Virus record (IMG/VR): IMGVR_UViG_3300027325_000009 | Span: 1 to 31,460 of that record | Length of the DNA stretch: 31,460 bases | Reading direction: 5' to 3' (one strand) | DNA from: a virus | Part shown: positions 1-31,460 of the stretch, piece after piece | Numbering within the stretch: position 1 is the stretch's first letter | Layout of the letters: each line of letters opens with the position of its first letter | Notes under the pieces: generated by a model | The model's database searches: none | Seen by the model: only the letters and a program-made list of their open reading frames with translations | Told to the model about the DNA's origin: nothing | Made by a program: the position numbers and the translations under genes

Positions 1-42
1 ATGTTTGTGTTTATTATATCGAGGTGTTTTAACCCCTATACC

Positions 43-378
43 CTATTTTTTTAATTTATTATCATGTGCCGAACGACCCGACTTTTTATTGTGACAAGCG
101 TGCGTCATACTTTTTAATTCATTCCAATCATACGGGTCAATCCCATTATCTAAAAGAAATTGCAACCCCCTTGTATGATCAACCACTTCGGCGGGCTTAA
201 ACAAGCCAGCACTAACACACTTATCACATTCGCAAAAAGGATTCGCCGAGCGATACGCTATTGATACACGCCGCCAGCGACTAGCGTTGTAAAAATTATG
301 GTTGTTATTGTTTCGACGACCGAACGCAACGCGATCAGTCTGCCAAGGTTTCTTCTTACGTTCGGGCTTATTTGGCAT
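43..378 (-). CDS. HNH endonuclease
   Basis: A small HNH nuclease of 111 residues. A Cys pair (C51, C54) and C95 look like metal-binding knuckles. The HNH signature is D67-H68, N86 and H96 in a HACHNKKSGR context. Phage HNH proteins of this size are usually encoded next to the terminase genes and help cut concatemeric DNA at packaging; that is family knowledge. I chose the ATG at 378, which overlaps the dnaB stop by 11 bases. An in-frame ATG lies at 396, and a TTG at 447 would overlap dnaB by 80 bases and add an implausible Arg-rich lead. The C-terminus is Lys-rich and ends with TAG at 43. This is the last gene of the leftward operon inside the window, and the terminase subunits are expected just beyond the left edge. 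Confidence 0.8.
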   Translation of the reverse strand: MPNKPERKKKPWQTDRVAFGRRNNNNHNFYNASRWRRVSIAYRSANPFCECDKCVSAGLFKPAEVVDHTRGLQFLLDNGIDPYDWNELKSMTHACHNKKSGRSAHDNKLKK

Positions 379-1861
379 CAAATACGGTATTATCATTAGT
401 ATCAAACGCCTCACTCGGCGCCATCTTCGGTAAAGGTGTTTCGTCAATGTATTCGACTACATCTTTATCATCTTCAACATCAACAAACTTTGTTTTATCA
501 CCAACCCACTTTAACATTGCCGTACCTGTTGAGCCTCCACGATATTTTGCATATATTATTTCGCTATCAGCACCTAATGCAACCGCTTTCTTTAACTTTT
601 GATCATCATAATCATCCTGTAAAACATCTAAATTGTAGTACCTAGGGCGGTATATAAATTCAACAATATCAGCGTCTTGCTCTATAGCCCCCGACTCTCT
701 AAGGTCAGATAATATTGGACGCTTAGAACTTCCTCGGGTTTCAACTGCTCGTGATAACTGCGACAACACCACAATAGGTATATCAAGTTCTTTTGCTAAC
801 CTTTTCAAGCGCCGAGATATAGAACTTATTTCACCTTCGCGATTGCCACGAACCGAACGGTCTCCCATTAATTGTATATAATCAATAATCAAAACCTCAA
901 TACCATACACTCTACGCCACATTTTTGCGGTGATCACAATTTCAGTAATATCGTTCGCACCGCTATCGTCAATGTAAAGCGGGTATTCTCTCATTCTTTC
1001 TGCGTGTGCATCATAGCGCTCAAAATATATCGTTTGTTCAAAACCAATTTTTAACAATTGCTTTAAGTGAAAGCTCGTATCAATCGCCACTACTCGGGCG
1101 GTTAACTCATGTACTGACATTTCCAAAGAAATCATACCAACCGGCAAACCTTTCTTTACATTCTCAACCGCCATCTTTAGAACCTTTGAAGTTTTACCCA
1201 TACCAGGGCGGGCAGCAATAATCACTAAATTTTGTTTTCGATAACCGCCCGTGTGTTTATCCGTTCTTTTAAAACCGGTAGTTACACCAACCAAAGGCAC
1301 TTCATCAGTATTAGCAGAAAGCAATTCAACTTCACTTTTCAATGTATCAAGAGCGGTTGAAAACGAGATCGTTTGTCGGCCTGTGGTTGTTAAGTCAACC
1401 AAACCATCGAATTGTTTTTGGTAACTATCTAGCAAATCAAATATGTCAGTTGCTTCGTCATAACACAAGCTTACAATTTGATGATTCATTAAAATTACAC
1501 GACGCTTAATATAGTTTTGCATAACTATACGGGCATGATATTCTGTATGCGCAGAAGACGCCACCTTTTGCGTTAATCGAATCAATTCATAATCCCCGCC
1601 AGCGGCATCATGTTTTTTCATTGATTTTAATTGCTGCGAAACAGTCAGCAAATCAATTGGCTTACCTGAATTGTAAAGCTGCAACATCGCTTCAAATACG
1701 TGTATGTTTTCTTGTTTATAAAACACATCTGACGAACGAATTACAACCATTGCCTCGTCAACACCCTTTTTATCAATTAACATTGCACCAATTACAGCCT
1801 CCTCCATTGATATTGACTGTGGCGGTAATTTACCTTTATTCAAATCAGATTGCTTTGCCAT
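368..1861 (-). CDS. dnaB: Replicative DNA helicase, DnaB family
   Basis: A 497-residue phage DnaB-type hexameric helicase, close to the usual length of bacterial DnaB. The N-terminal helical domain starts at about residue 14 (PQSISMEEAVIGAML) and is followed by a linker and a RecA-like ATPase domain. Walker A is ARPGMGKT at 217-224 and Walker B is VLIIDYIQLM at 323-332. The motif LRESGAIEQDADIV lies at 387-400. It would unwind DNA at the fork after loading by the initiator encoded directly upstream (1845-2537); the two genes overlap by 17 bases, which suggests translational coupling. No separate helicase loader is visible, so the initiator's C-terminal half or a host loader may do that job. 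The ATG start at 1861 is clear. Confidence 0.95.
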   Translation of the reverse strand: MAKQSDLNKGKLPPQSISMEEAVIGAMLIDKKGVDEAMVVIRSSDVFYKQENIHVFEAMLQLYNSGKPIDLLTVSQQLKSMKKHDAAGGDYELIRLTQKVASSAHTEYHARIVMQNYIKRRVILMNHQIVSLCYDEATDIFDLLDSYQKQFDGLVDLTTTGRQTISFSTALDTLKSEVELLSANTDEVPLVGVTTGFKRTDKHTGGYRKQNLVIIAARPGMGKTSKVLKMAVENVKKGLPVGMISLEMSVHELTARVVAIDTSFHLKQLLKIGFEQTIYFERYDAHAERMREYPLYIDDSGANDITEIVITAKMWRRVYGIEVLIIDYIQLMGDRSVRGNREGEISSISRRLKRLAKELDIPIVVLSQLSRAVETRGSSKRPILSDLRESGAIEQDADIVEFIYRPRYYNLDVLQDDYDDQKLKKAVALGADSEIIYAKYRGGSTGTAMLKWVGDKTKFVDVEDDKDVVEYIDETPLPKMAPSEAFDTNDNTVFDAK

Positions 1862-2537
1862 AGTTCGGGTTGGTTTGTAATTCGTGTGAACGAATTGTTT
1901 GATCTTGTTTTAGTTGAAATCTGCTTTGGTTTTGCGTCCAATTTCTCGCGTATTTTAAAAGACGATTTAATATAACTTTTTGCACATAAGGCAGTTGTTC
2001 AATTTCAACTGTTGAGTTAAAATCATCTTTAAACTTTTCATAGCTTTTTATTTCAGACTTGTATTGCATTTCAAAAGCCTCTAATTTTGAAGGGCAATAG
2101 ATTTTCAAAAAATCAAGAGCGCTTTCACTCTCTCTATTATTCTTTATATTACTCTCATCCTTATATATAGAAGGGTGACACTTTGCCCCCCCAAGGGTGA
2201 CACTTTGCCCCCCTAAGGGTGACACTTTGCCCCCCCGAGTGACATTAACATTATCCACATCATCAAACCAAACTTCCGTAGTTTTTAACAAAGTACCACC
2301 CTGTGATTTTTCAATAAAACCAGCTTCAAAAAGTCTACTAGAAATACGCATAACGGTACGTTTATCTAATCCTAAAAAATCAGCAATCATTTGCTTTTTC
2401 ATATTACACCAACCAGTGATTGGCGCTTTTGGGTTGGTACTTAAACGATACACCAAGTCAAGAAATGCATACTCATTCATATTGAGCCCTAATTGCATCC
2501 TTTTTTCATGCATTATCGTTGTATATCCTATCTTCAT
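1845..2537 (-). CDS. Winged-helix replication initiator (O-like)
   Basis: A 230-residue protein with a winged helix-turn-helix at about residues 20-85 (MNEYAFLDLVYRLS, then LGLDKRTVMRISSRLFEAGFI). A low-complexity linker follows at 100-124, encoded by three tandem 22-bp DNA repeats, and then a charged helical C-terminal half. This plan (DNA-binding N-terminus, linker encoded by iterons, C-terminus next to a helicase gene) matches phage replication initiators such as lambda O and Gram-positive replisome organisers. Inference: it binds the iterons in its own gene and recruits DnaB. I kept the ATG at 2537; an ATG at 2513 (MHEKRMQL) sits next to the stop of the upstream small ORF and is an alternative. 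Confidence 0.8.
   Translation of the reverse strand: MKIGYTTIMHEKRMQLGLNMNEYAFLDLVYRLSTNPKAPITGWCNMKKQMIADFLGLDKRTVMRISSRLFEAGFIEKSQGGTLLKTTEVWFDDVDNVNVTRGGKVSPLGGQSVTLGGAKCHPSIYKDESNIKNNRESESALDFLKIYCPSKLEAFEMQYKSEIKSYEKFKDDFNSTVEIEQLPYVQKVILNRLLKYARNWTQNQSRFQLKQDQTIRSHELQTNPNYGKAI
2171..2236. repeat. Three tandem 22-bp iterons, probable replication origin
   Basis: Three head-to-tail copies of a unit AAGGGTGACACTTTGCCCCC plus two bases occupy 2171-2192, 2193-2214 and 2215-2236, followed by a degenerate half copy (GAGTGACATT at about 2237-2246). The 22-bp period is about two helical turns, so an initiator dimer could bind each copy on the same DNA face. Because 22 is not a multiple of three, each copy is read in a different frame, so selection is on the DNA and not on the peptide. 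An AT-rich stretch at about 2125-2170 lies immediately on the downstream side of the gene, as in the lambda origin, and would be the unwinding element. The origin role is inferred. Confidence 0.75.
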
Positions 2538-2712
2538 ACTTCTTAAAATAATTAACTATATAATCACGTTCGTCATTACTAAAAACAACACCTTTAAGGT
2601 GAAAAACATTACCATTTTTATAAGTAAACCGCTTTTCAATCTTACTTGAATCACCGAATAAAAAAAAACTACCAGGATATAAAAAACTGGTAGAAATTCC
2701 ATACCTAACCAC
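2506..2712 (-). CDS. Uncertain small ORF upstream of the initiator
   Basis: An open frame of 68 codons from GTG at 2712, sharing one base with the upstream TAG, to TGA at 2506, which overlaps the initiator start region. The C-terminal 45 residues look protein-like (KIEKRFTYKNGNVFHLKG, then NDERDYIVNYFKKYEDR). The first ~18 codons are read through a strong intrinsic terminator at 2661-2693, and no ATG, GTG or in-frame TTG occurs after it. The gene may start at an unrecognised codon, be expressed only by read-through, or be non-coding. No function is assigned. Confidence 0.35.
   Translation of the reverse strand: MVRYGISTSFLYPGSFFLFGDSSKIEKRFTYKNGNVFHLKGVVFSNDERDYIVNYFKKYEDRIYNDNA
2661..2693 (-). 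terminator. Intrinsic terminator in the early operon
   Basis: On the minus strand a 7-bp stem CTACCAG / CTGGTAG with an 11-base loop is followed directly by a run of nine T. It begins about 20 bases after the TAG of the 2712-2906 gene. It separates the short early genes from the replication genes, so initiator, dnaB and HNH expression probably depends on read-through, antitermination or a later promoter that I could not identify. Confidence 0.7.
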
Positions 2713-2906
2713 TACTTAGGAACGGCATATTGCCCATTTGTTTCTCCGTTTTCATAGACCCAATAAACATAACTACCTGTATTTCGCGCCACTTCTAAAG
2801 CCTTAAACATAGAGTCAAAAACTAGAGTCAACCCGTCTTTTATTCTATCTTCAATATTTACACCAATATCATTTGTACGCGGGTACTCTTGCTTTACTTT
2901 TTTCAT
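2712..2906 (-). CDS. Small hypothetical early protein
   Basis: A 64-residue soluble protein, start ATG at 2906 with an AT-rich leader (TTAAACTATTAATT before the ATG), as usual in Bacteroidota. It has a charged N-terminus (MKKVKQEYPRTND) and a mixed helix/strand pattern (DGLTLVFDSMFKALEVARN, then YVYWVYENG). No motif is recognised. It is followed by an intrinsic terminator. The position just after the Cys-rich small protein suggests an early host-takeover or accessory role, but nothing in the sequence proves this. Confidence 0.6.
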   Translation of the reverse strand: MKKVKQEYPRTNDIGVNIEDRIKDGLTLVFDSMFKALEVARNTGSYVYWVYENGETNGQYAVPK

Positions 2907-2921
2907 AATTAATAGTTTAAT

Positions 2922-3092
2922 TTAAAATGTTCGTTTACAATTTTCACAACCCTCAAAAGCAGCCCCTAAAATAGATTTAGGCATACAAGGCTGACCGGTG
3001 CAATATCTATTTTCAATTGCTATATATTGCTTACCGTTCGCGTCATAAACCTTACCAACGCTGCAGTTGTGGCGTGTTATTAAATTTTGCAT
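2922..3092 (-). CDS. Cys-rich small protein (possible zinc binding)
   Basis: A 56-residue protein starting MQNLITRHNC and ending CENCKRTF. Cysteines at 10, 31, 36, 49 and 52 include a CTGQPC and a CENC pair, which suggests a small zinc-binding fold; this is inference from spacing. Its ATG at 3092 overlaps the end of the upstream gene (stop at 3080) by 13 bases, and it sits in a chain of coupled short genes, which is the main argument that it is translated. Confidence 0.6.
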   Translation of the reverse strand: MQNLITRHNCSVGKVYDANGKQYIAIENRYCTGQPCMPKSILGAAFEGCENCKRTF

Positions 3093-3256
3093 TTAGTCAA
3101 TCGGTTTTTAAAATCATGCTTAGCCCAGGATATAGAAATACCTTTTTTCTTTGCCCTCAACACCCTTACCCCGTTCAACAGCCCAGCCAGCTCTTTTTTG
3201 TCTTTCGTAGACAAGCAAAGCGGCTGCAGAATATTAAAAGCGGTTTGGGCGTTCAT
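3080..3256 (-). CDS. Small basic hypothetical protein
   Basis: 58 residues, starting MNAQTAFNILQP and ending NRLTKCKI, Lys/Arg-rich in the second half. Its ATG overlaps the stop of the upstream gene as TAATG (3254-3258), a clear sign of translational coupling. The basic character could suit nucleic-acid binding, but no family is recognised. Confidence 0.6.
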   Translation of the reverse strand: MNAQTAFNILQPLCLSTKDKKELAGLLNGVRVLRAKKKGISISWAKHDFKNRLTKCKI

Positions 3257-3528
3257 TAGTTTATAAATACAGGTTTTGCAGTTACTTGCTTTATAATTGC
3301 CTCAACAGTTTCGTCGTGCAATTTTCTGAAATTATCAGGGTCATAAGCATCTGCAGAAAATTCATCAAACTGCAGCCATTGCTTATTTTGAAAATATTTC
3401 AAGCGAGAGATTACCATAATTTCATTTTCTTGCGGCCCGCAATGATTATTGCCGCTAAAATGTTCTCCATCCCACAACGCCCAATTCGTTGCAATACAAA
3501 CTACTTTGTCACCTATTTTAAATGCCAT
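3256..3528 (-). CDS. Hypothetical early protein
   Basis: 90 residues from the ATG at 3528 (MAFKIGDKVVCIATNWALWD); a longer frame from 3555 would add nine unlikely residues. The N-terminus resembles a short beta-barrel of the 'FKIGDKVVCI' kind seen in many small phage proteins and in SH3-like folds, and the second half is acidic and helical. It overlaps the upstream membrane protein gene by 11 bases and the downstream gene by one base (TAATG). Function unknown. Confidence 0.7.
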   Translation of the reverse strand: MAFKIGDKVVCIATNWALWDGEHFSGNNHCGPQENEIMVISRLKYFQNKQWLQFDEFSADAYDPDNFRKLHDETVEAIIKQVTAKPVFIN

Positions 3529-3691
3529 CTGTATACGTTTTAGAATTATTAACATGAACCCAAATAATCAAAGCATAACAAATCATTGCCATACCAATTG
3601 ACACCACACAAAAAAACGTTTCTTGTATATAGGCTAAATAGCAAGAAAAAAGAACCAAACAAGTTGCATAAAATGAAAAAAATCGTTTCAT
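3518..3691 (-). CDS. Small membrane protein, two TM segments
   Basis: 57 residues, starting MKRFFSFYATCLVLFSCY. Two hydrophobic segments, at about 5-22 and 27-46, are separated by a short loop with QET, leaving a polar C-terminus (VNNSKTYTDGI). It overlaps the next gene by 11 bases. Small membrane proteins of this kind are common in early phage operons, but I cannot assign a function. Confidence 0.55.
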   Translation of the reverse strand: MKRFFSFYATCLVLFSCYLAYIQETFFCVVSIGMAMICYALIIWVHVNNSKTYTDGI

Positions 3692-3701
3692 AGTCTAAGA
3701 T

Positions 3702-3875
3702 TTAATCGTTCGTTAAATTTTTAAAATAGTGACCTATCGCAACCACCCATGCCAAAGCCGCAAAAAGAAAAAACAGCATACCCAAAAGGTGATTTTGTGA
3801 TTTAAAAAACCATGCTGACGCCATAGTCAACAGGTACGGAAAAAAGATCAAGCTAATTTGATTTAATAGTTTCAT
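3702..3875 (-). CDS. Small membrane protein, two TM segments
   Basis: 57 residues, starting MKLLNQISLIFFPYLL. It has hydrophobic segments at about 6-24 and 31-49 and a short polar tail (YFKNLTNDstop). The ATG overlaps the stop of the upstream gene as ATGA at 3872-3875, indicating coupling. Similar length and topology to the gene at 3518-3691, so the two could be partners or relatives, although the residues do not align obviously. Confidence 0.6.
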   Translation of the reverse strand: MKLLNQISLIFFPYLLTMASAWFFKSQNHLLGMLFFLFAALAWVVAIGHYFKNLTND

Positions 3876-4126
3876 ATTTCAGTAAGGGTTTTAGTTTCTT
3901 TGATAGTTTTTACATAGTTATATGTAAACAATTTCACCGCTTCAATCTCAGATTTTGGCACTTGCCAAAACTTCGCGAACCAATGATTAATTAAAGTATT
4001 CACCGAACGATCAAACTCAACCGCAGCTGCTTCAATAAATGTCACCCGCCGACCTACGTGTTTGTATAAGAGTTTTATTTGCTCCTTTTCAGTTAGCCCT
4101 TTTAACTGCTCGTCAATTTCTTTCAT
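3872..4126 (-). CDS. Hypothetical early protein
   Basis: 84 residues, highly charged and predicted helical, beginning MKEIDEQLKGLTEKEQIKLLY. A central stretch (VEFDRSVNTLINHWFAKFW) has a helix-turn-helix-like rhythm, but I do not recognise a family. It is the second gene of the early operon, two bases after the LuxR-HTH gene, and is coupled (ATGA) to the following membrane protein. Confidence 0.7.
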   Translation of the reverse strand: MKEIDEQLKGLTEKEQIKLLYKHVGRRVTFIEAAAVEFDRSVNTLINHWFAKFWQVPKSEIEAVKLFTYNYVKTIKETKTLTEI

Positions 4127-4128
4127 AA

Positions 4129-4464
4129 CTATATTTTAATGTTTACAACTCTCGAAATTCGCACCCTAGAAATTGGGCGCCGCGCAGCTGTATCAGTATT
4201 CGATATAATAGCAAAACCTTGCAGAAAAACAAAAACAACAACCACAATCATTTGATGCAAATAAGCAGTCGGATTTTCTAAATTTTGCAGATATTTAACA
4301 ACCACATCAACATTGTTTTTTGCATTCAATTTTCGCTTCATATTTTTTAAATGCGTATTTACAGTATGCGTTGATATAAAATTTTTAACCGCTATCTGCT
4401 TTGCAGATAACCCTTTCATCAGGTCAACCATTAATTCGGACTCTCTTTTACTCAACATCGCCAT
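4129..4464 (-). CDS. LuxR-type HTH protein with a C-terminal TM helix
   Basis: 111 residues. Residues 4-50 are a clear LuxR/GerE-type helix-turn-helix (LSKRESELMVDLMKGLSAKQIA, then STHTVNTHLKNMKRKLNAKN). A hydrophobic helix at about 71-88 (QMIVVVVFVFLQGFAII) and a basic tail follow. No receiver or autoinducer domain is present. It is the first gene downstream of the early promoter, about 65 bases from the -7 box, so it is the first product of the lytic programme. Membrane tethering of a LuxR HTH is unusual; it may relay an envelope signal or act simply as a DNA-binding early regulator. Start ATG at 4464; a second ATG lies two codons later. Confidence 0.75.
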   Translation of the reverse strand: MAMLSKRESELMVDLMKGLSAKQIAVKNFISTHTVNTHLKNMKRKLNAKNNVDVVVKYLQNLENPTAYLHQMIVVVVFVFLQGFAIISNTDTAARRPISRVRISRVVNIKI

Positions 4465-4531
4465 TATTAGGTATTTTTGGGTTTACATTTTATTATATCA
4501 CCAGTATTTTATACTTTGTGGTGTATGATAA

Positions 4532-4563
4532 CAAAACTACAAACTTGTTTGAATTATTGCAAA
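4532..4563 (-). promoter_or_regulatory. Early leftward promoter
   Basis: On the minus strand, TTTG at 4563-4560 (-33) is separated by 20 bases from TAGTTTTG at 4539-4532, a perfect match to the Bacteroidota -7 element TAnnTTTG. It points at the early operon starting at 4464. Two operator palindromes overlap the -33 element and the spacer, so repressor binding should block it. Confidence 0.7.
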
Positions 4564-4593
4564 CTTATTTGGAAATTATGACAAACTTTTTTG
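4540..4593. promoter_or_regulatory. Three repressor operators CAAACTTnTTTG
   Basis: Three related 12-mers, CAAACTTGTTTG (4540-4551, perfect CAAAC/GTTTG palindrome apart from the centre), CAAACTTATTTG (4560-4571) and CAAACTTTTTTG (4582-4593), are spaced 20 and 22 bp apart, two turns of the helix each. The first two cover the early promoter, and the third lies just inside the repressor gene. This is the usual layout for cooperative binding by a phage CI-type repressor that shuts off lytic genes and tunes its own expression. Binding is inferred. Confidence 0.65.
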
Positions 4594-5063
4594 AAAGATT
4601 AATGCAAGTAGCTGAATATCATGGCATTAAGTCGGTAAAGAAATTAAGTGAACACTTTGAATATAGGTCGCCTGAAAAGCTTTATCGGCTTGAAAGAGAT
4701 AAAAATAACAGTCCTTCGTACCAAATTCTATGCGATATTGCAAACAAGTTTGACGATGTTGACATGAATTGGCTTGTCACCGGAAACGGACAAAGCCACA
4801 AGAAAAAAACAGAAAAAGATCAGGTTAATGACCCTACAGAAACCTATAAACGACTAACATTTGAAGAGATTTTAGCAGAAAAGGTTGTTGATAAATTAGA
4901 ACCGACCTTGAATTTAATACGTAAAAATGTAGAATATAACCTAATTGAATTAAAAAATCAGAAGCGAGAAAGCGGCGAATTATTGCAGACTTTACTTAAA
5001 TTAAACACACAAACCGCCCTTCAAATAGACGACCTAAAACCAGCAAAAAAATCAAAATCATAA
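4578..5063 (+). CDS. Phage repressor, CI-like HTH
   Basis: 161 residues from the ATG at 4578 (MTNFFERLMQVAEYHGIKSVKKL); upstream in-frame codons belong to the control region. The N-terminal half is a Cro/CI-type helix-turn-helix ending in DMNWLVTGNGQ, a hallmark of phage CI repressor domains in Bacteroidota and Proteobacteria. The C-terminal half is a charged helical or coiled-coil region (about 85-155). It has no LexA/S24-type Ser-Lys autoprotease domain, so prophage induction probably does not work by RecA-stimulated self-cleavage. It is transcribed divergently from the early operon, with operators in between. Its 3' end overlaps a small opposite-strand ORF by six bases. Confidence 0.85.
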   Translation: MTNFFERLMQVAEYHGIKSVKKLSEHFEYRSPEKLYRLERDKNNSPSYQILCDIANKFDDVDMNWLVTGNGQSHKKKTEKDQVNDPTETYKRLTFEEILAEKVVDKLEPTLNLIRKNVEYNLIELKNQKRESGELLQTLLKLNTQTALQIDDLKPAKKSKS

Positions 5064-5198
5064 TTTATTAATAAAGTCAATCCCGTCAACTAAATCGTTT
5101 AACCTTTTACGTAGTGAATCTTTGATTTCTTTGCGCTCGCTTTCAGTATATTCGTCGCGGTTTTGCAAATACACAATAATCTCTTTATAAATATTCAT
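5058..5198 (-). CDS. Tiny charged hypothetical protein
   Basis: 46 residues, starting MNIYKEIIVYLQNRDEY and ending GIDFINKL, strongly charged and predicted helical. Its ATG shares one base with the stop of the membrane protein gene (TGATG at 5196-5200), which supports translation. It runs convergently into the repressor gene and overlaps its last six bases. No family recognised. Confidence 0.5.
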   Translation of the reverse strand: MNIYKEIIVYLQNRDEYTESERKEIKDSLRKRLNDLVDGIDFINKL

Positions 5199-5611
5199 CA
5201 ATGAACCCGCTTTTTTGCCCCGTAAAAATATAGGCCGACCAACAACCCCGCAACAATTAGATTAACCAAAACCTTAAAATTAAATTGATTTACGCTTGAT
5301 TGCCGTACATCAAGTAGATAAATACACAATTGAAATGAAAGCATAAAAATCGGCGCCAATATTACAAAGCGATATTGTTTATTTTTTGAATTTAAAAACG
5401 CCAACCCCCAACCCGAAATCGCCACCACAAAAAGGCAAACAAAATATATTCCAACACGAAAGGACGAAAAGCCACTAAAGCCCTTCGCCCCTTTAAACAT
5501 TTCGAAATCGTGTACATACGGCAAAAATGAAAGCCCCAAAATACATATTGCGGCTATAAGATTTTTAAATGTCGCCCTCTTCGACTTCTTCTTTATCGAT
5601 TGAAATTTCAT
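5198..5611 (-). CDS. Four-TM membrane protein
   Basis: About 137 residues from the ATG pair at 5614/5611 (MKFQSIKKKSKRATF); an upstream TTG at 5674 is unlikely. A basic N-terminus is followed by about four hydrophobic segments (LIAAICILGLSFL, YFVCLFVVAISGWGLAFL, FVILAPIFMLSFQLCIYLL, LVNLIVAGLLVGLYFY). The first 47 bases overlap the lipoprotein gene in another frame. It sits between repressor and lipoprotein on the opposite strand to the repressor, in the region where temperate phages often keep superinfection-exclusion or lysogenic-conversion genes. That role is inferred from position only. Confidence 0.6.
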   Translation of the reverse strand: MKFQSIKKKSKRATFKNLIAAICILGLSFLPYVHDFEMFKGAKGFSGFSSFRVGIYFVCLFVVAISGWGLAFLNSKNKQYRFVILAPIFMLSFQLCIYLLDVRQSSVNQFNFKVLVNLIVAGLLVGLYFYGAKKRVH

Positions 5612-5696
5612 CATTCTCAATTTCTGTTTTTTCACACGACGAGACTGCAAAAACCAACAATACCGCGCATACAATAATAAATAGTACTTTTTTCAT
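5565..5696 (-). CDS. Small acidic lipoprotein
   Basis: 43 residues. The signal (MKKVLFIIVCAVLLVFAV) ends in a lipobox VSSC with the lipid-attachment Cys at 21, followed by a very acidic mature peptide (CEKTEIENDE, then DKEEVEEGDI) of only 23 residues. Acidic residues soon after the Cys resemble the lipoprotein export signal that sends Bacteroidota lipoproteins to the cell surface. It is directly upstream of the four-TM protein and overlaps it. A role at the envelope during lysogeny or as a surface-exclusion factor is possible but unproven. Confidence 0.55.
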   Translation of the reverse strand: MKKVLFIIVCAVLLVFAVSSCEKTEIENDEISIDKEEVEEGDI

Positions 5697-5703
5697 GTTT
5701 AAA

Positions 5704-5733
5704 TAATTTAAGGTTTATAATAACCTTAAATTA
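5704..5733. repeat. 12-bp perfect inverted repeat upstream of the lipoprotein gene
   Basis: TAATTTAAGGTT (5704-5715) and AACCTTAAATTA (5722-5733) form a perfect palindrome with a six-base centre (TATAAT). It lies 8 bases upstream of the lipoprotein ATG (5696, minus strand). It could be an operator for the lipoprotein/membrane protein unit or an AT-rich hairpin in its leader. The rest of 5697-5936 has no gene that I can support; a GGAGG/CCTCC hairpin lies at about 5878-5891. Confidence 0.5.
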
Positions 5734-5936
5734 CTAACACTTATATATCCATTTTAAAATGAAGGGAAAAACTTATAAAGCACTTATGCACCAAGTAGGA
5801 CTCCAAATATAAGAGGTTCAAGCGCAATTGCAACCAATAAAAATCATATAAAAATAGAGGTTTTAATTTTCAAAAATGGAGGTTTCCCTCCGTTTCAATA
5901 CATATATATTTCTTACTTTTACCCTAAACAACTAAC

Positions 5937-6305
5937 ATGAAGCTATTTATACTATTTTTATTATTTATTCCTTTAACGATCAAAGCTCAAACGGCTTCGT
6001 ACGGAAAAATTCAAAACGGTAAAAAGCAGTACAAAACCTACATCACAAAAGAAGGCAAAACCATCACAATTGGCGACACCCTCAAAATAAACACCCCCTC
6101 GTCAGATAATGGTTTTAATCATATTACTCAGTTAGGTCGAAAGGCAGCGGTATTTTTAGAAGGACGCGAAATTGTGGTACATAAAATAAGAACATTTAAA
6201 GACAAACGCTTTACAAATAGAGCATACATTTCATTTAAAGGTTATGGGGCCTTAGTCGATATAGACTACGAATTAGCGTTAAAAAAGGGTGAAATCGAAA
6301 ATTAA
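5937..6305 (+). CDS. Secreted hypothetical protein beside attP
   Basis: 122 residues with a Sec signal peptide (MKLFILFLLFIPLTIKAQ, cleavage after KAQ or before it) and a small mature beta-rich domain (IQNGKKQYKTYITKEGKTI, then RAYISFKGYGALVDID). I do not recognise a named family; the composition is typical of flavobacterial periplasmic proteins. It is read towards attP and the integrase, on the opposite strand to the lipoprotein. The sequence TTACTTTTA about 15 bases before the ATG is close to a -7 element. Genes in this spot are often expressed in the lysogen, so lysogenic conversion is a fair guess. Confidence 0.65.
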   Translation: MKLFILFLLFIPLTIKAQTASYGKIQNGKKQYKTYITKEGKTITIGDTLKINTPSSDNGFNHITQLGRKAAVFLEGREIVVHKIRTFKDKRFTNRAYISFKGYGALVDIDYELALKKGEIEN

Positions 6306-6312
6306 TTTTTTT

Positions 6313-6332
6313 CGTACTACTAAACGTACTAC
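6313..6332. repeat. Left integrase arm-type site
   Basis: The 20-mer CGTACTACTAAACGTACTAC contains two copies of CGTACTAC spaced 12 bp apart. An identical 20-mer lies at 6511-6530, and both are followed within ten bases by TAAGGT or AAGGT. The two copies bracket the tRNA-derived core, as arm-type binding sites of tyrosine integrases do. Confidence 0.7.
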
Positions 6333-6392
6333 TTTTAAGGTATAACAACAACCCAAACCCCCTGTATTTGCTAGACTAAAATATTGTTTTTT

Positions 6393-6442
6393 GGATTCAT
6401 AACCCGGAGGTCGCGAGTTCAAGTCTCGCTCTCGCTACAGCA
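6393..6442. other. attP core: 3' part of a tRNA(CAU)
   Basis: From about 6393 the sequence is the 3' part of a tRNA: anticodon loop TTCATAA (anticodon CAU), 3' anticodon stem CCCGG, variable loop AGGTC, a perfect T-arm GCGAG-TTCAAGT-CTCGC, a 3' acceptor strand TCTCGCT and then ACA, without an encoded CCA. The bases before the loop (TTGGA) do not pair with CCCGG and there is no 5' half, so it is not a functional gene. This is the typical attP identity block that rebuilds the 3' end of a host tRNA on integration. The target is a CAU tRNA (Met initiator, Met elongator or Ile2); I cannot tell which. Confidence 0.8.
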
Positions 6443-6444
6443 AT

Positions 6445-6489
6445 AAAGTCAAGCAATACAAGGGTTTACAACCTTTAACGCTTGACTTT
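6445..6489. repeat. Large hairpin between the att core and the integrase
   Basis: A 10-bp perfect stem AAAGTCAAGC (6445-6454) / GCTTGACTTT (6480-6489) encloses an inner, slightly imperfect stem AAGGGTT / AACCTTT. On the plus strand it is followed by a T run. It may be the host tRNA terminator carried in the identity block, a terminator that shields the integrase from upstream transcription, or a structural part of attP. Confidence 0.55.
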
Positions 6490-6510
6490 TTTAAAACAAT
6501 TAAACAAAAA

Positions 6511-6530
6511 CGTACTACTAAACGTACTAC
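6511..6530. repeat. Right integrase arm-type site
   Basis: This 20-mer is identical to the copy at 6313-6332 and lies 9 bases upstream of the integrase GTG. Bound integrase would therefore sit on its own translation start or promoter region, allowing autoregulation. Confidence 0.7.
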
Positions 6531-6538
6531 CTAATAAG

Positions 6539-7759
6539 GTGAAAAAAACCTATTCTATAACATTTTATACCGGTGGCATCACCTGGGCTAAATGGTCAGA
6601 AAGTCCAAAAATTGAACGCGATAAAGCCTTAAAAAAAGACTGGTATATTCGATGGGCCTATCGCAACCCCGTCACCGGACTACTAGAAAAACAACCACAT
6701 ATTAAATCAGGCGTCAACAGACTAAAAACTGCAGGTGAGCGAATTGAATTCATGCGAACCTATAAAAAAGCGATGATCGAAACCTTTAACGAAGGAATAA
6801 ATCCATTTCAAAAAACTACGCCAGTAAACAAGTCAACCGAATTCGTGCCAGCTATAACAGCGCTAAATGACGCCCTAGAAAGCAAAAAAAATACCGTTGG
6901 CGCTCAATCTTTTCGCGATTACCGTACCGAAATAAAACGGTTCATCGATTACCTACAAACCAAAAACTTAGCCGCTGCAGATATCAAAACCATCAACCGT
7001 AGAATTGTAACCAACTACCTTTCAATAGTTTTAAAAAGAACATCAGCGCGAACCCGCAACAATACCAGGTCAGCATTGAGCGCAATATTTTCAGATCTCA
7101 AAGACACCTTTATAATTGATCGTAATTTTATAGATACCGACATTAAAAAACTAGCTACTAAATCAAAAACCGATAGACGCTTTACAATGAACCAAATGAA
7201 AGAGATTTCAAAACATTTACAAGAAACTAACCCACACCTATTATTGTATATCAAAATCGTTGCATATAACTTTTTGCGACCCATAGAGGTAAACCGATTA
7301 AAAGTGTCAGATATTGATCTCAAAGCGCGTGAAATGTATTTCAACCAAAAAACCAAATCAGGTAAAACAAAGTACATTCCAAATATTTATTTTAATGAAC
7401 TCAAAAAATTAACCGAAAGCGGAAAACCTAACGACTACCTTTTTACCCCACAGCGAAAACCCGCACAATGGAAAAGAAACGATAAGGGCCGTCGTGAATT
7501 TTTCACCCGCGAATTTTTGAAAATTAAAAAAGAATTAGGGTTGGGTAGCGAGTACGGGCTGTACTCATTTCGTCACAATTTCATAACAGGCACCTATATA
7601 GTACTTCGAAAAAATCAAGGTATGGGTAAAATTGAGGCGGTTGAATATTTAATGCGCATCACAGGCCATGAAAGTAAAGAAGGAATTCAAAAATATATTC
7701 ACGCGAACGATGCCGACCGCCCTGACGATTGGTCAAAACTACTTTCTTTTAAGTTATAA
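6539..7759 (+). CDS. int: Tyrosine integrase
   Basis: 406 residues from GTG at 6539 (VKKTYSITFYTGGITW); an upstream TTG at 6482 would place the arm-type repeat inside the coding region and is less likely. The protein has an N-terminal arm-binding region, a SAM-like core-binding domain (about 115-205) and a catalytic domain. Numbered from the GTG, catalytic residues are Arg247 (LRPIEVNRL), Lys at about 273-276 (TKSGKTK), Arg345 (YSFRHNF, where the usual first His is replaced by Tyr, as in many Bacteroidota integrases), His377 (TGHES) and Tyr386 (KYIHAND). It would recombine attP with the 3' end of a host tRNA. It converges on the lysis genes, overlapping the last one by six bases. Confidence 0.93.
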   Translation: MKKTYSITFYTGGITWAKWSESPKIERDKALKKDWYIRWAYRNPVTGLLEKQPHIKSGVNRLKTAGERIEFMRTYKKAMIETFNEGINPFQKTTPVNKSTEFVPAITALNDALESKKNTVGAQSFRDYRTEIKRFIDYLQTKNLAAADIKTINRRIVTNYLSIVLKRTSARTRNNTRSALSAIFSDLKDTFIIDRNFIDTDIKKLATKSKTDRRFTMNQMKEISKHLQETNPHLLLYIKIVAYNFLRPIEVNRLKVSDIDLKAREMYFNQKTKSGKTKYIPNIYFNELKKLTESGKPNDYLFTPQRKPAQWKRNDKGRREFFTREFLKIKKELGLGSEYGLYSFRHNFITGTYIVLRKNQGMGKIEAVEYLMRITGHESKEGIQKYIHANDADRPDDWSKLLSFKL

Positions 7760-8113
7760 TAATAAAATAACCACCATAATTGCAGCGCCAACCGGCAAGC
7801 CCTTAACCCATGCCCAAAACCGTTGGCGCTTTGATTTTTTTACCAAATCATCATACGCCGTTTTTACCTTCAATAATGCTATATCAAAATCCTTTGGCAT
7901 TTCAGCCAAGCGAACCCCTTGTGCGTCAATAATTAATTGCAATTCAACCAACTTACCCTGAACCTCTTTTAGGTTTTTTGCCGTTTTTTCAAAAGATAAT
8001 ACGTCTTTTGTGTATTCCGATCTATTTAAGATAATTGTAGCCTGAGCGCTTAATGCTGTCCAATTGCTTATCAGTAAAAAACTGATCAATGTGATTTTGA
8101 TAATGCTTTTCAT
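7754..8113 (-). CDS. Spanin-like protein with signal peptide and C-terminal TM
   Basis: 119 residues: an N-terminal signal peptide (MKSIIKITLISFLLIS, cleavage near ALSAQ), a coiled-coil-like middle (LSFEKTAKNLKEVQGKLVELQ) and a C-terminal TM helix (GLPVGAAIMVVILLL) preceded by a basic stretch (KKSKRQRFWAWVK). It starts inside the preceding gene in another frame (overlap 8022-8113), a layout like Rz/Rz1. Topology and position after the endolysin suggest a spanin or other lysis accessory. There is no lipobox, so it is not a classical o-spanin. Confidence 0.6.
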   Translation of the reverse strand: MKSIIKITLISFLLISNWTALSAQATIILNRSEYTKDVLSFEKTAKNLKEVQGKLVELQLIIDAQGVRLAEMPKDFDIALLKVKTAYDDLVKKSKRQRFWAWVKGLPVGAAIMVVILLL

Positions 8114-8333
8114 TTTTTTTTATATTTGTGTTGTGCAGTCTCAGTTTTTCGTTGCTTTTTTCAATCAGCGTTTGTAGCATTTCGTCTTTAACAGCATTGA
8201 CCGTTTGTATACTATCAATAGTTTTTTCAAAGTCACGCGAACTATTGAACTTACGACCTCCAAAATAACCAACACAAACCCCTATAAGCAATATAATTGC
8301 TGCGGCTGCAATTAATTTTGTATTTGTGTTCAT
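8022..8333 (-). CDS. Rz-like i-spanin candidate
   Basis: 103 residues with one N-terminal TM helix (KLIAAAAIILLIGVCVGYFGG) and a charged helical periplasmic part (about 35-100), the architecture of Rz-type inner-membrane spanins. Its ATG overlaps the endolysin stop as ATGA, and its last 92 bases overlap the next gene. No sequence family is recognised; the assignment rests on topology and gene order. Confidence 0.6.
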   Translation of the reverse strand: MNTNTKLIAAAAIILLIGVCVGYFGGRKFNSSRDFEKTIDSIQTVNAVKDEMLQTLIEKSNEKLRLHNTNIKKNEKHYQNHIDQFFTDKQLDSIKRSGYNYLK

Positions 8334-8737
8334 AGCGTTCGGTATTGATACAATCTTGATTTAGCATAACCCGATATTTTTACTTGATTCGATTGATTAC
8401 CGCCAAGGGTATAAATCACTCCGTTACGCTCAGCTATATAAAACCCAACATGACCTCGCCAATCGTTTGGGTTACCCCGATGGAATACAACCACATCACC
8501 TAGTTGCGGACTATAAGCACGATTACCCCAATGCACCCAACTTTTCGCAGCAAGGTTTTTTGTGTAAGGGTTACCAGCTTCACGCTGACACCAATTCATA
8601 AAAGCAGAACACCAGGCATACGAATCGTCAAGATCAAAACCGAACGACTTAAAGAAGCGGTCAACATCAGGGTTTGATAAAGAACCCGAAGTTTCTTGCA
8701 GGCCATACAATTCTAATGCAATTTCGTACGCTTTCAT
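8330..8737 (-). CDS. Endolysin (TIGR02594/CHAP-like cysteine peptidase)
   Basis: 135 residues matching the TIGR02594 type of NlpC/CHAP-like peptidoglycan hydrolases. The catalytic Cys is at 43 in YAWCSAFMNWC, the His at 96 in RGHVGFYI, and the C-terminal GGNQSNQV block positions the third polar residue. The N-terminus (ALELYGLQETSG) is typical of the family. It lacks a signal peptide, so it needs a holin or other membrane opening; holin-like genes lie upstream. It is ATGA-coupled to the i-spanin candidate and overlaps the nuclease gene by four bases. Confidence 0.88.
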   Translation of the reverse strand: MKAYEIALELYGLQETSGSLSNPDVDRFFKSFGFDLDDSYAWCSAFMNWCQREAGNPYTKNLAAKSWVHWGNRAYSPQLGDVVVFHRGNPNDWRGHVGFYIAERNGVIYTLGGNQSNQVKISGYAKSRLYQYRTL

Positions 8738-9249
8738 AAGTTATCAAATTTGAAGGTGCCAATAGTTTCTCCGGCACAAGTGTTTAACCTTTTAGTAAAT
8801 GTTTTTGGTATTGTAAGCCGGCCGACTATTGTATCGCTATACTCTACCATTATTTCAATATTAATACAGCCATACACTAAAGCTATGCGCTTTTCGTAAA
8901 ATTCTAAATACTTCCATGCTTGACGATTTAACGAAGGTTTCATCGGAACAACATTAGCTAGAGAATATGTATCGTAATAAGCTGAGTCACTAAACGAAAA
9001 TGTATCTGCTGGTGCGAGGTGTCCGCGATCAAAACCAGTATTAGTATAGTCAGATGTTCGAAACCCATTAAACACTCGGAAAGCTCTTGATTTTAAACTT
9101 CTGTCTTTTTCAATCATTGCAGTTGTAAGGTAGTACTCGACTTTATGAGTACCTACGCTATCATATACCGCATCAAAATATTCAAAGCGCTCAATTTGTT
9201 CTTGTGAAAAAGAATTGAAGCAAACCAGCAAAATCAGTAGTATTTTCAT
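8734..9249 (-). CDS. Secreted DNA/RNA non-specific endonuclease
   Basis: 171 residues with a Sec signal peptide (MKILLILLVCFNSFSQ) and a beta-beta-alpha-metal nuclease domain. The DRGH motif is at 74-77 (catalytic His77), followed by LANVVPMKPSLNRQAWKYLE with metal-binding Asn108 and Glu116. Family members (Serratia/NucA type) cut DNA and RNA without sequence preference. The signal peptide means it acts in the periplasm or outside, not on cytoplasmic DNA. It lies in the lysis cassette and is ATGA-coupled to its upstream neighbour. It could degrade released host DNA, reduce viscosity or biofilm DNA, or salvage nucleotides. Confidence 0.88.
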   Translation of the reverse strand: MKILLILLVCFNSFSQEQIERFEYFDAVYDSVGTHKVEYYLTTAMIEKDRSLKSRAFRVFNGFRTSDYTNTGFDRGHLAPADTFSFSDSAYYDTYSLANVVPMKPSLNRQAWKYLEFYEKRIALVYGCINIEIMVEYSDTIVGRLTIPKTFTKRLNTCAGETIGTFKFDNL

Positions 9250-9794
9250 TTTTGGGTTTTAAATATCCAAGTAATACCCATCCAAACCACAAAGGGAATA
9301 GTTGCGAACACTTCACCTAGCGCAATTGAATACCAATGGAAAACAAACGCCCCTAGAAAACCTAAAACACCAAGTATCGAACCGATAACAGCATAAGTCT
9401 TGCCTTTTTTTGTTTCAGCATACGTTATAATCATAGCATAACCCGATGCAATCGCTAACCCTGTAAAGACTAAATGTAAAGTTTCAACTGTCCATAACGG
9501 ACTATTCACACCAAAGCAAATTACACCGCCAAAAAGCATACTGGTTAATCTTAAAATATGCTCTAGTCGCACGTTTTTACCAATATCAAAAATCATACGG
9601 GTTTTATCAGGGTGGTTGTACGATGCAATCATAAAAACAGTTGCGATACAAAACAAAGTCATGTATAAAAAAGGGTCATAATTTGACAAGTGATTTTGTG
9701 ACCAGCTTTCGTTCCAATTAAAAACCGCCATTACTACTCCCAAGAATAAAGCTAATGGGGTTAAAATAGCTGCGTATAACTTTGCTCCTTTCAT
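9246..9794 (-). CDS. Six-TM membrane protein
   Basis: 182 residues with about six hydrophobic segments (AAILTPLALFLGVVMAVF, FLYMTLFCIATVFMIAS, ILRLTSMLFGGVICFG, LHLVFTGLAIASGYAMIIT, VIGSILGVLGFLGAFVF, VFATIPFVVWMGITWIF). No named family is recognised; the layout is vaguely like DUF998-type proteins. It is coupled at both ends by ATGA overlaps. Six TM is too many for a typical holin. Confidence 0.75.
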   Translation of the reverse strand: MKGAKLYAAILTPLALFLGVVMAVFNWNESWSQNHLSNYDPFLYMTLFCIATVFMIASYNHPDKTRMIFDIGKNVRLEHILRLTSMLFGGVICFGVNSPLWTVETLHLVFTGLAIASGYAMIITYAETKKGKTYAVIGSILGVLGFLGAFVFHWYSIALGEVFATIPFVVWMGITWIFKTQK

Positions 9795-10594
9795 AACTCT
9801 AATCTTTTTTCACTAAAATAAACATCTATATCTGTGTAAATTTCTGCTCCGGGGTTGTGCTGCACATTAGGTTCAAACATTAGCCATTCACCTACTCCAT
9901 ATTTCTTACCTCCTTGCACATCCAGTAACGCACCCTCGTTAACATAACACGCTTCCCAACAAGGGTGTTCGTGCCAACCAAAGTATTGGTGTGGAAAAAT
10001 TATAGTTCTAAATTTTATTTTATCGCCTTTTAAATCTAAAGGGGAGTAAAACGCATCAACACCCTCAACCTTATACCATTTACCTACAGTTAAACCCTTT
10101 AAATCCTCCATAGATATAGACTGAATGCTCTCACTACTGCCAAAATCTTTAGATAGTTTTTGCTCTAATTCGTTGTGAATCGAAGCGAGTTTTTCCATTG
10201 CCCATTTTTCACTCTCATAAAGATTCTCTACTGCCTTGGTTTGTTTCATGTACTTTCTAAAAAAGAAGGTCATAACATTTAAAATCAGCAGCATCAACGC
10301 CAATAACTTGTATGGGTTAGTCCAAGTCGATAATATTCTATATCCATAGCCCGAAAACAGGCAGAAAACGAAAACAGCCGTAAAAAGAAGTAGGTACTTC
10401 TTTGTGTTTGAAGCAGGGTATTTTCTTGATACTCTATAGTTGTGCAATGCAACATCACCATACTGTATAACTATGCCAAAGCAAAATAAATTTACCATTG
10501 CAATAACAGGTAAATCATCCATTGCGCATTGCAGCATTGTCATATACTGGTCACTATTAGCGTTGGTATTCCACCAGTTAAAAAACTCTCTCAT
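9791..10594 (-). CDS. Membrane-anchored cupin-domain protein
   Basis: 267 residues. About three TM helices (roughly 28-46, 66-84, 95-112) are followed by a helical linker (about 115-165) and a C-terminal cupin-like barrel. The cupin metal-binding pattern is GWHEHP at 206-211 (His208, His210), Glu214 and His246 in NVQHNPG. Cupins of this form bind a metal and either catalyse oxidation or isomerisation or simply bind a small ligand or sugar. A TM-cupin fusion inside a phage lysis/membrane cassette is unusual. Topology would put the cupin on the cytoplasmic or periplasmic face depending on TM count. Function unknown. Confidence 0.75.
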   Translation of the reverse strand: MREFFNWWNTNANSDQYMTMLQCAMDDLPVIAMVNLFCFGIVIQYGDVALHNYRVSRKYPASNTKKYLLLFTAVFVFCLFSGYGYRILSTWTNPYKLLALMLLILNVMTFFFRKYMKQTKAVENLYESEKWAMEKLASIHNELEQKLSKDFGSSESIQSISMEDLKGLTVGKWYKVEGVDAFYSPLDLKGDKIKFRTIIFPHQYFGWHEHPCWEACYVNEGALLDVQGGKKYGVGEWLMFEPNVQHNPGAEIYTDIDVYFSEKRLEL

Positions 10595-10959
10595 AACTCC
10601 TTAAAAGGTTCAAAGTTTATATCTTTCTTTTTTAGTACGCTTTCTAAATAGATGTTGCGTCTACGATATTTAGTAAGTATTTGGTTCTGCTCTTCTAGTA
10701 GTTTTTTTAACTCCTCTTTATTACTTAGCACTTCTTTATAATCTTCAATCAGTTTTTTGACTTCGCCATCTTTTACCTCTTGAATTTCTTTTAGTAGGCT
10801 AATAGTGCTACTGTCAAGACCTAATTCGTTCTTCTTTTTTTCAAAGAAAAGTTTATAAATCGTGAATATGCCAGTAGCTAAAAAACCTAGATTTTTTACC
10901 CACTCTATTATGTCAATACTCAAAATATCTAACGCTAGTTTAGTGATTACAATTTTCAT
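10591..10959 (-). CDS. TM plus coiled-coil protein
   Basis: 122 residues: one TM helix at about 20-40 (IEWVKNLGFLATGIFTIYKLFF), then a long charged coiled coil (about 55-110, EVKKLIEDYKEVLSNKEELKKLLEEQ). Single-TM proteins with a coiled coil in this position may be spanins, holin partners or structural. It overlaps the upstream holin-like gene by 20 bases and the downstream gene by ATGA. Confidence 0.65.
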   Translation of the reverse strand: MKIVITKLALDILSIDIIEWVKNLGFLATGIFTIYKLFFEKKKNELGLDSSTISLLKEIQEVKDGEVKKLIEDYKEVLSNKEELKKLLEEQNQILTKYRRRNIYLESVLKKKDINFEPFKEL

Positions 10960-11338
10960 TATGTACGTGTCTTTGTTGCTCCATTCGTTCGGATGCTGGT
11001 TTTCTTATTTTATGTAAAAATATTTGCAACAAACCGCTTATTGCAATCATTACTATTACAAAATCTTGTGTATCAGGAATAGTCCAACCAAGTTTATTTT
11101 GCCCCCAATGAACTAAGGCATCACCGCCCCTTAAAATCAATAGCGACATGACAAAGCCTAACAATACATCAAAAAAGTTTTCGTTTATCCAATACTTAAA
11201 ACTGAAACTATTAAGAGTAACACCCCCAGCGACTAAGTAGTATATCTTTATTGCAAATATTCCTATGATAGTCCATACAATACCGCTGCCCCAAATATCT
11301 AAAGCGTGTTCTCCAAAAAATGTATTTACTTCTTCCAT
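10940..11338 (-). CDS. Holin-like three-TM protein
   Basis: 132 residues with about three TM segments (SGIVWTIIGIFAIKIYYLV, FDVLLGFVMSLLILRGG, FVIVMIAISGLLQIFL) and a short soluble tail rich in His (RHVHNENCNH) that could bind metal. Size, topology and location upstream of the endolysin make it the best holin candidate in the window, but no family is recognised. Confidence 0.6.
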   Translation of the reverse strand: MEEVNTFFGEHALDIWGSGIVWTIIGIFAIKIYYLVAGGVTLNSFSFKYWINENFFDVLLGFVMSLLILRGGDALVHWGQNKLGWTIPDTQDFVIVMIAISGLLQIFLHKIRKPASERMEQQRHVHNENCNH

Positions 11339-11340
11339 AT

Positions 11341-13008
11341 CTAAAATGTTGTTATGATATTATTTGCCCTTCGTCGGGCTTTTTGTTTTAGGATTAAAAT
11401 TGAATTAAGGTCTACACATGGCGCACAACTGCCACCGCAATCAATACCTGTTTCAGTTCCATTTTGAATACCGTCTGAACAAGTTGGTGCACCTACAATA
11501 AATTGATACCCTACATCTTTCCCGTTTGCTCCTGAACCTATCCAAGGGCTACCACTCTGTAGTATGTAATCATCTGAAATTACTGGTGTATTACTAGCCA
11601 GTAAAGGGTCTCCTGTTTGTGACCATCCTGTGTCAGTACCACTACCGTTTCTTAAATAATACTTAGAATCAGTTGACGTAAAATTCGTCTTTGTGCCATT
11701 TGGACCTAAATTAAATAACAAGTTCGTTGTTAGCTCTTTTATACCAATATTTTCAAAAGTGAAATCTGACCAGTCTGTTATTATAGTGCAAAATATTCTT
11801 GCTTCGTCAATAGTTATATTTTTAAAACTATTGCCAGATGAAGGGTGTGTATCACTACCTGTAACGCTAGGCGCGTAAGTGCCAGATATAAATTGATCTA
11901 CATTATTTACTACTATATTTTCAAAATGATTGTCATAACCACCTGCAAGTTCATCTGTATCGGGATTCGGTGTATACCCATCGTCATAGTCACCAAACAC
12001 AATCGCAATATTAATATCTGTCATTGTGATATTTTTAAACGTATTATCACTTGCACCATTTGTACAAAATATTCGGGTATGCCAATTTCCCCCGTCTGTT
12101 CCATAACCTGTCATCGTTATATTTTCCCAAGTATTGTTGGTAACGCCACCGAAATTTGCTTCTAATTGTGTACCAATTGCTACACAGTCTCTAAAAGTAT
12201 TATACTGCCCGTCTGACTTTACCATAAATCCATGACCTCCATGTACTAAGCTTGCTGTTCTGTGCATTGTTGTTCCTTCGACTAACCAACCTGTTGACCC
12301 ATTTGAAATGTTTACGTAATAATCTGTTGGGTTTTGGGCTTCATTTCCGTAACCGTAGCAATTTTTAATCACCCCATCAATACCTCCTTTTGTTACTAGC
12401 AATTCTGCTCCTGCATTTCGCATGACGCTATTTTCAAGCAAGAAGTTATCTCCGTGCGGTGTTATTGCAAAACCTGAATAAAGATCATCTGAAATTACTG
12501 TTGGTGTATTAGGCCCTAAATCACCCAATTCACCAACAAATACATTTTTTAAAGTAACATTGTCGCCTTGAGCTACTATACCTGATCTGTAGGTGTCAAC
12601 TTGTATGTTTTCAAGATGAACATAATCTCCATTTATATTAATAGCTGTACCGCTTGCTCTGCTTGAACCTCTAAGTAAAGGCATATTTGCGCTTGAAAAT
12701 GTGGAAGTGTGCGACATAGTAGGCGAATCGGTTGAAACAATATCATTTGGCGAGTTTAAATACCCTATAATTTTTATTGGATTTGAAACTGTGCCGTTGT
12801 TATTAAAAGCAAGACTAGAAGATATTTGCCCAGCTTTCATGTGAACGGTCATACCTGCTGTTGCATTTCCGTCCATTTCAGTATATGACCATTCATTGGA
12901 TTGGTCAAGACCACTATGACTACCTGATCCACTTGCTGAGGAATATCGGTCTTGGGAATTTGCTAGTTGTAAGAAAATTAAACAAAAAACAAGTGTTAAT
13001 TTTTTCAT
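11341..13008 (-). CDS. Secreted right-handed beta-helix protein (tailspike or depolymerase candidate)
   Basis: 555 residues. A Sec signal peptide (MKKLTLVFCLIFLQLANSQ) is followed by many parallel beta-helix coils with the repeating pattern 'NxFxNITI/VHLENI' (for example FKNITMTDINIAIVFGD, then HFENIVVNNVDQFI). This fold is shared by pectate lyases, alginate lyase-like enzymes and phage tailspikes. Near the C-terminus a Cys motif, DGIQNGTETGIDCGG-SCAPC, common in flavobacterial exported proteins, precedes a basic tail. No catalytic set can be assigned by eye. It sits at the end of the tail appendage genes, which suggests a polysaccharide-degrading or binding spike, but the signal peptide implies export from the cell. 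Confidence 0.8.
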   Translation of the reverse strand: MKKLTLVFCLIFLQLANSQDRYSSASGSGSHSGLDQSNEWSYTEMDGNATAGMTVHMKAGQISSSLAFNNNGTVSNPIKIIGYLNSPNDIVSTDSPTMSHTSTFSSANMPLLRGSSRASGTAININGDYVHLENIQVDTYRSGIVAQGDNVTLKNVFVGELGDLGPNTPTVISDDLYSGFAITPHGDNFLLENSVMRNAGAELLVTKGGIDGVIKNCYGYGNEAQNPTDYYVNISNGSTGWLVEGTTMHRTASLVHGGHGFMVKSDGQYNTFRDCVAIGTQLEANFGGVTNNTWENITMTGYGTDGGNWHTRIFCTNGASDNTFKNITMTDINIAIVFGDYDDGYTPNPDTDELAGGYDNHFENIVVNNVDQFISGTYAPSVTGSDTHPSSGNSFKNITIDEARIFCTIITDWSDFTFENIGIKELTTNLLFNLGPNGTKTNFTSTDSKYYLRNGSGTDTGWSQTGDPLLASNTPVISDDYILQSGSPWIGSGANGKDVGYQFIVGAPTCSDGIQNGTETGIDCGGSCAPCVDLNSILILKQKARRRANNIITTF

Positions 13009-13014
13009 TTTACT

Positions 13015-13905
13015 CTATTCTAAGGTTACAATTACACTATCAAAATCAACTTGAATGTCTGTCGGTACTAACAAGAATAGATTGTTACCGTTAACAGCCG
13101 CAAACGTTACCGAAACATCAAACGCACCATCTGCTGTTGCAATGTGTTTGGCTTGCTCACTACCTCCGTCTTGTTGTACTGCTATGTGTGTAAAGCCTGT
13201 ACCTACTATTCCTGATACATTACCCCTTAATCTTGCTGTTTGACCATTTGTTGGTAGAACACCTAAATCTAATTTCGCAACATCTGAGCCAGCCGTATTT
13301 ACCGAGACTGCTCTAAATTTGGTGGGGCTACCTGATACATTAGTAATCGTAACCGTTGTTTCATCCGTCCAAACATCATTGGTTGAGGATGGAAATGCTG
13401 CACTACCTGCGAAATCTCCAAATAAATTAGAGAATAAAGGATTACAAACACAATTAACATCTTTCACATCATTATCATCTTCGGTGACTGAGGCTTTTTC
13501 TAATCGTGGTAAATAGAAGCCCGAAACTCCTTGATCATCTGCATAGTTTTTAAGACCACTAAATCGAACGTCTTCTGTTATATTCACTTTTACAGAATCA
13601 GTAACACCTTCCATTGCTTGAATAATTACCGGCAAACCTGTTGGCATATTAGAAGGTAAATCAACATCGTAATCACCTAAAACTCTAACCCATGTTTTAA
13701 CTGTTGATGAAAAAACTAAATTTTGATTGTTTTGTGTAATATCTAAATATGTGTAGCCTTGACTTGTGCTTGAACTGCTAGAACCACCACCGCTAAGAAT
13801 ACCAATTTTATTCAAATCTTTATCTACGTAATAACCTATAATACTATCTTGTGAGTATGATAGAAAAGATGTTATTAATGCGATTGCTAAAATTATTTTT
13901 TTCAT
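13015..13905 (-). CDS. Tail appendage protein with signal peptide
   Basis: 296 residues. Signal peptide MKKIILAIALITSFLSYSQ, then a short beta domain, a Ser/Gly-rich hinge (GGGSSSSSTSQG) at about 39-50, a beta-rich middle with a Cys pair (VNCVCNP) and a C-terminal jelly-roll-like domain (TVTITNVSGSPTKFRAVSV to VDFDSVIVTLE) that may bind carbohydrate. No exact family is recognised. It is the fourth of five consecutive genes with this type of leader, following the fibre gene at 13916. Confidence 0.7.
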   Translation of the reverse strand: MKKIILAIALITSFLSYSQDSIIGYYVDKDLNKIGILSGGGSSSSSTSQGYTYLDITQNNQNLVFSSTVKTWVRVLGDYDVDLPSNMPTGLPVIIQAMEGVTDSVKVNITEDVRFSGLKNYADDQGVSGFYLPRLEKASVTEDDNDVKDVNCVCNPLFSNLFGDFAGSAAFPSSTNDVWTDETTVTITNVSGSPTKFRAVSVNTAGSDVAKLDLGVLPTNGQTARLRGNVSGIVGTGFTHIAVQQDGGSEQAKHIATADGAFDVSVTFAAVNGNNLFLLVPTDIQVDFDSVIVTLE

Positions 13906-13915
13906 TTTCTTGTGT

Positions 13916-14665
13916 TTAAAGTGCTGTTATTACCAAAGCCCCTGCATTACTTACTGTTAATTTATATCGTGTGCCATCAGCACTAGACAATATCAAACCA
14001 GCATCATCAATTTTCAATTCAATATCGCCATCTGCTTTTATCTCGCCAACATCAACGCCAGTAGATAAATTACCCCAACCGTAAAAAGGTTTGGTATTCC
14101 CAGATGGCTGTATAACAGCAAAGCCACCATGATTCGCAGAACCGCCAGAAGATGAACTCACAAAACCTCTCCAATAATTTTTGGGTGATGATGATGCGTT
14201 ACCAATTTGAAATGAACCGCTAAACCTACTTTCACCTGTCCAGTTGTAATTCAAAGTCTGATCAACAGTACTAGCGTAATCAGGAATATTTAATGTGCCA
14301 CCTGTTAAAGTAGCCGCACCACTTGTGCCTGTGGTTGTTAGCGTTAAGTTGTCTTGCTTGCCTGTAAGGTCTTGATCGCCTGTATTTGTACCTGTTAGGT
14401 TTTGTACAGGGGTCGGTATGTTAGTCAAATTTGTATTCCAATCTGCACCACCACTAGCTGCTGCTGGTTCAGGTATTTTTAAAAATACATTGCCAACTGT
14501 CGGATCACTATCCCAATCAGCTTCGGGCATTACAGGAATATCAGTTATGCCAGCCGTCGGCATTACAAATACTTTACCACCTTTATAAGCTTTAACTATC
14601 GTTGTATCTTGTGCGTTTGAAAAAACAAAAGCAAAAAGCGATACGATTAAGATTATTTTTTTCAT
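13916..14665 (-). CDS. Tail fibre protein with signal peptide
   Basis: About 249 residues starting at the ATG at 14665, which overlaps the upstream stop as TAATG; an ATG two codons earlier (14671) is possible. Signal peptide MKKIILIVSLFAFVFSNAQ. The middle carries the phage-fibre motif NLTGTNTGDQDLTGKQD followed by LTTTGTSGAATLTGGTLNIP, repeated widely in tail fibres. The C-terminus (SADGTRYKLTVSNAGALVITAL) is the usual fibre end. It probably forms a trimeric receptor-binding or linker fibre. A cleavable-looking signal peptide on such a protein is unexpected. Confidence 0.82.
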   Translation of the reverse strand: MKKIILIVSLFAFVFSNAQDTTIVKAYKGGKVFVMPTAGITDIPVMPEADWDSDPTVGNVFLKIPEPAAASGGADWNTNLTNIPTPVQNLTGTNTGDQDLTGKQDNLTLTTTGTSGAATLTGGTLNIPDYASTVDQTLNYNWTGESRFSGSFQIGNASSSPKNYWRGFVSSSSGGSANHGGFAVIQPSGNTKPFYGWGNLSTGVDVGEIKADGDIELKIDDAGLILSSADGTRYKLTVSNAGALVITAL

Positions 14666-16371
14666 TACCATGTTTTAAAGTTTCCGTTTTCGTCTGTGTA
14701 ATATGTAGCAGCAGGGGTGACTATACAAATCCCCATTGAACCATCATCATAGGGAATCCAACCAAATGAACAAGCACCTGAAATCATTATGTCAATCATT
14801 TTTTTCCATTCTTCCGGGTATGGTGAGTGCGATAGCTGATACTCCGTATAGTTAATTGTACCTGTTGGCGCAGCAGTATAACTCGTATTTTTTAGTTCAA
14901 GAATATTATTTGCTTCATCAACTACGTGCGTTACATAGCGTTTTTTTTCACCAGCTGCCAAACCTAAATCTGACCAACCCCCGCTAGGTGCTTCAATTAC
15001 TATGCGCATATTTTCTAACCAGTTTACAGGTGCCGAAGGACTGCCAGCACCTTTTGATGTTGTTATTCTAATTTTACCACCCGAACCAGCAACCACATTC
15101 GAAATTGTGCCGTTAGTACCTAAGTTGCCAGTATATGAAATTCCAGGAAGATCACTTTTATATGCAAAATTGACACCTGAACCCCCTGAACCGTCTTGTA
15201 GATAAAATGAAATTGGCACAAGCCATTTCATTAAATTAGCAAATGCTTCATCTTCATCAAACATAAACCATCTTATACCTCCATTGTAAGCGGTTGTAGA
15301 CTCTCCAGGGCATATACCACTTTCAGTATTCCAAATCGGTATTGTTGAAATATCTGTATCATATATCGGGCTGGTTGTATTGAATTTTGCTTCTGCAAAA
15401 AATGGGGCTAAAGCGTGGTCAAAATGCGTGTAGTAGTTGATAATAGAACTAAAATCATTGTTTGAAGTCCAAGCGTCATAGGTAAATTTTGTCTCTAAAC
15501 CTTCTTGATAATAATGGTGCGCATGAACATCTAAATAGTCGGCAGTTGTTTTGCCTGTACCATCATCACCATTTGTAGCTAATTTTGGTGAAATAATGCT
15601 AACAGCATCACCTCGCATAATCTTTACTAAATTAGAGCCTTCACCACCTTGTACGGTGAAGGTTATGATTTTACAAGCAGACTTGTATTGCTCGAATAAT
15701 TTTTTAATGATTCTCGTTGTACGTGCATATACATCAGCATAAGTGTTTGCTGTAGATGTTCTAATTTGCTCGTTAAATGGTTCGTATCCTGCAATGGCTG
15801 GGTGATTTGCAAATGTATATCCAAGTCCACCAACATTAGTATATGTGCTGGTTAGTAAATCGTTGTGAAAATCATACATTTCTTGTTCAAAATCTGCGGA
15901 TAACAAAGCCGCATCCCAAGTAGTAGAACCGTTATGATCAAAGAATCCAGCAGGTGTCCAAAGTAATTTTTTACCAGCATTATGTAATACATCAGCTTCA
16001 TCTAGCAAGCCCTTTAAAGCATTTAAGCCAAGTCCATTTGTAGGATTCCAAAGTGATTCCGCAGAAGGATAAAAATTTCGATGCCATGTTGCAGATTTGT
16101 ACTGGTCAAGCATGATGTCTGCATCGGGGTAAGGGTTGTCTTGTGGCGTGTAATCGTATAGTACAGGAAAGCCTTGCCCGTAGTGATTTTTTAAACCAAG
16201 CTCATCATTGCCATAGTGGTAAGACACACCGAAATTATCTTTAGTAAAAGTGATATTTTCTTTTACTAAAACTGTTTTAGGTGGCAACGTTCGAATATCA
16301 GTTTGCGATAATGCCGAAAACGATATTAAAAAAGTAAGCGCAAATAAAAATAAATGTTTCAATTTTCTCAT
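14665..16371 (-). CDS. Secreted clan GH-A glycoside hydrolase
   Basis: 568 residues. Signal peptide MRKLKHLFLFALTFLISFSALSQ with cleavage near SQ, then a TIM-barrel glycosidase of clan GH-A (GH5/GH39/GH30-like). The acid/base candidate is Glu201 in GYEPFNEQIR and the nucleophile candidate is Glu350 in PIWNTESGI; HAHHYY at 283-288 fits the strand-6 substrate-binding region. A C-terminal beta region (about 420-500) and a final FKTW follow. The family cleaves beta-linked polysaccharides with retention. Among tail genes it is likely a capsule or exopolysaccharide depolymerase, either virion-bound or exported. It is TAATG-coupled on both sides. Confidence 0.85.
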   Translation of the reverse strand: MRKLKHLFLFALTFLISFSALSQTDIRTLPPKTVLVKENITFTKDNFGVSYHYGNDELGLKNHYGQGFPVLYDYTPQDNPYPDADIMLDQYKSATWHRNFYPSAESLWNPTNGLGLNALKGLLDEADVLHNAGKKLLWTPAGFFDHNGSTTWDAALLSADFEQEMYDFHNDLLTSTYTNVGGLGYTFANHPAIAGYEPFNEQIRTSTANTYADVYARTTRIIKKLFEQYKSACKIITFTVQGGEGSNLVKIMRGDAVSIISPKLATNGDDGTGKTTADYLDVHAHHYYQEGLETKFTYDAWTSNNDFSSIINYYTHFDHALAPFFAEAKFNTTSPIYDTDISTIPIWNTESGICPGESTTAYNGGIRWFMFDEDEAFANLMKWLVPISFYLQDGSGGSGVNFAYKSDLPGISYTGNLGTNGTISNVVAGSGGKIRITTSKGAGSPSAPVNWLENMRIVIEAPSGGWSDLGLAAGEKKRYVTHVVDEANNILELKNTSYTAAPTGTINYTEYQLSHSPYPEEWKKMIDIMISGACSFGWIPYDDGSMGICIVTPAATYYTDENGNFKTW

Positions 16372-18182
16372 TATTGTACTCTTGAATTAGCAAAGGTTAA
16401 AACCACATTGTTTGTATTATCATTGTGATAAGTCATAGCAAATGGGCTTGTTTCATCAGGATTAAAAACTGGTGTACCGCCTGTAATTGTCACTCCTGTT
16501 GGTAAGCTTCCAAAATCATAGACCGCTTCATTAGCGGTTAAAGGTCTAAGCTGTTCAGGGTGCGCCCCGTTAGAAATTAATGCAATTTCATTTGGCATTA
16601 AGTCGTAGTCTAGTTTTACGAATCTCGCTATATCAATCACCTTGCTAGTTGAAGTACTACTGCCTGAAATTGTAAAGTCAATTGATGATAAGCTGATTGG
16701 ATAAATACCATCACCAGTATCACCTTCATCATACGTTGGCGTATTTGCTCTTCTGTTAAACAAATTGCCTATACTTGTATTTTCACCATGTAAGCCTGCA
16801 AATATCAATTGGCTGTTATTTGTTTGATAATTGCTGCTACCACCATTGTAAAGCATATTTCTTCGGTTTGTTGATTCATCACTTGATGATTTACCAATAG
16901 TCCAAACCCAAACCCATTCGGCAGTTTGAACACCTGAAGTTTTAAACAGCCCTATTGACGGGCTATTACTGCCCCATCCATTTTCTTCACCTAAATATTC
17001 TACTAATTCAGTTGCAACGTTTGAAGCCCTACCCCCTCTTTTAATATTAAGTCGTCTTTGTTCTTGAAATGCTGCACCATCCCCTCCTATTTGAAATTTG
17101 AAATTGGCATCGCTGCTTGTAAGTAATTCTAATGAACCTGTATAGCTTGCTAATTGTGAAGGGTCTAACCGAATTAACATACCTATACTATGACTTTGGG
17201 GTAAAGTTTGGTCGGCATTTCCAATTTTTAAAGCATCATCATTGTCAATGCGCACATAGCCTGTTTTTGAACTTGCTAAAACCTTGGTAATTCCTAAACC
17301 TTCACGATTAACGGTTTTTGTATAACTGCCTGTATCAGCTTTAATATAAGTTTGTCCGTCATTTTCGGCATCTGCTACGTTTAAAGTTTCAGTAGTAGTT
17401 GTCGCAATTAATGTTGGTGCGGTGTTTGAGTATGTAGACCCACTAGCGTTGAAAAGTATAATCGATGCCCCTGTATATTCAATAATCCAATACGTTTTAT
17501 CAGGATCAACACCTCCAACTGAATTAACAATACTATCATATTGCGTTTGTGTCCAAAATTCAGCACCGCTTGATGTACTATTTGAAATGTCACTTTGCAA
17601 TTCTTCTAAAGCCTGTTGAACTTGTGTGCCAGCAATTGTAGGTATTGAAGCAATAGCTACATCAGATGCGATTTGCGCACCTTGTAATGGCACAGCATCG
17701 ATAACCCCATTAGGCATAATAATTAAATTTTGATTTGATGTCTCTGCTAAATGAGGTACATACAATAAATTACCGTCTAATGCAATTTGACCGTTAACAC
17801 TAAGATTAATCCTTGCTAAATCGACACCTGTACTACCGTTTGATATATTTCTAGCGTTTGTAATATCGAAAGTTGCGGCATCTAAATTGCTGTTCAAAGT
17901 CCAATCAAAAGCTGTCATATCTAAACCGAAAGACGTACCCGTTAATTCTAAAGGACTTGTTGCTGTGTATGTTGTGCCGCCGCTACCACTGCCTAGTACC
18001 ACCCAATTGCCGTTCTTATAATGGTATATTTCACCGTCTGTATCACGATACAACGCCCCTTCAACCACAACAGCTGCGTTTGTTGGTGCCAAACCACGGG
18101 GTTTAATTACCAAATAATCTTCAAACTGCGCCGAAGCAATGCCGGTGCAGAATAACAATGCTATAATCAGTATCTTTTTCAT
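16371..18182 (-). CDS. Large tail fibre protein with signal peptide
   Basis: 603 residues. Signal peptide MKKILIIALLFCTGIASAQ, then a motif common at phage-fibre N-termini (GALYRDTDGEIYHYKNGNW), a beta-structured shaft (about 65-215) with helical segment AGTQVQQALEELQSDIS, and a concanavalin/LamG-like domain (about 300-560, with SIGMLIRLDPS, FKFQIGGDG, WVWVWTIGKSS). The C-terminus is a short beta domain. It probably recognises surface glycans. It is TAATG-coupled to the glycosidase gene and to the small tail protein upstream. Confidence 0.8.
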   Translation of the reverse strand: MKKILIIALLFCTGIASAQFEDYLVIKPRGLAPTNAAVVVEGALYRDTDGEIYHYKNGNWVVLGSGSGGTTYTATSPLELTGTSFGLDMTAFDWTLNSNLDAATFDITNARNISNGSTGVDLARINLSVNGQIALDGNLLYVPHLAETSNQNLIIMPNGVIDAVPLQGAQIASDVAIASIPTIAGTQVQQALEELQSDISNSTSSGAEFWTQTQYDSIVNSVGGVDPDKTYWIIEYTGASIILFNASGSTYSNTAPTLIATTTTETLNVADAENDGQTYIKADTGSYTKTVNREGLGITKVLASSKTGYVRIDNDDALKIGNADQTLPQSHSIGMLIRLDPSQLASYTGSLELLTSSDANFKFQIGGDGAAFQEQRRLNIKRGGRASNVATELVEYLGEENGWGSNSPSIGLFKTSGVQTAEWVWVWTIGKSSSDESTNRRNMLYNGGSSNYQTNNSQLIFAGLHGENTSIGNLFNRRANTPTYDEGDTGDGIYPISLSSIDFTISGSSTSTSKVIDIARFVKLDYDLMPNEIALISNGAHPEQLRPLTANEAVYDFGSLPTGVTITGGTPVFNPDETSPFAMTYHNDNTNNVVLTFANSRVQ

Positions 18183-18514
18183 TAGTTTATATTTATTTTT
18201 TCAGTTAGTTTAAAAAACTTGGTTGTATCATCAATATCGGTTGGAAAGGCAAAAGGCAGCGCTAGTATATACCCATCAACAAAATGCGTTTTGTTGACAT
18301 CTACAAAACCCCAGGTGCGATCTTCAACTTTATACGCATCTAAAGAAAGAACAGCAGAATCAATCTCTAACCGCGAAACCATTGCATCACCTATTCGAAA
18401 GTTACGACTGTACAGTTCTTCAAAGTTTGAATTTACTTTTGCCCCACCTGTTCGTAAGCCATCACCTAAACCATCCTCAGGGGTGTTGCCTAATCCTATT
18501 TTTTGATAACTCAT
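18182..18514 (-). CDS. Small tail/fibre-adapter protein
   Basis: 110 residues. The N-terminus (IGLGNTPEDGLGDGLRTGG, then VNSNFEELY) is a widespread phage structural motif at the base of fibres, usually written INIGTTPNDGTGDPLRTAF. The remaining ~60 residues are beta-rich. No signal peptide. It probably connects the tail tip to the first fibre (16371-18182), with which it is TAATG-coupled. Confidence 0.75.
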   Translation of the reverse strand: MSYQKIGLGNTPEDGLGDGLRTGGAKVNSNFEELYSRNFRIGDAMVSRLEIDSAVLSLDAYKVEDRTWGFVDVNKTHFVDGYILALPFAFPTDIDDTTKFFKLTEKININ

Positions 18515-18516
18515 AT

Positions 18517-18792
18517 CTAGTATATTTTTGTATTTTCTGAATCCATCTTAACACCCGTCATATCAAAAGTCAATGAATTACGATTTACCTTAGCCAATAG
18601 CGTTTCAATAGGGTCGTCACAATCCCAAGTCAATAAACTATCAAAGGTGATCAGCAAACTGTCAAACTTTGAACAACCACCCTTAGCATCTGCATACCCC
18701 ACCAAATCAGGGTCTAAGGTTTTACCTGTCAATGACGACGAACCGCCGATATTAACCCCTATAAATAGTTTATGTTTTGGTGTGCTTGCCAT
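18517..18792 (-). CDS. Small hypothetical tail protein
   Basis: 91 residues, starting MASTPKHKLFIGVNIGGSS, containing a Cys pair (C40, C58) and beta/helical segments (FDSLLITFDSLLTWDCDDPIE). It begins directly after the stop of the tail-tip gene and ends two bases before the adapter gene, so it is part of the tail-tip unit. No family recognised. Confidence 0.65.
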   Translation of the reverse strand: MASTPKHKLFIGVNIGGSSSLTGKTLDPDLVGYADAKGGCSKFDSLLITFDSLLTWDCDDPIETLLAKVNRNSLTFDMTGVKMDSENTKIY

Positions 18793-21585
18793 TTATCTTC
18801 TTGCTTCAACTATTTTTTGTATCGGTACATTTGTAAACACCCCCGCTTTGCCGCTGACAATTTCAGCGGTAATATCTGCTTGTACTTTAGCATGAACCTT
18901 TTCAGCGTATTCAGGGTATAAGCCAAACCGCGCGGTGTTGAATACTTTTGCCTGCATTGCCAAACGCTTCACATCACCGGTGCGCATTAACGTCACCATT
19001 TGATAAGCACCAGCATCGAAATATTGAAACTCATAACTCATTGTAAATACGACCGTTGGCAAGGCCCCCGCTATAAATGCTGGGGTATCTCTCACCAGTA
19101 TGCCGTCAATGGTTAACCGCACCACCTGATCACTTTCTAAAGGTGGTTCAATAGTGATGTCATACCACTCGCGATCGATACGCTGAAAATCATACTGTGG
19201 GTCGTCTGCCCCTGAATTTTCATAATCAACAACAGGCGTTAATACTAGCGTATAATCTACCGCACGAGTAACACGAACCGTATCGCTTGCAGTCAAGCCT
19301 ATATCATCAGTCACCGTCACCACAAACTCATAAGCGTCACCTATCAAACCATCAATTGTAGTGGTCAACTGATCTGTTGCCCCAAAAAGAACATTACCGT
19401 CACCGCTCAATTGCTCCCATAAAACAGTAACAATAGTACCATCAGGATCATTTGCAACCGCAACCAAAGTAGTATCAAAATCTGCAGCGGCTAAAGCCTG
19501 ATCAACGCCAGCGTCAACCGTTGGCGGTAAGTTTTCGGTGACCGCCTGACCATAAAAATTTTGACTTAAAATTAATTCGCTTTCATAACGATCAAGCAAC
19601 CAAACCACATCAAGCGGGTAGAGCGTTTTTTGCCCTTGATATTGAAAGGAAACCATATCAAGCGGACTAACAAACCCCTTACAGGTGCCTGTAATTATCG
19701 GGTGACTTTTTGTATATAGATTACGAACTATCTTTGCATACACATCGCCAAAGCGCGCAAACGAAACACCGTAAAAAGCATCAGTATATAATTGCCATTC
19801 AGCAACATTGTTTGGTATCGGCGCAAAGGCCCGTTGTTCAATTCGAATACTATCACCATTCTGCACCAAGCCGCCAAAATCATCTGCATCATATTGCAAT
19901 AACATTTCTTGACTACCCAAGTAGTTATATTCAAAACCAATAATCAATAACGGGGTATTGTTAACGGTAACGTATAACGGATTTGCTAAAGCTAATTTTA
20001 AGAAGGCCAACGATAACTCAATATAATTACCATCTTCATTGTTTAGCGTATTGAAATTGCTAAATACTTCACTATCATATACAACCCCTGCATCGTTCAA
20101 CCGAGACAAGCGCATAAAATTTTCTAGCTTTCGTATATCGTCATGCAAGCTGATTTCAATTTCTTCATCTTGGGTATAAGTTTCGTTTATTTCGTCTATG
20201 TAGTATTGTTCTTCTTCTTGGTCTAAAATAACAACCTGCAGTTCTTCTAAAATAATGCGATCAACCTTTACCCCTGACACGCCCTGCGGTTGATAAAATC
20301 GAATATTGTAATACGCCGTTTCAGGCGCAATCATTTTAATTGCTAGCGCTGCCTTTCGGTCTTTACTAAAGCCTAATTGATAGCGCAGATCATCAGGCGC
20401 GGTGCCATTAATATTGCTATACAATAATACTTCATTGCCCGTAGTCACATCAGTATAATAAATATCGTACGGCTGCAGCTTCACCCAATCGCCATCAAGA
20501 AAAATATCATCATCGCTGCGGCCCTGCGTAGAACCTTCATACTCTGAATACAATTTTACCACCCATTCCATTTTTGAACCTGCAGCAATTAACACCTCTT
20601 TACGTAAGCGTATGCTTTGTGTTGGGGTTGTTGTTAGCGGCGCAAAAAAGGTTAAGCCGTTTTGGGTGTTGTACTTCGGAACAAATGACACATTTGAATA
20701 CACCCATTCGTGATTTGTCAATTCAATATCAGTCGCTAAAACATAGCCATCATTTTCTTGTTTGTATACCGCCTTATCAATCTGCTCTAAATTCAAATCG
20801 TGAAACACCGAAATTCGTTTTCTCGGCGTATTTGCGGTGATCACCGGTATATTATAAAACGTTGGCGTTTTAGGGGTGCGAGCAACAATAACCTCATTTT
20901 GATAAACCCCTGCAGCATCGTACTTTGAAAAGCTAATATCAAAACGGTTCAATTGATTCAAGCCCACAACATACCAGGCATTGTCTACCTGGTGAATACG
21001 ACACAAACTTGCTGCCATTAATTGCTTTAAAATTTCATAAGCATCATTTACGCCACTTTGCAAGGCATATTGCGAGGTATCAATAATGGCATCAAGCCAT
21101 TTCGGTTGTATCTTATTCACTAAAGCTGGCGCCATACAAATATCAAGCGTCAAGCCTGTTAACTTGAGAATCGCCGCCAGTACTTCGATAAGCGATTTTT
21201 CTTCAATATAAAAGTCATTGGGTAAAAATTGATTCTTTAACGAGCCGAGGCCACAACTTGCAATAAAATTAACAAAGAAAGCCCCATTTGTAAACGGTTC
21301 TTCATACTGGTCAGGCAATAGATGCCCCTGCCATAAAATTGCCGTTGTATCTTCGTTCACTATGGTTACCCGATAGCGGCGTTCGTCATGCGTTGCGAGG
21401 TGCGAAAAGTACGCATCTTGGTAATTGGTAACCTCCATCGAAAAACCAAACTCACTACCTAAAACAGTTTGTAGCTTATGCGAACCGCCCAACCAAGTTA
21501 GCACCAATGAATTTGCCTCAGCGTGTTCAAACACTGTTGCTGATTGCAATTTTTCGTTGTCGTATATGTTGATAGAAAACGCCAT
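18793..21585 (-). CDS. Tail-tip/baseplate protein with a PKD-like domain
   Basis: 930 residues. The N-terminal ~450 residues look like a distal-tail/tail-associated hub protein (SINIYDNEKLQSATVFEHAE, then YEILKQLMAASLCRIHQVDN, typical of proteins next to the tape measure in Bacteroidota phages). A Glu-rich stretch (EEEQYYIDEINETYTQDEE) lies near 455-475. A PKD/Ig-like domain (about 675-765) is recognisable by PPTVDAGVDQ, NDPDGTIVTVLWEQLSGDG and FVVTVTDDIGLTASDTV. A further beta domain ends the protein. It likely forms the tail tip that contacts the cell; PKD domains often bind glycans or proteins. Start ATG at 21585 overlaps the tape-measure stop as TAATG. Confidence 0.82.
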   Translation of the reverse strand: MAFSINIYDNEKLQSATVFEHAEANSLVLTWLGGSHKLQTVLGSEFGFSMEVTNYQDAYFSHLATHDERRYRVTIVNEDTTAILWQGHLLPDQYEEPFTNGAFFVNFIASCGLGSLKNQFLPNDFYIEEKSLIEVLAAILKLTGLTLDICMAPALVNKIQPKWLDAIIDTSQYALQSGVNDAYEILKQLMAASLCRIHQVDNAWYVVGLNQLNRFDISFSKYDAAGVYQNEVIVARTPKTPTFYNIPVITANTPRKRISVFHDLNLEQIDKAVYKQENDGYVLATDIELTNHEWVYSNVSFVPKYNTQNGLTFFAPLTTTPTQSIRLRKEVLIAAGSKMEWVVKLYSEYEGSTQGRSDDDIFLDGDWVKLQPYDIYYTDVTTGNEVLLYSNINGTAPDDLRYQLGFSKDRKAALAIKMIAPETAYYNIRFYQPQGVSGVKVDRIILEELQVVILDQEEEQYYIDEINETYTQDEEIEISLHDDIRKLENFMRLSRLNDAGVVYDSEVFSNFNTLNNEDGNYIELSLAFLKLALANPLYVTVNNTPLLIIGFEYNYLGSQEMLLQYDADDFGGLVQNGDSIRIEQRAFAPIPNNVAEWQLYTDAFYGVSFARFGDVYAKIVRNLYTKSHPIITGTCKGFVSPLDMVSFQYQGQKTLYPLDVVWLLDRYESELILSQNFYGQAVTENLPPTVDAGVDQALAAADFDTTLVAVANDPDGTIVTVLWEQLSGDGNVLFGATDQLTTTIDGLIGDAYEFVVTVTDDIGLTASDTVRVTRAVDYTLVLTPVVDYENSGADDPQYDFQRIDREWYDITIEPPLESDQVVRLTIDGILVRDTPAFIAGALPTVVFTMSYEFQYFDAGAYQMVTLMRTGDVKRLAMQAKVFNTARFGLYPEYAEKVHAKVQADITAEIVSGKAGVFTNVPIQKIVEARR

Positions 21586-23711
21586 TATGATACCCGACCA
21601 TTCAGTTCATTAACCCTATTTAATGCAATAGCAAACTGACGGTTGCTAAATTTCAATTCAGGCTGTAACACCACCACCCCGCCGTTGCTTTTAATCGCAC
21701 CCGCTAAATTCTTTTGTTGTGCAATGTTCAATATTAACTCACCACTATTGACCCGCGCCAATTGGGTATCACCAAAAAAGGAATTGCCAGGCACAAAACC
21801 ACCTGTTGCAAATTTTGGTATCGCAGCAAAGGCCGCCAATACCCCACCGACGGCCGTTGCAATAAATGCTGGGGTTGTAAATACCGCCGCAGGGCCTGTT
21901 GCAGAACCTGACGACGTTGCCCCAGCGATTGAGTTCGCTAAAGCCTGCGATAATGCGATTGAAATTAATTTTGTTACCGTTTGGGCTAAGGTTTTTACAA
22001 AGCCCTCAAAGCCTGTTTCTGCCAAACCAAGGCTATCAATAAATCGGTTCGTCATATTACTAAAGGCATCACCAACAGCACCGCCAACAATTTCTGAATT
22101 CTGTTGAAAGGCAGTCAACTCTTGTGAGGTTTCCGCGAGTGCAATTTTAATACCTTCGGTAGATTCTTTTAAATTTTCTGCAATAGTACCTAACGGATTC
22201 TCAACAAGACCCTGGGTAGATAGTTCTAGCTTTTCAGTTTGCGGGGTAAAAGGGCCACCATTTGAGGCACCCGTTTCTAAACCTGACTGTACCGCTGTTG
22301 CGACTTTATCTTGCAAGCCTTGGGTATCAACATTAGTGCCTAATAATTTATATTTTCTTGTACTAAGCGCGTTAGAAACACCACGACCGATATTTTCACC
22401 AAGCGATTTTTCAAGTGTTTTAAAATCATTTTCTAAATCTGCTACCAATGCCCCTGCAGCAGAAAAACCTTCGCGAAAACCTTTTTCTAAAATACCCGGT
22501 AGCGCTGCAAGGTCACCCGTTAAAATTGCCTTTACAAAATCACCAATATTACCGAACGCCGCTTTAATATTTGTGGCTGTTGCCGCGATGATACTACCTA
22601 AAGCATTAAAAACAAACTTACCCACCGCCCAAAGCGATTTGAACGATGCCGTAATGCCTTCAACAGCAATACGAAACAAGGCAGATTCGTTATATAGATC
22701 AATAAAATAATTCGCAATTTCTATCAATTGCGCTTTAATGGGTTGCCAATTTTTATAGATTACCACGCCAATAGCCGCCAAACCAGCAACCACCAAACCA
22801 ATAGGCCCGGTCAATAAAGCGAGGCCTGTGCCAATGGCCGGTAATATCGTACCCGCCAAAGCCAATAACGGGCCAGCAGCAGCAGCAACCCCACCTAATA
22901 TGACAATCCATTTTTTTGTTTGCGGTGATAAATTCTTAAAACGTGTTGCCACATCTTTTAAATACACAATTAACGGGTTCAAACCATCAACGATAATCGC
23001 GCCAAAATCTTCGGCAATATCACCAAGTATGTTTTTAAACTGCGTGAAAGGCCCTAACCCTGCAGCTGCAGCAGCTTTCGCCGAACCGCCGTATTGTTTT
23101 TCAAGTTCTGATAATATCACCCCTTGCGCCTCAGCAATTTTACCACCTTCAACCAGCGATTTTATTAATATTTTTTGATCTTTTGAAAACTGTATTCCCG
23201 ATCTACTAAGCGCAGAAAGGTTAGCAATAGGGTCGTTTAACGCTTTACCTAACTGTATAGAAGCACTTTTTAAATCACCATCAAGGCGGGTAGACAAATC
23301 AAGGGCCGCCTGTTGCGTGCGCGAAAACGCTTCGCCTGTAATATTTGTAAATGTGAGTAATTGCGCAGTAGCATCTTTCAATATAACTTCATCACCAAAT
23401 AACGAATTATTTTGCAAGGCTTCTGCCTGCTTTTCAAGTTCTTTTGTTGTAAAACCAACCGCATTGCCCGTTGACTTCAACCCCGCTTCTACTTGTGCCA
23501 AAGCCTTCGCCTGTTCGTCAAAGTTTTTGATTGCAATAGCAGACAAGGCTACAAGCGGGGCGGTTACCCCTACCGTAAGGCCAGCGCCCAGCTTCTGCAT
23601 TTTACGACCAACCTTATCTAGTTTTCGCTGTGCATTTTGCATCTGCGAACTAAACTGCTTTAGGTCGGCATTAAATCGAATCGATATGTCAGCAAATGAT
23701 GCGCTTCGGCT
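21585..23711 (-). CDS. Tape measure protein with probable AGC start
   Basis: About 708 residues. The N-terminal region DISIRFNADLKQFSS then MQNAQRKLDKVGRKM and the glycine/alanine-rich hydrophobic segments (ILGGVAAAAGPLLALAGTIL, GPIGLVVAGLAAIGVV) are typical of phage tape measures, which set tail length and form the DNA channel. The first in-frame ATG is at 23642, but conserved-looking tape-measure sequence continues upstream of it to about codon 2. Between the in-frame stop TAA (23721-23723) and that ATG there is no ATG, GTG, TTG or CTG. I place the start at AGC 23711, which follows an A-rich leader (AATAAATAAAAATACAAT), with AGC 23705 as an alternative. ATA 23687 and ATT 23681 are weaker options. 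The tRNA gene just upstream has anticodon GCU, cognate to AGC. Confidence 0.75.
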   Translation of the reverse strand, partial: SRSASFADISIRFNADLKQFSSQMQNAQRKLDKVGRKMQKLGAGLTVGVTAPLVALSAIAIKNFDEQAKALAQVEAGLKSTGNAVGFTTKELEKQAEALQNNSLFGDEVILKDATAQLLTFTNITGEAFSRTQQAALDLSTRLDGDLKSASIQLGKALNDPIANLSALSRSGIQFSKDQKILIKSLVEGGKIAEAQGVILSELEKQYGGSAKAAAAAGLGPFTQFKNILGDIAEDFGAIIVDGLNPLIVYLKDVATRFKNLSPQTKKWIVILGGVAAAAGPLLALAGTILPAIGTGLALLTGPIGLVVAGLAAIGVVIYKNWQPIKAQLIEIANYFIDLYNESALFRIAVEGITASFKSLWAVGKFVFNALGSIIAATATNIKAAFGNIGDFVKAILTGDLAALPGILEKGFREGFSAAGALVADLENDFKTLEKSLGENIGRGVSNALSTRKYKLLGTNVDTQGLQDKVATAVQSGLETGASNGGPFTPQTEKLELSTQGLVENPLGTIAENLKESTEGIKIALAETSQELTAFQQNSEIVGGAVGDAFSNMTNRFIDSLGLAETGFEGFVKTLAQTVTKLISIALSQALANSIAGATSSGSATGPAAVFTTPAFIATAVGGVLAAFAAIPKFATGGFVPGNSFFGDTQLARVNSGELILNIAQQKNLAGAIKSNGGVVVLQPELKFSNRQFAIALNRVNELNGRVS

Positions 23712-23736
23712 ATTGTATTTTTATTTATTATTCTAG

Positions 23737-23809
23737 TTGCAGGGGTTGGGTTCGAACCAACGGCCTCTCGCAAAGCAAGCGAGCGGGCTACCTACTGCCC
23801 CACCCTGCG
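23737..23809 (-). tRNA. Initiator-like tRNA with anticodon GCU
   Basis: A complete 73-base cloverleaf. Acceptor CGCAGGG / CCCTGCA has a C1xA72 mismatch and then six pairs. T8, G9 and D-arm GGGC-AGTAGGTA-GCCC follow, then G26, anticodon arm CTCGC-TTGCTTT-GCGAG (anticodon GCU, U37), variable loop AGGCC (five bases), T-arm GTTGG-TTCGAAC-CCAAC and A73. CCA is not encoded, as in the att tRNA fragment. The C1xA72 mismatch, purine11:pyrimidine24 (G11-C24) and G30-C40 within three G/C anticodon-stem pairs are hallmarks of bacterial initiator tRNA. The short variable loop rules out a normal serine tRNA despite the serine anticodon. Its 5' end overlaps the last codons of the tail chaperone T frame, and its 3' end lies 25 bases before the tape-measure AGC. 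Confidence 0.85.
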
Positions 23810-24105
23810 GCTTTATTTTTCTTTTGAGCATCGATCTCAGCAAATATGCGATCACGACTTTCTTTTGCTTCGGCAGCCTTGTCAACGACTTGTTTTGTGA
23901 TTTCTTTATCCCAAGGAAAAGGCATCAACTCTTGTGGCAACACCGTTGCGTTTTTTTCAAAATGCGGACTTAGCAATAAAAACGTTTGCGTTCGGGTACG
24001 TTCCCACGCATCGCGTTCTAATTTTCTGAATCCGGTTATCTTATTAAAAAAAGAACGTAACGAAATTTGATCTAATTCGGTTTCGCTCATTTGCATTTCG
24101 CCCAA
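23788..24105 (-). CDS. Tail assembly chaperone T part (by -1 frameshift)
   Basis: This frame lacks a good start: TTG at 24105, ATG at 24096 and 24090. It is open back to the end of the upstream chaperone gene. Translated from 24144 it reads VNLFSWDDVEEIALGEMQMS then ETELDQISLRSFF, which looks like the usual start of the T-type tail chaperone domain, so the domain begins before any ATG. Inference: it is made as a G-T fusion by -1 frameshifting at 24144-24153, as in lambda G/GT. The rest is helical (RKLERDAWERTRTQTFLLLSP). The last eight residues (KAAGWGSR) and the TAG are encoded inside the 5' half of the tRNA, so translation and tRNA production share sequence. Confidence 0.7.
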   Translation of the reverse strand: MGEMQMSETELDQISLRSFFNKITGFRKLERDAWERTRTQTFLLLSPHFEKNATVLPQELMPFPWDKEITKQVVDKAAEAKESRDRIFAEIDAQKKNKAAGWGSR

Positions 24106-24140
24106 TGCAATTTCTTCAACATCATCCCAAGAAAAGAGAT

Positions 24141-24521
24141 TTACTTTTTCCCCGACTTGCGGGGTTTGGGCTTTCCCTCTTTTTGGTTGCCTTTCGGCAT
24201 TGACTGCATAAACAATTCAAATATTTGTGCGATTGAAGACATATCAGCAAAGAAGGCATCAACAGTATCGGTGCGATCAATAGCATCAGTCTCGTCTTCT
24301 TTTGCGGCATTTACAATACCCGCCCAAATAATATCACCAATGGTATCTAAGTTGTCAAAGCTCAATTCAAAATCTTTGCCCTCGGGTATCATACCACCCA
24401 CCTTTTCAACTACAGGTACAAAGCCATTCATACCCCAAATACCACCTAGTAAACGAATTGCACCGTACCCAAATTTAACTGGGTACGATACATTGTTTAC
24501 TTTTATCTTGGTTACTTTCAT
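24141..24521 (-). CDS. Tail assembly chaperone G
   Basis: 126 residues, between the tail tube and the tape measure, where the G-type chaperone is always found in long-tailed phages. It is acidic with a Lys/Pro-rich end (KPKPRKSGKK) just before the stop. It holds the tape measure soluble and recruits tail tube subunits; that is family knowledge. The start ATG at 24521 is preceded by the tail tube gene (stop at 24525). The C-terminal codons contain the probable slippery region. Confidence 0.75.
   Translation of the reverse strand: MKVTKIKVNNVSYPVKFGYGAIRLLGGIWGMNGFVPVVEKVGGMIPEGKDFELSFDNLDTIGDIIWAGIVNAAKEDETDAIDRTDTVDAFFADMSSIAQIFELFMQSMPKGNQKEGKPKPRKSGKK
24144..24153 (-). promoter_or_regulatory. 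Probable -1 ribosomal frameshift site
   Basis: On the minus strand the last sense codons of gene G read TCG GGG AAA AAG then TAA. The run GGGGAAAAAG allows a -1 slip into the T frame (GTA AAT CTC ...). It is not a canonical X XXY YYZ heptamer (G AAA AAG). A hairpin CCCCG-CAAGT-CGGGG immediately before it could contribute. The evidence for slippage is the open T frame and the recognisable domain in it. Confidence 0.55.
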
Positions 24522-24524
24522 GCT

Positions 24525-24974
24525 TTAGTTACTTGCTGGCGCTTCAACCGTTTTATCAATCGCCTCAATATCACCTGAACCGCTAACGGTTAGTGAAATG
24601 GTGCCATCTTCATCAACATTAAATGTACCATCTAAAGCGGTTAAGATGCCCTCACCTCTATAGTAATATGCGTAATCGGTTTCGTTTGGCACAAACTCCA
24701 CTTCAACCAAGGCATCGGTATCATCTTTCCATAAATCAAACAGCGCTTTAAAGTCATGCGCATCATTGCCATCACTTGCATATACCGCCAACCCGTTATA
24801 CGTTGCTGACCAGGTGCGCGTACTTTTCGTAGTTGCCCCCGCTGCAGTATCTTTGGTTGCTGCACGTTGTTTGGTATCACGCGCTAAGGATAGCGAGCAA
24901 CCCGTTGCATCAAAAATCTTTTTATCATTCAACAGCAACCTTAAATTGCCGCTTTGTACTTTTTCGTTTGCCAT
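24525..24974 (-). CDS. Major tail tube protein
   Basis: 149 residues of the TP901-1/HK97-type tail tube family: MANEKVQSGNLRLLLNDKKI at the N-terminus, CSLSLARDTKQRAATKDT with the typical loop, then TWSATYNGLAVYASD and a beta-rich C-terminal half (GTISLTVSGSGDIEAI). It polymerises into the tail tube around the tape measure. Its place between tail terminator and chaperone fits. Confidence 0.88.
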   Translation of the reverse strand: MANEKVQSGNLRLLLNDKKIFDATGCSLSLARDTKQRAATKDTAAGATTKSTRTWSATYNGLAVYASDGNDAHDFKALFDLWKDDTDALVEVEFVPNETDYAYYYRGEGILTALDGTFNVDEDGTISLTVSGSGDIEAIDKTVEAPASN

Positions 24975-24978
24975 TGTG

Positions 24979-25323
24979 TTATATATTAAAGTTAAAATTC
25001 AATTCAACGTAACCCTCACGCTTTTCTGTATCTGTATAGCCTGATTGCCCGCCTTTATATTTATGATGCGCATTTTTCAGCGCGGTTTTTGCTAATTCTG
25101 CTAGCTGGGCGGCACTTGTTAAAGTTTCACCAAAGCAACGCACCACCGACCGGTAAGCGTTACGATCTTTAGATACCGCAGCATCTTCAATCACCGTAAA
25201 TGTGATCACAGGTAAGGCATAATTATCAGGGGCCAGCTCCCAATAACTACGGCCTAACAAAACAGCTTGCAAAGCAGTATCTGCCTTCAAGTCGTCTTGT
25301 ATTGTTTTTGCTGCCTGTATCAT
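24979..25323 (-). CDS. Tail terminator/completion protein (DUF3168-like)
   Basis: 114 residues: alpha/beta domain beginning MIQAAKTIQDDLKADTALQA and containing GRSYWELAPDNYALPVITFT, the pattern of DUF3168-type tail completion proteins. It caps the growing tail and joins it to the head connector. Four bases overlap with the HK97 gp10-like gene upstream. Confidence 0.8.
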   Translation of the reverse strand: MIQAAKTIQDDLKADTALQAVLLGRSYWELAPDNYALPVITFTVIEDAAVSKDRNAYRSVVRCFGETLTSAAQLAELAKTALKNAHHKYKGGQSGYTDTEKREGYVELNFNFNI

Positions 25324-25781
25324 TGACTTAATCGATTTATTTTCTTTTGTACTAATTTTGCCGCTAGCACTTCGGCTTCTTTTGTAGTACCTGCTTGCGA
25401 TTGCCGTAAGGTTTTATCGCGTGCCGTAGTTACTACGGTATTTAATCCCCTTCGGCTGCCTCGCCTTATACTACCTGGGCGATCACCTTTGCCGATCACC
25501 ATAAATTTATAATAACCATCAAACCGCCCGCGCTTACCTGGGCGCACTACAATACTAGGGTTGCCCCCTGATCGCCTTGCTGATACGGTTTTTATCGCCA
25601 CCGAGCTTGCAAGTGTGCCACTTTGCCGAGGCAATGCAGCTGCGTATCGCTGTTGTATTGGTTTAGCTAACTTTCGTTGCAATGCCAGTACTTCACGACG
25701 TTTTAGGCTATCATCTAGCTTTTTTAGTTTTGCATTTAATTCGTCAAAACCTTCAATTTTTGTTACATCAAGATTCGCCAC
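25320..25781 (-). CDS. HK97 gp10-like head-tail protein
   Basis: 153 residues starting with GTG at 25781 (VANLDVTKIEGFDELNAKLKK). The leading 'GFDELNAKLKKL' and basic middle (PRQSGTLASSVAIKT, then GSIRRGSRRGLNTVV) are characteristic of the HK97 gp10/minor tail family. It helps attach tails to heads. It overlaps the head-closure gene by 14 bases and the tail terminator by four. Confidence 0.85.
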   Translation of the reverse strand: MANLDVTKIEGFDELNAKLKKLDDSLKRREVLALQRKLAKPIQQRYAAALPRQSGTLASSVAIKTVSARRSGGNPSIVVRPGKRGRFDGYYKFMVIGKGDRPGSIRRGSRRGLNTVVTTARDKTLRQSQAGTTKEAEVLAAKLVQKKINRLSQ

Positions 25782-26112
25782 GCTTTCTACATCTTAGCTC
25801 TATATACCGCCGTCGCGCATCAAGCAAACGCGCAGGGCCGACAACATCCCAATCGCCATCAAAATCGGTAATCATCAATTCACTTGCTTTTGTAAAAATT
25901 GCAGCATCAAAACGCAATTGAAAGCGGCAAACACTTAGCCCGAGCAACCGCCCGTCATTATCTTCATCACCTACCGCATCAATACGATGCGTCATTTTAA
26001 AACCTAAAGAGGTTTTTGATTCAATCACCTCACCCGAATCGTTTGACGTATTCGTATTTTCAAAGAACTCAACTCTTGCATTTAATTGCCCGCTAAAAAC
26101 ATGATTGTTCAT
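25768..26112 (-). CDS. Head closure / head-tail joining protein
   Basis: About 114 residues from the ATG at 26112 (MNNHVFSGQLNARVEFFE). The short beta-barrel pattern (RVEFFENTNTSNDSGEVIES then LGFKMTHRIDAVGDE, ending DVVGPARLLDARRRYIELRC) is that of SPP1 gp16-like head-tail joining proteins. A longer frame from 26166 is inside the upstream connector gene and unlikely. Confidence 0.8.
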   Translation of the reverse strand: MNNHVFSGQLNARVEFFENTNTSNDSGEVIESKTSLGFKMTHRIDAVGDEDNDGRLLGLSVCRFQLRFDAAIFTKASELMITDFDGDWDVVGPARLLDARRRYIELRCRKRGES

Positions 26113-26113
26113 A

Positions 26114-26677
26114 TTACCATTTTCTATACGGCCGCAACGCCGCTTTAAAACTTGTATCAACACCATTGCGAGGCATTTCTTCGCGATAAAATTCTTTGTT
26201 TGAGAATTTTAACAAAATCGCTGATTTGATTGCTGTTGGTAGATCATCTGAGGTGTACCCCACTTCACCCACCAACGTTATCGGAAAACGATTTTCAGAT
26301 TCTAACACCGGAAAACTATTTAACGAAAAAACCAAGGTTTGCTCAAAGCCAAAATTATTGGCTGCGACTTGGTAATCAGTTTCGGCAATAACTTGCTTAT
26401 CACCGTTTTTATCTTTGTAACTGATTTCAGTAATTACCGTCAGCGGGTTTACCGTTATAGGTATCACCGTTGCCCAATCTTTAAAATCAATGGTGATTTC
26501 TCTTTTTTTGATTTTAATACCTGTATAGTTTTCAGCATCTTCAATGGCAGCATCTAAATAGATTTGCAATAAATCGTCATGCTCGTCATGCTCTATATTG
26601 CTATTCTTTTTTGCAAGCGGCAACGCAATCAAGTCGTCACCTGCAATTAAAGCCCCTATATTGATAATACTTTCCAT
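26114..26677 (-). CDS. Head-tail connector (gp6-like)
   Basis: 187 residues: acidic N-terminus, helical core (DDLLQIYLDAAIEDAENYTG), then beta region KKREITIDFKDWATVIPITV and a last part (DDLPTAIKSAILLKFSNKEF) typical of the gp6-like head-tail connector family. It forms a ring under the portal. It stops two bases before the head-closure gene. Confidence 0.85.
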   Translation of the reverse strand: MESIINIGALIAGDDLIALPLAKKNSNIEHDEHDDLLQIYLDAAIEDAENYTGIKIKKREITIDFKDWATVIPITVNPLTVITEISYKDKNGDKQVIAETDYQVAANNFGFEQTLVFSLNSFPVLESENRFPITLVGEVGYTSDDLPTAIKSAILLKFSNKEFYREEMPRNGVDTSFKAALRPYRKW

Positions 26678-26833
26678 TTAATTTTTGCTCACCTTTTCGG
26701 CGTATTTTAAGGCAATCATTTCGTCGCCCTTTTTTTTAGGCACCAAGGCGGTATCACCAGGTAATTTTTTTACGTCGAAACGCGCCTGCACAGGCAACAG
26801 TATTCGAACTTTTATTTTTTTTGGTGCCGCCAT
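26678..26833 (-). CDS. Small head-associated protein
   Basis: 51 residues starting MAAPKKIKVRILLPVQARFD with a basic N-terminus, then KLPGDTALVPKKKGDEMIAL and a helical end. Its pattern (short 'LLP' strand, 'G...VPKK..ALxYAEK') resembles the C-terminal half of the next gene (MLPYNVGQKIPVGAKGVSKK, then ASLMIEAGYAK), so the two may share one small fold. The product's role is unknown, but small genes here often encode head decoration or completion factors. The ATG at 26833 is two bases before the upstream gene's stop codon. Confidence 0.6.
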   Translation of the reverse strand: MAAPKKIKVRILLPVQARFDVKKLPGDTALVPKKKGDEMIALKYAEKVSKN

Positions 26834-26834
26834 A

Positions 26835-27122
26835 TTATTTCGCGTAACCCGCTTCAATCATTAAGGAAGCTTGTTTTTTTGATACGCCTTTTGCACCTAC
26901 AGGTATTTTTTGACCTACATTGTACGGCAACATAAACGCGCCCGCAACAGGCTTTAAAATTTCAATAGTTTTTGGAGTTTTTGCTTTGGGTGCTGGTTCT
27001 TCACCACCTTTCTTACCTACAGCGGTATTACCTGTACCTGTTGCAGCCCCAGCGCCGTTATTATCTTCGGCACCCGCTTGCGCCATGAGTAACAAAAATG
27101 TTAATCCGATTAAATTTTTCAT
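26835..27122 (-). CDS. Hypothetical protein with leader-like N-terminus
   Basis: 95 residues. The first 18 (MKNLIGLTFLLLMAQAGA) look like a Sec signal peptide. A Gly/Ala-rich, Lys/Pro-rich linker (about 20-48) and a small domain (IEILKPVAGAFMLPYNVGQK, then VSKKQASLMIEAGYAK) related in pattern to the 51-residue neighbour follow. The gene begins about 40 bases after the terminator that follows the capsid gene. Its function is unclear. Confidence 0.65.
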   Translation of the reverse strand: MKNLIGLTFLLLMAQAGAEDNNGAGAATGTGNTAVGKKGGEEPAPKAKTPKTIEILKPVAGAFMLPYNVGQKIPVGAKGVSKKQASLMIEAGYAK

Positions 27123-27162
27123 CTTTTAAAGTTTGTTATTAGGCTGTTAAAAAATTAAAAAA

Positions 27163-27193
27163 GGCGACCACCTTTCAACGGTCGCCTTTTTAC
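27163..27193 (-). terminator. Terminator after the major capsid gene
   Basis: A perfect 7-bp stem GGCGACC / GGTCGCC with a ten-base loop (27163-27186), with T runs on both strands (AAAAAA before it, TTTTT after it on the plus strand), so it can act in either direction. It follows the capsid stop by about 30 bases. It would keep capsid mRNA abundant relative to the connector and tail genes. Confidence 0.8.
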
Positions 27194-27214
27194 TTGTTAT
27201 CGTAAACGTTCAGC

Positions 27215-28546
27215 TTATGCGGCTGACGCGTCCATAAATTTGTTGACTGCAAAAGCGTTTGGTTGTGCGATTGCAACATCAGCGTGACCGTTAAGAACTA
27301 AGCGCATACTATTTTGTAGTAATGCCCCGTAAGGGTCAGATACTACAGAAAGCGCACCCCATTCTCCTAAAAATAATTTTTTCCAATCACCAAAAATCAT
27401 TGTTTCAAGTCCACCTAATTGCGGCACAAAGTTACTTGCCACCGTCTTATAGCCCGCTAACGAATCGGGGTTTTGCATTAAGTAAAGCCCTGAGCCAGCA
27501 TCTGCCTTTCTTGACATCAAGTCACCTTTCAATAGGTGTGTCATTAGGTATGCTAAACTATCAGTTGTGCTATCAACCGTTGCCAACAACGACTGTAACT
27601 CAACAATCGCCTCTCTACTTGCAGCCTCACCCGCAACGATAGCAGATGCCTGTACACCGGTAGTATTTAAAATACCTGTGGGTTGATTGGCGGCACCTGA
27701 GCCATTAATTGCAGCAGTATTGACCGCACGGTCATAACCTTCGATAATCAGTCCGCGAATCATCGCTTCTACATTTGGCGAACTTTGCAAAATCAATCGG
27801 TTTGAAATATCAACCGCTGCCCCTAATCGGTTTGGTGATAATTCAGGGCCTGCAAATTCTTTCTTTTGCGGCACGATCGCTTCGGTTTCACCCAACCAGG
27901 CGAAATCGTAATTACTAGCAACAGGCAACGGCACTTTGCCACCAGTTAAACCTGTCAATCTTGTTGCCCCTAAACGCTCTAAAATTGAGCTAGGCGCGAA
28001 CGGCATTTGTACTCGCGGCGCTTGATCTTGTACTAAAGCCGCACCAAAATCACCACTATCTTCTGTTACTGTCTGTTGCGTTGCTCGCAACATTTGCATA
28101 GGAATATTTAAAACTGCATTGTCAGGCGTTTCAACACCTGCCGCCCGATTTTCTTCGGTGCCTATTTCATGCATTTCGGCTTCGGCGCCATCTAAGCGAT
28201 TGCCCCCCGAAAGGGTTCTTAATGCTCTACCTATAGATGCCTGTGCAAAAATTGTTCGCATTTCACGCGCCTCACCATCTGCATCACCTTCACCATCGCC
28301 GCGATCACCAGCAACAGGGGTGCCAGCCGTAGCCGCCGCCTCACGCAGATTGCGTTCGTAGTTTTCAGCGTCGGTAATTTTACTATTCAACGCTTCAATT
28401 TTTGTTTGAGCCGCGCGAAAACTTACCGTTTCTGCGTCGTTCAAATCTCTTTTTTTGCCGTCGGCATCAACTGCCAACCGAACGATTTCTTTTTGTGCAT
28501 CGATTTCAACTTGACGCTCTTGTCTTAATTGTACTGAACTTTTCAT
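27215..28546 (-). CDS. Major capsid protein, HK97 fold
   Basis: 443 residues. The N-terminal ~115 residues form a charged helical delta domain (RQVEIDAQKEIVRLAVDADG, then KIEALNSKITDAENYERNLR) that acts as internal scaffold and is removed by the prohead protease. The rest is the HK97 coat domain (PNAVLNIPMQMLR-type strand, GAAVDISNRLILQSSPNVEA, then DPYGALLQNSMRLVLNGHAD). It forms the icosahedral head. Start ATG at 28546, two bases after the protease gene. Confidence 0.93.
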   Translation of the reverse strand: MKSSVQLRQERQVEIDAQKEIVRLAVDADGKKRDLNDAETVSFRAAQTKIEALNSKITDAENYERNLREAAATAGTPVAGDRGDGEGDADGEAREMRTIFAQASIGRALRTLSGGNRLDGAEAEMHEIGTEENRAAGVETPDNAVLNIPMQMLRATQQTVTEDSGDFGAALVQDQAPRVQMPFAPSSILERLGATRLTGLTGGKVPLPVASNYDFAWLGETEAIVPQKKEFAGPELSPNRLGAAVDISNRLILQSSPNVEAMIRGLIIEGYDRAVNTAAINGSGAANQPTGILNTTGVQASAIVAGEAASREAIVELQSLLATVDSTTDSLAYLMTHLLKGDLMSRKADAGSGLYLMQNPDSLAGYKTVASNFVPQLGGLETMIFGDWKKLFLGEWGALSVVSDPYGALLQNSMRLVLNGHADVAIAQPNAFAVNKFMDASAA

Positions 28547-28548
28547 TG

Positions 28549-29178
28549 TTATAAATTTTGATTTATTAATAATTGAGCGTCAAAACTGCTCATACCTTTA
28601 TTGCCCGGTACATCGGCGCGAATTTCTTCGGCATCGACTACAGGTATTAATTCTTTTTTAAAATCTTCAACCGCTTCGAAATTGCGCGAAAGGGCATCAG
28701 GGTTTGATTGCACCGTCACAATAGACCATGCCATCAATTCGCTTCGGGTGAAATATAAAACCTCAGGATTTTCGCCTGCTTTTTCTTCGCCCCATCGCCC
28801 TTCGTGAACGCTTGCCCGTATAGAGGCACCGCGTAAAATGCCGTTTTTCACTTTGCGAAATACTTTTTCTGCAACCTCATTATCTTCGGCACCTTCAAAG
28901 GTGACACGCCCAATTAATCGGTTTTCATCATCAACAAAAACCTCAGACGTACCAATTACCATGTTAGGGTCAGGGTCATTGTCGCGGTGTTGAAAGGTAA
29001 CCACAGGGTTTTTTTGATAGCGTGCCAAATCCCAACCGCTAGCCATAAACACCGTATCATAGGTGTCAACCGCCTCAGTAGAAATCACGAATTCAGCCGT
29101 TCGACTTTCTTCGTTTATCGATTCCGCTCGAAATTCGGCGCCTCTAGTTTGCGGTTTGTTCAACTTTTTGTTTTTCAT
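28549..29178 (-). CDS. Prohead protease, HK97 family
   Basis: 209 residues. It has the catalytic His64 in VTFQHRDND and Ser119 or Ser123 in ILRGASIRASVHEG, the expected spacing for HK97-type prohead proteases. It trims the capsid delta domain during maturation. It overlaps the portal gene by 35 bases. The order portal-protease-capsid is the standard HK97 arrangement. Confidence 0.9.
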   Translation of the reverse strand: MKNKKLNKPQTRGAEFRAESINEESRTAEFVISTEAVDTYDTVFMASGWDLARYQKNPVVTFQHRDNDPDPNMVIGTSEVFVDDENRLIGRVTFEGAEDNEVAEKVFRKVKNGILRGASIRASVHEGRWGEEKAGENPEVLYFTRSELMAWSIVTVQSNPDALSRNFEAVEDFKKELIPVVDAEEIRADVPGNKGMSSFDAQLLINQNL

Positions 29179-30388
29179 CTTTCAATTTTTTATCAATCTC
29201 GTCTTGCGTTTGCAAATTGGTCATTTGCAAAAATTCATCACCACCAGCATACGGCGACATATCTTCGGCGGCCCTTACTTCATTAGGGTTCATTGCTTTG
29301 ATATAGACCATATCTTTAAAATATTGCGCTCTTGCTGCAGGGTCAACCTCTAGCAGTTTGCGGTAATTCATAAAAATATAAGCGCCGTTTATCACCTTTT
29401 CATCACGCGACAATAATTTTCGTTGTATTTCTTCTTTGATTTTTTGACCTAATGGCTGCACAGCGGTCTGCAGGTATTCCATAGACATTTGCACCAAAAA
29501 ATTATAGCCGCCTTCGCCTTTTGCGTGCAGTTTATGCAAAGGAATAGACAACCAGCGCGCAATATCTTCAACCCCTTGTGCCTTGGCAGCTATAAAAGCA
29601 GATTCTGCAGGGGTGATCGAAATAGGTCGGTATCGCATACCTTCGTCAAGAACGGTGACACGATCTTTGTTGCCGGTTGCTAGGTTCTTTTCAAATGTGT
29701 ATTTTAAAGCGTTTTTACCTGGTTTCGTGATATCAATACCGGCTTGCACCTCAATTACTCCATAATTCAACCCTTTATCAGCATAAGCATCTGCAGCAAA
29801 TTCATCTGCAGCGAGTGAAACGCCTAAATTATCAGCGGCATACTGCAAGGCCGACCGCCCTGAGATACCATCAAAACAAAACGCTGGCACGTGAAATACT
29901 TCGGAAGCAAAAAATAAAGTTTTATGTTTGCTATGTTTATAAAACAATTCGCCATTATAAAACATTGGGGTAACATCTTCATTATCCCAAAGGGTCATTG
30001 AAATCGGCACCCCTGAACCATTGCGAACAATCAGCGCATAGCCGTTGCCTTTCATTAGCATACAAACCGCAAAAGAAAACCAAAAACTAAAAGCAGTCAT
30101 TAGCTTGTTTGGTTCGTTATGAATCATATAATCAACAGGGTGGTCGTTCAGTAAATTAATCTTGCCTTTGTTTTTTGTCATTACGTGTTTAGGCAAGAGC
30201 GCTAAACTATTGGCGATGGTGGTGACCCCGCAAAAGAAAGCGGAAATCTTTAAAGCGGTATTGGTATTTATTTTTCCGCCAGCCTTAGTAGTGGCCCCAG
30301 CGCCAAAACCAAAGAAAGGCATACCGGTTAGTGAACCGGTTGCCCTTTTTTGACCTAAATTTGCAAATGCTTGATTAAACAAATTCAT
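29144..30388 (-). CDS. Portal protein, HK97 family
   Basis: 414 residues: KINTNTALKISAFFCGVTTI near the start (the 'VY/ACV..IA..va.LPl' region of HK97 portals), helix DDFAADAYADKGLNYG-like segment, and a C-terminal part (VDPAARAQYFKDMVYIKAMN, then NEVRAAEDMSPYAGG). It forms the dodecameric DNA gate and docks the terminase. The terminase genes are not upstream in this window; a tyrosine recombinase gene is there instead. Confidence 0.9.
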   Translation of the reverse strand: MNLFNQAFANLGQKRATGSLTGMPFFGFGAGATTKAGGKINTNTALKISAFFCGVTTIANSLALLPKHVMTKNKGKINLLNDHPVDYMIHNEPNKLMTAFSFWFSFAVCMLMKGNGYALIVRNGSGVPISMTLWDNEDVTPMFYNGELFYKHSKHKTLFFASEVFHVPAFCFDGISGRSALQYAADNLGVSLAADEFAADAYADKGLNYGVIEVQAGIDITKPGKNALKYTFEKNLATGNKDRVTVLDEGMRYRPISITPAESAFIAAKAQGVEDIARWLSIPLHKLHAKGEGGYNFLVQMSMEYLQTAVQPLGQKIKEEIQRKLLSRDEKVINGAYIFMNYRKLLEVDPAARAQYFKDMVYIKAMNPNEVRAAEDMSPYAGGDEFLQMTNLQTQDEIDKKLKDEKQKVEQTAN

Positions 30389-30478
30389 ACTAACAACCCA
30401 ACTTAATTAAACTATGAGAGTGTAAAGTTGTGAATTGTAATTTGTAAATTCATGTACAATTTGTGCGTTTGTGCTTTT

Positions 30479-31282
30479 TTACATTGGCATAACTACTTTT
30501 GAAAGTGCTTTTTTTGATACGTGTGTATATATTTGGGTGGTTTTAATATCGCTATGCCCTAGTAGCTTTTGTATTATAGAAATATCTGTGCCTGCTTCTA
30601 GAAGTGCCGTTGCATTTGAGTGTCTTAATTGATGGTAATGGTACTGATTACCTAAGTACTTTTTTACTAATTTATTTGCGCTTGATCGGGTATACTTAGA
30701 AAAGGGTTTTTGCCCGTTAAATAGATATATTTTTGGTTTGAATTCGCAGGCATATTCTTCAAAAGTGTGTAGCAAGTTTGCTGACATTACCACAAAACGA
30801 TCTTTGTTGCCTTTTCCGTTTTTAATTAAAATCATCATACGGGCGCGGTCGATACATTGCATTTTCAAATTACAAACCTCGCTCACCCGAAGGCCACAAC
30901 TAAAGCCGAGCATTAAAATTGCTTTATGCTTTAAATTAGGTATGTCATTAATTCGGTTGATTAAGAAATTAGTATCTATCACCTGGGGTAATGTTTTTGC
31001 TTTCTTTGGGTAGGGAATTTTACTAATTTTAGAAGGCATATTTACAGTCAATTTATAAAAACTAGCAACGCTGCACAGCATTTGCTTTCGGGTGTTTAAG
31101 GTTTTGAAAGTAAGTAGCCAGGTTTTTATTGCTGCAGTTGGAATTGCTTTAGGCTCAACAGCACTCGAAAATTGTTTTAAAAATTTAGAGACACAATACT
31201 TGTATGTTCTACGGGTTGCCTCCGATTGATATTTTATGTCGCAATCTCTCGAATAGTTGTGTTCCCATTTTCGAATATTCAT
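30479..31282 (-). CDS. Second tyrosine recombinase (XerC/D-like)
   Basis: 267 residues, shorter than the integrase, with a SAM-like N-terminal domain (about 15-80) and a full catalytic domain: Arg132 (GLRVSE), Lys157/160 (GKGNKD), His217 and Arg220 (YHYHQLRHSN), His243 (LGHSD) and Tyr252 (QIYTHVS). It is not next to an att site in the window. It may resolve phage genome dimers, act in DNA inversion, or be a hitch-hiking element. Start ATG at 31282. The 90 bases between it and the portal (30389-30478) contain no gene I can support. Confidence 0.88.
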   Translation of the reverse strand: MNIRKWEHNYSRDCDIKYQSEATRRTYKYCVSKFLKQFSSAVEPKAIPTAAIKTWLLTFKTLNTRKQMLCSVASFYKLTVNMPSKISKIPYPKKAKTLPQVIDTNFLINRINDIPNLKHKAILMLGFSCGLRVSEVCNLKMQCIDRARMMILIKNGKGNKDRFVVMSANLLHTFEEYACEFKPKIYLFNGQKPFSKYTRSSANKLVKKYLGNQYHYHQLRHSNATALLEAGTDISIIQKLLGHSDIKTTQIYTHVSKKALSKVVMPM

Positions 31283-31346
31283 GTCTATTATGCTTTAATT
31301 ACTAGGGGTTTGAAAGGGTTTTTATATATAGGTGTTAGCAACAATA

Positions 31347-31460
31347 TTAACGCGGTTCGTGTATTTTTATAATGTTGTTTTCTAACACCACTTTGTCATA
31401 CTTTCCGTTATCGTAAGTGACTGTAAAAACTCGGTCTTCTTTAATTGTTGCGGTTTCTAT
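31347..31460 (-). CDS. Partial gene at the right edge
   Basis: The C-terminal 37 residues (ending DNGKYDKVVLENNIIKIHEPR) of a frame that runs off the right edge; its start is outside. The sequence is a plausible beta-rich small domain (TATIKEDRVFTVTYDNGKYD). The TAA is at 31347-31349. No family is recognisable from this fragment. Confidence 0.5.
   Translation of the reverse strand: METATIKEDRVFTVTYDNGKYDKVVLENNIIKIHEPR

Follow-up and report, generated by a model that had tools for sequence, protein, structure and literature searches.

The window, by which we mean the whole stretch of DNA that was analysed, is a 31,460-base virus record from IMG/VR. Its genes include those for the portal, the capsid, the major tail protein, the tape measure, DnaB and integrase. 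A tRNA gene sits in its tail module, flanked on one side by a short ORF (phrog_16333) and on the other by the gene for the tail tape measure protein (TMP). The features of this locus, in the direction of transcription, are the following:

24525..24974 (-): major tail protein (phrog_1407)
24141..24521 (-): tail-module ORF lying upstream, in assembly-chaperone position (position only; no family match)
23788..24105 (-): short tail ORF phrog_16333, with its TAG stop within the D loop of the tRNA (ORF list, PHROG)
23737..23809 (-): tRNA, initiator-like, anticodon GCU (ARAGORN, Rfam RF00005, parsed features)
23734..23736 (-): CTA instead of an encoded CCA end (sequence)
23721..23723 (-): in-frame TAA stop that precedes AGC by 6 codons (sequence)
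23706..23706 (-): A at -1, which would face U37 of the tRNA; a wobble pair of U38 with the G at -2 is possible (sequence)
23703..23705 (-): proposed AGC start codon of TMP, where relatives have ATG (context CGA AGC GCA TCA TTT, with AGC as the start)
21585..23705 (-): tail tape measure gene, 706 aa when read from AGC (PHROG tape measure families, alignment, synonymous changes in codons 2-21)

Elsewhere in the window lie two tyrosine recombinases, at 6482-7759 and at 30479-31282; the latter immediately precedes the portal gene. None of the window proteins searched was recognised as a terminase, so this may be an incomplete record.

The tRNA is complete and has the body of an initiator. ARAGORN placed a tRNA at 23736-23809 (-), with gct as its anticodon, and Rfam RF00005 matched 23737-23809 (-) over the full model (56.3 bits, E=9e-10), both in agreement with a preliminary description, made from the sequence alone, of a full cloverleaf with anticodon GCU and U37. 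The parsed cloverleaf likewise contains the CxA mismatch at pair 1:72, the G-C pair at 11:24 (i.e. purine 11 : pyrimidine 24), the five-nucleotide variable loop (AGGCC) and the discriminator A73 that had been listed there, and the agreement with E. coli tRNA(fMet), estimated by hand at about 44 of 56 positions, was computed against E. coli metZ as 43 of 55 identical positions outside the anticodon arm. The account of the anticodon stem survived only in part: the stem, CUCGC/GCGAG, has C-G at 29, G-C at 30 and C-G at 31, such that G30-C40 is present and the G-G-G/C-C-C run of bacterial initiators (29-41, 30-40, 31-39) is reduced to this one pair in the initiator orientation. The window tRNA therefore shares with metZ the 1:72 mismatch, R11:Y24, G30-C40, A73 and a short variable loop, and is unlike it in the C-G pairs at 29-41 and 31-39, in lacking an encoded CCA, and in its anticodon loop, UUGCUUU, where GCU and U37 replace CAU and A37. 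In bacterial initiators the 1:72 mismatch serves formylation and G30-C40 serves P-site binding (PMC11497404). The minimum-free-energy fold of the RNA is not a cloverleaf, and the identification thus rests on the covariance model and on relatives. Those at the same locus retain precisely the traits whose loss the preliminary description had held would count against it, namely a 1:72 mismatch, R11:Y24 and G30-C40, together with U37 and A73. Across the relatives compared, the mismatch is CxU, CxA, AxA or TxT, pair 11:24 is G-C or A-U in all, the stem pairs 29 and 31 are variable, and the 3' tail is CTA in one relative (L008), as in the window, and CAA or CTT in the others. A type II serine tRNA, the name given by ARAGORN from the anticodon, is ruled out by the five-nucleotide variable loop, since a long arm would be required.

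Immediately downstream of this tRNA, the mechanically called ORF of TMP (21585-23642) begins at an internal ATG at 23642 and lacks the first 21 residues that are conserved in the family. The reading frame extends upstream of this ATG through SFADISIRFNADLKQFSSQ up to the stop at 23721-23723, and no ATG, GTG or TTG was found between that stop and codon 22. The N-terminus of the TMP relatives reads M-ASFADISIRFxADLKQFSSQMQNAQR, and in the alignment the window has AGC at their ATG. In all relatives the protein sequence encoded by codons 2-21 is conserved, and because the window and its relative L006 differ in this segment by 11 synonymous changes and 1 nonsynonymous change, the segment must be translated. 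A start at the internal ATG was rejected on this protein-level conservation, and translation from an upstream frame or a fusion to the preceding ORF on the in-frame stop that intervenes. No second AGC start was found in the window, where the other minus-strand genes checked all begin with an ATG, GTG or TTG of their own.

Comparison of TMP relatives revealed that anticodon and start codon change together. The TMP start codon is AGC in the window, L008 and L110, each of which has an upstream tRNA with anticodon GCU, and AGG in L028 and L082, each of which has an upstream tRNA with anticodon CCU (L082 and L110 came from a wider search for TMP relatives). In a count over 79 relatives that differ from one another in their first 120 nt, all five TMP genes without a canonical start have an initiator-like upstream tRNA with a matching anticodon (GCU-AGC three times, CCU-AGG twice), whereas a non-CAU tRNA is present upstream in none of the 74 that have a canonical start (5/5 vs 0/74, Fisher p=4.4e-8). 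ARAGORN missed the GCU tRNA of L110 (2023-2100), probably because of its odd T loop, GGCGGAA in place of TTCGAAT; the same tRNA recurs in another contig (L267), and the loop is possibly a special form rather than an error. At the same locus L101 has a CAU initiator tRNA with A37, and its TMP starts with ATG. This is plausibly the ancestral state, from which single-base steps in the anticodon (CAU-CCU-GCU) and in the start codon (AUG-AGG-AGC) would connect all three. Within the TMP group the distance from tRNA to TMP start ranges from 104 nt to 1.25 kb; the insertions that separate the two in L008 (4760-5930) and L110 (2110-2940) hold ORFs that by eye are antirepressor-like or homing-endonuclease-like.

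The association also held prospectively. For three phages with initiator-like tRNAs of the NCU, U37 type (L262, L264, L265), an anticodon-matched start downstream was predicted in writing before the downstream DNA was seen, and such a start was present in all three. With a slash placed before the start codon, these are the TMP start CTGA / AGC GCA AAT TTA (SANLASINIKFN) beside a GCU tRNA (L262/L268), the TMP start CTAA / AGG GCA ACA TTT (RATFGTISIRFN) beside a CCU tRNA (L264/L269), and the major head protein start AAGGAGTAGCTGA / AGG beside another CCU tRNA (L265/L270). The evidence base here consists mostly of metagenomic contigs. The proposal in the preliminary description of a dedicated initiator reading AGC is thus supported by the replacement of the TMP ATG with AGC and by the covariation of anticodon and start codon across phages; the target gene, the further pairs described below and the contact of U37 with the base at -1 go beyond it.

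Scans in which the anticodon was left free and U37 was fixed recovered initiator-like viral tRNAs with anticodons CAU, CCU, GCU, GAC, AAC and CAC, and a separate NCU scan added ACU. In unrelated phages, codons matching these anticodons occupy the start position of genes, preceded by a Shine-Dalgarno sequence and by an A at -1. Among phages with a CCU tRNA, L242/L243 have AGG starts on TMP (GGAGGTGACAGCA / AGG), endolysin (GGGAGGCGATGACTA / AGG) and a small late gene for an 89-aa protein (AAGGAGGGCGGCCTA / AGG), the tRNA of L242 lying more than 4 kb from its target; L247 has one on the terminase small subunit (TerS), and L266 has them on the portal and a virion protein. The ACU phage L246 has three AGU starts, the AAC phage L244 has two GUU starts, one of them on a ParB-like gene, and four GAC phages (L043, L055, L056, L062) have GUC and GUU starts. 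PHROG profiles align within a few residues of most such starts, residue 4 of TerS, for instance, at position 3 of 110. When sites with a Shine-Dalgarno sequence and a preceding A were cross-tabulated by phage group, they fell on the diagonal by anticodon except for GUU, which is common to AAC and GAC. The GAC tRNAs that were parsed (L043, L250) have C30-G40 rather than G30-C40, yet the GUC/GUU starts match. For the CAC phage L061 a clear dedicated GUG gene was sought and none was found; the plasmids searched gave no match, and the NCU-U37 pattern was not found in 396 genomes of the phylum of L002. On these sequence comparisons, the window tRNA is one member of a class of putative phage initiator tRNA/start-codon pairs.

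Several further observations bear on the distribution of such tRNAs. The cultured Bacteroides phage BS-TP2 (PQ571275), which grows on B. salyersiae BG8, has an unannotated initiator-like GAC tRNA at 30195-30269, and the probable start of its gp53 (annotated as 30751-30912) is GTC 30718, ahead of the ATG given in the annotation. In the group of L043, L055, L056, L062 and L250, some Bacteroides-type genes have a clear AGGAGG, which is unusual for that phylum. Many viral initiator-like tRNAs have the standard CAU with U37 instead of A37 (L040, L042, L045, L047, L048, L050, L051, L223-L241), and these may prefer an AUG preceded by A.

The bases next to the anticodon and to the start codon suggest a fourth base pair, between U37 and the A at -1. 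An A precedes all five noncanonical TMP starts versus 45 of the 74 canonical ones, and among matched sites preceded by a Shine-Dalgarno sequence it is found in 3/3 for ACU, 6/6 for GAC and 2/3 for AAC. In CCU phages, however, the excess of A(-1) at Shine-Dalgarno-preceded AGG sites does not stand out from background (Fisher p=1): AGG forms part of Shine-Dalgarno runs, and so the count cannot separate true AGG starts; the CCU cases therefore rest on homology of gene starts. Pairing of base -2 with base 38 is usually possible (G.U38, C/U-G38, U-A38, A-U38), with L028 and L266 as exceptions, and a five-base rule is kept as a tendency only. In the extended interaction of initiator tRNA described by Esposito and colleagues, A37 reportedly contacts U-1. 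The window pair would resemble that interaction in joining base 37 to base -1 and differ from it in having U37 face A(-1) alongside a new anticodon. The extended codon-anticodon interaction of initiator tRNA, base 37 with base -1, is attributed to Esposito et al. 2003 as cited in PMC9841429.

As to the amino acid, the bacterial arginine identity set comprises C35, U/G36, A/G73, G2-C71, C3-G70 and A20 in the D loop (PMC9976931). The window tRNA has C35, U36, A73, G2-C71 and C3-G70; position 20 of its D loop (AGUAGGUA) is U, and since A20 is a main bacterial arginine determinant, its absence counts against arginine charging. Charging of the NCU tRNAs with arginine, via C35-U36, is plausible all the same, in line with the arginine identity suggested in the preliminary description, and the NAC tRNAs (A35-C36) would receive valine. 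SerRS should not accept a tRNA with so short a variable arm. Only Met-, Arg- and Val-type anticodons appeared, which fits a synthetase constraint.

We consider it very probable that the window tRNA is a dedicated second initiator for the AGC start of TMP. In this mechanism the tRNA would be made, charged and formylated, its initiator features (1:72 mismatch, R11:Y24, G30-C40) would bring it into the ribosomal P site, and there its GCU anticodon would pair with the AGC codon, U37 with A(-1) adding a fourth pair, such that protein synthesis starts at AGC. TMP, directly downstream, is the only evident target in the window phage, and the host CAU initiator presumably could not start it properly. 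The distances from tRNA to target, 104 nt to more than 4 kb, support action in trans. The purpose may be to make late structural or lysis genes dependent on a phage-made tRNA, for timing, for dosing late proteins that are long or toxic, or for initiation without the host initiator tRNA, a target of some toxins; VapC toxins, as cited in PMC10264068, cleave initiator tRNA. With less assurance, we lean towards a broader proposal of a private start code in phages of several bacterial lineages, in which a U37 tRNA charged by ArgRS or ValRS would read a four-base A+AGN or A+GUN signal on selected genes (tape measure, lysis, packaging, head), and the proteins would begin with formyl-Arg or formyl-Val.

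Three other explanations were weighed. The element might be a cis-acting tRNA-like structure in a polycistronic mRNA, serving as an RNase P/RNase Z processing site or as a translational switch, with no working tRNA. It does lie between tail genes, where processing would cut the message, and in the window, L008 and L028 the tRNA contains the stop of the upstream gene; such a role could coexist with that of a tRNA. As the whole explanation it is very unlikely, given that the distance between the element and its target varies between 104 nt and over 4 kb and that anticodon-codon covariation in unrelated phages would be left unexplained. Still less likely is an ordinary phage elongator or codon-compensation tRNA, for serine or arginine, that came to lie beside TMP by chance, with TMP translated from the ATG at codon 22 or from a weak AUA/AUU. 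The ARAGORN label of tRNA-Ser and the in-frame ATG at 23642 speak for it. However, U37 is not typical of elongator tRNAs, the initiator features stay constant as the anticodon varies, codons 2-21 of TMP are conserved as protein in all relatives, and the pairs match in 5/5 retrospective and 3/3 prospective cases.

Phages do integrate into tRNA genes, and the body of the window tRNA resembles host initiators, as would be expected of an integration-site remnant or decoy copy of a host initiator whose mutations have no consequence. This origin is nevertheless hardly credible: the tRNA sits midway within the tail module and at a distance from both integrases, it has no duplicate in the record, and relatives hold it at the same place with matched start codons.

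The accepted view of initiation in bacteria is that it relies on a single tRNA identity (fMet, CAU) and on AUG-like codons. Phages of Erythrobacter, Xanthomonas and Pseudomonas encode tRNA-Met (CAU) genes that are likewise phage-borne initiator bodies, often unannotated; those sampled differ from the window tRNA in decoding AUG, in having A37 or a near-standard loop, and in having no private start codon. Two Erythrobacter phages, R6L and ZS04, carry such an unannotated initiator-like tRNA-Met by the terminase gene (L003 3003-3079, L004 3003-3079), about 75-76% identical to the window tRNA. Initiators with altered anticodons support non-AUG initiation in vitro, as in a CAC/GUG pair (PMC13232202), and engineered non-AUG initiators of this type (UAG/CUA amber; CAC/GUG in vitro, PMC13232202) follow the same principle, a matching tRNA and start codon giving orthogonal initiation; they are man-made, whereas the phage pairs are natural and combine U37/A(-1) with dedicated phage genes. 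The reassignment of AGG to methionine in a Bacilli clade (PMC8629427) also involves a tRNA-CCU and unusual AGG use, but it concerns elongation, is genome-wide and derives from tRNA-Arg. No natural precedent for alternative initiator tRNA/start-codon pairs was found in the open-access literature.

If correct, the proposal means that natural alternative initiator pairs operate on chosen viral genes as a second, private start code. Some phage tRNAs, the role of which is under debate (PMC10264068), would thereby gain a specific function. Genes with such starts would be missed or cut short by gene callers, and the phage pairs would give synthetic biology ready-made parts for orthogonal initiation.
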